From Bradyrhizobium sp. CB2312 (GTDB lineage Bacteria; Pseudomonadota; Alphaproteobacteria; Rhizobiales; Xanthobacteraceae): a DNA stretch of 64,000 nt. Both the position numbers and the translations under genes were made by a program. Location: contig NZ_CP121668.1 of the NCBI RefSeq assembly GCF_029714425.1, positions 3,679,501-3,743,500 on the forward strand, read 5' to 3'. The notes beneath the pieces are model-generated. The model was given only the letters and a program-made list of their open reading frames with translations, made no database searches and was not told where the DNA came from. Each line of letters opens with the position of its first letter. The stretch's first letter is position 1. Of the stretch, positions 1-64,000 are shown piece by piece.

Positions 1-68
1 TTGGAAAACTGAGCCTCCTCGCGCGTTTCCAGGATCAGGATGCGGGTGCCATTCAAGCGGTCGGCCAT
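1..68 (-). CDS. N-terminus of a gene cut by the window edge, possibly uroporphyrinogen-III synthase-like
   Basis: Reading leftward from an ATG at 68 gives about 22 residues beginning MADRLNGTRILILETREE with no stop before the window edge. A hydrophobic strand followed by an E-T-R-E motif right after the start is typical of the HemD (uroporphyrinogen-III synthase) fold, but the fragment is too short to prove it. It is divergent from purU across a 144-base gap that would hold both promoters. That there is a coding start here is fairly likely; the product name is a guess. Confidence 0.4.
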   Translation of the reverse strand, partial: MADRLNGTRILILETREEAQFS

Positions 69-212
69 GGGCGTGCTCCGGTCAGTCAAATCGCAATGGA
101 CCATTCATCCTGACTCCGCGGTCGGGATTGGCGCAAGGGCAGGGTCGGTGCTAGAGCAGGGCGCAAATCGCGGAGCGTTCCGCAGCCCTTGCACAAACCT
201 TCATCAAGAGCC

Positions 213-1076
213 ATGCCCGACCATCAATATGTGCTGACCCTGTCCTGTCCGGATCGCCCCGGCATCGTCTCGGCGGTGTCGACCTTCCTGGCTAATTCCG
301 GACAGAACATTCTCGACGCCCAGCAGTTCGACGACGTCGAGACCAAGAAGTTCTTCATGCGCGTGGTGTTCACCGCCGCCGATCTCGCCGTGGAACTGTC
401 TGCGCTTCAGACCGGCTTTGCCGCGATCGCGGAGCGTTTCGGCATGGACTGGCAGATGCGCGATCGCGCTGCGCATCGCAAGGTGATGCTGCTGGTGTCG
501 AAGTCGGACCATTGCCTGGTCGACATCCTCTATCGCTGGCGCACCGGCGAATTGCCGATGACGCTCGCCGCGATCGTCTCCAACCATCCGCGCGAGGTCT
601 ATGCCGGGCTCGATTTCGGCGGCATCCCGTTCCACCATCTGCCGATCACGAAGGACACCAAGCCCGAGCAGGAGGCGCAGATCCTCGATCTCGTCGCCCA
701 GACCGGGACCGATCTCGTCGTGCTCGCCCGCTATATGCAGATCCTGTCCGACGATCTCTCGGCAAAGCTTTCCGGGCGCTGCATCAACATCCACCACTCG
801 TTCCTGCCGGGCTTCAAGGGCGCAAAGCCCTATCACCAGGCGCATGAGCGCGGCGTCAAGCTGATCGGCGCGACCGCCCATTACGTCACGCGCGACCTCG
901 ACGAAGGCCCGATCATCGATCAGGACGTCGAGCGCATCAGCCATCGCGACACTCCGGAAGATCTCGTCCGCAAGGGCCGCGACATCGAACGCCGCGTGCT
1001 CGCGCGCGCGATCCGCTATCATCTCGATGACCGCGTGATCCTCAACGGGCGCAAGACCGTGGTGTTCGTAGATTAG
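213..1076 (+). CDS. purU: Formyltetrahydrofolate deformylase PurU
   Basis: The 287-aa cytosolic enzyme hydrolyses 10-formyl-THF to THF and formate, balancing one-carbon pools and supplying formate for purine synthesis. Residues 1–80 form an ACT-type regulatory domain starting with the typical [16 protein letters not shown]. The rest is a formyltransferase-like domain with the [16 protein letters not shown] motif holding the catalytic Asn and His, and the [16 protein letters not shown] motif with the catalytic Asp. The ATG at 213 was chosen over an upstream in-frame ATG at 189 because the family starts just before the ACT strand and 280–290 aa is the normal length. It stands alone and is convergent with the next gene. 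Confidence 0.95.
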
Positions 1077-1144
1077 CGAATAGTGAGTGGCGAGTAGCGA
1101 ATAGAAGCGTGGCCATTCGCCACTTTTATTCGCCATTCGCTCCC
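1077..1144. repeat. Small inverted repeat between convergent genes
   Basis: The intergenic stretch is built from repeated 'gcgaata' and 'gtggcga' words on the left and their complements ('cattcgccac', 'attcgccattcgc') on the right, so the strand can fold back on itself. Lying between convergent stops, it may end transcription in both directions, though there is no clear T-run. Confidence 0.5.
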
Positions 1145-1429
1145 TTAACGCACCGCGCCGCCCGACGTTGACCCCGTCGCGCCCTTCTGCGCCTGCTCTT
1201 CCTTCTCGCGATCGGCCGCCGGCATCAGTCGCTTGCGTTCGCGTTCCTTCATGTAGGCGTCGTATTGCGGTGTGCCCGGCCGCGGCGGGGCATCCGCCGG
1301 CAGGCCGCCGGCCCATTGCGGAATGTAGTCGCCCATGCCGGACGACAGTCTCTCGTTGACCGTGCCGCAGCCGCACAGCCCCGCGGCGAGCACGGTGAGG
1401 GCGAGGACGGAGCGGAAAGGCTTGGGCAT
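1145..1429 (-). CDS. Small putative lipoprotein
   Basis: A 94-aa protein with a Lys/Arg-containing N-terminus, a hydrophobic core and the lipobox L-C-G-C near residues 18–21, so it is probably cleaved by signal peptidase II and anchored by a lipidated Cys. The mature part is short, polar and rich in Pro, Gly and charged residues (a K-E-R-E-R-K-R run near residue 62), with no domain I recognise. Its role is unknown; localisation to the periplasmic face of a membrane is inferred from the lipobox. It is convergent with purU and divergent from the Liv-type operon. Confidence 0.7.
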   Translation of the reverse strand: MPKPFRSVLALTVLAAGLCGCGTVNERLSSGMGDYIPQWAGGLPADAPPRPGTPQYDAYMKERERKRLMPAADREKEEQAQKGATGSTSGGAVR

Positions 1430-1676
1430 TGTGGGAGCGCGGCTTCTGTCATGGGGCGCCAGTTCGGGCTGGCGTCGGGAGAGTAGCCTTCAACAAGGTA
1501 AAATAGGCTTATTCGAGGTAGGTAATTGGTTACCGAGTCTTAACCACCACGACCTCGCCGATGTCCGAATTCTGCAAAAGGTGGACGAAATCCTCCATCC
1601 ACGCGGCTGCTCACGTTCCTAGACTGCGACGGAAGGCTCGCGACAAATTGGCTTGGGCAGCGGAGGGGCTTTTTCG

Positions 1677-1715
1677 TTGACAGGTCCATTTTATTTGTAC
1701 AATCGTCCAAATGGA
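1677..1715 (+). promoter_or_regulatory. Candidate promoter with overlapping inverted repeat
   Basis: A perfect TTGACA at 1677–1682 is followed after 15 bases by TACAAT at 1698–1703. The spacing is short for sigma-70 but both hexamers are good. A 7-bp inverted repeat, TCCATTT (1685–1691) and AAATGGA (1709–1715), straddles the -10, as an operator would. It lies about 240 bases upstream of the binding-protein gene at 1952, in the 520-base gap after the lipoprotein gene. The rest of that gap shows only the palindrome at 1857. Confidence 0.4.
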
Positions 1716-1856
1716 GGCGGGCACGAGCGGGAAACTCAGTTACCCTAACGTAACCGCGACACCGCTCCTTGCCGTCGGCAAATCGGAACGCTCGGCTTGC
1801 GCCGAAGGGTCGCCAAACGTCCGATTGACAATGAGGGCGCGAAAGACGCCATGTGG

Positions 1857-1872
1857 CGCGCGATATCGCGCG
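1857..1872. promoter_or_regulatory. 16-bp perfect palindrome upstream of the ABC operon
   Basis: CGCGCGATATCGCGCG is a perfect palindrome 80 bases ahead of the binding-protein start. It could be a regulator site or chance in a GC-rich gap. A TTGACA at 1825–1830 lies just upstream but has no convincing -10. Confidence 0.3.
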
Positions 1873-1951
1873 TGCGTGAGCTAAACTGAGGCAAGGACCG
1901 GGCACTCGGTCCGCCGCACAAGAGGTCAGGAATGAAGGGGAGGGACATTTG

Positions 1952-3130
1952 ATGTTCGAACGCAAAGTGTTTTCGCGCACCGCAGCAGCGGCCGCTATCG
2001 CAGGCCTTGCAGTGCTCGCGCCGGCCAAGGCCGAGGACACCGTCAAGGTCGGCCTGATCCTGCCGATGACCGGCGGCCAGGCTTCGACCGGCAAGCAGAT
2101 CGAGAACGCGATCAAGCTCTACATGCAGCAGAAGGGCGACACCGTCGCCGGCAAGAAGGTCGAGATCATCCTCAAGGATGACGCTGCGATTCCCGACAAG
2201 ACCAAGACGGCCGCGCAGGAGCTGATCGTCAACGACAAGGTCAATTTCATCGCCGGCTTCGGCGTGACGCCGGCGGCTCTTGCCGCTGCGCCGCTCGCCA
2301 CGCAGGCCAAGATTCCGGAAGTCGTGATGGCGGCCGGCACCTCCATCATCACCGAGCGCTCGCCCTACATCGTGCGCACCAGCTTCACCCTGGCGCAGTC
2401 TTCCACCATCATCGGCGACTGGGCGGTGAAGAACGGCATCAAGAAGGTCGCGACGCTCACCTCCGACTACGCGCCGGGCAATGATGCGCTCAACTTCTTC
2501 AAGCAGAATTTCACTGCCGGCGGTGGCGAGGTGGTCGAAGAGGTGAAGACGCCGCTGGCCAATCCCGATTTCGCGCCGTTCCTGCAGCGCATGAAGGATG
2601 CCAAGCCCGACGCGATCTTCGTGTTCGTGCCGGCCGGCCAGGGCGGCAACTTCATGAAGCAATATGCCGAACGTGGCCTCGACAAGGCCGGCATCAAGGT
2701 CATTGGGCCGGGTGACGTCACCGACGACGACCTGCTCAACAACATGGGCGACGCCGTGCTCGGCACGGTCACCGCGCACCTCTACTCGGCGGCGCATCCC
2801 TCGCAGATGAACAAGGACTTCGTCGCGGCCTACAAGAAAGCCTTCGGCAACCGTCCTGGCTTCATGGCGGTGAGCGGCTATGACGGCATCCACCTCATTT
2901 ACGAGGCGCTGAAGAAGACCAATGGCGATACCAACGGCGACAAGCTGATCGAGGCGATGAAGGGCCAGAAGTGGGAGAGCCCGCGCGGCCCGATCTCGAT
3001 CGACCCCGAGACCCGCGACATCGTGCAGAACATCTACATCCGCAAGGTCGAGAAGGTCGACGGCGAGCTCTACAACGTCGAGTTCGCGACCTTCGAAGCC
3101 GTCAAGGATCTCGGCAAGACCAAGAAGTGA
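1952..3130 (+). CDS. Branched-chain amino acid-type ABC transporter substrate-binding protein
   Basis: A 392-aa periplasmic binding protein. A Sec signal peptide (residues 1–26, ending A-K-A) is followed by a type I periplasmic-binding fold of the LivJ/LivK family, with the usual opening VKVGLILPMTGGQAS. ATG 1952 is used rather than the TTG one codon upstream, because a GGGGAGGGA Shine–Dalgarno-like run sits 7–9 bases ahead of it. It heads a six-gene operon with two permeases, two ATPases and a MetE-like protein. The ligand cannot be read from the sequence: paralogues bind leucine, aromatic acids, amides or other small carboxylates. A palindromic repeat in the gap before the permease gene could lower downstream expression. 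Confidence 0.9.
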   Translation: MFERKVFSRTAAAAAIAGLAVLAPAKAEDTVKVGLILPMTGGQASTGKQIENAIKLYMQQKGDTVAGKKVEIILKDDAAIPDKTKTAAQELIVNDKVNFIAGFGVTPAALAAAPLATQAKIPEVVMAAGTSIITERSPYIVRTSFTLAQSSTIIGDWAVKNGIKKVATLTSDYAPGNDALNFFKQNFTAGGGEVVEEVKTPLANPDFAPFLQRMKDAKPDAIFVFVPAGQGGNFMKQYAERGLDKAGIKVIGPGDVTDDDLLNNMGDAVLGTVTAHLYSAAHPSQMNKDFVAAYKKAFGNRPGFMAVSGYDGIHLIYEALKKTNGDTNGDKLIEAMKGQKWESPRGPISIDPETRDIVQNIYIRKVEKVDGELYNVEFATFEAVKDLGKTKK

Positions 3131-3143
3131 CACGCGAAAGCGC

Positions 3144-3235
3144 GTCATCCCGGGGCGCGCTTAGCGCGAACCCGGGATCTCGAGATTGTTGAAACGAGAT
3201 TCCGGGTTCAGCGCTGCGCGCTGCCCCGGAATGAC
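3144..3235. repeat. Palindromic intergenic repeat ('tcattcc-ggggcgc' family), copy 1
   Basis: The left arm, starting gtcatcccggggcgcgc, pairs with the right arm, ending gccccggaatgac, around a centre containing the complementary words 'gatctcgagatt' and 'aacgagatt'. The copy at 13740–13831 has the same architecture. Placed inside an operon, it could form a long RNA hairpin that protects or attenuates the transcript. Confidence 0.8.
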
Positions 3236-3264
3236 GAACGACTATCAGGATCAATCCAGCCTCG

Positions 3265-4134
3265 ATGACCGCGATCCTCACCAACCTGTTCGATGGCGTT
3301 GCCTATGGCATGCTGCTGTTCGTGCTTGCATGCGGGCTCGCGGTCACGCTCGGCCTGATGAACTTCGTCAACCTCGCCCACGGCGCCTTCGCCATGGCCG
3401 GCGGCTATGTCTGCATGGTGCTGGTCAACAGGATGGGCTGGCCGTTCTTCGCCGCGCTGCCGCTCGCCTTCGTCTCGTCGGCCGCGATCGGCATCTTGCT
3501 CGAGCGCACGCTCTACCGTCATCTCTATACGCGCAGCCATCTCGACCAGGTACTGTTCACCATCGGCCTGACCTTCATGTCGGTGGCAGCGGTCGACTAC
3601 ATCCAGGGCTCCTCGCGCGTCTTCATCAACCTGCCGGCCGCGCTGCAGGGCCAGTTCGACGTGTTCGGCGTCGGCATCGGCCGCTACCGGCTGATGATCA
3701 TCGTGATCTGTGGGCTGCTCACCATCGGCCTGCAGATGGTGCTGGCCAAGACGCGTTTCGGCAGTCGCCTGCGCGCCGCGGTCGACGATCCCCGCGCCGC
3801 GAGCGGCCTCGGCATCAACGTGCCGCAGGTGTTCGCCTTCACCTTCGCATTTGGATGCGGCCTCGCCGGCCTCGGCGGCGCGCTCAGCGCCGAGATCCTT
3901 GGCCTCGATCCGTATTTCCCGCTGAAGTTCATGATCTACTTCCTGATCGTGGTCACCGTCGGCGGCTCGTCCTCGATCACCGGCCCGTTCCTGGCCTCGC
4001 TCCTGCTCGGCATCGGCGACGTCGCCGGCAAATATTACGTGCCGAAGATGGGCCCCTTCGTGATCTACACCATGATGATCGTGATCCTGATCTGGCGCCC
4101 GAACGGCCTGTTCGGCCGCACGGCCGCGCGTTGA
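3265..4134 (+). CDS. livH: Branched-chain amino acid-type ABC permease, LivH subunit
   Basis: A 289-aa inner-membrane permease with about eight hydrophobic segments and the family motif near residue 35 (MNFVNLAHGAF), typical of LivH. The sequence GLGINVPQVFAFTFAFG and the cytoplasmic loop before it resemble the EAA-like ATPase contact. It pairs with the LivM-type subunit 8 bases downstream to form the membrane channel. Length and start are normal for the family. Confidence 0.92.
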   Translation: MTAILTNLFDGVAYGMLLFVLACGLAVTLGLMNFVNLAHGAFAMAGGYVCMVLVNRMGWPFFAALPLAFVSSAAIGILLERTLYRHLYTRSHLDQVLFTIGLTFMSVAAVDYIQGSSRVFINLPAALQGQFDVFGVGIGRYRLMIIVICGLLTIGLQMVLAKTRFGSRLRAAVDDPRAASGLGINVPQVFAFTFAFGCGLAGLGGALSAEILGLDPYFPLKFMIYFLIVVTVGGSSSITGPFLASLLLGIGDVAGKYYVPKMGPFVIYTMMIVILIWRPNGLFGRTAAR

Positions 4135-4142
4135 GTTTGCCG

Positions 4143-5171
4143 ATGAGCGCTTCTTCCGACGTCGGTTATCACGCCCAGCGCCAGGCGCGCTGGCACTATG
4201 GCGAAGTCGCCTTCTGGCTGATCGTGCTGGCCTGCGGCTTTCTGTTCCCCACGCGCTACCTGATCATGACCGACATCCTGCGCCTGGCGCTGTTCACGAT
4301 GTCGCTCGATCTGATCCTCGGCTATGCCGGCATCGTCTCGCTCGGCCATGCCGCCTTCTTCGGCGTCGGCGCCTATGCCGCGGGACTGCTTGCGCTGCAC
4401 GGCATCGTCAAGGAGCCTGTGCTGGCCCTGATCGTTGCCGGGCTGGCTGCGATGGTGCTCGGCTTTGCCACCAGCTTCCTGGTGATCCGCGGCGTCGACC
4501 TCACCCGGTTGATGGTCACGCTCGGCATCGCGCTGCTGCTGGAGGCGCTCGCCGAGCGCTTCTCCAACATCACCGGCGGCACCGACGGCCTGCAGGGGAT
4601 CGAGATGCAGCCGATCTTGGGCGAAATCCCGTTCGACATGTTCGGCAAGGCCGGCTTCTTCTATTCATTGGCCGTGCTGTTCCTGCTGTTTCTGTTCGCC
4701 CGCCGCGTCGTGCATTCCCCGTTCGGCCTGTCGCTGCGCGCGATCAAGAACAATCCGCTGCGGGCCGCCGCGATCGGCATCCCCGTCAACCGCCGCCTGA
4801 TCGCGATCTACACGTTAGCTGCGTTCTATGCCGGCATCGCCGGTGCGCTGTTCACCCAGACCACCGCGATCGCCTCGCTCGACGTGTTCGCCTTCGAGCG
4901 CTCCGCCGACCTGATGCTGGTGCTGGTCATCGGCGGCACCGGCTATCTCTATGGCGGACTGATCGGCGCGGTGATCTTCCGCATGCTCCAAGAGGTGTTC
5001 TCCACCATCACCCCGCAATACTGGCAGTTCTGGATCGGCCTCGTGCTGGTCGTGATCGTGCTGGTCGGCCGCCAGCGCCTGCATCGCTGGGTGCTGTATG
5101 TGCCGAATCTCGTCATCAAGCAGGTGGCCGGGCGCAAGGCCGTCGTCGCCGTGCCGGAGAGCGACGCATGA
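4143..5171 (+). CDS. livM: Branched-chain amino acid-type ABC permease, LivM subunit
   Basis: A 342-aa multi-spanning permease, partner of LivH, with the family signature GYAGIVSLGHAAFFGVGAY near residue 60 and the loop SPFGLSLRAIKNNPLRAAAIG, where the ATPases dock. ATG 4143 was chosen because the reading frame is open much further upstream but overlaps livH there and encodes no membrane protein. The stop overlaps the start of livG (ATGA), indicating translational coupling. Confidence 0.92.
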   Translation: MSASSDVGYHAQRQARWHYGEVAFWLIVLACGFLFPTRYLIMTDILRLALFTMSLDLILGYAGIVSLGHAAFFGVGAYAAGLLALHGIVKEPVLALIVAGLAAMVLGFATSFLVIRGVDLTRLMVTLGIALLLEALAERFSNITGGTDGLQGIEMQPILGEIPFDMFGKAGFFYSLAVLFLLFLFARRVVHSPFGLSLRAIKNNPLRAAAIGIPVNRRLIAIYTLAAFYAGIAGALFTQTTAIASLDVFAFERSADLMLVLVIGGTGYLYGGLIGAVIFRMLQEVFSTITPQYWQFWIGLVLVVIVLVGRQRLHRWVLYVPNLVIKQVAGRKAVVAVPESDA

Positions 5172-5923
5172 CCATCGCGCTCGAGACCCAGAACCTCGAA
5201 AAGACTTTTGGCGGCCTGCGCGTGACGCGCGACCTGTCGCTCAAGGTCAAGCAGGGTGCCCGTCACGCGTTGATCGGCCCGAACGGCGCCGGCAAGACCA
5301 CGGTCATCAACCAGCTCACCGGCGTGCTGAAGCCGAACTCCGGCCGCATCCTGCTCGAAGGCCAGGACATCACCGACCTGCCGGTGCACAAGCGCGTGCT
5401 GCGCGGCCTGTCGCGCACCTTCCAGATCAACCAGCTCTATCCCGACCTGACGCCACTGGAGACCATCGGCCTTGCCGTCTCCGAGCGCCTTGGTCATGGC
5501 GGCGACTGGTGGCGGCGGATGGGCACCCGCAATGATGTCAACGACGAGATCGCCGATCTGCTGACGCGCTTCCATTTGCTCGACGTCATGAACGAGCAGA
5601 CGGTCACGCTACCTTACGGCAAGCAGCGCCTGCTCGAGATCGCGGTCGCGATCGCCGCCAAGCCGCGCGTGCTGCTGCTCGACGAGCCCGCCGCCGGCGT
5701 GCCCGAGAGCGAGCGCCACGACATTCTCGCCGTCGTAGGCAGCCTGCCGCGCGACGTTACGGTGCTGCTGATCGAGCACGACATGGACCTCGTCTTCTCC
5801 TTTGCCGACCGCATCTCGGTGCTGGTTTCGGGCGCACTGCTGACCGAAGGCCCGCCTGAGCAGGTCGCGCGCGATCCGCAAGTGAAGGCGGTCTATCTCG
5901 GCGAGGAGGCGGTCAATGTCTGA
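5168..5923 (+). CDS. livG: Branched-chain amino acid-type ABC transporter ATPase, LivG
   Basis: A 251-aa cytosolic ATPase. Walker A is GPNGAGKTT near residues 38–46, Walker B is VLLLDEPAAGVPESE, the H-loop is in LIEHDMDLVF, and the C-terminal tail VYLGEEA is typical of LivG. The ABC signature reads LPYGKQRLLEIA in place of LSGGQ, which is normal for LivG. It overlaps livM by 4 bases and livF by 8 bases. Confidence 0.93.
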   Translation: MTIALETQNLEKTFGGLRVTRDLSLKVKQGARHALIGPNGAGKTTVINQLTGVLKPNSGRILLEGQDITDLPVHKRVLRGLSRTFQINQLYPDLTPLETIGLAVSERLGHGGDWWRRMGTRNDVNDEIADLLTRFHLLDVMNEQTVTLPYGKQRLLEIAVAIAAKPRVLLLDEPAAGVPESERHDILAVVGSLPRDVTVLLIEHDMDLVFSFADRISVLVSGALLTEGPPEQVARDPQVKAVYLGEEAVNV

Positions 5924-6632
5924 CCTGCTCGCGATTGACTCGCTGCGTGCCGGTTACGGCGAGGCGGTGGTGCTGCCCAACATGTCCCTGCGCCTCGCCG
6001 AGGGACAGGTGCTGGCGCTCCTGGGCCGCAACGGCACCGGCAAGACCACGCTGATCAACTCCATCGTCGGGGTCACCCGCCGCTTCTCCGGCACTGTCGG
6101 GCTCGCCGGCACCGATGTCACGTCCCTGCGGCCCGATCAGCGGGCGCGCGCCGGCATCGGCTGGGTGCCGCAGGAGCGCAACATCTTCCGCTCGCTGACG
6201 GTCGAGGAGAACATGACCGCGGTGGCCCAGCCCGGCCCTTGGACGGTCGAGAAGGTCTACGAGATGTTTCCGCGGCTGAAGGAGCGGCGGAGCAACTTTG
6301 GCAACCAGCTCTCCGGCGGCGAGCAGCAGATGCTGGCGATCGGCCGTGCGCTGACCCTCAACCCGAAGGTCCTGCTGCTGGACGAGCCGACCGAGGGCCT
6401 TGCGCCCATCATCGTCGAGGAGCTGCTGAAGGCAATCGGGACCATCACCCGGGCCGGCGGCATCTGCTCGATCATCGTCGAGCAGAATGCCCAAAAGATT
6501 CTGGGGCTTGCCGACCGCGTTGTGATATTGGAGCGCGGAACGATCGTCCACGACGCCCCGAGCGCCGCGCTGAAGGCCGACCCTTCGGTCCTGGAGCGCC
6601 ACCTCGGGGTCGCAGGGGCGGCGGCCCACTAG
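5916..6632 (+). CDS. livF: Branched-chain amino acid-type ABC transporter ATPase, LivF
   Basis: A 238-aa ATPase with Walker A GRNGTGKTT, signature LSGGEQQMLAIGRAL, Walker B LLLDEPTEGLAP and a His-equivalent loop IIVEQNAQ (Gln/Asn in place of the usual His, as in LivF). It completes the transporter with LivG. The MetE-like gene follows after 20 bases, in the same direction. Confidence 0.93.
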   Translation: MSDLLAIDSLRAGYGEAVVLPNMSLRLAEGQVLALLGRNGTGKTTLINSIVGVTRRFSGTVGLAGTDVTSLRPDQRARAGIGWVPQERNIFRSLTVEENMTAVAQPGPWTVEKVYEMFPRLKERRSNFGNQLSGGEQQMLAIGRALTLNPKVLLLDEPTEGLAPIIVEELLKAIGTITRAGGICSIIVEQNAQKILGLADRVVILERGTIVHDAPSAALKADPSVLERHLGVAGAAAH

Positions 6633-6652
6633 AAAATACCCGGGAGTACCAA

Positions 6653-7771
6653 ATGCAGCGAATCAAAGCCCCCTTCCGCGCCGACGAAGTCGGCAGCCTT
6701 CTGCGTCCCGCCAAGATCAAGGACGCCCGAGCCAAGCTCGAGAAGGGCGAGATCTCGGTCGACGATCTGCGCAAGATCGAGGACATGGAGATCGAGAAGG
6801 TCGTGCACAAGCAGGCCTCGATCGGCCTGAAGCTTGCGACCGACGGCGAATTCCGCCGTTCCTGGTGGCATTTCGACTTCCTCGCCAAGCTCACCGGTTG
6901 CGAGCTGTTCCATCCCGACACCGGCATCCAGTTCACGGGCGTGCAGACCCGTCATGACGCGGTGCGCGTGATCGACAAGCTCGATTTCCCCGACAGCCAC
7001 CCGATGCTGGACCACTTCCGCTTCCTGAAGAAGGTCGCCGACCAGGCCCACGTCACCGCCAAGATGACGATCCCGTCGCCGGCGGTGCTGCACTTCCGCG
7101 GCGGCCGCAAGTCGATCTCCAAGGACGTCTATCCCGATCTCGACGCCTTCTACGAGGACCTCGGCAAGACCTACCGCAAGGCGGTCAAGGCGTTCTACGA
7201 CGCCGGCTGCCGCTATCTCCAGTTCGACGACACCGTGTGGGCCTATCTCTGCTCGCAGGACGAATTGCAGAAGGCGCGCGAGCGCGGCGACAATCCGGAC
7301 GGTCTCCAACAGATCTATGCCCGCATCATCAACTACGCGCTGGCCGAGAAGCCGGCCGACATGGTGGTGACGACGCATGTCTGCCGCGGCAATTTCCGCT
7401 CGACCTGGATCTCCTCGGGCGGCTACGAGCCGGTGGCGGAGACCATGCTTGCCGGCACCAATTACGACGGCTACTTCCTCGAATACGACTCTGACCGCGC
7501 CGGCGGCTTCGAGCCGCTGCGCTTCCTGCCCAAGGGCAACAAGGTCGTCGTGGTCGGCGTCATCACCTCGAAGTTCGGCGAGCTCGAGAAGAAGGACGAC
7601 ATCAAGCGCCGTCTGGAAGAGGCCGCCAAGTTCGCCCCGCTGGAGCAGCTCGCGCTGTCGCCGCAATGCGGCTTCGCCTCGACCGAAGAGGGCAACATCC
7701 TCTCCGAGGAGGAGCAGTGGGCCAAGCTCGGTCTCGCGGTCGAGATCGCCAAGGAAGTGTGGGGCCAGTAA
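6653..7771 (+). CDS. MetE-like (cobalamin-independent methionine synthase C-terminal family) protein
   Basis: A 372-aa protein of the short MetE-like family (COG0620 type), which keeps the zinc-binding catalytic barrel but lacks the N-terminal half of full MetE (about 750 aa). Zinc-ligand candidates are His242 and Cys244 (THVC), Glu277 (LEYDSD) and Cys339 (PQCGF), matching the His-Cys-Glu-Cys set of MetE, so a thiol-alkylating reaction is plausible. The methyl donor is unknown; short homologues need not use methyl-tetrahydrofolate. The ATG at 6653, after a CCCGGGAGTACC leader, is preferred over an open frame running back through livF. Its place as last gene of the transporter operon suggests it acts on the imported compound. 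Confidence 0.8.
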   Translation: MQRIKAPFRADEVGSLLRPAKIKDARAKLEKGEISVDDLRKIEDMEIEKVVHKQASIGLKLATDGEFRRSWWHFDFLAKLTGCELFHPDTGIQFTGVQTRHDAVRVIDKLDFPDSHPMLDHFRFLKKVADQAHVTAKMTIPSPAVLHFRGGRKSISKDVYPDLDAFYEDLGKTYRKAVKAFYDAGCRYLQFDDTVWAYLCSQDELQKARERGDNPDGLQQIYARIINYALAEKPADMVVTTHVCRGNFRSTWISSGGYEPVAETMLAGTNYDGYFLEYDSDRAGGFEPLRFLPKGNKVVVVGVITSKFGELEKKDDIKRRLEEAAKFAPLEQLALSPQCGFASTEEGNILSEEEQWAKLGLAVEIAKEVWGQ

Positions 7772-7787
7772 GCCTCCGCATGCTCGC

Positions 7788-7814
7788 CGTCATTCCCCGC
7801 GAAAGCGGGGAATC
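7788..7814. repeat. Left piece of a palindromic repeat interrupted by the IS110 element
   Basis: gtcattccccgcgaaagcgg and the following ggaatc form a short hairpin (ccccgc/gcgggg). It looks like the left end of a longer composite repeat, whose remainder begins with aatccagtacgctg at 9097 on the far side of the transposase gene. Confidence 0.5.
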
Positions 7815-7954
7815 TACCGTGATGTTCGTCAAGGGGGCGATCACGGGCGAGAGTGCGGCATCGTGCTCGCCGGTCAAGGCGACCGCTGCGCGGCGGCGAT
7901 GCCGGCCTTGACCGGTTCCGCGCGTTGCCGCGTGAGCTTGGCGTGATCGACGGC

Positions 7955-8905
7955 TCATGCCGCAGGCTTGGCTGCGCGTCTCCAATCTGATCCGTCCCGG
8001 ATCATGGCGTTGAGCGTCACGAGCATTTTGCGCATCACGGCGCTGAGCGCGACCTTGCCCGGACGGTGATTGTCGTCGACCAGGCGCTGGTAGAAGGCCT
8101 TCATGACCGGATTGTGCTGGATGGCGCTGCGGGCGCCGTTGAAGAGTACTTTGCGCACGCCTGGGCGACCATGACCGGTGGACGCATGGCCGCGCCGCTT
8201 GCCACTGTCGCGGGCGTGTGGGGCAAGGCCGCAAAGCGCGGCAATTTTCTTGCCTGACAGATGTCCGAGCTCCGGCAGCTCGGCAATCAGGGTCTCCGCG
8301 ATGGCGGGGCCGGCTCCGCAGAAGGTCTGCAGCCGTTGGCTGGTCTGGGCATGCGCCGAGCTTGCGATGTACTCGGCAATGGCCTTATCGACGGCAGCCA
8401 GCGAACGCTCAAGGATGGCAATGACCGCCTGCAGACTCTTGCGGACAATGGCGCTGTCCACCACGTCACAGCGGCAGGTCTCGGCATGCAGCAGAGCCTG
8501 CAATTGCCGGCGCCGCGCCGTGAGTTCACGTAAGACCTCATCGGCCTCCGGAACCGGCTCGAGTTCGCGGCGAGTGAGCTCCTCGGCGGCAAAGCCGGCC
8601 AGTAATCTGGCGTCGATGGGGTCCGTCTTGGCCTTGATGCCACGCCGCCTGCGATAGGCGACGACTTCGTTCGGATGCACTTGCTTAAAGGCAACCTTCG
8701 CCCGGCTGAGACACCGGCGCAGATGCCGCTCATAGCCGCCTGTTGGTTCGAAAGCGACCAGCCCGATCGTGTCAGGGCCAATCTTGGCCAGCCAAGCGTC
8801 AATCGCGCGCTCATTGTTCGCGATCCGCTTCACCCGGCCATCGCCCGCGATGCCAATGTCGATCCATTCCTTGGCGACATCCATCCCGATCATCATCTTG
8901 CCCAT
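7955..8905 (-). CDS. IS110-family transposase (DEDD)
   Basis: A 316-aa protein with the full IS110 layout: an N-terminal RuvC-like DEDD domain with Asp9, Glu53 (FEPTGGYER), Asp95 and Asp98 (KTDPIDAR), a coiled linker (about 110–190), and the C-terminal transposase_20 domain. The latter carries GAGPAIAETLIAELPELG and the serine motif around Ser243 (HASTGHGR), the candidate recombination nucleophile. All catalytic residues are present, there is no frameshift, and the length is normal, so the enzyme looks intact. IS110 recombinases use a bridge RNA from a non-coding end of the element to choose target and donor. Confidence 0.93.
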   Translation of the reverse strand: MGKMMIGMDVAKEWIDIGIAGDGRVKRIANNERAIDAWLAKIGPDTIGLVAFEPTGGYERHLRRCLSRAKVAFKQVHPNEVVAYRRRRGIKAKTDPIDARLLAGFAAEELTRRELEPVPEADEVLRELTARRRQLQALLHAETCRCDVVDSAIVRKSLQAVIAILERSLAAVDKAIAEYIASSAHAQTSQRLQTFCGAGPAIAETLIAELPELGHLSGKKIAALCGLAPHARDSGKRRGHASTGHGRPGVRKVLFNGARSAIQHNPVMKAFYQRLVDDNHRPGKVALSAVMRKMLVTLNAMIRDGSDWRRAAKPAA

Positions 8906-9096
8906 GCTGCTGATCTCCGACAGAATATGGATCTGGTCGGCACGCCGGATTGCAATGCGGGCTCAGGCCCTCTCTACCGTGCGCGTGTCAGACCGTAACG
9001 CCGGCGGTCCCAAGATTCCCACGGTCTCACAGGACCCATCCAGTAACTCGAGGGTCCGCCGGCGCCCCATCCTGAGAGGATGGCCGCACATCATGC
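8906..9096 (-). ncRNA. Candidate bridge RNA region of the IS110 element
   Basis: The 190-base non-coding stretch upstream of the transposase is the place where IS110-group elements (such as IS621) encode their bridge RNA. It contains a perfect hairpin, CCATCC-TGAGA-GGATGG (9067–9083), and a longer imperfect pairing between cgccggcggtcc (8999–9010) and ggtccgccggcg (9053–9064). No covariance evidence is available; the call rests on position and foldability. Confidence 0.3.
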
Positions 9097-9175
9097 AATC
9101 CAGTACGCTGCGGCTTCTCGGTGAAGCACTGGCGTCTCGGAACTGGATCGCCCGGTCAAGCCGGGCGATGACACT
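9097..9175. repeat. Right piece of the interrupted palindromic repeat
   Basis: aatccagtacgctgcgg runs into a central region and then an arm reading aactggatcgcccggtcaag followed by ccgggcgatgac. The words atccagta and aactggat are near complements, and cccgg-tcaag-ccggg is itself a hairpin. The matching outer left arm is missing here, replaced by the insertion sequence end. Confidence 0.5.
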
Positions 9176-9227
9176 GAGTATGTAGCCGATGGCAGCGCCA
9201 TCCTGACGTGGCGGCGCATCCGCGCCC

Positions 9228-10946
9228 TCACTTCTCCGCCAGGTAAACCTCGCCCAGCAGCGACGAGTTCGACCACGGCACCTGCTTGTTCCTGGTGCTC
9301 GACACCACCTCGGCCCGCACCCGTGTCAGCATCTGCTGCACCTCCAGGCCTGCCGTGCCGATGTGGCGCGACAGCGCGGCGGAGAACGGCGAGTTGGCGC
9401 CTTCGCCGTCGAGCGCGACCTGGCCCGGTGCGGTGGCGAAGGCGATCAGCGTGCCGGCGCCCAGCGTCGCACCGGCACCCAGGCTCGTCGGCGCTGCGAG
9501 GCCCGAGGCGCCCTCGATGGCACGATTGGTGCCGGCGCTCGCCACCTGCTGAGCCATCGGATTGTTGCGACAGGCGTCGAAGATCAGGATGTTGGTGCGG
9601 ACCTGGTCGTCGAGGCCGGCCATGATCGTGTCCATATCGATCATCGCCTCCGTCATGTTCGTGCCCGGCTTGAGTTCGACGTCGACGGGAATGAGGTAGT
9701 TGCGGCCATCGACCTGCACGCCGTGGCCGGCATAGTAGACCAATGCGACCTGCGCCCGTGCCGCGTCACGCAAGAAGTCGCGCGTCATCTTCTGCATCGC
9801 GGCGCGGTCGAGGTCGACGCCCTCCGATACCGTGAAGCCGATGTCGCGCAAGCTCTTGGCGACGGCGCGCGCGTCGTTGGGCGGGTTGGGCAGCGCCTTG
9901 ACATGCGCATAGGCGCCGTTGCCGATGATCAGCGCCATGCGCGTGCCGCGAACCGCCGGAGCAGGCGAAGGGGCGGGTGCGGCAACGGTTTGCTGCGGAG
10001 CAGGGGCCGCCGCCGCCTGCGTTGCGGGTGAGGGCGCATCGCGCGGGATCGGCGCCGCTGCGTCCGTCACCAGCGACAGCCGCACCTTTGCGGTGGCCTG
10101 ATTGGCCTTGCTGACGGCATCGGAAGCCACGATCGCCAGCGTCGCGTTGTAGTCCTCGCGTGCGCGGGCGTAGTCGCCTTTCGCCTCATAGGCCAGCGCG
10201 CGATGGGTGTAGCCGGAGATCAGCACGCTGTTCGGCGGCGTCATGATGTTGACCGGCGGCTTCTCCTTGGCAAGCCGGATCGCCTCGCTGCCGTCGGCGA
10301 TGGCTCGATCGAGCTCGCCCTTGGCGCGCCAGATCGAGGTGCGGTTGATCAGCGGCTGCGGCAGCGTCGGATCGAGCCGGATCGCCTGGTTGATGTCGGC
10401 GAGCGCGCCGTCGAGATCGCCGAGCGCCTCTTTCGAGATGCCGCGGTTCTGGAACGAGAACGCCGATTTCGGATCGGCCTTGATGGCGGCATCGTAGTCG
10501 ACGATCGCCTTGGCATAATCGCGCTTGCCGCGCCAGGCATTGCCGCGATTGTGGAAGATGATTCCGCTTGGTGCGCCGAGCTTCAGCGCGTCGTCGAAAT
10601 CGGCGATCGCGATGTCGTAGTCGCCCTTGTCGTAATAGGCCGATCCCCGCAAATTATAGACGGCCTGGCTCGGCTTCAGCCGGATCGCTTCGGTGGCGTC
10701 CGCGATGACCTTGGCGTAGTCGCCCTTCTTGTTCCAGCCCACCGCGCGCCAGAAATAGACGGTCGCGAGCTGCTCGCCCTTGAACACCTTCAGGGCGATG
10801 ATCTTGGTGCAGGCGTCGACCATCTGGTCCGCCGGCGTGGTCTCGGTGGTGCAGAGCGGGCCAAGCTGGCTGCGCGCCTGCGCCAGCGCGGGTGCGGTCC
10901 AATGCGCGGCGGTGAGCAGGCAGAGTGCGGCGAGCAGGCGACGCAT
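9228..10946 (-). CDS. Secreted TPR–caspase-fold (peptidase C14) protein
   Basis: A 572-aa protein with a Sec signal peptide (residues 1–23, ending A-L-A-Q), about six tetratricopeptide-like repeats (residues 55–290: NLRGSAYYDKGDYDIAIADF, NRGNAWRGKRDYAKAIVDY and so on), an Ala/Pro-rich linker (295–335), and a caspase/metacaspase-like domain (336–560). Both catalytic residues are present: His408 in YYAGHG and Cys459 in IFDACRNNP, so it is probably an active cysteine peptidase. Substrate specificity is usually after Arg/Lys in bacterial homologues, but this is not readable here. Predicted to act in the periplasm or outside. It is transcribed alone, divergent from the HTH–methyltransferase gene. 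Targets are unknown. Confidence 0.85.
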   Translation of the reverse strand: MRRLLAALCLLTAAHWTAPALAQARSQLGPLCTTETTPADQMVDACTKIIALKVFKGEQLATVYFWRAVGWNKKGDYAKVIADATEAIRLKPSQAVYNLRGSAYYDKGDYDIAIADFDDALKLGAPSGIIFHNRGNAWRGKRDYAKAIVDYDAAIKADPKSAFSFQNRGISKEALGDLDGALADINQAIRLDPTLPQPLINRTSIWRAKGELDRAIADGSEAIRLAKEKPPVNIMTPPNSVLISGYTHRALAYEAKGDYARAREDYNATLAIVASDAVSKANQATAKVRLSLVTDAAAPIPRDAPSPATQAAAAPAPQQTVAAPAPSPAPAVRGTRMALIIGNGAYAHVKALPNPPNDARAVAKSLRDIGFTVSEGVDLDRAAMQKMTRDFLRDAARAQVALVYYAGHGVQVDGRNYLIPVDVELKPGTNMTEAMIDMDTIMAGLDDQVRTNILIFDACRNNPMAQQVASAGTNRAIEGASGLAAPTSLGAGATLGAGTLIAFATAPGQVALDGEGANSPFSAALSRHIGTAGLEVQQMLTRVRAEVVSSTRNKQVPWSNSSLLGEVYLAEK

Positions 10947-11112
10947 GGCGGTGGTCCCATGAGAGGAGAGGCGCTGGTTTGTTGCCCGGCGGTGCCCCGG
11001 GGTTCACGCGCTCGTCATTGGACGTGGAGTAAAGCAGGGCGGGCTATTCCCTCAGTGGGCAGAATTTGCTACGAGGTGGGGCCCAACGCCGCTGCCCACC
11101 GACTTCCCACCG

Positions 11113-12468
11113 ATGAAAAACGACGAAATCCTGAGCCAGATCACCGAGTTCTGCCGCAAGGCGGACATGGCGGAATCGACCTTTGGCCGCCGCGCGGTGA
11201 ACGATGGGAAGCTCGTGCATCGCCTGCGCGAGGGCAAACGCATCACCATCGACACACTGGAGCGGATCCAGGCCTATATCGCGGCATCGACGACCGGCGG
11301 CCTGCCGCCGCCGCGGGGCCTCCAGGTGCCGCCGGAAAAGCGCGATCCGCGCGGCAATTTCCGCTTCTTCGAGAACCGGCAGAAATATTTGCTGTTCGTC
11401 CATACCTGCAGCGAGAAGCGGGTGATCGCCGACCGCGTGGCGCTGGAGCTCTCCACCATCCATCCGCGTCCGCCGGCGCTGCGCATCTTCGATGCAGGCG
11501 TCGGCGACGGCACGGTGCTGGCGCGGGTGCTGCGCGCGACGCATCAGCGCTACCCGCACATGCCGTTCTATGTCGCCGGCAAGGAGCTGAGCCTCGAGGA
11601 TCTGCGCCTGACGCTGGAGAAGGTGCCGGACCGCATTTTCGAGCATCCGGCGTCGGTGTTTGTCTTCACCAACATGTTCTACTCGGAGGCGCCCTGGCTG
11701 ACGCCGGCGTCGCCCGCGGCGGCCGCCGCCACCGTCTGGCACGAGGTCCCGCTGAGGGGCGCTTCATCGGGCGAGTTCGAGCAGCAGATCGCCGAGCTCA
11801 GGCCGTTCCTGGAGCAGAACTGGCGCGCCGCGATCAGCCCCCGCACGGCCATGCCGCTCTATGAGCGGCCCGTCGTCCTCGTGCTCTATCGCGAGGATCA
11901 CCGGTTCCTGCTGGATTCGGCCATTCCACGCCCGGGCCAGACCGAGGCTAATTTCGACCTCGTCATCGCCTCCCAGCCCTACCGCGCCCTGTCCTCGGTC
12001 AATTTCCGGGCAAAACGGATCATTGCGCCCCTGGCGCGGGCACTTCGCCCGGGTGGGAGGCTGATCGGAATCCACTCTCACGGTCAAGATCCGGGCATGG
12101 AAATGATCCAGGCGATCTGGCCCGGAGAAAACCCTTTCGCGGTCAGCCGCCATGAGATATTGCGCGCGGTTAAGTATGAGCTCGGATCGTTGGGCCGCGA
12201 CCTAAATTTTAATGCTTATGCGGACAACCGCTCGATCTTCAGGTATGATATGGAAGCGCTGCCCAACGAGGTAACGGGCTCCATCGGAACCTCGACGGCC
12301 TTTGCAGCGTGGAACGCGGCGGTGTATGTGGCGCAGATCGAGGACGACCGATTGACAGAAATGACTCAAAACGGCCGCACTCTGGATGCCGCCCGGGACG
12401 TGCTGCGCAAGTACAACGGGCTCTGGTTTCTCGACGAATCCTACGTCATCTCGCGACGGCGTGATTGA
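11113..12468 (+). CDS. HTH domain–SAM methyltransferase-like protein upstream of metK
   Basis: A 451-aa protein. Residues 1–60 look like a Cro/XRE-type helix-turn-helix segment (ILSQITEFCRKADMAESTFG…VNDGKLVHRLREG…TIDTLERI). The region after about residue 110 is a Rossmann methyltransferase-like domain with motif I IFDAGVGDGTVLARVL and a later DLVIASQPYRAL strand, followed by LARALRPGGRLIGIHSHG, as in class I SAM methyltransferases. No signal peptide or membrane segment. It is 65 bases upstream of metK in the same direction, so it may sense or consume SAM, or regulate the SAM genes; this is inference. The substrate is unknown. Confidence 0.65.
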   Translation: MKNDEILSQITEFCRKADMAESTFGRRAVNDGKLVHRLREGKRITIDTLERIQAYIAASTTGGLPPPRGLQVPPEKRDPRGNFRFFENRQKYLLFVHTCSEKRVIADRVALELSTIHPRPPALRIFDAGVGDGTVLARVLRATHQRYPHMPFYVAGKELSLEDLRLTLEKVPDRIFEHPASVFVFTNMFYSEAPWLTPASPAAAAATVWHEVPLRGASSGEFEQQIAELRPFLEQNWRAAISPRTAMPLYERPVVLVLYREDHRFLLDSAIPRPGQTEANFDLVIASQPYRALSSVNFRAKRIIAPLARALRPGGRLIGIHSHGQDPGMEMIQAIWPGENPFAVSRHEILRAVKYELGSLGRDLNFNAYADNRSIFRYDMEALPNEVTGSIGTSTAFAAWNAAVYVAQIEDDRLTEMTQNGRTLDAARDVLRKYNGLWFLDESYVISRRRD

Positions 12469-12497
12469 CATAATCCAAGTCTAAACATCGCAAACAC

Positions 12498-12529
12498 CCG
12501 CTAGCTTAGCGGCGGCGGAACAAGGGGTT
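12498..12529 (+). promoter_or_regulatory. Leader hairpin before metK
   Basis: CCGCTA-GCT-TAGCGG (12498–12512) is a perfect 6-bp stem with a 3-base loop, immediately followed by the probable Shine–Dalgarno aaggggtt (12522–12529) and the ATG at 12534. It could modulate translation of metK. It does not match the SAM-II or SAM/SAH riboswitch consensus that I know. Confidence 0.35.
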
Positions 12530-12533
12530 ACTG

Positions 12534-13730
<1,197 letters not shown>

Positions 13731-13739
13731 GTCACTTGC

Positions 13740-13831
13740 GTCATTCCGGGGCGCCGCGACAGCGGCGAACCCGGAATCTCGAACCTTACGGATTCCGGGT
13801 TCGCTCGTTTCAAGAGCGCCCCGGAATGACG
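13740..13831. repeat. Palindromic intergenic repeat ('tcattcc-ggggcgc' family), copy 2
   Basis: gtcattccggggcgccgcg pairs with gcgccccggaatgac, and gaacccggaatct with gattccgggttcg, giving a long hairpin in the gap between metK and ahcY. It is the same family as 3144–3235. It may separate expression of the two genes. Confidence 0.85.
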
Positions 13832-13854
13832 AGCCAAACAAACAGGAACCCCCT

Positions 13855-15276
13855 ATGAACGCGAAGCCCGGCTTCACTGATTACATCGTCAAGGACATCT
13901 CTCTCGCCGATTTCGGCCGCAAGGAGCTCTCGCTGGCCGAGACAGAGATGCCCGGCCTGATGGCCACCCGCGAGGAGTTCGGCCCGAAGCAGCCGCTGAA
14001 GGGCGCGCGCATCGCCGGCTCGCTGCACATGACGATCCAGACCGGCGTGCTGATCGAAACGCTGGCAGCACTCGGCGCCGACATCCGCTGGGTCTCCTGC
14101 AACATCTATTCGACGCAGGATCACGCCGCCGCCGCGATCGCCGCTGCCGGCATTCCCGTCTTCGCCGTCAAGGGCGAGACGCTGAAGGATTACTGGGACT
14201 ACACCGCAAAGCTGTTCGACTGGCACGGCGGCGGTCATCCGAACATGATCCTCGATGACGGCGGCGACGCCACCATGTACGTCCATCTCGGTCTGCGCGC
14301 CGAGAACGGCGACACCGCCTTCCTCGACAAGCCCGGCTCAGAGGAAGAGGAAGTCTTCTTCGCGCTGCTGAAGAAGCAGCTCAAGGAAAAGCCGAAGGGC
14401 TACTTCGCCGCCATCGCCAACAGCATCAAGGGCGTGTCCGAAGAGACCACCACGGGCGTGCATCGTCTCTATGACATGCAGAAGGCCGGCACGCTGCTGT
14501 GGCCCGCCATCAACGTCAACGACAGCGTCACCAAGTCCAAGTTCGACAACCTCTATGGCTGCCGTGAATCGCTGGTCGACGGCATCCGCCGCGGCACCGA
14601 CGTGATGATGTCGGGCAAGGTCGCGATGGTCGCGGGCTTCGGCGACGTCGGCAAGGGTTCGGCCGCCTCGCTGCGTCAGGCCGGCTGCCGCGTGATGGTC
14701 TCGGAAGTCGATCCGATCTGCGCGCTGCAGGCCGCGATGGAAGGCTACGAGGTTGTGACCATGGAAGACGCCGCGCCCCGCGCCGACATCTTCGTCACCG
14801 CCACCGGCAACAAGGACATCATCACCATCGAGCACATGCGCGCGATGAAGGATCGCGCCATCGTCTGCAACATTGGCCACTTCGACAACGAGATCCAGAT
14901 CGCGGGTCTGCGTAACCTGAAGTGGACCAACATCAAGCCGCAGGTCGACGAGATCGAGTTCCCCGACAAGCACCGCATCATCCTGCTGTCGGAAGGCCGG
15001 CTCGTGAACCTCGGCAACGCGATGGGCCATCCGTCCTTCGTGATGTCGGCGTCCTTCACCAACCAGACGCTGGCGCAGATCGAGCTGTTCGCCAACAACA
15101 AGGACGGCAAATACAAGAAGGAAGTCTACGTGCTGCCGAAGTCGCTCGACGAGAAGGTCGCGCGCCTGCACCTCGCCAAGATCGGCGTCAAGCTCACCGA
15201 GCTGCGCAAGGATCAGGCCGACTATATCGGTGTGAAGCAGGAAGGCCCGTACAAGTCGGACCACTACCGCTACTGA
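13855..15276 (+). CDS. ahcY: Adenosylhomocysteinase AhcY
   Basis: A 473-aa NAD-dependent enzyme that hydrolyses S-adenosylhomocysteine to adenosine and homocysteine, removing the product inhibitor of methyltransferases. Visible features: [14 protein letters not shown] near residue 83, the NAD-binding glycine loop [17 protein letters not shown] near residue 262, and the C-terminal SDHYRY that is the hallmark of the family. ATG 13855 was chosen because the frame upstream belongs to the repeat and metK. The start follows an aggaacc ribosome site. No riboswitch fold is seen upstream. Confidence 0.97.
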
Positions 15277-15302
15277 GCCACAGGTTCAGCCGACCATCGA
15301 CG

Positions 15303-15330
15303 CGAAGCCCCGGAGCGATCCGGGGCTTCG
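15303..15330 (+). terminator. Hairpin terminator after ahcY
   Basis: Arms cgaagccccgga and tccggggcttcg pair perfectly (12 bp) around a gcga loop, followed by ttgttt. The position 26 bases past the ahcY stop fits an intrinsic terminator with a weak T-tract. Confidence 0.75.
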
Positions 15331-15436
15331 TTGTTTCGGCGCACGGAATTCAACTCGCTTTGCAGTTGCAGCACGGCTGATTGCCAATTGACGGTCCGCA
15401 GCCGCAGGCGGACAATCCTCCTCGGCGGAGGAAACC

Positions 15437-16897
15437 ATGCAACCAGAACATTTCGACGTGCTCATCGTCGGCGCCGGGCTATCAGGCATCGGCGCGGGCT
15501 ATCATCTGCAAACGAAATGCCCGACCAAGAGCTACGTCATCCTGGAGGGCCGCGACTGCATCGGCGGTACCTGGGATCTGTTTCGCTATCCCGGCATCCG
15601 ATCCGACAGTGACATGTTCACGCTCGGCTATTCCTTCAAGCCGTGGACCGATCCGAAGGCGATCGCGGACGGGCCGCAGATCCTGAACTATGTGCGCGAG
15701 GCCGCAGCCGAGAACGGTATCGAGAAGCACATCCGCTTCCGCCATCGCGTCAAGCGCGCGGCGTGGTCGACGCCGGATGCACGCTGGACCATCGAGGCCG
15801 AGCGCATCACGGGTGAGGGCGCGACCGAGCTGGTGCGCTTCACCTGCAATTTCCTGTTCATGTGCTCGGGCTATTACAAGTACGAGGCGGGCTACACCCC
15901 CGAATTCAAAGGCGTTGCGGATTTCGCCGGACGCATCGTCCATCCGCAGAAATGGACCGAGGACATCGATTACGCGGGCAAGCGCGTCGTCGTGATCGGC
16001 TCGGGCGCGACCGCGGTGACGCTGGTGCCGGAGCTTACCAAGAAGGCGGCGCAGGTCACCATGCTCCAGCGCTCGCCGACCTATGTGGTGTCGCGTCCGG
16101 CGCAGGACCCCGTCGCGAACAAGCTGCGGCGCAATCTGCCGACGCGGCTGGCCTATCATGTCATCCGCTGGCGCAACGTGATGTGGGGGATGTTCTTCTT
16201 CCAGCTCAGCCGGCGCCGGCCTGCGAAGGTGAAGGACCTCATCCTCAAGGGCGTGCAAATGGCACTTGGGCCCGACTACGACGTCGCGACCCATTTCACG
16301 CCGCGCTACAATCCCTGGGACCAGCGGCTGTGCCTCGTGCCCGACGGCGACCTCTTCAAGGCGATCCGCGAAAAACGCGCCGCCGTCGTCACCAATGAGA
16401 TCGACACCTTCACCCGCGACGGCATCCGCCTCAGGGACGGCAGCGAGCTCGCCGCGGACATCATCGTGACGGCGACGGGGCTGGTGCTCCAGGCCGTCGG
16501 CGGCCTCGAGGTCAGCGTCGACGGCCGCGTGGTCGATTTCGCCAACACACTGACCTACAAGGGCATGATGTATGCCGACGTGCCGAACATGGCCTCGGCC
16601 TTCGGCTACACCAATGCGTCGTGGACGCTGAAATGCGATCTCACCTGCGAATATGTCTGCCGTCTCATCAACTACATGGACCGGCACAATTTCCGCCAGT
16701 GCATGCCGCACAATGACGACCCTGATATCACCGCGCAGCCCTCGCTCGATTTCACCTCGGGCTATGTCCAGCGCTCGATCGCAAAAATGCCGAAGCAGGG
16801 TTCGAAGCGGCCATGGCGGCTGTATCAGAACTACGCGCTCGACATCGTCTCCCTGCGCTTTGGCCGGATCGACGACGGCGTGATGCAGTATTCCTGA
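15437..16897 (+). CDS. Baeyer–Villiger-type flavin-dependent monooxygenase
   Basis: A 486-aa FAD/NADPH enzyme. The FAD-binding GAGLSGIG is at residues 12–19, a second Rossmann motif GSGATAVT (about 190) binds NADPH, and between them FAGRIVHPQKWTE matches the FxGxxxHxxxW fingerprint of Baeyer–Villiger and related class B monooxygenases. Such enzymes insert oxygen next to carbonyls or oxidise N/S atoms. The substrate is unknown. It is convergent with the MFS operon. A terminator at 15303 isolates it from ahcY. Confidence 0.85.
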   Translation: MQPEHFDVLIVGAGLSGIGAGYHLQTKCPTKSYVILEGRDCIGGTWDLFRYPGIRSDSDMFTLGYSFKPWTDPKAIADGPQILNYVREAAAENGIEKHIRFRHRVKRAAWSTPDARWTIEAERITGEGATELVRFTCNFLFMCSGYYKYEAGYTPEFKGVADFAGRIVHPQKWTEDIDYAGKRVVVIGSGATAVTLVPELTKKAAQVTMLQRSPTYVVSRPAQDPVANKLRRNLPTRLAYHVIRWRNVMWGMFFFQLSRRRPAKVKDLILKGVQMALGPDYDVATHFTPRYNPWDQRLCLVPDGDLFKAIREKRAAVVTNEIDTFTRDGIRLRDGSELAADIIVTATGLVLQAVGGLEVSVDGRVVDFANTLTYKGMMYADVPNMASAFGYTNASWTLKCDLTCEYVCRLINYMDRHNFRQCMPHNDDPDITAQPSLDFTSGYVQRSIAKMPKQGSKRPWRLYQNYALDIVSLRFGRIDDGVMQYS

Positions 16898-16915
16898 TCG
16901 CGCCGCCGCCTGCTT

Positions 16916-18139
16916 CTATGCTTTGCGCGTGATGAGCGCGAGGCCAAGGTCGATCGCGAGCGCTACCATCACGGCGCCGCCGCCGAGACCGAACAGCACG
17001 AGATAGTCGCCGCCGGTCTGCGCGTAGATCCAGGAGAAGCCGTAGGCTGCTGCTGCCTGGAACAGTGCAAAGCTGGTGGTAGCATGGCTCCACGTCGCGC
17101 GCTGCTGCTCGGTGGAGTGCGGCACGAGCTCATGGATGCGACCGAGCACGAGGGGCACAATGCCGGGCGTGAAGCCGCCGACCACCACACTCGACACGAT
17201 CAGCGAGAGCGGCGCGGTGCTGACGGTCGGCAGCAGCACAGCGGCCGCTTCGATCAGGAATGCCGCGCGCAAGGCCGGACCAAAACCCGAACGATCGCCG
17301 AGATGGCCGGTGACGAGCGGGCCGACGATGGCGCCGAGGCCGTACAGCACCCAATAGCGAGAGCCCGCGGCAATGCCCTGGCCGAGGCCGCGCGCAACGA
17401 AATCGACGATGAAGACCATGTGCGGCACCAAGGCCACCGCATTGAGGCCGTATTGGGCCAGCAGGGCGCGGGCCGCGGGCGAGGCGCGATGGTGCCTTGC
17501 TTGATGCGAAGGTGCAGCATCGGCCTTGGCTTCCGCAGGCCAGTTCCACCAGCTCGCGAGGGTGAGGAGCGCCGAAAGCACGCCGAGACCATACCAGCTC
17601 TGCTGCAAACCCTGTTGCAGCAACAGCGGCACCAGCGTGCCAGATGCGGCGACGCCGAGGCCAACCCCCGCGAAGATCACGCCGCCGACAATTCCGCGCC
17701 GCGCAGCTGAGGTGTGGGGCAGAATGACAGAGGCGGCCAGCACCATGATGATGCCGCCGGTCAGGCCAGACAGGAAGCGCCAGGCGAAGAACCAGGTGAA
17801 CGATACCGGCGTTGCGCTGGCGAAAAAGGAGAGGGTCGCGAGCAGCATCATCGCCCGCAGCGCGCGGACTGCGCCGATGCGTGCAGCCACAGCTCGCGCC
17901 GTGAGCGCGCCGGCGAGATAGCCTGCGAGGTTCGCTGCACCGAGATAGACGACGTCGGAGGCGCTGAACCACTTTGCCGCGATCAGGGCCGGGATGAGGG
18001 GCGTGTAGGAAAAGCGGGCGAGACCAAGCCCGACCAGCGATGCGGACAAGCCCGCCACCGCGTATCGCCACGTCGCTTGCGACGCTGATCCCGGCTGCTG
18101 ATGCAGCCGGGTCTCCATGTGTTGCTTCGTATGTGTCAT
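16916..18139 (-). CDS. MFS transporter, YbfB/YjiJ type
   Basis: A 407-aa inner-membrane protein with about twelve hydrophobic segments. The opening after a 25-residue polar tail, GLSASLVGLGLARFSYTPLIPALI, is typical of YbfB/YjiJ-family MFS permeases, whose substrates are mostly unassigned. It is probably the last gene of an operon with the SDR and tautomerase genes (30-base gap to the tautomerase stop). It could export a compound handled by these enzymes; that is inference. Confidence 0.8.
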   Translation of the reverse strand: MTHTKQHMETRLHQQPGSASQATWRYAVAGLSASLVGLGLARFSYTPLIPALIAAKWFSASDVVYLGAANLAGYLAGALTARAVAARIGAVRALRAMMLLATLSFFASATPVSFTWFFAWRFLSGLTGGIIMVLAASVILPHTSAARRGIVGGVIFAGVGLGVAASGTLVPLLLQQGLQQSWYGLGVLSALLTLASWWNWPAEAKADAAPSHQARHHRASPAARALLAQYGLNAVALVPHMVFIVDFVARGLGQGIAAGSRYWVLYGLGAIVGPLVTGHLGDRSGFGPALRAAFLIEAAAVLLPTVSTAPLSLIVSSVVVGGFTPGIVPLVLGRIHELVPHSTEQQRATWSHATTSFALFQAAAAYGFSWIYAQTGGDYLVLFGLGGGAVMVALAIDLGLALITRKA

Positions 18140-18169
18140 GTCATCCTCTTGCGCAAAACGGCGCGCGCA

Positions 18170-18406
18170 TCATCCGGTCCGGGCAGCGCGGCGGCGCCGG
18201 AATTCCAGCGCGGGCAGGCCGCCCCACCCCCAATTGTCGGTGTCGACTTCCTCGATCACGACGAAAGTGGACTCGAGCTGTTTGCCGAGCACGTCGCGCA
18301 GGAGCTCGCTCGAACCCTTGATCAGCGCCGCCTTCTCCTCCGCCGTGAGCGATGCCGCTCCCGGCGTCGTTCCTTCGCGGGTCACTTGAATGGTCACGAT
18401 GGGCAT
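18170..18406 (-). CDS. 4-oxalocrotonate tautomerase-family protein
   Basis: A 78-aa protein beginning MPIVTIQVTREG. After removal of the initiator Met the N-terminal Pro would be the catalytic base that defines the tautomerase superfamily (4-OT, MIF). It continues with LTAEEKAALIKGSSELLRDVLGK and FVVIEEVDTDNWGWGG, as in the family. The ATG at 18406 follows an aggag ribosome site (on the minus strand) and is much better than the longer open frame running into the SDR gene. It sits 16 bases downstream of the SDR gene stop in the same operon. The substrate is unknown. Confidence 0.85.
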   Translation of the reverse strand: MPIVTIQVTREGTTPGAASLTAEEKAALIKGSSELLRDVLGKQLESTFVVIEEVDTDNWGWGGLPALEFRRRRAARTG

Positions 18407-18422
18407 CGCGCCTCTCCTCCGC

Positions 18423-19133
18423 TCAATGGCCGGCGCTCTGGCCGCCGTCGACATGCAGGATCTCGCCGGTGACGAAGGAGGCACGTTCGAGATAGAGCAC
18501 GGCATCGACGATGTCGGACATCTCGCCCATGTGACCCAGGGGATGCATCGCGCCGTACTGCGCATGCGTCGCGACGGCGTGCATCGGCGACTTGATGATG
18601 CCGGGCGCCACCGCATTCACGCGGATTCCGCGCCTGGCGTATTCGATCGCAAGCGATTTGGTCGCGGCGTTTAGCCCACCCTTGCTCAGCGAGGCCAGCA
18701 CCGAGGGCACGTTCGAATTGGCGTGATCGACCAGCGTGGTCGTGATCTGGACGATGTGACCCGACTCCTGCTTCTCCATCTCGGCGATCGCCAGCTGCGT
18801 GATGTTGAAGAAGCCGGCGACATTGGTGCCCATCACCGCCGCATAGTCCTCGGCCGTGTACTGCGTGAACGGCTTTGCGACGAAGATGCCGGCATTGTTG
18901 ACCAGCGTGTCGATGCGGCCGAAGCGGGCAATTGCCTGGGAGACGACCCGCTCGGCGGTGCTCCGATCGGCGATGTCGCCGGCAACGGCGAGGACATCGT
19001 CATCGCCCGACGGCTTGATCGACCGCGCCGTTGCGATGACGCGATAGTTGCGATCGCGAAAACCCTGGACCAGGGCGGCGCCGATGCCCTGCGATGCACC
19101 GGTGATGATGGCGACTTTCTGCTCGATACCCAT
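18423..19133 (-). CDS. Short-chain dehydrogenase/reductase with altered catalytic site
   Basis: A 236-aa classical-length SDR. The NAD(P) loop TGASQGIG starts at residue 11, NNAG is at 79–82, and the C-terminal HVDGGQSAGH is typical. The catalytic Lys is Lys151, but the usual Tyr four residues before it is Ala147 (V-L-A-S-L-S-K), and the usual Ser before it lies in an I-T-T-T stretch. The site therefore departs from the Ser-Tyr-Lys triad and may not reduce carbonyls in the normal way. ATG 19133 is used because a gcccgtc-rich leader without homology lies further out. It is the first gene of an operon with the tautomerase and the MFS permease, divergent from a LysR gene. Confidence 0.85.
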   Translation of the reverse strand: MGIEQKVAIITGASQGIGAALVQGFRDRNYRVIATARSIKPSGDDDVLAVAGDIADRSTAERVVSQAIARFGRIDTLVNNAGIFVAKPFTQYTAEDYAAVMGTNVAGFFNITQLAIAEMEKQESGHIVQITTTLVDHANSNVPSVLASLSKGGLNAATKSLAIEYARRGIRVNAVAPGIIKSPMHAVATHAQYGAMHPLGHMGEMSDIVDAVLYLERASFVTGEILHVDGGQSAGH

Positions 19134-19340
19134 GACGGGCTCCTGTTGTTGAAAACCTGCGCCGGCAGCGGCTGGCTTGCCCGTTGACGTACGCCGCAGC
19201 GCCCCGGCTGCGAATACACGTCGTCCGGCAGACACTGTTACGCGGCGCGAACGAATGCCGGATCGGCGCCCGGCGGAGGTTGTCGCGGCGGGGACGAACG
19301 CCTAGCCTGTCACCGGAATGTGATGGGGCGGCAGGAAGGC

Positions 19341-20264
19341 ATGGATCGTCTGGATGCGATGAAGGTGTTCGTCGTTGCGGTCGATGAGGGCAGCTTGGCT
19401 GCCGCAGGCCGCAAGCTCGGCCGCTCGCCGGCGGCCGTGAGCCGCGCCATCGCCTTCCTGGAGGAGCGGGTCGGCGCCGAGCTGCTGCACCGGACCACGC
19501 GGTCGATCAAGCTGAGCGAGGAGGGCGAGCGCTATGTCGCGGTCTGCCGCCGCGTGCTCACCGAGTTGGAGGAGGCCGACGACATCGCCGCCGGACCGCG
19601 CACGGCGCCGCGCGGCCTGCTCACCATCACCGCGCCCATCGTATCGGGCGAGATGGTGCTGCGGCCGATCCTCGATGCGTTTCTCGACGCTTATCCAACC
19701 GTGTCGGCAAAGCTCCTGCTGTTCGATCGCGCGGTCAACCTGATCGAGGAGGGGGTCGATATCGCGCTTCGCATCGGGCCTCTCGCGGATTCATCGATGG
19801 TCGCGATGCGGGTCGGCGGAATCAGCCGCGTCGTGGTGGCGGCGCCGCGCTATCTGAAGCAGCATCCGCGCATCACCGAGCCCGGCGATCTCGCAAAGCA
19901 TCAGATCGTGGCGATGGCGCACCTGCCGAATTCCTGGACCTTCGCGCCGCAGGCCGGCTCATCAGTGGCGCGGACGGTGCAGTTCACGCCGCGCCTCGTC
20001 GTCAACAGCACCTATGCGGCCGTAGCCTCCGCCGTCGCCGGGCGCGGCGTGGCGCGGATGTATTCGTACCAGGTGGCCGAGCAGATCGCGCGCGGCGAGC
20101 TCGAGATCGTGCTGGCCGGCGACGAGGATCCGGAGATGCCGGCGCATCTGATCTGCCCGCAGGGCCGGCTTTCGGTGCCCAAGGTGCGGGCGTTCACCGA
20201 CTTTGCCGTGCCGCGGCTGAAGAAACAGTTTGCGCTGCTGACACAGAGCATCAAGGCGCGCTGA
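19341..20264 (+). CDS. LysR-family transcriptional regulator
   Basis: A 307-aa regulator. An N-terminal winged HTH (MDRLDAMKVFVVAVDEGSLA…SPAAVSRAIAFLEERVGAELLHRTTRS) precedes a periplasmic-binding-like effector domain (about 90–300). The ATG at 19341, after ggcaggaaggc, matches the conserved family start and is preferred over GTG 19320 and ATG 19323. It is divergent from the SDR–tautomerase–MFS operon across about 200 bases, the standard layout for a LysR protein that controls its neighbours. The effector is unknown. Confidence 0.92.
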   Translation: MDRLDAMKVFVVAVDEGSLAAAGRKLGRSPAAVSRAIAFLEERVGAELLHRTTRSIKLSEEGERYVAVCRRVLTELEEADDIAAGPRTAPRGLLTITAPIVSGEMVLRPILDAFLDAYPTVSAKLLLFDRAVNLIEEGVDIALRIGPLADSSMVAMRVGGISRVVVAAPRYLKQHPRITEPGDLAKHQIVAMAHLPNSWTFAPQAGSSVARTVQFTPRLVVNSTYAAVASAVAGRGVARMYSYQVAEQIARGELEIVLAGDEDPEMPAHLICPQGRLSVPKVRAFTDFAVPRLKKQFALLTQSIKAR

Positions 20265-20410
20265 GCCGCTTCGCGCGCCCGCAATGCGTTGTTTTGCGTA
20301 TACGGCGGGCCGGCTGAATCGGCGATGGTTCCCAAACAGTTAACGCCGATTTAACGGATGAGTCCTAGGCTGTCTCGGCCGGGGTTACTCGCAAGGCCGA
20401 GGTGAGCCCA

Positions 20411-20566
20411 ATGGAAGCCCAGAAGATCGCGGTCGACGCCGTCGTCGCGCTGACCGATTGCGACCGCGACGCCGTCATCGCCTTCATCCGCCGGCTCTAT
20501 CTCGCTGGCGTCACCGACCCCAAGCGCCTGACATTCAAGGGCCTCCAGGCGCTGTCGCGGGCTTGA
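20411..20566 (+). CDS. Small conserved-looking ORF, 51 aa
   Basis: An ATG at 20411 after a gaggtgagcccA leader opens a 51-codon frame, MEAQKIAVDAVVALTD…RRLYLAGVTDPKRLTFKGLQALSRA, ending TGA. The composition is that of a soluble, slightly helical protein (alternating Val/Ala and charged residues), with third-position G/C as in real genes. No domain is recognised. It lies alone between the LysR gene and the membrane hydroxylase gene. Confidence 0.55.
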   Translation: MEAQKIAVDAVVALTDCDRDAVIAFIRRLYLAGVTDPKRLTFKGLQALSRA

Positions 20567-20709
20567 TTCGGCCGGTTTCGGGCCTTCCAGCTCCAGGTTC
20601 CGTGCGAGCGCTCTCCCCAGCGTGATTGCAACCCACCGGCGAATATCTTGCCGCTCGGGCCGCGTCGGGCTACACGACAACCCGGCTGGGTCACTTGGGA
20701 TTTGGGGAA

Positions 20710-21639
20710 ATGCTGAGACAGCTTTTTGCGCCGCAGCTTGTCATTTTGTATGTGCTTGCGGCATCGACGATCTACGTTCACTTCCGCGGCAAGCAGCGGC
20801 TGCGCTTCGCGCGCCAGCTCGGCGATCACTCGACCTATCTCGCGCCCTACAATGTGTTGATGTATGCGGGCTCCGCCGTGCCGAACAAGCCGGTGATCTC
20901 GGTCGATCAGTTTCCGGAGCTGAAGCCGCTCAGTGAGAATTGGGAGACCATCCGCGACGAGGCGGTGCGCCTGTTCGACGAAGGCTTCATCCGCGCGGCG
21001 GCGAAGAACAATGACTGGGGCTTCTACTCGTTCTTCAAGAGCGGCTGGAAGCGCTTTTACCTGAAATGGTACGACGACTTCCTGCCGTCGGCGAACACGC
21101 TGTGCCCGAAGACCGTGGAGCTGCTCAAGTCGATCCCGAGCGTGCACGGCGCGATGTTCGCGATGCTGCCCCCGGGCGGCAAGTTAGGGGCGCACCGCGA
21201 TCCCTTTGCCGGCTCGCTGCGCTACCACCTCGGCCTCGTCACGCCGAACTCGAACAAGTGCCGCATCCTCGTCGACGGTGTCGAATGCGTGTGGCGCGAC
21301 GGCGAGGCCTTCATGTTCGACGAGACCTTCATCCACAGCGCCGAGAATGCGACCGACGTCAACCGCATCATCTTGTTCTGCGACGTCGAACGCCCGATGA
21401 AGTATGGCTTCATGACCTCGATCAATCGCTGGGTCAGCCATCACATCGTCAAGGCCTCGGCGACGCAGAACGTCGAGGGCGAGAATGTCGGCGTGCTCAA
21501 CAAGGTGTTCGGCAAGCTCTACGAGATCCATCTCGGCAGCCGCAAGGTCAAGGAGTGGAACCGCAACGTCTACTACACGCTGAAGTACTCGCTGACGGCG
21601 CTGATCCTCGGCTTGATCGTGCTGTCGGCATTGCGATAG
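20710..21639 (+). CDS. Membrane-anchored aspartyl/asparaginyl beta-hydroxylase family, LpxO/OlsC-like lipid hydroxylase
   Basis: A 309-aa protein with a hydrophobic helix at each end (residues 6–24 and about 290–308) and a central Fe(II)/2-oxoglutarate double-stranded beta-helix domain. The metal ligands are readable as His162-x-Asp164 (GAHRDP) and His209 (FIHSAEN), with Arg219 in the expected oxoglutarate position. Length, anchors and motifs match LpxO (2-hydroxylation of the secondary acyl chain of lipid A) and its relative OlsC (ornithine lipids). Which lipid is used cannot be told. Other envelope genes lie about 5 kb away. Confidence 0.8.
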   Translation: MLRQLFAPQLVILYVLAASTIYVHFRGKQRLRFARQLGDHSTYLAPYNVLMYAGSAVPNKPVISVDQFPELKPLSENWETIRDEAVRLFDEGFIRAAAKNNDWGFYSFFKSGWKRFYLKWYDDFLPSANTLCPKTVELLKSIPSVHGAMFAMLPPGGKLGAHRDPFAGSLRYHLGLVTPNSNKCRILVDGVECVWRDGEAFMFDETFIHSAENATDVNRIILFCDVERPMKYGFMTSINRWVSHHIVKASATQNVEGENVGVLNKVFGKLYEIHLGSRKVKEWNRNVYYTLKYSLTALILGLIVLSALR

Positions 21640-21656
21640 GCCGAGGTGCGAAGTAC

Positions 21657-21740
21657 GTAGCCCGGATGGAGCGAAGCGAAATCCGGGACCTTTGCCGCGG
21701 CGAGAGAGCCCCGGATTGCGCTTCGCTCCATCCGGGCTAC
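21657..21740. repeat. Palindromic intergenic repeat ('gtagcccggatgg' family)
   Basis: The left arm gtagcccggatggagcgaag and the right arm cttcgctccatccgggctac are perfect complements, with further pairing of the inner cgaaatccggg and ccccggattgcg words. It lies between the convergent hydroxylase and mosA genes. Confidence 0.85.
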
Positions 21741-21755
21741 GGTGCCTGAATCATA

Positions 21756-21781
21756 AAGCCCCGGAGCGATTTCCGGGGCTT
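21756..21781. terminator. Bidirectional hairpin terminator between hydroxylase gene and mosA
   Basis: aagccccgga (21756–21765) and tccggggctt (21772–21781) pair perfectly around gcgatt. It is followed by ccttatt on the plus side and by tatg on the other, and sits between convergent genes. Confidence 0.8.
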
Positions 21782-21809
21782 CCTTATTATGGATGAGCTC
21801 TGGTCGTGA

Positions 21810-22637
21810 TCACACCGGCTTGACGCCGGTGTGAATGATCGAACCCACATGCTGCCCGCGCAGCGCCGCGCTGATGCGGCCCGGCACGAGGCCGTTGACG
21901 ACCTGCACGCGCGCGATGTGGCGTGCATTCGCCATCACCTCGAGCAGCGCGGGATCGAACGGCAGCGTGCCCTTGAGCTTCGCAAGCTCGATGAAGCTGG
22001 TCTCTTTCAACAGCTCAGCCTTCTTGCCATCGGCGCCATTGGGATCGTCGGTGTAGACGCCGTCGACATCTTCCACGATCGTGAGGCCAGCGGCCCCGAG
22101 CGCATCGGCGAGCAGGAAGGCGCCGGTGTCGGCCCGATGCAGCGGGATGCGGGAGGTCGGGAATTCGTGATGGTGGTAGGGCGGGAACGCGCTGCCGACG
22201 ACGGCGCGGGCCGCCTGGAGGTGGATTGCGAGCTGGCTCGCGATTGTCGGATGCTCGACATAGGAGACGCCTTCCGGCGCAAGCAGGCTTGCGAGGATGT
22301 GGCCGTTCTGGCCGGCCTCGCTGGCCGCGAGCGGGGCGAGCGAGCCCACGGGAAGGCCGAGGTCGAGACCGACGCTGTAGAGGTGGCGGGCGCGGATGCC
22401 GGCGCCGGTCAGGATCAGCAGGCGATGCTCCGGCAGCAGCGCGCGCAGCTCGTCGACGAGCGGCAGGATCGCCTCATGGCCGCGGTCCATGATGCGGCCG
22501 CCGATCTTGATGACCTGCAGCCAGGGCAGCAGCTTGATCGGGCGGTTGCCGGCGACGGGGCGGGTGAGATCGCTATCCAGAAGCGTCTGGCGCGCGAGCG
22601 GCGAGGCGACGTGCTTGATCTGGTTGGTGTTAGCCAT
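21810..22637 (-). CDS. mosA: Molybdenum storage protein subunit alpha, MosA
   Basis: A 275-aa amino-acid-kinase-fold protein. The sequence closely follows Azotobacter vinelandii MosA as I remember it: the N-terminus [13 protein letters not shown], then [22 protein letters not shown], the [21 protein letters not shown] stretch, and the [12 protein letters not shown] loop that contributes to the polyoxomolybdate cage. In that system three alpha and three beta subunits form a hexameric cage that stores about 100 molybdenum atoms using ATP. The ATG at 22637 leaves a 13-base gap to mosB. Its role here would be Mo buffering for nitrogenase or molybdopterin enzymes such as the one at 53.5 kb. Confidence 0.92.
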
Positions 22638-22650
22638 GACGGGGTGTTCT

Positions 22651-23463
22651 TCAGCTCGCGGTGATGATGGTGCCGACATGCTCGCCCGCGAGCGCGCGGG
22701 TGAGATTGCCGGGGACGAGGCCGTTGATGATCTGCACCTCGCGGACATGGCGCGAGGCGTTGAGCAGATCGAGCACCGGGAATTCCAGGATCGAATCCTG
22801 CAGGCCCTTGGCCTTCATCTCGGCGACCGAGATCTTGGGGATGAAGGTGGCGTTCTTCGACGTCTTGGGGTTCGCGGTGTAGAGGCCGTTCTCGTCCTTC
22901 ACATAGATCATCGCCTTGCAGCCGAACTGCTCGGCGACGAGGAAGCAACCGGCGTCGGTGCGATAGGGCGGGATGACGCCTTCGGCCGCCGGCCGCATCC
23001 ACAAACTATAGGGCGGCATGCCGCTGAAGATCACCGCGTTCACCTCGGCGAGGAACAGCGGCACGGACGAGAGGCCCGCGCTGGAGACGGCGGAGACGCC
23101 GTGCCTGGCAAGCAACTGCCCGAGCATCGCAGCGTTCTGGTCGGCGACGGAAGCGCCAAGCTGCGACAGCACGCCGGCTGGCAAGCGCAGGCCCGCGGCG
23201 ATCGAATAGAGATGCCGCGCGCGGGTGCCGGCGCCGGTGCCGATCAGCAGCTTGTGCGCCTTGCGGGCGGCGATAATCTCCTCGACGATCGGATAGACTG
23301 CGGCGCGGCCGCGATCGATCATGCTCTGGCCGCCGATCTTGATGACGGTCGCATCCGGGAGGATGCGGAAGTCCGAAGCCTTCTCCGCTGCGGCGACAAG
23401 CTGTGGATCGGTGAGCGAGCGCTGCATCAGCAGTGCTTCGAGCTCGCTGGTCGTCGTCGACAT
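22651..23463 (-). CDS. mosB: Molybdenum storage protein subunit beta, MosB
   Basis: A 270-aa partner of MosA, same fold. It shows the beta-subunit pattern [56 protein letters not shown] and [26 protein letters not shown], and ends GTIITAS. The ATG at 23463 gives exactly the family length and has a gagaggtg ribosome site; an in-frame ATG three codons earlier is less likely. It is the first gene of the mosB–mosA operon. A symmetric site at 23553–23569 lies between it and the divergent gene. Confidence 0.92.
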
Positions 23464-23552
23464 CAGAGACACCTCTCGTTGTCAATGCATTCTCTACGGT
23501 GGCCTCGTCGGCCCTGACCGCTGCCGCAACTCTTGCTGGATAGTTCGGCCCA

Positions 23553-23569
23553 TGGCAACAAGATTGCCA
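23553..23569. promoter_or_regulatory. Symmetric TGGCAA-N5-TTGCCA site, sigma-54-like in both directions
   Basis: TGGCAACAAGATTGCCA is a perfect inverted repeat. Read either way it has the GG-N10-GC spacing and TGGC/TTGC elements of a sigma-54 -24/-12 promoter. On the plus strand transcription would begin about 20 bases before the NTF2-like gene, and on the minus strand about 80 bases before mosB. It could equally be an operator for a dimeric regulator. Confidence 0.45.
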
Positions 23570-23598
23570 GCATTCAACGGCTGAATTTGGAGCAGGCG

Positions 23599-24057
23599 AT
23601 GGCCTCCTTGCCAACCGCGACCCCCGAGATCACGCAGTTCTTCCGCGTGTGGCTGGACACCTTCGCAGGCCACGTCCGCGAGGTCGATTATGCTTCGGCG
23701 CGGCCGCTCTTTCATCCGGATGTGCTGGCCTTCGGCACGCATAACGACGTCATCCCCGGCCTCGACCAATGGGTCAAAACGCAATGGGACAACGTCTGGC
23801 CGAAGACGACCGACTTTCGATTCATCCTCGAGCAGGTCTCGATCCTGGCATCCGCCGACGGCACGATGGCGACGGTGATCGCGCCGTGGACGAGCACGGG
23901 CTATCATCCCGACGGTAGCGCGTTTTCGCGCCCCGGCCGTGCAACAATGGTGTTCGCGAAGGACGGCGATGGCTGGCTATGCGTGCACTCGCACATGTCG
24001 CTCAATCGCGGAGTGCCGCAGGCGAGCCATGCGAATCGGCCGGTAAAGGCCTGGTAG
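23599..24057 (+). CDS. NTF2/SnoaL-like domain protein divergent from mosBA
   Basis: A 152-aa protein with the cone-shaped NTF2-like fold pattern: an N-terminal helix (ITQFFRVWLDTFAGHV), then DYASARPLFHPDVLAFGTHNDVIPGLDQWVKTQWDNVW and alternating strands ending in WLCVHSHMSLNRG. Family members are small-molecule-binding domains or isomerase-like enzymes; no catalytic assignment is possible here. ATG 23599 follows an ggagcag ribosome site. It shares a short intergenic region with mosB and may be co-regulated with molybdenum storage. Confidence 0.75.
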   Translation: MASLPTATPEITQFFRVWLDTFAGHVREVDYASARPLFHPDVLAFGTHNDVIPGLDQWVKTQWDNVWPKTTDFRFILEQVSILASADGTMATVIAPWTSTGYHPDGSAFSRPGRATMVFAKDGDGWLCVHSHMSLNRGVPQASHANRPVKAW

Positions 24058-24207
24058 TAGAGCGGTCAACGCCGGCTCTATCGGCCGACTAAAGTTTTAG
24101 CCTCTCGTTCCAGTTCGGCTGGAACCCTTGGAACCCAATATCGTTTGTTTGGCAACGAACAACCGATGAAAACGCGCAAGCGGGGGCCTGCCCGAGGGAG
24201 CATTCCC

Positions 24208-25548
24208 ATGGCAACACTTGGCCTCGACGTCACCCGACTTACCGCATCCGAGCATCAACGTCAGCTTCGTCGCGCCGTGATCGCCTCCACGATCGGGACT
24301 GCGATCGAATGGTATGACTTCTTTCTCTACAGCACCGTTACGGGTCTGGTTTTCGCAAAGCTGTTCTTTCCACATTCCGATCCCTGGGTCGGCACGTTGG
24401 AGGCCTTTGCGATATACGCGGTGGGCTTCGTCGCGCGCCCGATTGGCGCGGCAATCTTTGGGCACTATGGCGACCGCATCGGACGCAAATCCACACTGAT
24501 CGCGACGCTGCTCTTGATGGGACTGGCAACCGCCGCAGTGGCCGTGGTGCCGACCTATGCGAGCATCGGCATCTGGGGAGCCGCGATTCTGACCGTGCTG
24601 CGATTCATTCAGGGCGTCGGCGTCGGTGGCGAGTGGGGCGGCTCGGTGCTGATGTCGATGGAATGGGCCCGCGACGACCACTCCCGAGGATTGATCGCAT
24701 CATGGCCGCAGTTCGGCGTGCCTTGCGGGCTGTTCCTTGCCAATCTCGCCGTGCTGGCGTTCAGCCAGATGGCGGGCGATCAGTTCCTCGCGTGGGGCTG
24801 GCGTATTCCGTTCGCGCTCAGCATCATCCTGGTTGGTGTCGGCCTCTACATCCGGCTCGGCATTCTCGAAACGCCGGTGTTCTCAAAGCTCGTGGCTGAA
24901 CGTCAGGTCGACCGCACGCCGATGCTGACCGTGATCCGGGAATACCCGAAGGAGATTCTGCTGTCCGCCTTCGCGCGCATGTCCGAGCAGGCGCCGTTCT
25001 ACATCTTCACCGCCTTCGTGTTCTCCTATGGCATCGGCACGCTGCACGTTTCGCGCGACTTCCTGCTGACCGCGGTGCTCTCGGCCTCGGTGCTGTCGTT
25101 TGTCTCGATCCCGTTGTGCGGGCACATCTCCGATCGGATCGGCCGCAAGAACATGTACATGCTCGGCGCTGCCGCGACGGGCATCTTCGGCTTCATCTAT
25201 TTCGCGATGCTCAATACCGGATCGCTAGCCATCATCTTCCTGGCGATCGTTCTGTCGCTGATTCCGCACGACATGCAGTATGGCCCGCAAGCGGCCTTGA
25301 TCGCCGAGAGCTTTACCGGACGCCTGCGCTACAGCGGCTCCTCGCTCGGATACCAGCTCGCATCCGTGATCGCCGGCGGTCCCGCGCCGTTGATCGCCAC
25401 CTGGCTGTACGGCACGTTCCACTCGGCGACGGCGATTGCGGCCTATATCGCGGCGTGCGCCGTCATCACGCTGGCCGCGACCGCGCTGATGACCGATTAC
25501 ACCGGCAAGGATATCAACGGCGCAGATGCGCACGCTTCGCGGGCCTGA
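24208..25548 (+). CDS. MFS transporter, metabolite:H+ symporter (MHS/ProP-like) family
   Basis: A 446-aa inner-membrane permease with about twelve hydrophobic segments. Family marks are the first helix ASTIGTAIEWYDFFLYSTVTGL, the loop FGHYGDRIGRKSTLIATLLLMG, and RFIQGVGVGGEWGGSVLMSMEW, all typical of the MHS family (citrate, alpha-ketoglutarate, proline/betaine, shikimate carriers). The substrate cannot be assigned. ATG 24208 after cgagggagc is preferred over upstream in-frame starts at 24166 and 24145. A terminator follows directly. The 140-base gap upstream shows only 'ttccagttcggctggaac', a small inverted repeat. Confidence 0.88.
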   Translation: MATLGLDVTRLTASEHQRQLRRAVIASTIGTAIEWYDFFLYSTVTGLVFAKLFFPHSDPWVGTLEAFAIYAVGFVARPIGAAIFGHYGDRIGRKSTLIATLLLMGLATAAVAVVPTYASIGIWGAAILTVLRFIQGVGVGGEWGGSVLMSMEWARDDHSRGLIASWPQFGVPCGLFLANLAVLAFSQMAGDQFLAWGWRIPFALSIILVGVGLYIRLGILETPVFSKLVAERQVDRTPMLTVIREYPKEILLSAFARMSEQAPFYIFTAFVFSYGIGTLHVSRDFLLTAVLSASVLSFVSIPLCGHISDRIGRKNMYMLGAAATGIFGFIYFAMLNTGSLAIIFLAIVLSLIPHDMQYGPQAALIAESFTGRLRYSGSSLGYQLASVIAGGPAPLIATWLYGTFHSATAIAAYIAACAVITLAATALMTDYTGKDINGADAHASRA

Positions 25549-25569
25549 GGTCAGGAGGCCCTTCGCAAA

Positions 25570-25598
25570 AAAGCCCCGGACGTCCTGTCCGGGGCTTT
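25570..25598. terminator. Bidirectional terminator between the MFS and hydrolase genes
   Basis: aaagccccgga (25570–25580) and tccggggcttt (25588–25598) form an 11-bp stem. A/T runs on both sides fit termination of both convergent genes. Confidence 0.85.
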
Positions 25599-25620
25599 GA
25601 TGTTCGAGATGTCGCGCAGC

Positions 25621-26322
25621 CTACTCCGGCTGGCCGATGCTGACCTTGAGCGTGCCGACGCCGTCGACGCCGCATTCGAGCTTGTCGCCGGGCTGGAGCT
25701 GCGACACGCCAGCCGGCGTGCCCGTCATGATGATGTCGCCGGCGGCGAGCTTCACCTGCTGGGAGAGCTGCCAGATGATCTCCGGCACATTCCAGATCAG
25801 CTCGGTGAGATCGCCCTTCTGCGCCTCCTTGCCGTTGACGGTGAGCCAGATCTTGCCCTTGGCGGGATGGCCGATCTTGGAGGCCGGCTGCACCGCGGAG
25901 CACGGCGCGGAGCCGTCGAACGACTTGCCGATCTCCCACGGGCGCTCCTTCTTGCGCGAGGCGATCTGAAGGTCGCGGCGGGTGAGGTCGATGCCGACGG
26001 CATAGCCGTAGACGTGGTCGAGCGCCTTGTCGGCGGGAATGTTGAGGCCGCCGCTCTTCATCGCGACGATCAACTCGACCTCGTGATGCAGGTCCTTGGT
26101 CAGCGGCGGATACGGAATGGTCGCGCCATCCGGGACCAGCATGTCGGCATGCTTGGCGAAGAAGAAGGGCGGGGCGCGCTCGTCATTGCCCATCTCGCGG
26201 ATGTGCTCGAGATAGTTGCGTCCGACGCACCAGATGCGGCGCACCGGATAACGGCCACTCTCCCCGACGACGGGAAGGGAAGCCTGGGGCGGAAGCGGGA
26301 TGACATAGGAGGCGGCGTTCAT
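25621..26322 (-). CDS. Fumarylacetoacetate hydrolase-family protein (fumarylpyruvate hydrolase-like)
   Basis: A 233-aa metal-dependent C–C hydrolase of the FAH family. Conserved pieces are WCVGRNYLEHIREMG near the start, the metal-ligand region DLHHEVELIVAM, YAVGIDLTRRDLQ, and IIMTGTPAGVSQLQPGD near the end. The closest well-known types are fumarylpyruvate hydrolase of the gentisate pathway and related acylpyruvases, but no ring-cleavage gene lies nearby. ATG 26322 leaves the rest of the open frame, which overlaps the transporter gene, as untranslated. It lies 37 bases downstream of the ABC exporter stop, on the same strand. Confidence 0.85.
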   Translation of the reverse strand: MNAASYVIPLPPQASLPVVGESGRYPVRRIWCVGRNYLEHIREMGNDERAPPFFFAKHADMLVPDGATIPYPPLTKDLHHEVELIVAMKSGGLNIPADKALDHVYGYAVGIDLTRRDLQIASRKKERPWEIGKSFDGSAPCSAVQPASKIGHPAKGKIWLTVNGKEAQKGDLTELIWNVPEIIWQLSQQVKLAAGDIIMTGTPAGVSQLQPGDKLECGVDGVGTLKVSIGQPE

Positions 26323-26359
26323 GGAGCGATCTCGCTGCTCTTGAGGTTGATGAGGAACT

Positions 26360-28162
<1,803 letters not shown>

Positions 28163-28280
28163 CCGGTGTCCATTGACGGCGCAGGGAAAAGCCTGCCCGC
28201 GCGTCAGGGATCGAAGGGCCTCTGTGCCCGCTAAAGCTCAGCTTTTCAAGCCCAATTAAGGACTTGCGCGGGGATGGATT

Positions 28281-29294
28281 TTAGGCCGAGGCGGCGTGGC
28301 GGAGCTCGCCATGGCGCTCGCGGAACAGCTTGTCCTCCCAGGCCAGCGCATGGGCCGCGATGGTCTCGAGGCCGTCATATTGCGGCCTCCAGTCGAGCAG
28401 GCAGCGGATGCGGCTGGTGTCGGCGACCATGGTCATGATGTCGCCGGGCCGACGCGGAGCGTATTGCACGGCGAAGCTGCGGCCCGAGACCCGGCGCACC
28501 GCGTCGATGGTCTCCAGCACCGAATAGCCGCGGCCATAGCCGCAATTCAGCGTGGTCGAGGCGCCGCCGTTGCGAAGATAGGCCAGCGCGGAGCGATGGG
28601 CCTGCGAGAGGTCCGTGACGTGGATGAAGTCGCGGATGCAGCTGCCGTCGGGGGTCGGATAGTCAGTGCCGAACACGTCGATCTTGGCGCGCTGGCCGGT
28701 CGCGGCTTCCACCGCGATCTTGAGCAGATGGGTGGCGCCGACGGTGGCAAGCCCGATGCGCGCCTGCGGATCGGCGCCGGCGACGTTGAAATAGCGCAAG
28801 GTCACGTACTGCATGCCGTAGGCGGCGGCGACGTCGTGCAGCATGATCTCGGTCATCAGCTTCGAGGACCCGTAAGGCGACAGCGGCCGCGTCGGCGCGT
28901 GCTCGGGCACCGGCACCTGGTCCGGATCGCCGTAGACGGCGGCGGTCGAGGAGAAGATGAAGCGCCCGATGCCGCGCTTGACCGCGACGTTGAGCAGATT
29001 GCGCGCGGTCGTGAAATTGTTGCGGTAATAGCCGAGCGGATCGCGCATCGAATCCGGCACCACGACGGAGCCGGCGAAATGGATGATGCTCTCGATGTCG
29101 TGCTGGGCGATCACGCCTTCGAGCAGGTTCTCGTCGCCGGCATCGCCAATGAACAGCGGCACGCCTTCGGGGAGGTAAGCGGAGAAACCGGTAGAGAGAT
29201 CGTCGACCACGACGACATCCTCGCCGGCTTCCGCCAGCGTCAGGACCGTGTGACTTCCGATATAGCCGGCACCGCCGGTGACTAGCACAGTCAT
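28281..29294 (-). CDS. galE: UDP-glucose 4-epimerase GalE
   Basis: A 337-aa extended SDR that interconverts UDP-glucose and UDP-galactose in the cytosol. The NAD loop GGAGYIGSHT is at residues 7–16, STAAVYG near 122, and the Tyr-Lys pair in PYGSSKLMTE near 146. Also typical are RYFNVAGADP and HVTDLSQAHRSAL. Normal length. It supplies galactose residues for surface polysaccharides. It is divergent from the LpcC-like glycosyltransferase. Confidence 0.92.
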   Translation of the reverse strand: MTVLVTGGAGYIGSHTVLTLAEAGEDVVVVDDLSTGFSAYLPEGVPLFIGDAGDENLLEGVIAQHDIESIIHFAGSVVVPDSMRDPLGYYRNNFTTARNLLNVAVKRGIGRFIFSSTAAVYGDPDQVPVPEHAPTRPLSPYGSSKLMTEIMLHDVAAAYGMQYVTLRYFNVAGADPQARIGLATVGATHLLKIAVEAATGQRAKIDVFGTDYPTPDGSCIRDFIHVTDLSQAHRSALAYLRNGGASTTLNCGYGRGYSVLETIDAVRRVSGRSFAVQYAPRRPGDIMTMVADTSRIRCLLDWRPQYDGLETIAAHALAWEDKLFRERHGELRHAASA

Positions 29295-29420
29295 GATCTC
29301 ACCCGTCTTCGATCAACGCGGGATGCTAGCGTTTGCGTGGTGAAGAGGGGGTATCGGCGCGGCCGAACTGGTCACTATGCTTAATGTTGCGTATAGGGGC
29401 TTTGCGAAACGGAGTGTGAC

Positions 29421-30458
29421 GTGGCGAATTCCCCCGGCGACCTCGAACTGATCGTGCCAAATCTGCACAGGCGCTATTCCGGGGTCACCGCGACCAACCG
29501 GATGGTTGCGCCCCGGCTGGCGAAGCTGTTTCGCGCGGCCTGGTTGGGCACCGACGCGCCGGAGGGGATCGCAACGATGAGCGGTGCCGATCTCCTGAAA
29601 TTGTGGCGACGCAGGACGCCGCTGATCTGGCACGCGCGGCGCAACAACGAGATGATCGCGGGCGTCGTGCTGCGCGCGCTCGGCTGGCCGCTCAAGCTCG
29701 TCTTCACCTCGGCGGCGCAGCGGCATCACACCTGGATCACGCGCTGGCTGATCCGCCGCATGGACGCGATCATCGCGACGAGCGAGATCTCGGCCTCGTT
29801 CCTGAAGGTGAAGTCCACCGTGATCCCGCATGGCGTCGACACCGACGTCTACGCGCCGCCGATCGATCGCGCTGCTGCCTTCGCGGAAGCCGCGCTGCCG
29901 GGCCGCTACGCCATCGGCTGCTTCGGCCGCGTCCGCGCGCAGAAGGGCACCGACCTGTTCGTCGATGCGATGTGCCGCCTGCTGCCGCGCTATCCGGATT
30001 TCGCTGCGGTCATCGTCGGCCAGATCACGCCGGAGCAAACGCCTTTCGCAAATGACCTGAAGAAGCGCATCGAGGCCGCCGGCCTGCAATCGCGTATCGT
30101 CATCACCGGCGAATTGCCGATCGAGGACGTGCAGCGCTGGTATCAGCGGCTGACGATCTACGCCTTCACCTCGCGCAACGAAGGTTTTGGCCTGACCCTG
30201 ATCGAGGCGATGGCGACAGGCAGCGCACTGGTCGCCGCCCGCGCCGGCGCCGCCGGGCTGGTGGTCGAGGATGGCGTGACCGGCGTGCTGATCCCGACGG
30301 GCGACGCTGATGCGTTGGCCGCGGCCGTGGAGCCGTTGATGCGCGACGTGGCTGCAGCGACCGCCATGGGCGAGCGCGGGCGAGCACGGGTGCTCGACCA
30401 ATTCAGCCTCGATGCTGAAGCAAAGCGGATCGGCGAGGTCTATCGGCCGCTGCTCTGA
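29421..30458 (+). CDS. lpcC: Glycosyltransferase family 4, LpcC-like LPS-core mannosyltransferase
   Basis: A 345-aa GT-B enzyme. The start LELIVPNLHRRYSGVTATNR is characteristic of rhizobial LpcC, which adds the mannose next to inner Kdo in the LPS core. The C-terminal half has the GT4 donor site: GCFGRVRAQKGTDLFVDAM and the E-x7-E motif in RNEGFGLTLIEAMA. A GTG start at 29421 is used because no ATG is available before the conserved region. The symbol rests on similarity to that family and on the core-gene surroundings (waaF, hldD, hldE). It is cytosolic or peripheral on the inner membrane. Confidence 0.78.
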   Translation: MANSPGDLELIVPNLHRRYSGVTATNRMVAPRLAKLFRAAWLGTDAPEGIATMSGADLLKLWRRRTPLIWHARRNNEMIAGVVLRALGWPLKLVFTSAAQRHHTWITRWLIRRMDAIIATSEISASFLKVKSTVIPHGVDTDVYAPPIDRAAAFAEAALPGRYAIGCFGRVRAQKGTDLFVDAMCRLLPRYPDFAAVIVGQITPEQTPFANDLKKRIEAAGLQSRIVITGELPIEDVQRWYQRLTIYAFTSRNEGFGLTLIEAMATGSALVAARAGAAGLVVEDGVTGVLIPTGDADALAAAVEPLMRDVAAATAMGERGRARVLDQFSLDAEAKRIGEVYRPLL

Positions 30459-30647
30459 AACGTCGTTTCCAGGGCCGCAGAGCAAAAATCGCGAAAACAA
30501 CCCCATGCACAGTAGCCGGTGCCAGCAGATGGCTTGACGGCCGGCGATGCTCTTATTCTGATTTTACGAAAATATTTTGACTCGTCGGGCAAAACACCGG
30601 CAGGATGTCATCATCGGCACCGCCTCGACGGCCGTGCGCGGTCAGCT

Positions 30648-31046
30648 TCACATTGGGCAGCGCACATACGGCATTTGCACCGGCACTGGATCCTTTGAGC
30701 TGAGCGTGATGTTGTTTTCGCCGGAGAATGTCAGATCGAATGTCACGTCTGAAATCGAGACGCCGTCCGAGCACGACGCGATCAGCCGCATGTTTGGCCC
30801 ATCTTCGTGCAATGATCTGACGGTGCATTTTTCAAATGTGCCGGTGATTTGCTTGCCCTGGACGATCAAGCCGCCGGCGTGGAGATCAGCATCTTTCTTG
30901 AAGGCGAGCTTGTCGTTCTCTTTGGTGAACATTTGGCCACAGGCCGAGGCGTCGATCGACCAGGCTCCGTTCAAATCCGCAGCCTGTATCGAGGCCGATT
31001 GCGTCACGAGAAGTAGTACCGTCACCAGGGGATTGAAGGTCCTCAT
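30648..31046 (-). CDS. Secreted protein of unknown function, 132 aa
   Basis: A Sec signal peptide (residues 1–23, SASIQAAD cleavage region) precedes a small periplasmic domain of about 110 residues rich in strands: LNGAWSIDASACGQMF…TGTFEKCTVRSLHEDGPNMRLIASCSDGVSISD. The start DLNGAWSID resembles the first strand of lipocalin-like small beta-barrels (many begin with G-x-W), and four Cys residues could form disulfides. No function can be given. The gap before it (30459–30647) includes a run, ttttgactcgtcgggcaaaa, that looks like a common intergenic remnant. Confidence 0.65.
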   Translation of the reverse strand: MRTFNPLVTVLLLVTQSASIQAADLNGAWSIDASACGQMFTKENDKLAFKKDADLHAGGLIVQGKQITGTFEKCTVRSLHEDGPNMRLIASCSDGVSISDVTFDLTFSGENNITLSSKDPVPVQMPYVRCPM

Positions 31047-31304
31047 GAAACTCTCCGACTAGAGGGGTAAGGTCGCTCAATCAGCTTCTTCGATGCAGGC
31101 GCAGTAAGACGTGGTCCTTCATATCGGGCGTGATCGGTGTGACCCCGGTTCAGCCCCGGCAAGTGACAGCTGCGCTGCCCTTTCTCCGCCATGCGCTCGA
31201 ATGTCTTTGCGCTTCGGTGTCTTCCGAACTGACGGGCGTTCGATCATCATGGCAAGGACTATGCGCCGCAGCCTGTGTTCTCTTGATCTGGATCAATCCT
31301 GAAG

Positions 31305-31514
31305 TTGCCTCTCTGCTACGGCACCAAATATGGCGCGCAGCAATACTTCGACTGGTTCAAATACGAGTTCTGGCGCTTCGTGTTCGTCCAGCAGGAGGTC
31401 GAGAAGTTGGCAATGACCGCGATTGCATTTCCGCCGATGCAGAAGGGCGCGAGCTTCAACCTCGATGCCGTCAAGTCCAAAATCGAGGCTGCAAGAACGG
31501 CGATGGCAAAATGA
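31305..31514 (+). pseudogene. C-terminal remnant of an arylsulfatase-like gene
   Basis: A 69-codon open frame starting at a TTG has a coding look and ends like many alphaproteobacterial arylsulfatases: EFWRFVFVQQEVEKLA followed by FPPMQKGASFNLDAVKSKI. The sulfatase active-site Cys motif and the rest of the protein (about 500 aa) are missing, and no good start codon or ribosome site is seen, so this is most likely what is left of a deleted gene. The surrounding 31047–31630 shows no other gene that I can support. Confidence 0.45.
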
Positions 31515-31630
31515 GCTGTGTTGACGATAGTCATGAATGGGGCGGCCCGGATACGGGCCGGCCAGCGCCCTGAGGCGACGTGCAGCAATGTTGGCTCAAT
31601 GGTCGCCTTTGGGAGCCAGGCGGTCCCGAC

Positions 31631-31692
31631 TCAAGCGCGATGAGATCAGGGTGGAGCGTCATCGCGCTTCAGTTTGCTGTTTGAGCACGATC
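31631..31692. repeat. 'aagcgcgatgag' palindromic repeat, partial copy running into waaF
   Basis: tcaagcgcgatgag pairs with gtcatcgcgcttc, and the following ttgctgtttgagcacgatc matches the same position of the full copy at 51025–51155. The last five codons and the stop of waaF lie inside it. Confidence 0.7.
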
Positions 31693-32736
31693 CCCGAGCA
31701 CCCGCTCCGCAATCCCCACCACCTCGCTCGCTGCGATATCCCGCATGCAGCGGTGGTCGTTCACCTTGCAGATCGTGCGTTGACAGGGCTGGCAGGACAG
31801 CACGCTCTTGTCCTGGACCACGGTTGCGGCAAGGCCGTTGAGGGGGGCCCAGAGATAGGGGCTGGTCGGGCCGAAAATGCCCATGGTGGGGGTGCCCAAG
31901 GCGGCGGCGATATGCATCAGGCCGGAATCGTTGGTGATGGCGACGCCGGCGGCGGCCATGGCGAGGACGCCGTTGCGCAGATCGTTGCCCGTGAGGTCGC
32001 GGACATGAGGACCGCCCGCTGCGACGATCTCCTGGGCGAGGCCCTTTTCAGCGGGGCCGCCGACCACCCAGACCTCGAGCCCGCGCTCAGCCAGCAGCCG
32101 GGCAGCCTCCGGATAGTAGGTCCAGCGTTTTGAGACGCCGACCGAGCCGGGGGCCAGCGCTACGGCGGCCCCGGCGCTCAGCCCATTGGCCTCGCGCCAG
32201 CGGGCAATCTCCTCGGCCGGAACCCGCAATTGCGGCACCGGCCATTCCGGGGGCAGGGGCGCGCCGTCGGGCTGGGCCAGGGCGGCATTCTCGTCGATGA
32301 AGCGGGGGAGCTTTCTTTCACCCCAGCGCCAATGGTTGATCAGGCCGAACCGGAACTCGCCGACCCAGCCGACTCGTTCGGGGATGCCGGCCAGCGTCGG
32401 CGCAATGGCTGCCTTCCAGGTTCGGGGCAGCACCAGGGCCGTGCCGTAGTTTTCCGCCCGCAGCAGCCTTGCCAGGCCGAACTGGCGGCGCACCGCGAGC
32501 CGGCTGCGCGGCAGGTCCCAGACGATGCCTCGGCGGACCCCGGGCATGTAATCCACAAGGGGGGCGCACAGGGTGGTGGTCAGGAGATCGACCGGCCGGT
32601 TCGGCCAGCGTTCCCTTAGAACCCGGACTACGGTGTGATTCCGGACGAAATCGCCGATCCACATGTAGGGAATGATCAGGATCGGGCGCGTGTCGTCCCG
32701 ATCTGCATCTCCACTAAGTTGCGAATCAATGTTCAT
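31669..32736 (-). CDS. waaF: ADP-heptose:LPS heptosyltransferase II, WaaF (glycosyltransferase family 9)
   Basis: A 355-aa GT9 enzyme that adds the second heptose to the LPS inner core on the cytosolic face. Seen: ILIIPYMWIGDFVRNHTVVRVL (acceptor-side Rossmann), ALAPGSVGVSKRW in the middle, VVGGPAEKGLAQEI, and the donor-site TNDSGLMHIAAALGTPTMGIFGPTSP. WaaC and WaaF share these marks; the WaaF name is chosen on overall length and C-terminal Cys-rich CQPCQRTICKVNDHRCMRDI. The extreme C-terminus is encoded in a palindromic repeat. It is divergent from hldD across 155 bases. Confidence 0.85.
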   Translation of the reverse strand: MNIDSQLSGDADRDDTRPILIIPYMWIGDFVRNHTVVRVLRERWPNRPVDLLTTTLCAPLVDYMPGVRRGIVWDLPRSRLAVRRQFGLARLLRAENYGTALVLPRTWKAAIAPTLAGIPERVGWVGEFRFGLINHWRWGERKLPRFIDENAALAQPDGAPLPPEWPVPQLRVPAEEIARWREANGLSAGAAVALAPGSVGVSKRWTYYPEAARLLAERGLEVWVVGGPAEKGLAQEIVAAGGPHVRDLTGNDLRNGVLAMAAAGVAITNDSGLMHIAAALGTPTMGIFGPTSPYLWAPLNGLAATVVQDKSVLSCQPCQRTICKVNDHRCMRDIAASEVVGIAERVLGDRAQTAN

Positions 32737-32814
32737 TCGTTAATAGGACCGGACGAGCTTGGTATGGCAGTTCGGTTAGCCGCTCCGGGTCGACAGGTAA
32801 AGCCGGGACAGCGT

Positions 32815-32851
32815 CGATCCAAAACCGCTTACACTTTGGCGGATCATGCGC
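32815..32851. repeat. Fragment of the 'aagcgcgatgag' repeat family upstream of hldD
   Basis: gatccaaaaccgcttacactttggcggatcatgcgct closely resembles the 3' part of the full repeat (ggaaaaccgctgcgcactttt then ccggatcatgc at 51120–51150). Its own ends are complementary. It lies about 40 bases before the hldD start. Confidence 0.5.
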
Positions 32852-32891
32852 TAGGGCAGGACCGGGCCGCAAAAATCGGGCAGGTATTGGA

Positions 32892-33872
32892 ATGTTGCTG
32901 GTGACCGGCGGGGCCGGTTTTATCGGATCGAATGTCGTGGCCGCGCTCAATGACGCCGGCCGCAGCGACGTCGTGGTCTGCGATCTGCTCGGCAATGACG
33001 GCAAGTGGCGGAATCTCGCCAAGCGCCAGCTTGTGGATATCGTCCCTCCGGCCGAGCTGCTCGACTGGCTGAAGGGCCGCAAGCTCGACGCCATGATCCA
33101 TCTCGGGGCCATTTCCGCGACCACCGCGACCGACGGTGATCTCGTGTTCGAGACCAACTTCCGCATGTCGATGCGTCTTCTGGACTGGTGCACGGCCGGC
33201 GCCGTGCCGTTCATCTATGCGTCCTCGGCGGCGACTTATGGTGATGGCGAGGCCGGCTTTGACGACGACGCCTCGTTGCCGGCACTGAAAAAGCTACGGC
33301 CGATGAATCTCTACGGCTGGAGCAAGCACATGTTCGATCTCGCGGTCGCCGAGCGCATCGCGCGCGGCGAGAAGCTGCCGCCGCAATGGGCGGGGCTGAA
33401 ATTCTTCAACGTGTTCGGACCGAACGAGTACCACAAGGGTACGATGATGAGCGTGCTGGCGCGCCGCTTCGACGACGTCAAAGCGGGGCGCAACGTGCAG
33501 CTGTTCAAGTCGCACCGCGAGGGCATCGCCGACGGCGACCAGCGCCGCGATTTCATCTATGTCGACGACGTCGTGCGCGTCGTCATGTGGCTGCTGGCGA
33601 CGCCATCGGTGTCGGGCCTCTTCAACGTCGGAACCGGCAAGGCGCGCAGCTTCAGGGATCTGATGCTGGCCGCCTATGCCGCGCTCGGCACCAGGCCCAA
33701 CATCGAATATGTCGAGATGCCCGAGAGCATCCGCAACGCTTACCAGTACTTCACCCAGAGCAAGGTCGATCGCCTGCACCGCGCCGGCTATAACGGCGGC
33801 TTCACGCCGCTCGAGGACGCGGTGAAGGCCTATGTCGGCGATTATCTCGACCGGCCCGACCGTTTCCGCTGA
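32892..33872 (+). CDS. hldD: ADP-L-glycero-D-manno-heptose 6-epimerase HldD
   Basis: A 326-aa extended SDR making ADP-L-glycero-D-manno-heptose, the precursor used by WaaC/WaaF. The NADP loop [10 protein letters not shown] is at residues 6–15, [15 protein letters not shown] follows near 116, and the Tyr/Lys pair is in [11 protein letters not shown] near 143. [19 protein letters not shown] is typical of HldD. hldE begins 13 bases after the stop. Confidence 0.93.
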
Positions 33873-33885
33873 GACTTCAGGACCC

Positions 33886-35370
33886 ATGGTGACGCCCATT
33901 CTCGATTTCGATGCCCTCGCGCAAGCCATCTCAGGCCGCACGGTGCTGTGCATCGGCGACATCATGCTGGACGAGTTCGTCTATGGCGAGGTGTCGCGGA
34001 TTTCGCCGGAAGCACCGGCGCCCGTCATCGCGGCACAGCGCAGCGAGATCCATATCGGTGGCGCCGGCAACGTCGCGCGCAATGTCGCCTCGCTCGGCGC
34101 GCGCTGCGTCTTCGTCGGCCTCGTCGGCGAGGACGATGCGGGCAAGCGGCTCGCCTCCGCGCTCGCGGACCATGCCGGCATCGAAAGTGTGCTGGTGTGC
34201 GACCCCTCGCGGCCGACGACGCGAAAAGTCCGCTTCGTCTCCGAGCATTTCTCCACCCACATGCTGCGTGCGGACTGGGAGCAGGCGGTCGCAGCCTCGG
34301 GCGACATCGAGACCAGGCTGATCGAAACGATCCTGACGCTGATTGCGCGCGCCGACATCGTGCTGCTCTCGGACTACGCCAAGGGCGTGCTGACCGCGCG
34401 GGTGATCCGCCACACCATCGATGCGGCGCGAGAAGCCGGCAAGCCGGTGATCGTCGATCCCAAGAGCCTGAACTGGGCGATCTATCGCGGCGCCACGCTG
34501 CTCACGCCCAACCGCAAGGAATTTGCCGAGGCGACGCGCAGCCGCGCCGACACGCCGCAAGCCATCGTCGATGCCAGCGAGGACGTGATGCGGCTCGCCG
34601 ATTGCGAGGCGATCCTGGTCACGCAAGGCGAGCACGGCATGACACTAGTGCCGCGCAATGGCGAGTCCGTTCATGTTCCGGCTTTCCCCGTGAAGGTGCG
34701 CGATGTCTCCGGCGCCGGCGACACCGTCGCCGCGGCGCTTGCCGTGTCGCTTGCCGCAGACGCGGACTGGGATACGGCGCTGCGCATGGCCAGTGCGGCT
34801 GCGGCCGTTGCCGTCGGCAAGCAGGGCACCGCCAGCGTTAGCGTGGCCGAGTTGCGGCGGAAGATCCTGCCGCATGCTTATCTTGCGGCCGAGGAGAAGA
34901 TCGTGCTCGAGCCGGGCGCGCTCGATGCGCAGCTCGCCGAATGGCGGCGGCAAGGTCAGCGCATCGGCTTCACCAATGGCTGCTTCGACATCCTGCATCC
35001 CGGCCACGTCAAGGTGCTGACCGCGGCACGTGCCGCCTGCGACCGCCTGATCGTTGGTCTCAACAGCGATGCCTCGGTGCGGCGGCTGAAGGGCGCCGAA
35101 CGTCCGGTGCAGGACGAACGCGCGCGCGCGGAAGTGCTGGCTGCGCTCGAAGCCGTCGATCTCGTCGTCATCTTCGAGGAGGACACGCCGATCGACCTGA
35201 TCACCCGCATCAAGCCGAGCGCGCTGGTGAAAGGCGGCGACTACACCCGTGAGCAGGTGGTCGGTCATGAGGTCGTCGAGGCCGCGGGCGGGGTGGTGGT
35301 GCTGGTCGACATCCTCCAGGGTTTCAGTACGACGGCGCTGGTCCACCGCGCGCGGGGAGGGGCCAAGTGA
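33886..35370 (+). CDS. hldE: Bifunctional heptose-7-phosphate kinase / heptose-1-phosphate adenylyltransferase HldE
   Basis: A 494-aa two-domain enzyme. Residues 1–315 are a PfkB-type sugar kinase ([35 protein letters not shown], and the anion hole [15 protein letters not shown]). Residues 345–480 are a nucleotidyltransferase with [17 protein letters not shown] and [12 protein letters not shown]. It performs the C7 phosphorylation and C1 adenylylation of ADP-heptose synthesis. ATG 33886 is chosen over an in-frame upstream extension overlapping hldD. Its stop overlaps the GTG start of the ligase gene. Confidence 0.95.
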
Positions 35371-36677
35371 CAGCTCAAATGACCGACCGGGCGGCGGTGC
35401 CGCCCGGGGAGACGACCACCCAGATGCTGTCGCGGCGCTTGCGCAGCCCGGCGGCCTGGTGCGAGGCGGCCGACCTGTTCGCGATCCTGACCGTGGTCGC
35501 GTTGCCCTGGTCGACCTCGCTGACGGCGATCTTCAACGTCGCGTTCCTCATCTGCATGGTGCCGTTCCTCGACCTCAGGGCATTCCTGCAATCGCTGAAG
35601 CGACCGATTTGCGCGGCGCCGATCGCGCTGGTGCTGCTCGCGCTGGCGGGCACGCTGTGGTCGGAAGCGGACTGGGGCGCGCGCCTCTATGCGCTCAGTC
35701 CGACCGCCAAGCTGCTGGTGCTGCCGGCGATGCTCTATCATTTCGAGCGCTCGCCGCGCGGACACTGGATGTTCGTCGCCTTCCTGGTGTCCTGCGCGCT
35801 GCTGTCGGTGATGTCCTGGCTGGTCGCGTTCTATCCCGACCTGACGCTCAAGCCCGACCACTCCGAACGCGGCATCTTCGTCAAGAACTACATCAACCAG
35901 AGCCAGGAATTCGCGCTGTGCGCGGTCGGTCTGGCTTTTCCGATCGTGACGCTGCTGCGCCAGAAGCGCTATTGGTTCGCAGGCTTGCTGATCGCGCTGG
36001 CGCTGAGCTTCTTCGTCAACATGGCTTTCGTGGTGGTGTCGCGCACCGCGCTCGTCACCGTTCCGATCATGTTCGGCGTGTTCGCGCTACTGCACCTACG
36101 ATGGCGCAGCATCGCGATCATCTGCGCGGCGCTGCTCGTCGGCGCCGTTCTCGCCTGGCAGGCCTCGCCGCAATTGCGCAAGACCGTCGATACCTTTGCC
36201 AGCGACTACACGCGCTATAAGGAAAAGGGCGAGCCGACTTCGGCGGGCCTGCGGCTCGAATTCTGGCGGAAATCCCTCGGCTTCTTCGCGGAAGCGCCGA
36301 TCAAGGGGCACGGCACCGGCTCGACGCGCCGGCTGTTCGAGCAGGTTGCCACGCCGGGTGGCCAGTACCTCGCGTCCGCCGAGGTGATCGGCAATCCACA
36401 TAACCAGACGCTGAACGTCGCCGTGCAATGGGGCGTCACCGGTATCGTCATTCTCTTCGCGATCTGGATCCTGCATCTGCGCCTGTTCCGCGGCGACGGG
36501 CTCGCCACCTGGGTTGGCCTTCTGGTCGTGGTCCAGAACGTCTTCACCTCGCTGTTCAACTCCCACCTGTTCGACTATCACGAGGGCTGGATGTACGTGA
36601 TCGGCGTCGGCGTTGCCGGCGGCATGGTGATCCGGGAGCAACAGGCCGAGGCGAAGCTGGGGGAAGCCGGTTCCTGA
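35367..36677 (+). CDS. O-antigen ligase-family protein (WaaL-like)
   Basis: A 436-aa inner-membrane protein with about twelve hydrophobic segments and a large periplasmic loop before the last ones. The stretch [13 protein letters not shown]…[22 protein letters not shown] carries the conserved His of the Wzy_C/O-antigen ligase family. The likely role is joining undecaprenyl-linked O-antigen to lipid A-core; O-antigen polymerase is the other option. The GTG start at 35367 overlaps the hldE stop by 4 bases, so the two are translationally coupled. Confidence 0.8.
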
Positions 36678-36761
36678 ACGGCCGCGCGGCTGGCAACTCC
36701 TGCGGAGATGGGTTATCAGCGCGGTCAGGTTGCACCTAGCTGGATTTTCATCGGTCGTCGG

Positions 36762-38675
36762 ATGACGCGTCTTTCGCATCTCACCTTGCGCAATTTCCTG
36801 ATCGCGCTCCACGACTTGCTGGCGACGACAGCGGCGCTGTTCGCCGCCTTCTATCTGCGTTTCGAGGGGGGCGACTTTTTCTACGATCGCCTGCCGCTGC
36901 TGTTCCAGATACTGCCCTATTTTCTCGCCTTCAGCGTGGTCGTATTCTTCCTGTCCAACCTGACCACGACGAAATGGCGCTTCATCTCGCTGCCTGATGC
37001 GCTGAACATCATCCGCGTCGCGACCGTGCTGACGGTCGCCCTGCTTGCGCTCGACTACATCTTCGTCGCGCCCAACGTCCGAGGCGCCTTCTTCCTCGGC
37101 AAGGTGACGATCGTCCTGTACTGGTTCCTGGAGATCGCTTTCCTTAGCGCGCCGCGCATGGCCTACCGGTACTTCCGCTATACGCGGGTGCGGCGTCACG
37201 CGCGCGAGGAGGATGCCGCGCCGACCCTGCTGATCGGCCGTACCGCGGATGCCGAGGTGCTGCTCCGCGGCATCGAGAGCGGGGCGATCAAGCGTATCTG
37301 GCCGGTCGGCGTCCTGTCGCCGTCGAGGTCCGACCTCGGTCAGCTCATCCGCAACGTTCCCGTGCTGGGTGGCATCGACGACATCGAGGACGTCTTCGCC
37401 GATTTCGCCAAGCGCAACAAGGCGATTGCGCGCGTGGTCATGACGCCGTCGGCGTTCGAGCCCGAGGCGCATCCGGAATCGAGCCTGATGCGTGCGCGCA
37501 AGTTGGGTGTGATCGTCAACCGCATGCCTTCGCTGGAGAGCGGCGACGCGCCGCGCCTCACTGCGGTCGCGGTCGAGGACCTCCTGCTGCGGCCGAGCGA
37601 GAAGATCGACTATGCGCGCCTGGAAGCGCTGATCAGGGGCAAGGCTGTCATCGTCACCGGCGGCGGCGGCTCGATCGGTTCGGAGATCTGCGAGCGCGTC
37701 GTGGCCTTCGGGGCCGCGCGGCTGCTGATCGTAGAAAATTCCGAGCCGGCGCTGTACGCGGTGACGGAGGCGCTCGCCGCGCGCGGCGCTGTGGCCGCGA
37801 TCGAAGGGCGGATCGCCGACATCCGCGACCGGGAGCGCATCATGCGTCTGATGGTCGAGTTCAAGCCTGACATCGTGTTCCACGCCGCAGCGCTCAAGCA
37901 CGTGCCGATCCTCGAACGCGATTGGAGCGAGGGCGTCAAGACCAACATCTTTGGCTCGATCAACGTGGCGGACGCAGCCCTTGCCGCCGGCGCCGAGGCC
38001 ATGGTGATGATCTCGACTGACAAGGCGATCGAGCCGGTGTCGATGCTCGGCCTCACCAAGCGCTTCGCCGAGATGTATTGCCAGGCGCTCGATCATGATC
38101 TTGCCGCGGCGAGCAGCGGTGCCAAGCCGCCGATGCGGCTGATCTCGGTCCGGTTCGGTAATGTGCTCGCCTCGAACGGCTCGGTGGTGCCGAAGTTCAA
38201 GGCCCAGATCGAAGCCGGCGGCCCGGTGACGGTGACGCATCCCGATATGGTGCGCTACTTCATGACCATCCGCGAGGCCTGCGATCTCGTCATCACGGCG
38301 GCGACGCATGCGCTCGGAACGCAGCGTTCGGACGTCTCGGTCTACGTGCTCAACATGGGCCAGCCGGTAAAGATCGTCGATCTCGCCGAGCGCATGATCC
38401 GTCTGTCCGGTCTCCAGCCGGGCCACGACATCGAGATCGTGTTCAGCGGCATGCGGCCGGGCGAACGGCTGCACGAGATCCTGTTCGCCTCCGAGGAGCC
38501 GACCCGCGAGATCGGCGTTGCCGGCATCATGGCCGCGCAGCCGAACGAGCCGCCGATGCAGACGCTGCGCAAATGGATCGCGACGCTGGAACAGGCGATC
38601 GCGCGCGATGATCGGGCCACCATCAGGACCATCCTGAAGGACGCGGTTCCGGAGTTCGGGTCGACTGCGGCCTGA
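36762..38675 (+). CDS. Membrane-bound UDP-GlcNAc 4,6-dehydratase-like protein (WbpM/WreV type)
   Basis: A 637-aa protein. Four membrane helices lie in residues 1–130, then a CoA-binding-like domain (about 150–270, LLIGRTADAEVLLRGI), then a large SDR domain with NAD loop VTGGGGSIGSEI near residue 298 and STDKAIEPVSMLGLTKRFAEMY. In this family the normal catalytic Tyr is replaced; here the residue four before the Lys is Leu. WbpM/FlaA1/WreV enzymes convert UDP-GlcNAc to the 4-keto-6-deoxy sugar needed for QuiNAc/FucNAc. The ATG at 36762 is chosen because the preceding codons (from 36708) are weakly coding. Confidence 0.85.
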   Translation: MTRLSHLTLRNFLIALHDLLATTAALFAAFYLRFEGGDFFYDRLPLLFQILPYFLAFSVVVFFLSNLTTTKWRFISLPDALNIIRVATVLTVALLALDYIFVAPNVRGAFFLGKVTIVLYWFLEIAFLSAPRMAYRYFRYTRVRRHAREEDAAPTLLIGRTADAEVLLRGIESGAIKRIWPVGVLSPSRSDLGQLIRNVPVLGGIDDIEDVFADFAKRNKAIARVVMTPSAFEPEAHPESSLMRARKLGVIVNRMPSLESGDAPRLTAVAVEDLLLRPSEKIDYARLEALIRGKAVIVTGGGGSIGSEICERVVAFGAARLLIVENSEPALYAVTEALAARGAVAAIEGRIADIRDRERIMRLMVEFKPDIVFHAAALKHVPILERDWSEGVKTNIFGSINVADAALAAGAEAMVMISTDKAIEPVSMLGLTKRFAEMYCQALDHDLAAASSGAKPPMRLISVRFGNVLASNGSVVPKFKAQIEAGGPVTVTHPDMVRYFMTIREACDLVITAATHALGTQRSDVSVYVLNMGQPVKIVDLAERMIRLSGLQPGHDIEIVFSGMRPGERLHEILFASEEPTREIGVAGIMAAQPNEPPMQTLRKWIATLEQAIARDDRATIRTILKDAVPEFGSTAA

Positions 38676-38677
38676 CC

Positions 38678-39898
38678 ATGCAGTCTCAAGGCAAAATCGT
38701 CGTCGCGAGCCAGCATTATCCACCCGATCCGAGCACGACCGCGGCGATCATGGCGGAGATCGCCTGTCGCATCGCCGGGGATCACGAAGTCGTCGTTCTA
38801 TCGGGCTCGCCCGGCGCATTGCCGGCTTCGCAGACCGGCCCGGGCAAGCCGCGCGTCGTCGCCCTCAAGAACCGGATCGCGGGCAAGACGGCGCTGGTGC
38901 GGCGCGGGGCGTCCGAGCTGCTGTTCGCGGCGCGCATCTTCTTCGCGCTGATCCGGGAACTGAGGCGAGGTGACGTCGTGCTCACCGTCACGGCACCGTT
39001 CATGTTACCCTATGCCGTTGTCGCGGCAGCAAGGCTCAAGGGCGCGCGCTCGGCGCTGATCATGCACGATCTCTTTCCAGACGTGCTGGTGATGGCGGGC
39101 CTGCTCAAGCCCGGCGCGATCGTCACTCGGCTCATGCGCGCAGCCAACAGCCTGATGTTTCGCACGCTCAATGCGGTCATCACGATCGGCCGCGATGCGG
39201 AGCGGCCACTGCTCAGCTATTCCGGCATGACGCCGAACAAGATCCGCTTCATCCCGAACTGGGCGACGCTCACGCCTGCGCCGCGTCCGATCACGTCGGA
39301 CAATCCGTTCCGCAAGGCAATTTCGGCGCGCTTTATCGTCGGTCTTTCAGGCAATCTCGGCTTCACCCATGATCCTGAGATCATGTTCGAAGCGGCGCGG
39401 CTGCTGCGGGGCGAGCCGGACATTCACTTCCTGCTCTCCGGCTGGGGTATCGGCTTCGAGCGGCTGAAGCAGTTGCAGGCTGAGGCGAGGCTAGCCAATG
39501 TCTCCTTCGTTGCGCGGGTCGAGGATGCCGAGCTCGAGGCGTTTCTGGCATCCGCCAATCTTTGGATCATTCCGTATCGGAAGGACGTCGCGGGCGTGTC
39601 GGTTCCGAGTCGATTCTACAATCTGCTGGCGGTCGGCCGTCCCGTGGTGCTGGTCTCCGAGCCGGAGGCCGAGGCCGCATTGACGGTAGTGGAGAACGAG
39701 CTCGGCTGGGTTGTGCCGCCGGGCAGCGTCGAGCGGCTTGCCGAAGCGATCCGCGCGGCCTCCCGTGCCGACAACGGCGACATGGCAGCGCGTGCGGTGA
39801 AGGCGGCTGCGAGGTTCGACCGCACGAATGCGATGAACGACTATGCCGCACTGATTGAAGAATTGTTGCGCAACCCGGACCTATCGGAGCAGCGATGA
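38678..39898 (+). CDS. Glycosyltransferase family 4, WbuB-like
   Basis: A 406-aa GT-B enzyme with start KIVVASQHYPPDPSTTAAIM, a pattern shared with WbuB/L-fucosamine transferases, and donor-site elements in the C-terminal half: GLSGNLGFTHDPEIMFEAARLL, SFVARVEDAELEAFLASANLWIIPYRKDVAGVSVPSRFYNLLAVG. It lies between the dehydratase gene and the reductase gene, with a 2-base gap upstream and an ATGA overlap downstream, so it most likely adds an early sugar of the O-unit on the cytosolic side. The sugar identity is not known. Confidence 0.8.
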   Translation: MQSQGKIVVASQHYPPDPSTTAAIMAEIACRIAGDHEVVVLSGSPGALPASQTGPGKPRVVALKNRIAGKTALVRRGASELLFAARIFFALIRELRRGDVVLTVTAPFMLPYAVVAAARLKGARSALIMHDLFPDVLVMAGLLKPGAIVTRLMRAANSLMFRTLNAVITIGRDAERPLLSYSGMTPNKIRFIPNWATLTPAPRPITSDNPFRKAISARFIVGLSGNLGFTHDPEIMFEAARLLRGEPDIHFLLSGWGIGFERLKQLQAEARLANVSFVARVEDAELEAFLASANLWIIPYRKDVAGVSVPSRFYNLLAVGRPVVLVSEPEAEAALTVVENELGWVVPPGSVERLAEAIRAASRADNGDMAARAVKAAARFDRTNAMNDYAALIEELLRNPDLSEQR

Positions 39899-40842
39899 GC
39901 GAGCGTAAAGCTGTCGTATTGGTGACCGGAGCGGATGGCTTCATCGGCCGTCACGTCGCGCCCGCACTCTCGCGCGCGGGATGGCTGGTGCGCCGAGCGG
40001 CCCGCAGCCCTCTTGGCACCGACGACGAGGTCGTGGTCGAATCGATCGGGCCCGAGACCGATTGGAAGCCTGCGCTCGAGGGCGTCGACGCCGTCGTCCA
40101 TCTCGCCGCGCGCGTGCATCACAAGCACGAGGAGCACGCGATCCAGCTCTACCGCAACGTCAACATTGCCGGCACGCTGCACCTGGCGCGCTCGGCGGCG
40201 AGCGCGGGCGTGCGCCAGTTCATCTTCGTCAGCACCGTTCTCGTGCACGGCCGCAGCAATGACGGTCGGGCGCCGTTCAGCGAGGACGACATCCTCACGC
40301 CGCGCGGTCTCTATGGCATGTCCAAGGCTGCGGCCGAGACCGGCTTACGGACACTGGCGCGCGACTGCGACATGAAAATATCGGTGATCCGGCCGCCGCT
40401 GGTCTATGGCTCGGGCGCCAAGGGCAATTTTGCGCTGCTGACGCGTGCGGTGAATCTAGGGCTGCCGCTGCCATTCGCCGCGATCCACAATCAGCGTGCC
40501 TTCCTCGCCGTGCAGAATCTCTCGTCGTTCATCCTACGCCGGTTGTCCTATCTGGATGCCGCGAGCAATTTCGAGATATTCCTGGTGGCGGACAGGGAGC
40601 AGGTCTCAACGCCAGAGTTCATCGAGCGGCTCGCGAAGGCGTCAGGCAAGAGCCCGCGGCTCTTCGGCGTGCCCCCGGACCTGCTCTCAACGCTGCTCCG
40701 CGTGATCGGCCGGCAGGATACGCATGACAGCCTGATCGGCTCGCTCGAACTCGACGTCTCTAAGGCGATGGCAACCGGCTGGCAGCCGCAGGTCTCCCTC
40801 GACGAGGGACTGCGGCTCGCGCTGTTGGCTCAGGATGCCTGA
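39895..40842 (+). CDS. NAD-dependent epimerase/reductase (WbpV/WreQ type)
   Basis: A 315-aa extended SDR with NAD loop TGADGFIGRHV near residue 11, VSTVLVHGRSNDGRAPF and the Tyr/Lys pair in RGLYGMSKAAAETGL. Next to a WbpM-type dehydratase and a WecA/WbpL-type transferase, it matches the arrangement in which WbpV/WreQ reduces the 4-keto sugar to UDP-QuiNAc (or, with other chemistry, FucNAc). This function is an inference from context. It overlaps the glycosyltransferase stop by 4 bases, and its 3' end overlaps the convergent gene by 13 bases. Confidence 0.75.
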   Translation: MSERKAVVLVTGADGFIGRHVAPALSRAGWLVRRAARSPLGTDDEVVVESIGPETDWKPALEGVDAVVHLAARVHHKHEEHAIQLYRNVNIAGTLHLARSAASAGVRQFIFVSTVLVHGRSNDGRAPFSEDDILTPRGLYGMSKAAAETGLRTLARDCDMKISVIRPPLVYGSGAKGNFALLTRAVNLGLPLPFAAIHNQRAFLAVQNLSSFILRRLSYLDAASNFEIFLVADREQVSTPEFIERLAKASGKSPRLFGVPPDLLSTLLRVIGRQDTHDSLIGSLELDVSKAMATGWQPQVSLDEGLRLALLAQDA

Positions 40843-41849
40843 GAACGAGCGAACCGACGGAGCACGAACGCGATCGCGGCCGCGCCCGCGATCAGCGCGA
40901 TCGCGGTGACAGCCATCGAGCCGGCGCGAGCGGTGAGGATGGCGAGCCCCGCAAGGAGGAGGTTGAGCGTGGAGACCTCGCCGGTCACCCGCGAGACGGT
41001 AAAGCCGTTGTCGGTGGCGCGCTGGTAGAAGTGCGAGCGGTGGGCCGACCAGAACTGCTCGCGGCGCGCGATGCGGCGAAACAGCGTGATGGTGGAATCC
41101 GTAAGATAATAGGCCGGCAGCAGCAGTGCCGCGGCGGCGTGTCCGTGCCAGGCAAGCTCCAGCAGGCACCAGCCGAGCAGGAGACCGATCGGCAGGCTGC
41201 CGACATCGCCCAGGAAAACCTTTGCGACCGGCCGGTTGAAAGGCGCGAAGCCGAGCATGGCGCCGCATAGCGTTGTCGCAATCATTGCGGCCGGCCAGGT
41301 CAGTTCACCGAGCCATCCAAGCAGCAGCAGCGCCGCGGTGACCGGCACCACCTCCGCCACCGTCATCAGGTCGAGCCCGTCCATGAAATTGACGAGGTTC
41401 ACGAACCAGACGCCGGCGAACAGGATGAGTCCTCGTTCCAGCGCGAGCGGCAGCGCCGGCACGATGCGCGCGGTCTCGGGCGCGGTGAACACGACTGCGC
41501 CGACGCAGGCGGCCTGCAGCGCGAGCCGCACCAGCACCGGCAGCGACTTGATGTCGTCGGCGAACCCGACGATTGCGATCACGACCGTCGCAATGACGAG
41601 CGCCGGCGGAATCGCCAGGTTGGCCCAGGCGGCCCACGCCAACGCGACCAGCAGCGTCGCGGCGATGACTGCGATGCCCGCGCCCTGCGGCGTCGGAATG
41701 CGATGCGAGGAGCGTGCGTTCGGCCGCGCCAATGCGTAGCGCTGCAGCAGCGGACGGCTGATCCGGGTGATGACGGCCGATAGCAGCGCGGCTATCGCTA
41801 GAGCGAGCAGCGCGGGCACGGCGGCAACGGCATCGGCTGAAGGGTTCAC
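40830..41849 (-). CDS. MraY/WecA-family initiating glycosyl-1-phosphate transferase (WbpL/WreU type)
   Basis: A 339-aa polytopic membrane enzyme that moves a sugar-1-phosphate from UDP-sugar to undecaprenyl phosphate. Marks: ARPNARSSHRIPTPQGAGIAV near the start, the Mg-binding VGFADDIKSLPV, LVNFMDGLDLMTVAE, and KVFLGDVGSLPIGLLLGW, followed by RREQFWSAHRSHFYQRA, the conserved His-rich loop. The GTG at 41849 overlaps the stop of the upstream flippase-like gene (GTGA), so the two are coupled; the frame further upstream is antisense to that gene. It would start the O-unit lipid-linked assembly. Confidence 0.85.
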   Translation of the reverse strand: MNPSADAVAAVPALLALAIAALLSAVITRISRPLLQRYALARPNARSSHRIPTPQGAGIAVIAATLLVALAWAAWANLAIPPALVIATVVIAIVGFADDIKSLPVLVRLALQAACVGAVVFTAPETARIVPALPLALERGLILFAGVWFVNLVNFMDGLDLMTVAEVVPVTAALLLLGWLGELTWPAAMIATTLCGAMLGFAPFNRPVAKVFLGDVGSLPIGLLLGWCLLELAWHGHAAAALLLPAYYLTDSTITLFRRIARREQFWSAHRSHFYQRATDNGFTVSRVTGEVSTLNLLLAGLAILTARAGSMAVTAIALIAGAAAIAFVLRRFARSQAS

Positions 41850-42805
41850 TCGGGCACCCCGAGCGGCGCCGATCCCTGCGCGGCCTTCTCGGCGCTGAAA
41901 ATCCAGACGAGGCCGCCGATCGCGCCGACGATGAACGAGACAGCGCCGAACAGCAGCGAGACGTTGACGCCTTCGTTGGCGGCGAGGCCGGCGAAGCCGA
42001 AGGCGAGGCCCATGGTCGCCTCGCGCACGCCCCAGCCGGCGATCGAGATCGGCATCAAGGTGATCAGCATGACCGGCGGGATGAGCAGGAAGATCTGGCC
42101 GAAGCTGACGGGTGCGGCGATCGACTGCACCACGCACCAGGCGATGACGACGGCGAGCACGTGAATGAACAGCGACAGGACCGCGACGATCGGTCCGCGC
42201 TTGGCATTGAAGATCACGCGGTTGGCGATCACGGCGCAGGCGTGGATGTGATGGGTGGCCCACCAGGTCTTCAGCCAGCGCCATTTCAGCGCGCCGAAGA
42301 CCAGGAAGCCGAGCCCGCCCGCGAGCGCCGCGAGGTCGAGGAGCAGCAGCGCCGAGCGCCCGTGCGGATCGGTGATGAGGCTGTAGCTCCAGGGCAGGCT
42401 CGCGACGATGAGGATCGCGAGCGCGACGAGGCCGATCGCGCGGTCGACGAAAATCGAGTAGGTGGCCGCGCGCCATCCGGCGCCGGCGCGCGCCACCAGC
42501 CACAGCCGGACCGCATCGCCGCCGATCGCCGAGGGCAGGGTCTGGTTGAAGAACGCGCCGATCACGTTGTAGCGCATGGCCCGGCCGAGCTCGAGCGGCG
42601 CGCCGCATTCGGCGCTGATCTCGCGCCAGCGCAGCACGCCGACGAAGATTTGCAGGAACGTGACCGCGATCGCCGCGGCGATCCAGAGCAGGCTGCTCGC
42701 GTTGAAGCGCGACAACAGTTCGGTCAGGTCGACCTTGCGCAGCGCCAGGTAGAGCAGCGCTGCGGAAATCAGGATCTTGGCCGCAGAAAGCAGGATTCGG
42801 CGCAT
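41846..42805 (-). CDS. LPG synthetase/UPF0104-type membrane protein
   Basis: A 319-aa inner-membrane protein with about seven to eight hydrophobic segments, beginning ILLSAAKILISAALLYLALRKVD. The stretches GVLRWREISAECGAPLELGRAMRYNVIGAFFNQTLPSAIGGDAVR and SIAGWGVREATMGLAFG are the two signatures of the lysylphosphatidylglycerol synthetase TM region-like (UPF0104) family. Family members are flippase- or lipid-carrier-related with few assigned functions. It is co-transcribed with the initiating transferase and divergent from the UDP-glucuronate epimerase. Confidence 0.8.
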   Translation of the reverse strand: MRRILLSAAKILISAALLYLALRKVDLTELLSRFNASSLLWIAAAIAVTFLQIFVGVLRWREISAECGAPLELGRAMRYNVIGAFFNQTLPSAIGGDAVRLWLVARAGAGWRAATYSIFVDRAIGLVALAILIVASLPWSYSLITDPHGRSALLLLDLAALAGGLGFLVFGALKWRWLKTWWATHHIHACAVIANRVIFNAKRGPIVAVLSLFIHVLAVVIAWCVVQSIAAPVSFGQIFLLIPPVMLITLMPISIAGWGVREATMGLAFGFAGLAANEGVNVSLLFGAVSFIVGAIGGLVWIFSAEKAAQGSAPLGVPE

Positions 42806-42995
42806 CTCGCCCGCATGGAACAGGGTTTGCGAAGGTTACCCGACGCCAGGCGCCGAATTCGGCCGCTTTGGTATGGTCTTGGCGCCGATCTTGCAATAGC
42901 GGTGATTTGGAACGGCCATGAACGGCTGGCTATTGCGACCCCCTCGCGACCGCGGCTAAAGAGGCGGCGAGAGCTGGGAATGCCGCGGGAACAGG

Positions 42996-43985
42996 ATGAC
43001 GGATCAGGCGATTTTGGTCACGGGAGCCGCCGGCTTCATCGGTTTTCACGTCGCCCGGCAGCTGCTGGGCGAGGGCCGGCCCGTCATCGGGCTCGACAAT
43101 CTCAACAGCTATTACGATCCGGCGCTGAAACAGGCGCGCCTCGCGCGGTTGCGGAACGAGGCCGGCTTCTCCTTCGTCGAGGCCGATCTTGCCGATAGCG
43201 ACGCCATCGCGGCGCTGTTTGCGCGGCACGGATTTGCGCAGGTCGTGCATCTCGCGGCCCAGGCCGGCGTGCGCTACTCGATCGAGCAGCCGCAGGCTTA
43301 CGCCGATTCCAATCTGGCGGGTTTTCTCAACGTGCTCGAGGGCTGCCGCCAGAGCGGCTGTCGTCATCTCGTCTACGCCTCGTCATCCTCCGTTTATGGC
43401 GCCAACACTAAACTGCCGTTCTCCGTGCAGGACCGGACCGATCATCCCGTGAGCTTTTATGCGGCCACCAAGAAGGCGAACGAGGTGATGGCGCAGTCCT
43501 ACAGCCACCTTTACCGGCTGCCGGTCACGGGGCTGCGCTTCTTCACCATTTACGGGCCGTGGGGCCGGCCCGACATGGCCATGTTTCTGTTTGTAAACGC
43601 CATCATGCAGGGCCGGCCGATCCGGCTCTTTAACCATGGCCGGATGCGTCGCGACTTCACCTATATCGACGACGTCACCCGCGTAGTATCCAAGCTGGTC
43701 GATTTGGTGCCTGCGGATGACCCGGCTGCCGCAAATGCGCCGTCCAAGGTCTACAATGTCGGAAATCACCACCCGGAGGAGCTGATGCATGTCGTCGCGC
43801 TTCTGGAGCGGGAGCTGGGCCGGACGGCGATCAAAGAATTGCTGCCGATGCAGCCGGGAGATGTTTTGGAAACGTTCGCGGATGTCGAGGACCTGATGCG
43901 AGACACCGGCTTTGCGCCGTCAACGCCGATCGAGCAGGGGGTCCGTAATTTTGTCGCCTGGTACCGGGACTACCACAAGGTTTGA
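42996..43985 (+). CDS. lspL: UDP-glucuronate 4-epimerase-like protein (LspL type)
   Basis: A 329-aa extended SDR. NAD loop GAAGFIGFHVARQLL near residue 10, DNLNSYYDPALKQARL near 35 (a feature of UDP-GlcA epimerases), HLAAQAGVRYSIEQPQAYADSN, SSVYGAN, the Tyr/Lys pair in SFYAATKKANE, and RFFTIYGPWGRPDMAMFLF. These point to the epimerase that makes UDP-galacturonate for LPS core. The symbol is by similarity to rhizobial LspL. manC starts 1 base after its stop. Confidence 0.82.
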   Translation: MTDQAILVTGAAGFIGFHVARQLLGEGRPVIGLDNLNSYYDPALKQARLARLRNEAGFSFVEADLADSDAIAALFARHGFAQVVHLAAQAGVRYSIEQPQAYADSNLAGFLNVLEGCRQSGCRHLVYASSSSVYGANTKLPFSVQDRTDHPVSFYAATKKANEVMAQSYSHLYRLPVTGLRFFTIYGPWGRPDMAMFLFVNAIMQGRPIRLFNHGRMRRDFTYIDDVTRVVSKLVDLVPADDPAAANAPSKVYNVGNHHPEELMHVVALLERELGRTAIKELLPMQPGDVLETFADVEDLMRDTGFAPSTPIEQGVRNFVAWYRDYHKV

Positions 43986-43986
43986 G

Positions 43987-45405
43987 ATGACGATGGACAA
44001 ACGCATTATCCCCCTGATCATGTGCGGCGGCGCCGGCACGCGGCTGTGGCCCGCCTCGCGCGAGGTGCGGCCAAAACAGTTCCTGCCGCTGTTCGGCACG
44101 CGCTCGACCTTCCAGGACACGCTGCTGCGTGTGTCCGATGCTTCGCTGTTCGATCGTCCGATCGTCATCACCAACGCCTCCTACCGCTTCATGGTGCTGG
44201 AGCAGCTCGCCGAGATCGGCATCGAGGCCGACGTCATCCTCGAGCCGATGCGGCGCGACTCCGGTCCCGCCATCGCCGCGGGCGCGGTGTTCGCGCAGAA
44301 CCGTGCCAAGGAGGCGATCGTGCTCGCGCTCGCCGCCGATCACGTGGTGCAGGACAATGCCGCCTTCGTCGCCGCCTGCCGCGAGGGCTTGGCTGCCGCG
44401 AGCACCGGGCGCATCGTCACCTTCGGCGTCAAGCCGGAGCGGCCGGCGACCGAATACGGCTATATCAGCCCGGGCGAGGTGATCTCCGGCACGGTGCACG
44501 CGGTCGCGCGCTTCGTCGAGAAGCCGGACGCGGTGAAGGCGGCCGACTACGTCAATTCGGGCTATCTCTGGAACAGCGGCAACTTCATGTTCCCGGCCAG
44601 CGTGCTGCTCGACGAATACCGCAAGGTCGACGCGGCAAGCGTCGAGGCGGTGTCCAGTGCGGTCACCAAGGCCGGCCGCGATCTCGGCTTCGTGACGCTC
44701 GAGCCGAAGGCGTTCGGCGCGGCCAAGGCGATCTCGATCGACTATGCGGTGATGGAGAAGACCTCGCGCGCCGCCGTGGTGCCGGTGTCCTGCGGCTGGT
44801 CCGACGTCGGCTCCTGGCGCGCGGTGTGGGAATTGTCCGACAAGGACGCGCAAGGCAACGCCGCCCATGGCACCGTGGTGTTCGAGGATTCCCGCAACTG
44901 CAACGTCACCAGCGATCACGCGCTGGTCGCGCTCGAAGGCGTCGACGATCTCGTCGTGGTCGCGACGGCGGATGCGGTGCTGGTCTCGCGCCAGCAGGAT
45001 GCCAACGGCCTCAAGCGGCTCGTGACCAAGCTCAAGACGGTCGCGCCGAAGGTCACCGAGGAGCATCTCAAGGTGCATCGGCCCTGGGGCAGCTACCAGT
45101 CCGTCGACAATGGCGAGCGTCATCAGGTCAAGCGCATCGTGGTGAAGCCGGGCGGGCGTTTGTCGCTGCAGAAGCATCACCATCGTGCCGAGCACTGGAT
45201 CGTGGTTCGCGGCGCGGCCCGCGTCACCGTGAATGAGACCGTGAAGACGGTGCACGAGAACGAGTCGATCTACATCCCGATGGGCGCGGTCCACCGAATG
45301 GAGAATCCCGGTAAAATCATGCTGGAACTGATCGAGGTCCAGACCGGCTCCTATCTCGGGGAAGACGACATCATCCGAATTGAAGACGACTATCAAAGGT
45401 CGTAA
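43987..45405 (+). CDS. manC: Mannose-1-phosphate guanylyltransferase / mannose-6-phosphate isomerase ManC
   Basis: A 472-aa type II enzyme. The nucleotidyltransferase domain starts IPLIMCGGAGTRLWPASREVRPKQFLPL, with the product loop FVEKPDAVKAADYVNSGYLWNSGNFMF. The C-terminal cupin domain (about 350–470) holds RPWGSYQSVDNGERHQVKRI and KHHHRAEHWIVVRGAARV, the isomerase side. It makes GDP-mannose for LPS and O-antigen. The ATG at 43987 is followed by a second in-frame ATG at 43993; either could be used. It is in an operon with the epimerase gene. Confidence 0.92.
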   Translation: MTMDKRIIPLIMCGGAGTRLWPASREVRPKQFLPLFGTRSTFQDTLLRVSDASLFDRPIVITNASYRFMVLEQLAEIGIEADVILEPMRRDSGPAIAAGAVFAQNRAKEAIVLALAADHVVQDNAAFVAACREGLAAASTGRIVTFGVKPERPATEYGYISPGEVISGTVHAVARFVEKPDAVKAADYVNSGYLWNSGNFMFPASVLLDEYRKVDAASVEAVSSAVTKAGRDLGFVTLEPKAFGAAKAISIDYAVMEKTSRAAVVPVSCGWSDVGSWRAVWELSDKDAQGNAAHGTVVFEDSRNCNVTSDHALVALEGVDDLVVVATADAVLVSRQQDANGLKRLVTKLKTVAPKVTEEHLKVHRPWGSYQSVDNGERHQVKRIVVKPGGRLSLQKHHHRAEHWIVVRGAARVTVNETVKTVHENESIYIPMGAVHRMENPGKIMLELIEVQTGSYLGEDDIIRIEDDYQRS

Positions 45406-45428
45406 CCAGCAAACTCCGAATCACGCGA

Positions 45429-45486
45429 CCCGGGCCGAAACCGGCCTCTTTTGGCGGCCTAAGGCCCGGGAAACGTGTAATTTTTT
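45429..45486 (+). terminator. Probable terminator after manC
   Basis: cccgggcc (45429–45436) pairs with ggcccggg (45463–45470), enclosing a second complementary pair (accggcc/ggcggcc) and a loop ctctttt. A run of T residues (45480–45486) follows after ten bases. Confidence 0.55.
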
Positions 45487-45587
45487 GAATCAAATCGTGT
45501 CCGGGTGACTTACCCGGCATTCGCCACAAATGTGACGTCCGTGCTAGAAGCGGCCCGGGGATTTGCGTTGAATCGGGGTTCGATCAG

Positions 45588-46592
45588 ATGAGTTCCAAAG
45601 TGTCTCAACCGGCGAAGGCCGGCTTGCGCGTCGGCGTGATTGGGGCCGGCGTGATGGGAAGCAACCACGCGCGCGTGCTGAGCGGTCTTCCTGGCGTCAG
45701 CCTCGTCGGTGTGGTCGATCCGTCGCCGACGCACCTGACCCGCACCACCGAGCTTGCGGGCTGCCAGGGTTTTGAGACGCTCGACCAGCTCCTCGCGGCA
45801 GGCGTCGATGCCGTCACCATCGCTGCTCCAACGCATCTGCATCACGAGATCGCGCTCGCCTGCATCGCCAAGAACATCCACGTGCTGGTCGAGAAGCCGA
45901 TCGCCTCCACGGTGGAAGAAGGCCACGAGATCGTGGCCGCCGCGCAGAAGGCCGGCGTCACGCTGATGATCGGCCATGTCGAGCGCTTCAATCCGGCGGT
46001 CGCCGCCGTCAAGCAGGCGATCGCGGGCGAGGACATTCTCTCCATCGCGATCACCCGCGTCGGTCCGTTCCCGCCGCGCATGTCCAATGTCGGCGTCGTC
46101 ATCGATCTTGCCGTGCACGACATCGACCTGATCCGCTGGTTCACCGAATCCGACATCGTCGAGGTGCAGCCGCAACTCTCGAGCGCGGTCGCCGAGCGCG
46201 AGGACATCGCGCTCCTGCAGTTCCGCACCGCCAACGGCGTGCTCGCGCACATCAACACCAACTGGCTGACGCCGTTCAAGGCGCGCAGCGTCACGGTCGC
46301 GACCCGCGACAAATACGTGATGGGCGATCTGCTGACGCGCCAGGTCACCGAATGCTTCGGCTTCAAGCCTGACGGCAGCTATTCGATGCGGCATCTGCCG
46401 GTCGGCCATGACGAGCCGCTCCGCGCCGAACTGATCGCATTCCTCAAGGCCGTCCGCCACGGCGAGACGCCGGCGGTCACCGGCGACGAGGGCGTCGCCA
46501 GCCTCGAGATCGCGACGCGCTGCCTCGAAACGCCATCGCGGCCGGCGGCCTCATCGGCTGCCCGCAAGGGCCCGCGCCGCGTCGCCGGCTAA
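45588..46592 (+). CDS. Gfo/Idh/MocA-family NAD-dependent oxidoreductase (sugar 3-dehydrogenase candidate)
   Basis: A 334-aa protein. NAD loop GVIGAGVMGSNHARVL near residue 15; the catalytic Lys motif VEKPIA near 100; the C-terminal alpha/beta domain contains DLAVHDIDLIRWF and ITRVGPFPPRMSNVGVV. The next gene is a DegT aminotransferase, so the pair matches WbpB/WbpE-type routes in which a nucleotide sugar is oxidised at C3 and then aminated. No acyltransferase is adjacent. The ATG at 45588 follows an AT-rich leader, suggesting a separate promoter after the manC terminator. Confidence 0.82.
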   Translation: MSSKVSQPAKAGLRVGVIGAGVMGSNHARVLSGLPGVSLVGVVDPSPTHLTRTTELAGCQGFETLDQLLAAGVDAVTIAAPTHLHHEIALACIAKNIHVLVEKPIASTVEEGHEIVAAAQKAGVTLMIGHVERFNPAVAAVKQAIAGEDILSIAITRVGPFPPRMSNVGVVIDLAVHDIDLIRWFTESDIVEVQPQLSSAVAEREDIALLQFRTANGVLAHINTNWLTPFKARSVTVATRDKYVMGDLLTRQVTECFGFKPDGSYSMRHLPVGHDEPLRAELIAFLKAVRHGETPAVTGDEGVASLEIATRCLETPSRPAASSAARKGPRRVAG

Positions 46593-46602
46593 AACCCTTT
46601 CC

Positions 46603-47790
46603 ATGTCGACCGCGCAAGAAGGCGCCAAGAACCAGGCCATGAACCAGCACCTACGTTCCGAACCCATTCCCTTCATCGACGTCACCTCGCAGCGCCGCCG
46701 GCTGGGCGCCTCGCTCGATGCGGCCGTCAAGCGCGTCATGGACCATTGCCAGTTCGTCAATGGCCCCGAAGTCGCCGAGCTCGAGAAGCAGCTCGCGGCC
46801 TACTCGGGCGCCAAGCATGTGATCGGCTGCGCCAGCGGGACCGACGCGATCCTGATGGTGATGATGGCGAAGAATGTCGGGCCCGGCGATGCCGTGCTGT
46901 GTCCGTCCTTCACCTTCATCGCGACCGCTTCGCCCGCGGCACGGATGGGCGCGACCCCAGTCTACGTCGACGTCGACGAGACGACCTTCAACATGAGTCC
47001 GGAATCGCTGAAGCGCGGCATCGCGAGCGCGCGCAAGGCAGGCCTGAAGCCCGTTGCGGTCATCCCGGTCGACCTGTTCGGCCAGCCCGCCGACCACGAT
47101 GCCATCGCGGAAATCGCCAAGGCCGAGGGCCTGTTCGTGATCGACGACGCCGCGCAGGGGTTTGGCGCGAGCTACAAGGGCCGCAAGCTCGGCACCTTCG
47201 GGCTCGCCACCACGACCAGCTTCTTCCCGGCAAAGCCGCTCGGCTGCTTCGGCGATGGCGGTGCGATCTTCACCGATGACGACGACCTCGCCGCCACCCT
47301 GCGCAGCATCCGCGTGCACGGGCAGGGCGTCGACAAATACGACAACGTCCGCCTTGGGGTCACCGGCCGGATCGACACCATGCAGGCCGCGGTGCTGATC
47401 GAGAAGCTGAAGATCTTCGACGACGAGATCGCCGCCCGTAACAGGGTTGCGGAGCGCTACGCGCGCGGCCTGTCCAACGTTGTCACCGTGCCGCGTCTGG
47501 CGCCGGGCAATACCTCGGTCTGGGCCCAGTACACGATCCGACTCCCTGAGGGTACCGACCGCGACGGCTTTGCCGCCGCGCTGAAGGCGCAGGGCGTGCC
47601 GACCGCGATCTATTACGGCAAGTCGATGCACCAGCAGACCGCCTACAAGCAGTATCCGGTCGCCGAGGGCGGCCTGCCGGGTTGCGAGAGCCTGTCGCAG
47701 GACGTCATCAGCCTGCCGATGCATGCCTATTTGACCGAAGCCGACCAGGAGCGAATCATCGCCGCCGTGCAAGGCGCGCTCGCGGGCTGA
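46603..47790 (+). CDS. DegT/DnrJ/EryC1/StrS-family sugar aminotransferase (WbpE-like)
   Basis: A 395-aa PLP enzyme transferring an amino group to a keto nucleotide sugar. Key parts: VIGCASGTDAILMVMMA (cofactor phosphate site), VLCPSFTFIATASPAARMGA, IDDAAQGFGASYKGRKLG, and the Schiff-base Lys in SFFPAKPLGCFGDGGA, with LGVTGRIDTMQAAVL near 250. In-frame ATGs near the 5' end leave the true start open between 46603 and 46639. It lies 10 bases after the Gfo/Idh gene and probably uses its product. The final sugar is unknown. Confidence 0.9.
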   Translation: MSTAQEGAKNQAMNQHLRSEPIPFIDVTSQRRRLGASLDAAVKRVMDHCQFVNGPEVAELEKQLAAYSGAKHVIGCASGTDAILMVMMAKNVGPGDAVLCPSFTFIATASPAARMGATPVYVDVDETTFNMSPESLKRGIASARKAGLKPVAVIPVDLFGQPADHDAIAEIAKAEGLFVIDDAAQGFGASYKGRKLGTFGLATTTSFFPAKPLGCFGDGGAIFTDDDDLAATLRSIRVHGQGVDKYDNVRLGVTGRIDTMQAAVLIEKLKIFDDEIAARNRVAERYARGLSNVVTVPRLAPGNTSVWAQYTIRLPEGTDRDGFAAALKAQGVPTAIYYGKSMHQQTAYKQYPVAEGGLPGCESLSQDVISLPMHAYLTEADQERIIAAVQGALAG

Positions 47791-47813
47791 TTGGGCCGCT
47801 TGCCGCGCTGGTC

Positions 47814-47936
47814 GTCATGCCCGGGCTTGTCCCGCCTGCGCGGCCCAAGCCGCTTCGGCGCGGCGAAGGCCCGGCCATCCACGTTCTTCGAGTGCGTGGC
47901 AAGGCGTGGATGGCCGGGACAAGCCCGGCCATGACG
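47814..47936. repeat. Long palindromic intergenic repeat ('gtcatgcccgggcttgtcccg' type)
   Basis: gtcatgcccgggcttgtccc pairs with gggacaagcccggccatgac, and ggccatccacg with cgtggatggcc further in, giving a long hairpin between the aminotransferase gene and murJ. Confidence 0.85.
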
Positions 47937-48063
47937 CTGTGGAGATTGTCGGTGCCCTAGCGTACACCCCAAGTGCGATTTCGCTGCGCAAGCGGGGGGA
48001 GGGGGCATACTGCCGCCGCAGCTGGCACCTAGACCTAATCGCGCCATGCTCTAAAACAGACGC

Positions 48064-49590
48064 ATGCTCGGACGTATCTTCACTGTCGGTGGTTACACGC
48101 TGCTCTCGCGGCTGACGGGGTTTGCCCGCGACATCATGCTCGCGGCGATCCTCGGCGCCGGCCCGGTGGCCGACGCCTTCTTCGTGGCGCTTCGACTGCC
48201 CAATCATTTCCGCGCGATCTTCGCCGAGGGCGCCTTCAACGCCGCCTGGGTGCCGGCCTATGCCCATGTCCATGGCGAGAAGGGGGAGGCAGCGGCAAAA
48301 CTGTTCGCCGACCGCATCTTCACGCTGCTGCTGGCCTCGCAAATCGTGCTGCTGATCCTGGCCTGGCTGTTCATGCCGCAGGCCATGAGCTTACTGGCGC
48401 CGGGCTTCAGTGAGGATGCCGAGCAGCGCAAGCTCGCGATCGAGCTGACCCGCATCACCTTTCCCTATCTCCTGCTGATCACGCTGGTGACGCTCTATGG
48501 CGGCATGCTCAACGTGATGCAGCGCTTTGCCAGCGCCGCCGCTGCATCGATCTTCCTCAATGTCGCGATGATGATGACGCTGGCTCTGGCCGCCTGGTTT
48601 CCGACCGCCGGCCACGCCGCAGCCTGGGGCGTCCTCATCTCCGGATTCCTGCAATATTTCCTGCTCGCGGGCGATCTCGCCCGCCATGGCGGCCTGCCGC
48701 GCTTTGCGCCGCTCAAGCTCGACGAAGATGTCCGCGGCTTCTTCAGGGCGCTCGGACCTGCAACGCTGGGCTCGATGGGCACGCAAGTGGCATTGTTTGC
48801 CGACACCATCATCGCGACCTTCCTGCCCGCCGGCGCGCTCTCGGCGCTCTATTATGCCGACCGTCTCAACCAGCTCCCGATCGGCGTGATCGGCATCGCC
48901 ATCGGCACGGTGCTGCTGCCCGAGATGTCGCGGCGGATCACCGCCAACGACCATGACGGCGCGATGAAGGCGCAGCGCCGCGCCTTCGATTTCACGCTGC
49001 TGTTCTCAATCCCGTTCGTCGCGGCCTTCATCACCGTGCCGGACGCGATCATGCGCGCGCTGTTCGCCCACGGCGCGTTCTCCAAGGCCGATGCGGTCGC
49101 GGCAGGCAGCACGCTTGCGGCCTATGCCATCGGCCTCATTCCTTTTGTGCTGATCCGCAGCGCGGTCGCGACCTTCTATGCGCGCAAGGACACGGCGACG
49201 CCGGTGCGCGCCTCGCTCACCGGCATTGCCGTCAATGTCGCGCTGAAGATTGCCCTGATGGGATCGCTCGCCCAGATTGGCCTGGCGCTGGCCACCGCCG
49301 TCGGCGTCTGGACCAATCTCTTGCTGGTGCTGTTCTTCGCCGTGCGGCGCGGCTTTCTCGTGCTCGACCGTGCCTGGCTACTGTCGCTCGCCAAATTCCT
49401 GCTGACAGGAGTCATCCTGGCCGCCGCGTTCTGGCTGATCGCACGCTTCAGCGGCTCTTGGCTGGGCTCGATGCACTTCCACGATGAATTGACGCTGGTC
49501 CTGCTCGCCGTCGGCGGCACGATCGTCTACGCACTCGCGATCCTCGTGCTGTTCGGTCGTCGCTGGCTGGTCTCGCTGGTGCGCGGTTAG
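48064..49590 (+). CDS. murJ: Lipid II flippase MurJ
   Basis: A 508-aa inner-membrane protein of the MOP superfamily with fourteen hydrophobic segments, moving lipid II across the membrane for peptidoglycan synthesis. Typical are the start FTVGGYTLLSRLTGFARDIMLAAILG, ADAFFVALRLPNHFRAIFAEGAFNAAWVP, and the middle LSALYYADRLNQLPIGVIGIAIGTVLLPEMSR with conserved charged residues. The ATG at 48064 matches the family start. It follows the long repeat, and is probably its own transcription unit. Confidence 0.95.
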   Translation: MLGRIFTVGGYTLLSRLTGFARDIMLAAILGAGPVADAFFVALRLPNHFRAIFAEGAFNAAWVPAYAHVHGEKGEAAAKLFADRIFTLLLASQIVLLILAWLFMPQAMSLLAPGFSEDAEQRKLAIELTRITFPYLLLITLVTLYGGMLNVMQRFASAAAASIFLNVAMMMTLALAAWFPTAGHAAAWGVLISGFLQYFLLAGDLARHGGLPRFAPLKLDEDVRGFFRALGPATLGSMGTQVALFADTIIATFLPAGALSALYYADRLNQLPIGVIGIAIGTVLLPEMSRRITANDHDGAMKAQRRAFDFTLLFSIPFVAAFITVPDAIMRALFAHGAFSKADAVAAGSTLAAYAIGLIPFVLIRSAVATFYARKDTATPVRASLTGIAVNVALKIALMGSLAQIGLALATAVGVWTNLLLVLFFAVRRGFLVLDRAWLLSLAKFLLTGVILAAAFWLIARFSGSWLGSMHFHDELTLVLLAVGGTIVYALAILVLFGRRWLVSLVRG

Positions 49591-49603
49591 AGTGCCTGAT
49601 CGT

Positions 49604-50295
49604 TCATTTCGACGTCTTGCTCACGCCCCAACGACCGTCGGGCCCCTGGATCAAGAACACCGGCTTTTGCCCGGGATTCGCAAGCTCAATCGTTTTGTCA
49701 TCAGTCCATGCCACGAACTTGGACTTTGCGGGCAAGCGTGTCTTGCTCGCTTTGGACGTCCATACTGCGAGCGGCTTTTTTCCTCTGGCGTCCAGGATCG
49801 TAAAATTCGATGCCGTCAGACCATCCTCGTCATATTCCACGGTGAGTGCCCAATCTCCGTCGGGCGAGAATTGCGGCAATGCATATCCGAAATCCTGCTC
49901 GCGGCCGGTTCTTCCGTCGATGGCTTTGCATTGGCCTGCGTCCACTCCATAGTCGCAAACGACAAAGAGATGCCTCGACGGGTAGAAGTCTGCGAGCCCG
50001 TAGCCGAACCCTCCTTCAGAAGCGCCGCTTTCGCTGTTGTTAGCGAATATTTTCCGGCTGCCATCGTCCATGCGAAGAACGAGGCTCTCCCCTCGCATGG
50101 CAGCAAGGGGACCGGCCAACGCGACGCACTTCTTGTTGAATTCCGCCGTCGAGTTTGCTGAAAACGACTCGCGGCAGGTTTTGGCCCTCGCCGTGGGCGA
50201 AGACGTATCCGTTGGATTGGGAGGTTGTTCTGCACCAGACGGCAGAGTCGCAGCGATTGAGACGGTGCTTACAAATAAGAAAACCGAATGCGCAT
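49604..50295 (-). pseudogene. Secreted protein of unknown function with a one-base frameshift
   Basis: A continuous minus frame covers about 225 codons, but no start codon lies in its first part. An ATG at 50295 (MRIRF…) is out of frame by one base: a T run of four in the coding strand (AAAA at 50280–50283 on the plus strand) would need to be five. With that extra base the reading joins to an ideal Sec signal peptide (MRIRFFLFVSTVSIAAT) and 230 codons ending SKTSK. The mature part has CRESFSANSTAEFNKKC and later DGRTGREQDFGYALPQFSPDGDWALT. No domain is recognised. It may be a real frameshift, a sequencing error in a homopolymer, or programmed slippage. Confidence 0.6.
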
Positions 50296-50489
50296 ATAGC
50301 GTCTATTATTGCGGTGACAGAGCACTCGATCTCTCGTAGCAGAAGTTAGCTGCACTGTCACAGTAATCTGGCAGCAACTAGCTGCTCTCGCCGGTGCACA
50401 ACCAAGGCGAAGCGACGGCTCGCCTCCAGGATGCAACAAACCTCCGCACATCTCTTGATTTTGCGCGATTCCCGTGCTAATGGCACCTC

Positions 50490-50567
50490 ATGATCAAATC
50501 CGTGCGCAAAGTGAACTCGATGCACATGACCCGCTTCGGCTGGGCCGTGGGAGGAGTCGCGCGCTAG
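50490..50567 (+). CDS. Possible 25-aa leader peptide
   Basis: An ATG at 50490 opens a short frame (MIKSVRKVNSMHM, then TRFGWAVGGVAR) ending TAG at 50567, rich in basic residues. A strong hairpin terminator lies 25 bases later, and the DUF1127 gene begins 45 bases after that. The order leader–terminator–gene resembles an attenuator, but the codons show no repeated amino acid typical of one. It may equally be a small mRNA. Coding status is unproven. Confidence 0.3.
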   Translation: MIKSVRKVNSMHMTRFGWAVGGVAR

Positions 50568-50592
50568 GAATTCGACGACGACATCTTTCCAC

Positions 50593-50621
50593 AAGGCCCC
50601 GCCGGCATCGGACGGGGCCTT
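50593..50621 (+). terminator. Strong hairpin terminator upstream of DUF1127 gene
   Basis: aaggccccg (50593–50601) pairs with cggggcctt (50613–50621), followed by tttcatt. It lies between the small leader ORF and the DUF1127 gene and would end a short transcript of about 150–200 bases. Confidence 0.8.
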
Positions 50622-50665
50622 TTCATTGGCCACGCTCCCTGCCGGCACAACAGCAGGAGCGTGCG

Positions 50666-50941
50666 ATGCCACCTCAACTGACGGACAGCACATGCGAGAC
50701 GGAGGACGATGCCGCGAGGCGCGGCCTCGACTTCTCCATGGTCTTAAGCTTGCTTAGGCGATACTGGCGTGTGTTTCAGCAGCAGCGCTGGGGTCAGCGA
50801 GTCACCTTGCAGGACCTGAGTGACAGGGAGCTGATGGATGTCGGCTTGACGCGCGGCGAGATCGACTACCTCACACCTCAGCGAGCGATCGATACGCTGA
50901 GGGATCGCGCAACGGATCTCTGGAGCCGTGGTGGGTTGTAG
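50666..50941 (+). CDS. DUF1127 (YjiS-like) protein
   Basis: A 91-aa protein. The C-terminal half has the DUF1127 pattern: RRYWRVFQQQRWGQRVTLQDLSDRELMDVGLTRGEIDYL, where an Arg-rich helix is followed by L-x-x-L-S/D-x-x-L-x-D-[IV]-G-[IL]-x-R. Short DUF1127 proteins in alphaproteobacteria can bind RNA or affect small-RNA maturation and metal or phosphate responses; the longer N-terminal part (about 30 residues) here has no known role. ATG 50666 follows an aggagcgtgcg ribosome site. The neighbours give no operon context. Confidence 0.85.
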   Translation: MPPQLTDSTCETEDDAARRGLDFSMVLSLLRRYWRVFQQQRWGQRVTLQDLSDRELMDVGLTRGEIDYLTPQRAIDTLRDRATDLWSRGGL

Positions 50942-51024
50942 AGGACACTGCCGAACACGGATGTGCTTGAGGGCAAGCGGTCGTCGGCGCGGCTGCTTGT
51001 TCTCACATGCGGCGGTTCGTCGTC

Positions 51025-51155
51025 TAAAGCGCGATGAGATTAGGATGAATCGTCATCGCGCTTTAGGTTGTTGTTTGAGCATGATCTCCGCGCAAACGCG
51101 TTCCGCGTTTGTCGCGAGGGAAAACCGCTGCGCACTTTTCCGGATCATGCTTTAG
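51025..51155. repeat. 'aagcgcgatgag' palindromic repeat, full copy
   Basis: Two nested hairpins: ctaaagcgcgatgag with catcgcgctttag (51025–51066), and gagcatgatc with gatcatgc further right (to 51155), the latter enclosing cgcaaacgcg-tt-cgcgtttgtcg. Partial copies occur at 31631 and 32815. It fills the gap between the DUF1127 gene and the convergent methyltransferase gene. Confidence 0.85.
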
Positions 51156-51163
51156 CCGCAGCA

Positions 51164-51859
51164 TCAAAGCTTGCGTGCGCTGGCGACGTATTGCGCCCCC
51201 AAGGGCAACCAGCCGAGCTTGTTCTCAAACGGCCGCAACCCAGCGAGGACGCGAGGGAAAAAAAGATTGTACTGGATGCGCGATGAAGTCCAGCCGACGG
51301 CTTGCAGCCGCTTCGCAAGATCGCGAGCGTAAATCAGCCTGGCGTTCTCGTCGAACGGACAAGTGTTCACCGCATGCACCGTCAGCGGGTTCAGCGGATT
51401 ATGCTCGAAGATGGCAATCAGTCCGCCCGGCCGCGTGATGCGATGTAATTCCTGCAACCACGTCAGATGCTCGCCGTGCGGGATGTGGTGGAACACGCAG
51501 GCTGAAAACACCACGTCGAAGCTGTCGGCCTCGACCGGAATCCGGTCGTTCTCGATCAGCACGCAGTTGCTGGCTTCGGGGTATCGCTGCCGGCCCAATG
51601 CGAGGCTGCGTTCGCTAACGTCGGACGAGGTCAGCGTCGTTTCAGGAAAATAGCGCCGGAAATACGGAATCGAATTGCCGATCCCGGAACCAAAATCGCA
51701 AATCCGCTTCACTTCGATGCCGGCGCGATTGACGATCTCCCGGAGCGCCCGGATCTTGTATTCCGCGAAATATTCCGGGCCCTCGCCGGTAACGGCGATG
51801 TTCTCGCGGTGCTGGTCCTCATAGGCGTCGGCGACGCGATCGAATTCGGCCTTGTCCAT
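51164..51859 (-). CDS. Class I SAM-dependent methyltransferase
   Basis: A 231-aa methyltransferase. Motif I is ICDFGSGIGNSIPYF near residue 53, motif II-like TSSDVSERSLALGRQRY, motif IV SFDVVFSACVFHHIPHGEH, and post-motif LHRITRPGGLIAIFEHNP. The combination FHHIPHGEH with LRPFENKLGWLPLGAQYVASARK is common among methyltransferases in polysaccharide or lipid-linked sugar clusters. The acceptor is unknown. It is followed by a 160-base gap and the divergent glycosyltransferase gene. Confidence 0.88.
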   Translation of the reverse strand: MDKAEFDRVADAYEDQHRENIAVTGEGPEYFAEYKIRALREIVNRAGIEVKRICDFGSGIGNSIPYFRRYFPETTLTSSDVSERSLALGRQRYPEASNCVLIENDRIPVEADSFDVVFSACVFHHIPHGEHLTWLQELHRITRPGGLIAIFEHNPLNPLTVHAVNTCPFDENARLIYARDLAKRLQAVGWTSSRIQYNLFFPRVLAGLRPFENKLGWLPLGAQYVASARKL

Positions 51860-52020
51860 ACGGCGATCCAGCTATCGAGAGTTTGATTAGAATCGGCATT
51901 CGTCCGCGCGAATCATGCATCAGGGGGTCTAAAAATTGATGAACAATTAACCGGACTTCGCCGAAGATAGGGGGCGGGAATTCGACCGACTTACCCTCTG
52001 AGAAACAGGTTTGCCGATAG

Positions 52021-53097
52021 ATGGACCTTCAGGACGAGATGCCACGCCCTGGAAAGATGTTTTTGTCGATCGTTGTGCCCTGCTACAACGAGGAAGAGGG
52101 TTTGCGCGAATTCTATCGCCAGATGGTTTCGGCGGCGCGCGCTCTGTGCGGCGCAAAGTTCGAACTGATTCTGGTCGATGACGGATCGACCGACAGCACC
52201 TGGAAGATCATCAACGAACTTCTGGCGGAGGACCGCAACGTCGTCGCGGTCCAGCTCGCACGCAATCACGGCCATCAACTGGCGCTCACGGCCGGACTTT
52301 CGACGGTGCGCGGCGATCTCGTGCTTGTCATCGATGCAGACCTGCAGGACCCGCCGGAACTACTGACGCCGATGTACGAGATGATGGTGCGCGAGGGGGC
52401 CGACGTCGTCTATGGCATGCGACGCAGTCGCGCCGGCGAAACCCGCTTCAAGAAAAAATCGGCGGAAGCGTTCTACCGCCTGCTCGCCAAAGTTACGCGC
52501 GTCCATATTCCCGTCGACACCGGCGATTTTCGCCTGATGAGCCGGCGAATCTCCGACCAGCTCGTGCAGATGCCGGAGCATGACCGCTTCATCCGCGGCA
52601 TGGTGGCATGGCTCGGCTACAAGCAGGTCGCCTATGAATACGACCGCCATCCACGATTTGCCGGTACGACCAAATATCCGCTGATGAAGATGATCGGTTT
52701 TGCTGCCGACGCGCTGATCAGTTTTTCGATGGTGCCGTTGCGGATCGCGACCTATGTCGGCGCGCTGTTGACGACCCTGCTGACCTTTGTCGGCATCGTG
52801 GCGGTGATAGGCTGGGTGTTCTCCGGCACGGTGCCCGGCTGGACCAGCTTGACGCTCCTGGTCGTCATGATTTCCTCTGTTCAGCTCCTCGTGCTCGGCC
52901 TGATGGGCGAATATATCGGCCGCATCTATATTCAGTCGAAGAACCGCCCACTGTTCCTGATCTCACATATCCACCGCCGCGGCCGGTTGCCGCACGGTGC
53001 GGAAACGGCAACCCATCTGGAGCGGGCGCCGTTCAGGACATTGCTCGCGCAATCCGGACCGGACGCGCGCGGCCAGCTTCACGACCGGGTACCCTGA
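52021..53097 (+). CDS. Glycosyltransferase family 2 with C-terminal membrane helices (GtrB/DPM1-like)
   Basis: A 358-aa enzyme. The N-terminal GT-A domain starts FLSIVVPCYNEEEGL, with LILVDDGSTDSTWKII, the DxD-equivalent VLVIDADLQDPPELL, and VDTGDFRLMSRRI; two membrane segments follow (about 245–300), then a short polar tail. Members transfer a sugar (glucose, mannose, arabinose-type) from a nucleotide to polyprenyl phosphate on the cytosolic face for later flipping. The sugar is not known. The extra ~45 residues at the C-terminus after the helices are unusual for the family and may be low-value tail. Confidence 0.9.
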   Translation: MDLQDEMPRPGKMFLSIVVPCYNEEEGLREFYRQMVSAARALCGAKFELILVDDGSTDSTWKIINELLAEDRNVVAVQLARNHGHQLALTAGLSTVRGDLVLVIDADLQDPPELLTPMYEMMVREGADVVYGMRRSRAGETRFKKKSAEAFYRLLAKVTRVHIPVDTGDFRLMSRRISDQLVQMPEHDRFIRGMVAWLGYKQVAYEYDRHPRFAGTTKYPLMKMIGFAADALISFSMVPLRIATYVGALLTTLLTFVGIVAVIGWVFSGTVPGWTSLTLLVVMISSVQLLVLGLMGEYIGRIYIQSKNRPLFLISHIHRRGRLPHGAETATHLERAPFRTLLAQSGPDARGQLHDRVP

Positions 53098-53470
53098 CGA
53101 GGCGCTTATCATCCGCTCTAGGCCCACCAGAACGCCGGCCGATTTTTCCGGTGCTCGGGTCAAGGAGTTCGCGGATATCTCACGCTGCTGCCAGGCGTGC
53201 GGGTGATCGATATCGGCTGCGGGATTGGCTGCATCCTGCCATCTGCCCGATGGCAATATCCGGCGCTGCGCAATGCAACACAACTACGGCGCTGATCAGC
53301 AGCCAACGCATCGCGGCCCACCATGTACGGGCATGGGGCTGCCCTGCACCTGACGGGAAACGTCTCCGGTCTCGGCGTTCATGAGGCTATCCCGAGAGGA
53401 AACCCATTTGCCTTGCCACTTTTTCCACGGCAATATGCCCGCAAAACAACCATGAGAACGGGAAAAGACA
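53098..53470 (+). pseudogene. Gene-free stretch with a decayed methyltransferase fragment (about 53173–53295)
   Basis: Translation from 53173 gives GYLTLLPGVRVIDIGCGIGC, a clean methyltransferase motif I, but the frame has no start codon nearby, stops at 53295 after 40 codons, and has no further methyltransferase motifs. It is best read as a remnant. The rest of the interval to the CoxL-like start at 53471 shows no gene, only a possible leader for the following gene. Confidence 0.3.
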
Positions 53471-55780
53471 ATGGCGGCTCCCATCAAGTTCGGCGTTGGC
53501 CAAAGCGTGCTGCGCAAGGAGGATGACGCGCTCATCCGCGGCAAGGGCCGCTATACCGACGATTACGCGCCGCAAGCCGCGCTGCGCTGCCTGATGCTGC
53601 GCTCGCCGCATGCCCATGCCAAATACACCATCGATGTCAGCCGCGCCCGTACGCTGCCGGGCGTCGCGCTGATCCTGACCGCCGATGACGTCAAGGATCT
53701 CGGCAATCTGCCGTGCCTGTTCAATCTCGAGACCGATCCCTTCACCGGCCCGCCTTACCCGATCCTCGCCAAGGACGAGGTGCGCCATGTCGGCGATTCC
53801 ATCGCCTTCGTGGTCGCCGAGACCATCGACCAGGCGCGCGACGCGATCGAGGCCATCGACGTCAAATGGTCGCCGCTGTCGGCGGTGACCGGCGTCGTCA
53901 ATGCCGTCAAGAAGGGCGCGCCGCAGGTCTGGCCGGACAAATCAGGCAACGTGCTGTTCGACGTCTCGATCGGCGACAAGGCCGTGACCGAGGCCGCGTT
54001 TGCCAAGGCGCATGCGGTGGCCGAGATCTCCATCGTGAACCCGCGCGTGGTCGCAAGCTTCATGGAGACGCGCGCGGCGGTGTGCGAATACGATTCCAAG
54101 CGCGACCACCTGACGCTAACGGTCGGCAGCCAGGGCAGCCATCGCCTGCGCGACATCCTCTGCCAGAACGTGCTCAACATCCCCACCGACAAGATGCGGG
54201 TGATCTGCCCCGACGTCGGCGGCGGCTTCGGCACAAAGCTGTTTCCATACCGGGAATATGCCCTGATGGCGGTCGCTGCGCGCAAGCTGAAGAAGGCGGT
54301 GAAATGGGCGGCCGACCGCTCCGAGCATTTCATGGGCGATGCGCAGGGCCGCGACAACGTCACCACCGCAAAAATGGCGCTGGCCGAGGACGGCAAATTC
54401 CTCGCCATGGATTGCGACCTGATGGGCGACATGGGCGCGTATCTCTCCACCTTCGGGCCCTACATCCCGCATGGCGGCGCCGGCATGCTGCCGGGCCTTT
54501 ACGACATCCAGGCCTTCCACTGCCGGGTGCGCACCATCTTCACCCACAGCGTGCCGGTTGACGCCTATCGCGGCGCGGGCCGGCCCGAGGCGGCCTATGT
54601 GATCGAGCGCCTCGTCGACGCTTGCGCGCGAAAACTCGACATGACGCCGGACGCCATCCGCCGCAAGAATTTCATCCCGCCGAAGGCGCTGCCCTACAAG
54701 ACGGCCACTGGCAAGGTCTACGATTCCGGCGACTTCGCCGCGCATCTCAAGCGCGCGATGGAGATCGCCGACTGGAAGGAATTTCCAAAGCGCGCCAAGG
54801 CGGCCAAGAAGGGCGGCCTGATCCGCGGCATCGGGCTTGCGAGCTATGTCGAGATCTGCGGCGTGATGGGTGAGGAGACGGCCAATGTCCGCCTCGATCC
54901 CAATGGAGACGTCACCGTCCTGATCGGCACGCAGTCGAGCGGGCAGGGCCACCAGACCGCCTATGCGCAGATCGTCGCCGAGCAGTTCGGCGTCGCGCCA
55001 GAGCGGGTCCACGTCCGTCAAGGCGATACCGACGAGATCGCGACCGGCCTCGGCACCGGCGGCTCGGCATCGATCCCGTCAGGCGGCGTCAGCGTCGAGC
55101 GTGCCACGCGCGAGCTCGGCTCGAGGCTGAAGGAGATCGCGGCGCAGGCGCTGGAGGCGAGCGCCGGAGACCTCGAGATTTCGGAAGGCGTGGTGCGCAT
55201 CGCCGGCACCGACCGCTCGATCTCCTTCGCCGACCTTGCCAAGCGGCCCGGCGTCGATCCGTCGAAGCTCAACGGCAGCGCGACGTTTGCCAGCGCGGAC
55301 GGTACCTATCCGAACGGCACCCATGTTGCGGAGGTCGAGATCGATCCGGCGACCGGCATCATCAAGATCGTCAACTACGTGATTGTCGACGATTTTGGCA
55401 AGACGCTCAATCCGCTGCTGCTGGCGGGGCAGGTGCATGGCGGCGCCATGCAGGGCATCGGCCAGGCCTTGATGGAGCAGGTGGTCTATGGCGCGGGCGA
55501 TGGCCAGCTCATCACCGCGACCTTCATGGACTACGCGCTGCCGCGCGCGGCGGATGGTCCGGCCTTCGTGTTCGAGACCAACAACGTCCCCTGCAAGACC
55601 AATCCGATGGGGGTGAAGGGTGCGGGCGAGGCCGGCGCGATCGGCTCCTGTCCGGCCGTGGTCAACGCCATCGTCGATGCGCTATGGCGCGAATACAAGA
55701 TCGACCACATCGACATGCCGGCGACCCCGGAGCGGGTGTGGATCGCCATCAGCGAGCACCACCGCCGTCACAGCCTTTGA
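53471..55780 (+). CDS. Molybdopterin-binding xanthine/aldehyde oxidase-type large subunit (CoxL form II-like)
   Basis: A 769-aa subunit of the xanthine oxidase family binding the Mo–molybdopterin cofactor. Seen: GQSVLRKEDDALIRGKGRYTDDY at the start, VGGGFGTKLFPYREYAL, the active loop AYRGAGRPEA (Ala365–), the cofactor-ligand VKGAGEAGAIG with catalytic Glu720. AYRGAGR is the form II (not the CO-oxidising form I, AYxCSFR) motif, so CO dehydrogenase is unlikely; aldehydes or N-heterocycles are more likely substrates. The medium (FAD) and small (2Fe–2S) subunits are not adjacent, so it is an orphan or uses partners elsewhere. Cytosolic. Confidence 0.88.
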   Translation: MAAPIKFGVGQSVLRKEDDALIRGKGRYTDDYAPQAALRCLMLRSPHAHAKYTIDVSRARTLPGVALILTADDVKDLGNLPCLFNLETDPFTGPPYPILAKDEVRHVGDSIAFVVAETIDQARDAIEAIDVKWSPLSAVTGVVNAVKKGAPQVWPDKSGNVLFDVSIGDKAVTEAAFAKAHAVAEISIVNPRVVASFMETRAAVCEYDSKRDHLTLTVGSQGSHRLRDILCQNVLNIPTDKMRVICPDVGGGFGTKLFPYREYALMAVAARKLKKAVKWAADRSEHFMGDAQGRDNVTTAKMALAEDGKFLAMDCDLMGDMGAYLSTFGPYIPHGGAGMLPGLYDIQAFHCRVRTIFTHSVPVDAYRGAGRPEAAYVIERLVDACARKLDMTPDAIRRKNFIPPKALPYKTATGKVYDSGDFAAHLKRAMEIADWKEFPKRAKAAKKGGLIRGIGLASYVEICGVMGEETANVRLDPNGDVTVLIGTQSSGQGHQTAYAQIVAEQFGVAPERVHVRQGDTDEIATGLGTGGSASIPSGGVSVERATRELGSRLKEIAAQALEASAGDLEISEGVVRIAGTDRSISFADLAKRPGVDPSKLNGSATFASADGTYPNGTHVAEVEIDPATGIIKIVNYVIVDDFGKTLNPLLLAGQVHGGAMQGIGQALMEQVVYGAGDGQLITATFMDYALPRAADGPAFVFETNNVPCKTNPMGVKGAGEAGAIGSCPAVVNAIVDALWREYKIDHIDMPATPERVWIAISEHHRRHSL

Positions 55781-55912
55781 GTTCAAGCCGAACCAAATCA
55801 TCCCAAATGCGACGATTGATCGCCGCGCTTGGGATGGAATGAAATCTGCCATGCGGTGTTGGCCCCATTGTGGGGTCAGCACGATCCTGTCTCAGCGAAA
55901 GGGATTTTGCGA

Positions 55913-56359
55913 ATGAAGCGAGTGTTGGTTGTTGCGGGCGCGCTGCTGCTCGGCATGGGCGCCGTCTGGGCGGAGCAGGAGACCGTCAAGGAGGTCCAGA
56001 CGCTCATGAAGGGCAATGGCAAGAATGCCGGCGCGGTTGCGGCGATGGTCAAGGGCGAGAAGCCCTACGATCAGGCCACGGTCGACGCGGCGCTGGCGCA
56101 GTTCGCGGACACCGCCAAGAAGCTGCCGAACCTGTTTCCGGCCAGCGCCAAGGGCGTGAAGCTCGACGGCGATTACTCGGCCTCGCCGAAGGTGTGGGAG
56201 GACAAGGCCGGCTTCGACGCCAAGGCCGCAAGCTTCGCCAAGGTCGTCAGCGAGGCCAAGGGCAAGATCAAGGATTTGGATTCTCTGAAGGCGAATTTCC
56301 CCGCGGTCGGCAAGGAATGCGGCGGCTGCCACGAGACGTTCCGCGTGAAGAACGGCTGA
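55913..56359 (+). CDS. Cytochrome c' (class II c-type cytochrome)
   Basis: A 148-aa periplasmic heme protein. A signal peptide (residues 1–20, ending VWA) precedes a four-helix bundle, and the heme-binding Cys136-Gly-Gly-Cys139-His140 lies near the C-terminus, as in cytochrome c'. Members bind NO and CO or carry electrons. ATG 55913 is preferred over a much longer frame beginning at 55829. It is 132 bases downstream of the hydroxylase gene and ends in a strong terminator. Confidence 0.9.
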   Translation: MKRVLVVAGALLLGMGAVWAEQETVKEVQTLMKGNGKNAGAVAAMVKGEKPYDQATVDAALAQFADTAKKLPNLFPASAKGVKLDGDYSASPKVWEDKAGFDAKAASFAKVVSEAKGKIKDLDSLKANFPAVGKECGGCHETFRVKNG

Positions 56360-56381
56360 GGCTTTCGTAGCCCGGAATCGC

Positions 56382-56408
56382 AAGGGCGGCTGTAAAGCAG
56401 CCGCCCTT
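56382..56408 (+). terminator. Intrinsic terminator after cytochrome c' gene
   Basis: aagggcggctg (56382–56392) and cagccgccctt (56398–56408) pair perfectly (11 bp, five-base loop), and the downstream strand runs into ttttcgtt. Confidence 0.9.
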
Positions 56409-56489
56409 TTTCGTTGCCTTGCGTGTCGCGGCTGGACGCAGGCCGACTTTCGTAGGACACTGCGAACGAAATGCTTCGAGGTCCGTATC

Positions 56490-57278
56490 GTGCCGCGCCA
56501 TGTCGTATGCCTGTTTGCCGTTCTGATCGCTGTCCTGTTCGCGCCCGAGGTGAGAGCGGCCGATCTCAAGGTGATGATCTCGGCCGGCTTCTTCAACGTG
56601 TACAAGGAGCTCGTGCCCGCGTTCGAGGCATCGACGGGACACAAGCTCGTCACCACGCGCGGACCTTCGATCGGCGATTCGCCGGAGGCGATCCCGACGC
56701 GCCTGGCGCGCGGTGAGGATGCCGATGTCGTGATCATGGACGGCGTCGGGGTCGATCTCCTCGACAAGCGCGAGCTGACGCGCTCCGGCAGCCGCATTCA
56801 GCTCGCGCAATCGTTCATCGGCATGGTGGTTCGCGCGGGTCAGCCCAAGCCCGACATCAGCACGATGGACGCGCTGCGCAAAACACTGCTTGCGGCCAAA
56901 TCCATCGCCTATTCGGATAGTTCGAGCGGCACCTATCTGTCGACGGTCGGCTTCAGAAAGCTCGGCGTTGCCGACGAGATCGCCGGCAAGACGCGCAAGG
57001 TACCCGGTCCGCCCTCGGGCGAGCCGGTGGCGGCCGTCGTTGCCCGCGGCGAGGCGGAGATCGGATTCCAGCAGGTCGCCGAACTCATGCATGTTCCGGG
57101 CGTCGATCTCGCGGGCACGGTGCCATCAGAGATCCAACCGCCGACTTACTACGTCGGCGCGTTGCCGAAGAATTCGCAGCATCGCGAGGCCGCAATCGCC
57201 CTGCTGAATTTTTTGTCTTCAGCGGACGCAGCAGCGGCCATCACCAAGGCCGGGTTGAAGCCGCTGCCGGCGCACTGA
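56490..57278 (+). CDS. ModA-like periplasmic substrate-binding protein
   Basis: A 262-aa protein with a signal peptide (residues 1–23, VRA-AD) and a type II periplasmic-binding fold. It has LKVMISAGFFNVYKELVPAF, LARGEDADVVIMDGVG, SIAYSDSSSGTYLSTVGFRKLG, and GEAEIGFQQVAELM, typical of ModA-like oxyanion-binding proteins. No permease or ATPase gene is adjacent, so transport is not proven; similar stand-alone members exist. The GTG at 56490 is the best start in this frame. Possible molybdate or tungstate binding fits the Mo-related genes nearby (inference). Confidence 0.78.
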   Translation: MPRHVVCLFAVLIAVLFAPEVRAADLKVMISAGFFNVYKELVPAFEASTGHKLVTTRGPSIGDSPEAIPTRLARGEDADVVIMDGVGVDLLDKRELTRSGSRIQLAQSFIGMVVRAGQPKPDISTMDALRKTLLAAKSIAYSDSSSGTYLSTVGFRKLGVADEIAGKTRKVPGPPSGEPVAAVVARGEAEIGFQQVAELMHVPGVDLAGTVPSEIQPPTYYVGALPKNSQHREAAIALLNFLSSADAAAAITKAGLKPLPAH

Positions 57279-57465
57279 AAACCGGCCGGCGCGTCCGGCA
57301 CGTCGTCGTTGCGTGATCTGGAGGCCGTACATTGCGTGCGATGAGTAGCGGCTTCCGCTTGGTTTGATGCGAGCCGTCGGAACCGGCGTACCCGATTCCG
57401 ATTGCTTCAGCATCGCGAAAGCTCAGGCGCGGCGCGCATCTCGATCAGGACCAGCGAGGCAAGCC

Positions 57466-58749
57466 ATGGCAAAACCGTTCCCGTCGAAGACCCACATCGG
57501 CAACCATATGCTGCATCCGGAAACGCTGATGCTGACCTATGGCTATGATCCGCAGCTCTCCGAAGGCGCCATCAAGCCGCCGGTGTTCCTGACCTCGACC
57601 TTCGTGTTCAGGACGGCCGAGGACGGGCAGGACTTCTTCGATTTCGTCTCCGGCCGGCGCGAGCCGCCGGAGGGGATGGGCGCGGGCCTCGTCTATTCGC
57701 GCTTCAACCATCCCAACAGTGAGATCGTCGAGGACAAGCTCGCGGTCTACGAGCGCACCGAGAGCTGCGCGCTGTTCTCGTCCGGCATGGCGGCGATCGC
57801 AACCACGATCCTCGCTTTCGTCCGGCCGGGCGACGTCATCCTGCACTCCCAGCCGCTCTATGGCGGGACCGAAACGCTGCTGACGAACACGCTTGCACGG
57901 CTGTCGATCGGCGCCGTCGGCTTCGCCGACGGTGTCGACGAAGCGGCTGTCAGCCAGGCCTCCGGGGAAGCCATGGGCAAGGGCCGCGTCACGATGATCC
58001 TGATCGAGACGCCGGCCAACCCGACCAACGGTCTCGTCGACATCGCGATGATCCGGCGCGTCGCCGAGGCGATCGGAAAGGCGCAAGGGCACACGCCTGT
58101 CATCGCCTGCGACAACACGCTGCTCGGGCCGGTGTTTCAGCGGCCGATCGAGCATGGCGCGGATATTTCGCTGTACTCGCTGACCAAATATGTCGGCGGT
58201 CATTCCGACCTGATCGCGGGCGCCGCGCTCGGCAGCAAGGCGACCATGAAGGGCATCAAGGCGCTGCGCGGCGCCATCGGCACCCAGCTCGACCCGCATT
58301 CCTGCTGGATGATCAACCGCTCGCTGGAGACGCTGAGCCTCCGCATGGAGAAAGCCGATGCGAATGCCCGCCTCGTCGCGGACTTCTTGCGCGACCATGC
58401 CAAGGTGGCGAAGGTGCATTACCTCGGTCATCACGAGGAGGCCTCGCCCGCGGGGCGCGTGTTCGCAAAGCAGTGCCTGGGGGCCGGATCGACGTTCTCG
58501 TTCGACATCGTCGGCGGCAAGGACGCGGCGGTGAAATTCCTCAACGCGCTACAGATCTTCAAGCTCGCGGTGAGTCTCGGCGGAACGGAGTCGCTCGCCA
58601 GCCTGCCGGCGACGATGACTCATTCCGGCGTTCCCGCCGACATCCGGCAGAAAATCGGTGTGCTCGATTGCACGATCCGGCTGTCGATCGGCATCGAGAA
58701 TCCCTCGGACCTGATCGCCGATCTCGGCCAGGCGCTGAACGCCGCCTGA
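57466..58749 (+). CDS. Cystathionine gamma-synthase-family PLP enzyme (Cys/Met metabolism)
   Basis: A 427-aa PLP enzyme of the CGS/methionine gamma-lyase/O-acetylhomoserine sulfhydrylase family. The cofactor phosphate site is in [24 protein letters not shown] follows, [38 protein letters not shown] carries the Schiff-base Lys in the LTKY motif, and [12 protein letters not shown] closes the C-terminal domain. ATG 57466 is chosen because homology begins at [13 protein letters not shown]; upstream frame codons are not conserved-looking. The exact reaction (elimination or replacement) cannot be read from the sequence. Confidence 0.85.
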
Positions 58750-58881
58750 TCATGCTTAAAGCGGATAGGACGCGCGGCACGCCGACATGATCGCGGCGGC
58801 GGCCTCGTTGCTCTGCGCACCGAGCGCCGGCAAGGCACCGGTCCTGGAATTGCCGGACTGCGACATCTTCGCTCAAATTGA

Positions 58882-58915
58882 AAAGGCCGGATGCGCCGCC
58901 GCGCGCCCGGCCTTT
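58882..58915 (-). terminator. Terminator of the CHRD gene
   Basis: aaaggccgg (58882–58890) pairs with ccggccttt (58907–58915). On the minus strand the hairpin is followed by ttcaattt, correct for the CHRD gene ending at 58934. Confidence 0.75.
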
Positions 58916-58933
58916 GCCGATGAAGCAGTCTTC

Positions 58934-59350
58934 TTACTTCGTCACCTGTCCCCGGATCTCGCCGCCCGGATTGGCCGCGGTGTGGATGTTGACGTAGAGC
59001 TTGCCGGCGAGGAGATCGGCGGCCTGCGCGTCGGTCAGCGTCGCCGAGCCCTCGACCGGGCTGTTGGCGGCGCCGGGGATCGGGACCATGACGCCGGCGT
59101 TCTTGCCGGCCTCGGCCGGGCCGTGGAAATGCGCGGCGGTGGCGGGGCCGGACAGGCCGGAATAGGTGACCTTCCAGGACAGCTTCTTGCTGGCGGCGTC
59201 ATAGTCCAGATCGGCCGTCCCCGTGCCGCTGCTGGTCGTCGCCGGCACCTCGGCCTTGCCGTCGAGCGTTGCTTTCAGCTTTTCGGCGCTGGCCGAGCCT
59301 GTAAAAGCCAAAGTGCCGAGTGCGAACACGGCGATCACGGTCTTGTTCAT
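58934..59350 (-). CDS. CHRD-domain secreted protein
   Basis: A 138-aa protein with signal peptide (residues 1–22, SASA-E) and one CHRD domain: LKATLDGKAEVPATTSSGTGTADLDYD, LSGPATAAHFHGPAEAGKNAGVMVPIPG, and the C-terminal AGKLYVNIHTAANPGGEIRGQV, the family hallmark. CHRD domains occur in secreted bacterial proteins of unknown function, possibly metal- or adhesion-related. The ATG at 59350 (M-N-K-T-V) is preferred over an upstream in-frame start at 59392. Confidence 0.9.
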   Translation of the reverse strand: MNKTVIAVFALGTLAFTGSASAEKLKATLDGKAEVPATTSSGTGTADLDYDAASKKLSWKVTYSGLSGPATAAHFHGPAEAGKNAGVMVPIPGAANSPVEGSATLTDAQAADLLAGKLYVNIHTAANPGGEIRGQVTK

Positions 59351-59495
59351 GACATTCTCCCTGGTGACCTCGTTGGATTGCCAAACTTTCAACAGCCACC
59401 GTTTCAGTTTATTCCCGTTGCCGCCGGGGACGGACTAAATTCTTCGTGGCTGGAGCCGCGCGGAGAGAGGTCATAGGCTTACCGCAACCGCGTGG

Positions 59496-60431
59496 ATGGA
59501 CTTGATGTTGCAACGAACAATGATCGCGGCGCTGCTCGCAGCAATCGCAGCCGGTGGTGTCTATTGGTGGCTCAGCGCGCCGGTGATAGCCGCCGCGAGC
59601 GCCGCGCCGGCCCATGTCCCGAACCTTGCCAATGGCGAGGTGATGTTCAACGCCGGGGGCTGCGCGTCCTGCCATGCCGTTCCCGGCCAGGACGATCGTC
59701 TCAAGCTCGGCGGCGGTGTCGCGATCAAGTCGCCGTTCGGAACGTTCTACGCGCCGAACATCTCGCCCGATCCGGGCGATGGCATCGGCAAATGGGGAGA
59801 GGCCGATTTCGTCAACGCGGTGATGCACGGGGTCTCACCCAGCGGTCAGCATTACTTTCCGGCGTTTCCCTACACCTCCTATCAGCACGCCAGGCGCGAG
59901 GACGTGCTCGACCTCTTCGCCTATCTGAAAACGCTGCAGCCAGTTGCAGGCAAGGTGCGCGACCATGACGTGCGCTTTCCCTTCGACATCCGCCGCAACA
60001 TCGGCATCTGGAAATTCCTGTTCATGGACGGCAAGCCGTTCGTCGCGGACGGCAGCAAATCACCGCAGTGGAATCGCGGCGCCTATCTCGTCAACAGCTT
60101 TGGCCATTGCGCCGAGTGCCACAGCCCGCGCAACGCGCTCGGCGGCATCATTTCCGGCGAGCGCTTTGCCGGCGGCCCCAATCCGGAAGGCGAGGGCTGG
60201 GTGCCCAACATCACGCAGAAGCGCCTCGGCGAATGGAGCGCCAAGGACATCGCCTATTTCCTCAAGACCGGCGAATTGCCCGACGGCGACAGCGTCGGCG
60301 GCGCGATGACGCGCGTGATCAAGAACACCTCGCAATTGCCGGACGAGGATATCGCGGCGATGGCCGAGTACATCAAGTCGCTGCCGCCGGTGGACGGCCC
60401 GACGCCGCCCAAGCGCAAGGCAGCAAGCTAG
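59496..60431 (+). CDS. Diheme cytochrome c
   Basis: A 311-aa protein with an N-terminal membrane anchor or uncleaved signal (residues 8–30) and two class I heme sites: Cys56-x-x-Cys59-His60 (GCASCH) and Cys205-x-x-Cys208-His209 (HCAECH). It resembles periplasmic electron carriers and cytochrome subunits of dehydrogenases such as alcohol, gluconate or aldehyde dehydrogenases, and could accept electrons from a molybdo-flavoprotein; this is inference. It is divergent from the CHRD gene. A start at 59505 is also possible. Confidence 0.88.
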   Translation: MDLMLQRTMIAALLAAIAAGGVYWWLSAPVIAAASAAPAHVPNLANGEVMFNAGGCASCHAVPGQDDRLKLGGGVAIKSPFGTFYAPNISPDPGDGIGKWGEADFVNAVMHGVSPSGQHYFPAFPYTSYQHARREDVLDLFAYLKTLQPVAGKVRDHDVRFPFDIRRNIGIWKFLFMDGKPFVADGSKSPQWNRGAYLVNSFGHCAECHSPRNALGGIISGERFAGGPNPEGEGWVPNITQKRLGEWSAKDIAYFLKTGELPDGDSVGGAMTRVIKNTSQLPDEDIAAMAEYIKSLPPVDGPTPPKRKAAS

Positions 60432-60442
60432 CGAACGCCGCG

Positions 60443-60688
60443 CTAGCCGGCGCCGAACGCCTTGAAGGTGATGATGGTGAGGGTGTCCTGGATACCCGGC
60501 AGCACCTGCACCTTCTCGTTGATGAAGTGGCCGATGTCGGTGTCCTTGTCGACGTAGAACTTCACCAGCAAATCGTAATGGCCGGCGGTGGAGTAGATCT
60601 CGGAGGCGATCTCGGCTTCGGCAAGCGCATTGGCGACCGTATAGGACTGGCCGAGCTTGCATTTGATCTGGACGAAGAAAGGAACCAT
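60443..60688 (-). CDS. Stand-alone AsnC/Lrp ligand-binding (RAM) domain protein
   Basis: An 81-aa protein, MVPFFVQIKCKLGQSYTVA to TIITFKAFGAG, which is only the alpha/beta ligand-binding domain (RAM) of Lrp/AsnC regulators: no HTH is present. Stand-alone RAM domains bind amino acids and can modulate full-length regulators or enzymes. ATG 60688 was chosen because family members start at MVPFFVQ; a start three codons upstream is possible. Convergent with the diheme cytochrome gene (12 bases apart). Confidence 0.85.
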   Translation of the reverse strand: MVPFFVQIKCKLGQSYTVANALAEAEIASEIYSTAGHYDLLVKFYVDKDTDIGHFINEKVQVLPGIQDTLTIITFKAFGAG

Positions 60689-60786
60689 TGCAGTCACTCC
60701 GAAGGCATATTGTTCCCGCTAATAGGCCAAAAGCGGCCGGGATTGGCAAGCGAACTTGCCGGCGGCGGGGATAAGCCGCCTGCGGC

Positions 60787-60826
60787 CATCCTTCGAGACG
60801 CCCGCCTGCGGCGGGCCCTCAGGATG
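60787..60826. repeat. Small palindromic repeat/terminator between AsnC-type and kinase genes
   Basis: catcct…aggatg encloses a strong inner hairpin, gcccgcc-tgc-ggcgggc (60800–60816). It lies downstream of the kinase gene stop and could end that transcript. Confidence 0.5.
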
Positions 60827-60876
60827 AGGTCCCGTTTCGCGGCGAGATTATCCTCGTGGAAGAGGAGCCCACCGCC

Positions 60877-62856
60877 CTAGGAAGTGACGGCGGCCGCGGC
60901 AAACGCCTCCCTGAGCCGCTGCGCGAGCTCGGCCTTGCGATAGGGCTTGGTCAGCAGGATCGCCTGGGCATGCGCACGGCCCTGCTCGACCAGGGTCTCC
61001 AGCGCGTAGCCGGAGGTGAACAGGACCGGCAGGCCGGGGCGAATCCGCCGCGCCTGCTCGGCGAGCTCCCAGCCGCTCATGCCGCCGGGCATCACGATAT
61101 CGGTGAACAGCATGTCGATGCCGGGATCGGACCGCAGCCGCTGCAAGGCCTCCTTGCCGTTGACCGCGGCAACGACGCTATAGCCGAGCGCTTCCAGCCT
61201 GCGAATCGCGGAGGAGCGGACGAACGGATCGTCCTCCGCGATCAGGATCGTCTCATATCCGCGCGGCGCCGCCTCCTCGCCGTCGGCAAGGTCGCCCGCA
61301 GATGGTCCCGCGTCGGCGCGCGGCAAATAGATCCGGACCGTCGTGCCCAGGCCCTGCTCGCTGTAGATCGAGACATGGCCGTCGGATTGCTTAGCGAAGC
61401 CATAGACCATGCTCAGCCCGAGGCCAGAACCCTTGCCGACCTCCTTGGTGGTGAAGAACGGCTCGAAGGCGCGCTCGATGACACCAGGCGTCATGCCTTC
61501 GCCGTCGTCGGTGACCGCGATCATGGCGTAGCTGCCGGATGCGACTTCAGGGTGAAGGGCGCGATAGTCCTCGTCGATCGCGGCCAGTTCCGTGCTCAGC
61601 GTCAGATGTCCTCCTGACGGCATCGCATCCTGCGCGTTGAGCGCAAGGTTCAGCACGGCGGATTCGAGCTGGGCGCGGTCGGCAAAGGCCAGGATCGTGC
61701 CGGGGCCGGAGCCCGTCCTGATCTCGATGTCCTCGCGCAAGGTGCGCTTGAGCAGCTTGAACATGGACTCGAGCAGATTGCGGCAATCGATGGTCTGCGG
61801 CTGGAGCAGCTGGCGGCGGCTGAAGGCGAGCAGCCGCTGCGTTAGCTCGGCGCCCCGTTCGCCCGACAGGCAGATGTCGTCGGCAAACCGCCGCAAGTCG
61901 GGCCTTGCCTTGAGCTGCTCGCTTAGATGCTCGGCGTTGCCGATGATGACGGTGAGGAGATTGTTGAAGTCGTGCGCGATGCCGCCGGAGAGCTGGCCGA
62001 CCGTCTCCATCTTCTGCGCCTGCTGGAGCTGCTGCTCGGTGAACTTGCGCGCGGTCAGGTCGTGGACGATGCCGACGTAGATCAGTTCGCCTTCCTGCCA
62101 CGCCTGGCCCACTGACAAATCCATCGGAAAGCTCGATCCGTCCTTGCGCAGACCGACGGCTTCCCCGGTCGCGAAACGCCGCACATGCCCTGTGGAGGAG
62201 GGGCTCTCCCGGCCGGACATCAGCATGCCGATGTCGAGATTCATGACCTCGTCGGTGCGGTAGCCGAACAGCCGTTCGCAAGCGGGATTGAACAGGAGAA
62301 TGCGGGCTTGCGCGTCGAACAGGATGACCCCGTCGACCGCGGTCTCGACGATTGCGCTGAGGCGCACCATGCTTTCGCGCATCGCGCGCTGGGCCTCGCC
62401 GACCTGCTTGAGCAGCTGTGTCGCGTCCCGGCGCTTGATCTCCTCCTCCTCGAGCGCAGCCTGGACCTGCCGCAGCTCGAACGGAGAGGGGATCGTCAGG
62501 ATCTTCGGCAGCAGCGGCCAGAGCGCGCCGGCGGTGAAGATGGAGGCCGCGGCCGTGTCCGCCTTGACGAGGCCCTCGATGCCGTAGATCGGGACCCAGA
62601 GCGTGTAGATCGACAGCACATGAGTGAGGCCGCAGGCCATGATGAAGATCGCGAACGCCCAATACACCCAACCGAATTTGAGATCGCGCCGCTTGGTGAC
62701 GAAAATGGCGAGGGCGAACGGAATCGAGAAATAGGCGGCGGCGATGATCGCGTCGGAGACGACATGGAGCCAGATCAGTTCGGGTTCCCACAATAGGCAG
62801 ATGCCGTGCGGCGAGAACATCGAGGAGTCGAGGATACGTTCGAGAAAGGCCCACAT
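60877..62856 (-). CDS. Hybrid sensor histidine kinase with an ethylene-receptor-like membrane domain
   Basis: A 659-aa protein. Residues 25–125 form three membrane helices whose pattern equals the ethylene-binding domain of plant ETR1: Asp35, Tyr42, Ile45, Pro46, Ile72, Cys75 and His79 sit at exactly +10 relative to ETR1 Asp25, Tyr32, Ile35, Pro36, Ile62, Cys65 and His69, the copper/ethylene ligands and key residues. Then a PAS domain (about 160–270), DHp domain with His295 ([10 protein letters not shown]), an HATPase domain ([15 protein letters not shown]), and a receiver domain with phospho-acceptor Asp586 (LFTDIV). The ATG at 62856 is preferred over 62877. It could sense ethylene or a related small ligand through copper. 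No dedicated response regulator is adjacent. Confidence 0.88.
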
Positions 62857-63176
62857 GGTTCCACCCCAGGCTGGCATTCGAGGTTTCGCGGGCCAGGGCG
62901 GCCCGCTGGTGCCGTTGGACGGGTCCCGCCGCCCAACGTCTCACGCATGGACACACACGCCGAACGCGAGACCATACCAAGGGGACGGCGCGGTTGCATT
63001 TTGCAAGCCCGCACGATTGCTAGACGCCGGTGCCGCGCCGGATCGGCTCCACCTGATTCGCGGGGCCGTCAGCACAGCGAATCACGGCTGCCCGCCGCCC
63101 GCAACGCTTGCTGGCGTTCGACGGCCGCGCTAGGACAGGTCATGGCGCTGTCCGTATCAAGCAGAAGTATCCCGCG
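62857..63176. other. Gene-free divergent intergenic region between the kinase and thiD
   Basis: About 320 bases of GC-rich sequence with no supported gene. It must carry promoters for both directions, but no clear -35/-10 pairs or riboswitch fold (for example no TPP-riboswitch core) are seen. Two short words, ctctcgagcgaga-like, do not make convincing hairpins. Confidence 0.4.
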
Positions 63177-63977
63177 ATGACGACGCCGGTCGCGCTCACC
63201 ATCGCCGGCTCGGATTCGAGTGGCGGCGCCGGCATCCAGGCGGACCTGAAGACCTTTGCCGCGCTCGGCGTCTACGGCGCCTCCGCCATTACGGCGCTGA
63301 CGGCGCAGAACACGCGCGGCGTCACCGGCATCCATGCGGTGCCGGCCGATTTCGTCACCGCGCAGATCGACGCGGTGTTCTCCGATCTCGAAGTCGGCGC
63401 GGTGAAGATCGGCATGGTGGCCCAGGCCGCCAGCATCGATGCGATCGCGGCCGCGCTGACGCGGTGGAAGCCCGGCCATATCGTGCTCGATCCCGTGATG
63501 GTCGCGACCTCCGGCGACCGCCTGCTGGCATCCGAAGCCGTGGACGCGCTGCGCGCGAAACTGATGCCGCTGGCTTCCGTGATCACGCCCAATCTGCCGG
63601 AGGCCGCCGCGCTGCTCGACGAGCCGGTTGCGGCCGGTGAGGCCGAGATCGAGCGTCAGGGCCGCCGCCTGCTTGCGCTCGGCTGCCGCGCGGTGCTGAT
63701 CAAGGGCGGCCACGGCGAGGGGGCAGAGAGCATCGACTATCTCGTCGATTCCAAGAAAACGATCGCACTTGCCGCCCCGCGCGTTGCCACACGCAACACC
63801 CATGGCACCGGCTGCTCGCTGTCCTCGGCCGTCGCGGCCGGGCTGGCCAAGGGCGAGGATCTCGAGCGCGCCGTGCAGGGCGCCAAGGCCTGGATCAGCG
63901 CGGCGATCGCCGCCGCCGACCGCTTCAGCGTCGGCCACGGCCACGGACCGATCCATCATTTCCACAAGTTCTATTGA
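63177..63977 (+). CDS. thiD: Hydroxymethylpyrimidine/phosphomethylpyrimidine kinase ThiD
   Basis: A 266-aa cytosolic ribokinase-fold enzyme that phosphorylates HMP and HMP-P for thiamine synthesis. Marks are [25 protein letters not shown] at the start, [34 protein letters not shown] and [22 protein letters not shown], holding the catalytic Cys and anion hole. ATG 63177 (gcgatga) is used because the family begins at this point and an upstream open frame is not conserved-looking. It stands close to the window end, and no thi partner is adjacent. Confidence 0.93.
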
Positions 63978-64000
63978 CCCCGGTCTCGCGCGGCGCGGCG

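Follow-up and report, generated by a model that had tools for sequence, protein, structure and literature searches.

A probable Cu(I)-dependent ethylene receptor kinase of bacterial type in Bradyrhizobium sp. CB2312

The window analyzed in this study, a 64,000-nucleotide stretch of the Bradyrhizobium sp. CB2312 genome taken as a whole, contains on its minus strand a gene for a hybrid histidine kinase with the residue signature of the plant ethylene receptor ETR1 in its N-terminal domain (Table 1). This observation, first made in a sequence-only reading of the DNA, is confirmed. The longest open reading frame from a first ATG spans 62877..60877; however, among 12 aligned sequences (the window and 11 relatives) the ATG at 62877 occurs in the window alone, while the ATG at 62856 is kept in all 12. 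The latter is therefore the better start, as had been assumed. Pfam matches and predicted helices also bear out the layout proposed earlier, a three-helix sensor joined to PAS–HisKA–HATPase–REC. The ETR1_N profile (Pfam PF25487) is matched with an E value of 3.5e-37 and 127 bits against a cut-off of 27, and the kinase and receiver motifs are complete in the sequence (H, N, G1, F, and G2 boxes; receiver Asp and Lys), as expected of a histidine kinase output with intact catalytic motifs. The genome consists of one contig of 9.78 Mb and has a single ETR1_N gene.

Table 1. Features of the receptor locus, in window coordinates
Feature	Position	Strand	Basis or remark
Receptor gene, 659 aa + stop	62856..60877	−	Start codon kept in 12/12 aligned sequences
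PHGxCxxW motif, residues 16–23, preceding helix 1, beyond Pfam domain limits	62788..62811	−	Row counts
ETR1_N sensor domain, residues 26–121	62494..62781	−	Pfam PF25487
Helix 1 signature residues D35, Y42, I45, P46	62719..62754	−	Translation and alignments
Helix 2 signature residues I72, C75, H79	62620..62643	−	Translation and alignments
PAS domain, residues 165–266	62059..62364	−	Pfam; FixL = nearest solved relatives
HisKA, residues 287–349, H-box HDFNN at 295	61810..61998	−	Pfam and motif inspection
HATPase_c, residues 393–514; N, G1, F, G2 boxes intact	61315..61680	−	Pfam and motifs
Receiver domain (Response_reg), residues 537–648; acceptor D586 and K637 present	60913..61248	−	Pfam and motifs
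thiD, phosphomethylpyrimidine kinase, divergent neighbor	63108..63977	+	Flanks receptor in 22/24 named loci
84-aa stand-alone Lrp/AsnC ligand-binding domain, downstream	60443..60697	−	Flanks receptor in the same 22/24 loci

The placement of the receptor between thiD upstream and the AsnC-type gene downstream recurs in 22 of 24 named sensor loci (L032–L055). These belong to Bradyrhizobium and one unclassified Bradyrhizobiaceae bacterium, and are 73–89% identical to the window receptor. Of the two remaining loci, L047 has thiD and the AsnC-type gene at one spot some 1.5 kb away from the receptor, and L051 has neither. When the window's own locus is taken together with the 30 best-scoring loci of a profile search of the genus, thiD lies within the short flank in only 7 of 31, which indicates that strongly matching receptors occupy more than one genomic place.

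The output half of the protein resembles a known type of kinase. Hybrid kinases from Bradyrhizobium and other bacteria (L056–L073) share its PAS–HisKA–HATPase–REC type of core, with 66–74% identity in the kinase core. They align mostly from about residue 140 onward (L058 and L061 from residue 42), and the profile search gave no sensor-domain row for any of them. From this pattern the receptor gives the impression of an ETR1_N domain joined to a FixL-like/CckA-like hybrid-kinase chassis. Among solved structures the kinase is best matched by 5idj, named only as a histidine kinase, and second by 5idm (CckA); in NCBIfam, the scores for CckA membership (334.5 and 309.4 bits) both fall below the cut-off of 1000.

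The nearest solved relatives of the PAS domain are FixL haem domains, and it could be argued that this domain is the real input, responding to oxygen, redox state, or another ligand, with the membrane domain an anchoring relic. The close kinship of the kinase core to L056–L073, which came without a sensor-domain row, is in keeping with such an arrangement. However, when the three best solved FixL chains are aligned, the FixL segment carrying the haem-binding His lies opposite a gap of some 10 residues in the window PAS, a place where L056–L073 keep a stretch of FixL length (by eye). Oxygen sensing by the window PAS was rejected as a candidate function, given that the haem-ligand stretch is missing from it although FixL is nearest. 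Moreover, the sensor signature survives unbroken in all 60 relatives compared, which is unexpected of a relic, and two Bradyrhizobium relatives with no PAS match (L013 and L003) retain the sensor. It is very improbable that the PAS domain is the real input.

The seven ETR1 residues had been placed at a uniform offset of +10, and they are found exactly there in the translation (D35, Y42, I45, P46, I72, C75, and H79). In an alignment with three plant ETR1-type receptors and with AzoEtr1, the ethylene receptor of Azospirillum brasilense, each of the seven falls on its counterpart. The profile score, together with 34% identity to a plant receptor over 102 residues (E 2e-17), excludes a chance likeness. 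All seven are retained in 60 of 60 related Bradyrhizobium rows, which are best or nearest matches and include a few cases of one genome fetched twice. They are likewise present in 120 of 120 ETR1-like matches listed for a plant query, these being the best 120 of 897 found and, where named, from plants. Seven out of seven is nevertheless what homology predicts here, and its weight should be judged with caution: 45 sensor-domain positions are invariant among 55 aligned rows, 38 of them besides the seven.

A broader comparison covered 180 distinct sensor rows, six short rows and exact duplicates having been dropped beforehand. The full signature is present in 112 of these, a further 20 keep the Cys and His, and 48 have lost one or the other. 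Across the 132 rows retaining both, D35, Y42, I45, P46, and I72 are each 94–98% conserved, and the non-ligand Tyr, Ile, Pro, and Ile 95–98%. Phe68, Phe71, Gly76, Thr101, and Ser105 are at least as conserved as the signature, so conservation alone is no proof of ethylene as the ligand.

A model of the membrane domain, proposed earlier as a check, was obtained with AlphaFold from an 80-sequence alignment and displays three confident helices (residues 25–55, 62–87, and 91–112) and a linker helix from residue 125, with a mean pLDDT of 91.7. Confidence is lower around the PHGxC region that precedes helix 1 (pLDDT 61 for residues 11–20 and 80 for residues 21–30). Neither Foldseek nor VIA turned up a convincing solved relative for the membrane domain. 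Simple helix arithmetic puts D35, C75, and H79 at 12–18 Å from the presumed outer ends of the helices, and the signature residues of each helix span about 100° or less. Helices 1 and 2 are joined by a loop with the basic residues K55, R56, R57, and K60, which suggests a cytoplasmic position for the loop and a periplasmic one for the N-terminus.

The sensor of AzoEtr1 (strain Sp7) is 50% identical to that of the window protein over 138 of 140 residues, in an alignment free of gaps across the first 120 residues and more. The two proteins have in common the seven residues, the PHGxC motif, a PAS domain, and a histidine kinase; over whole proteins the identity is 32% at 521 aligned positions. According to the Azospirillum study (PMC11819568), AzoEtr1 residues 1–130 expressed in yeast show saturable ethylene binding, disruption mutants bind little or no ethylene, and the receptor affects biofilm formation and root colonization. 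The same study describes AzoEtr1 as having no receiver of its own, its gene being followed by a separate response regulator gene (PMC11819568), whereas REC is fused in the window protein. The AzoEtr1 gene is plasmid-borne, in contrast to the window receptor beside thiD in a single-contig genome.

Cyanobacterial ETR1_N proteins, the SynEtr1 kind, were compared as a group. They have the three-helix sensor, retain all seven residues in 29 of 33 rows, and form their own branch in the sensor tree. Several occur per genome, with up to nine matches (G1182, G1152, and others in the cyanobacterial sample); the maximum seen in Bradyrhizobium is five. Members of the plant ETR1 family carry the seven residues in register, and in many of them a histidine kinase and receiver make up the C-terminal part, but they have a GAF domain where the window protein has PAS, and the sensor identity is 34%. 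The window protein has no GAF match in Pfam and, with C20 alone, no CxC motif; it may work like the plant ETR1 subfamily while lying outside it.

In intact bacterial sensors a near-invariant PHGxCxxW motif stands outside the Pfam ETR1_N domain. Its His and Cys are present in 108 of 112 full-signature bacterial rows (the remaining four are gapped at that place), in 14 of the 20 further rows keeping the signature Cys and His (four gapped, two with another letter), and in 32 of 33 rows from the cyanobacterial sample. None of the 120 ETR1-like rows listed for the plant query, out of 897, has the pair ahead of the signature Asp, and 118 of these have C4 and C6 in its place. Plant C4 aligns with C20 of the window protein, and in the published ETR1 model C4 and C6 form inter-chain disulfides (PMC6586836). 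The His and Cys are also retained in 28 of 48 rows without the signature Cys or His. The motif is thus typical of bacterial sensors yet does not depend on the presence of the copper ligands, and a structural role seems likelier than one as a copper relay.

By best score, the genomes of the genus with an ETR1_N match divide into a strong group of 147 (best E below 1e-30) and a weak group of 34, a few of which have broken matches only. The sensor tree was built from 122 columns for 127 rows, and its bootstrap had not settled. In it, the weak-group Bradyrhizobium rows come together on a single supported branch (98/100), which also includes a row from the class sample with a very long branch; the window's group does not resolve into one clade with its nearest relatives. 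Of 34 distinct weak-group rows (L113–L119 and L218–L246, 3 of 30 loci having yielded no row), 31 have DFxAxCR at the binding site (5/7 and 26/27 in two sets), with the copper-ligand His replaced by Arg, Tyr by Phe, and Pro by Ala. Two proteins of this clade run in Pfam (L116 and L218) comprise ETR1_N, HisKA, HATPase, and REC with no PAS match, and the thiD neighborhood occurs in none of seven altered-clade loci with flanks of about 5 kb.

Such a consistent replacement across many species looks like changed function and not decay, as if the ligand or the metal had changed, and would mean that the fold tolerates other uses in the same genus. The altered clade is a natural collection of variant sites, with which one could ask what residues an ethylene receptor needs. 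It is interesting to speculate that Bradyrhizobium employs an enlarged family of ETR1-type sensors as a panel for gases, in which the window type reads ethylene by means of copper, the DFxAxCR clade reads another ligand or works without copper, and the outer PHGxC motif of bacteria takes the part of the plant CxC in disulfide formation or copper entry; as a whole this proposal is tentative and rather unlikely to hold. A separate long-branched clade with members from the Bradyrhizobium and Rhizobium johnstonii families (L123–L125 and L252–L255) keeps the signature mostly or wholly and has nothing aligned at PHGxC; in L125, HisKA_2 follows ETR1_N. Three frames of 142–195 residues (L133, L135, and L137) have ETR1_N, complete in its signature, but lack an output domain (checked in Pfam for L133 and L135), and are either stand-alone proteins or receptors split in two.

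The likeness to the AzoEtr1 sensor, the seven residues, and the intact kinase motifs support an ethylene/copper-type sensor kinase, and this part of the sequence-only interpretation stands. We consider it probable, with good confidence, that the gene product acts in the inner membrane as a Cu(I)-dependent ethylene receptor kinase of bacterial type and signals along the following route. The three helices would build a dimeric site in which C75 and H79, aided by D35, hold Cu(I), and ethylene would bind the copper. C75 and H79 are the expected ligands by analogy with ETR1, for which the model assigns copper to C65 and H69 and has D25 touch it infrequently (PMC6586836). The signal would pass through the helical linker to the FixL-like PAS without its haem segment and on to the CckA-like kinase, and phosphate would move from H295 to D586 of the fused receiver and then probably to an HPt protein. 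The best candidate for the latter is the single HPTransfase (ChpT-type) match of the genome, although this partnership is a guess. On the model of AzoEtr1 and SynEtr1, the effect of ethylene is probably a reduced kinase output, and the target would most likely be surface attachment and carbon/nitrogen balance, as in Azospirillum.

A site of this kind might also bind Cu(I) but serve to sense the supply of copper, the redox state, or a different small gas or olefin, with ethylene binding incidental or absent. The ETR1 model, with copper on C65 and H69 and D25 seldom in contact (PMC6586836), is compatible with this, as are the genes for c-type cytochromes and a molybdopterin dehydrogenase near the receptor, the altered site of the sister clade, and a strong match without a clear tie to nodulation genes. 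It is harder to reconcile with the 95–98% conservation of the non-ligand Tyr, Ile, Pro, and Ile among sensors that keep Cys and His, and with the ethylene binding of the tested alphaproteobacterial relative, as reported in PMC11819568. Such a reading is clearly unlikely, and ethylene is retained as the preferred ligand.

In many legumes nodulation is held back by ethylene, and ACC deaminase (acdS) allows bacteria to lower the plant's ethylene. The distribution of the receptor was set against nodC and acdS. ETR1_N occurs in 181 of 265 Bradyrhizobium genomes, one per species, and in 50 of 248 genomes sampled from the window's family, genus included; the class and phylum samples, both of which contain the window genome, gave 20 of 289 and 23 of 299, and the cyanobacterial phylum sample 45 of 146. 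Within the family of R. johnstonii it was found in 6 of 180 genomes, strain 3841 itself being negative. The receptor is thus a Bradyrhizobium trait, and the "rhizobial" scope given to it earlier is too wide. Some matches are truncated or split between frames (G263:C1:3695874-3696148, G099:C2:1057353-1057487, and G039:C4:7638496-7638699), which looks like loss of the gene in places within Bradyrhizobium. None of 14 control genomes gave an ETR1_N match; nodC was matched in 13 of them and acdS in six, none over cut-off, and counts of these two genes were accordingly restricted to matches over cut-off.

A strong ETR1_N match is present in 83 of 135 nodC-bearing and 64 of 130 nodC-less Bradyrhizobium genomes (Fisher p 0.049, relatedness not corrected), and any match in 97 of 135 and 84 of 130 (p 0.24, again not corrected for relatedness). 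A link with nodulation is weak at best on these figures. A link with ACC deaminase was also discarded, acdS being too common (over cut-off in 232 of 265 genomes) to be informative. The window genome has acdS, and its nodC lies at C1:8390321, 4.6 Mb from the receptor.

With a strong match barely linked to nodulation genes, sensing of the host's ethylene is only one option, and the suggestion of a plant-ethylene sensor made from sequence is a conjecture: strong matches are found at similar rates with and without nodC, and sensors are common in the cyanobacterial sample. The receptor may instead respond to ethylene as a soil or microbial gas, that is, a general soil cue and not a host symbiosis signal. 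Beyond the occurrence in 64 of 130 nodC-less against 83 of 135 nodC-bearing species and the frequency among cyanobacteria (45/146), this is favored by the thiD/AsnC site common to 22 of 24 named loci and by the distance of nodC in the window genome, and the Azospirillum study considers this option too (PMC11819568). The slight excess in nodC-bearing species (p 0.049, uncorrected) points the other way, as does the near-universal acdS (232/265), by which ethylene seems to matter to these bacteria, and species without nodC may still live on plants. The chance of a general soil cue approaches, but does not quite reach, an even one. The single ETR1_N gene means that one gene deletion in a Bradyrhizobium strain can test ethylene sensing by this nodule-forming symbiont of the soil.

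The papers listed in the literature searches (titles and abstract openings) contained no Bradyrhizobium ethylene receptor, no bacterial ethylene receptor together with rhizobia, and no mention of PF25487, although an earlier mention in subscription journals is likely. Putative ethylene receptors in many plant-associated proteobacteria are noted in the Azospirillum paper (PMC11819568). The statement that such a role is poorly described is correct for Bradyrhizobium within that literature, but it passed over the proof in Azospirillum, another plant-associated alphaproteobacterium (PMC11819568). This kind of receptor is already proven in bacteria; what the present analysis adds is the distribution across Bradyrhizobium, a sister clade with a changed site, and the PHGxC motif on the outer side.

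Several minor features of the locus and its relatives were noted. No Rfam family reached its gathering score within the window. A sigma-54 promoter for AzoEtr1 was suggested by the Azospirillum authors (PMC11819568); between the receptor start and thiD no match was found at two or fewer mismatches, and the 74 matches in the whole window compare with 70 expected, i.e. chance level. A sigma-54 promoter for the receptor was rejected on both counts. An apparent fusion of receptor and AsnC-type gene in P0036 was likewise set aside, since its sequence past the G2 box is unlike the receptor (by eye, against P0022), and it is read as a frameshift. One Bradyrhizobium protein has a sensor 98% identical to that of the window protein; another protein, with a sensor 91% identical (P0072), is recorded as coming from Frankia sp. 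RB7, whose name is that of an actinobacterium, and the record is possibly mislabelled or contaminated. Near the receptor, positions 53471–60431 of the window encode a protein bearing two cytochrome c stretches, a CHRD protein, a cytochrome c', a molybdopterin dehydrogenase, and a solute-binding protein. In 22 named loci the neighboring cytochrome c gene falls into two identity groups (69–77% in 16 and 83–88% in six), as if it had been replaced in part among the loci.
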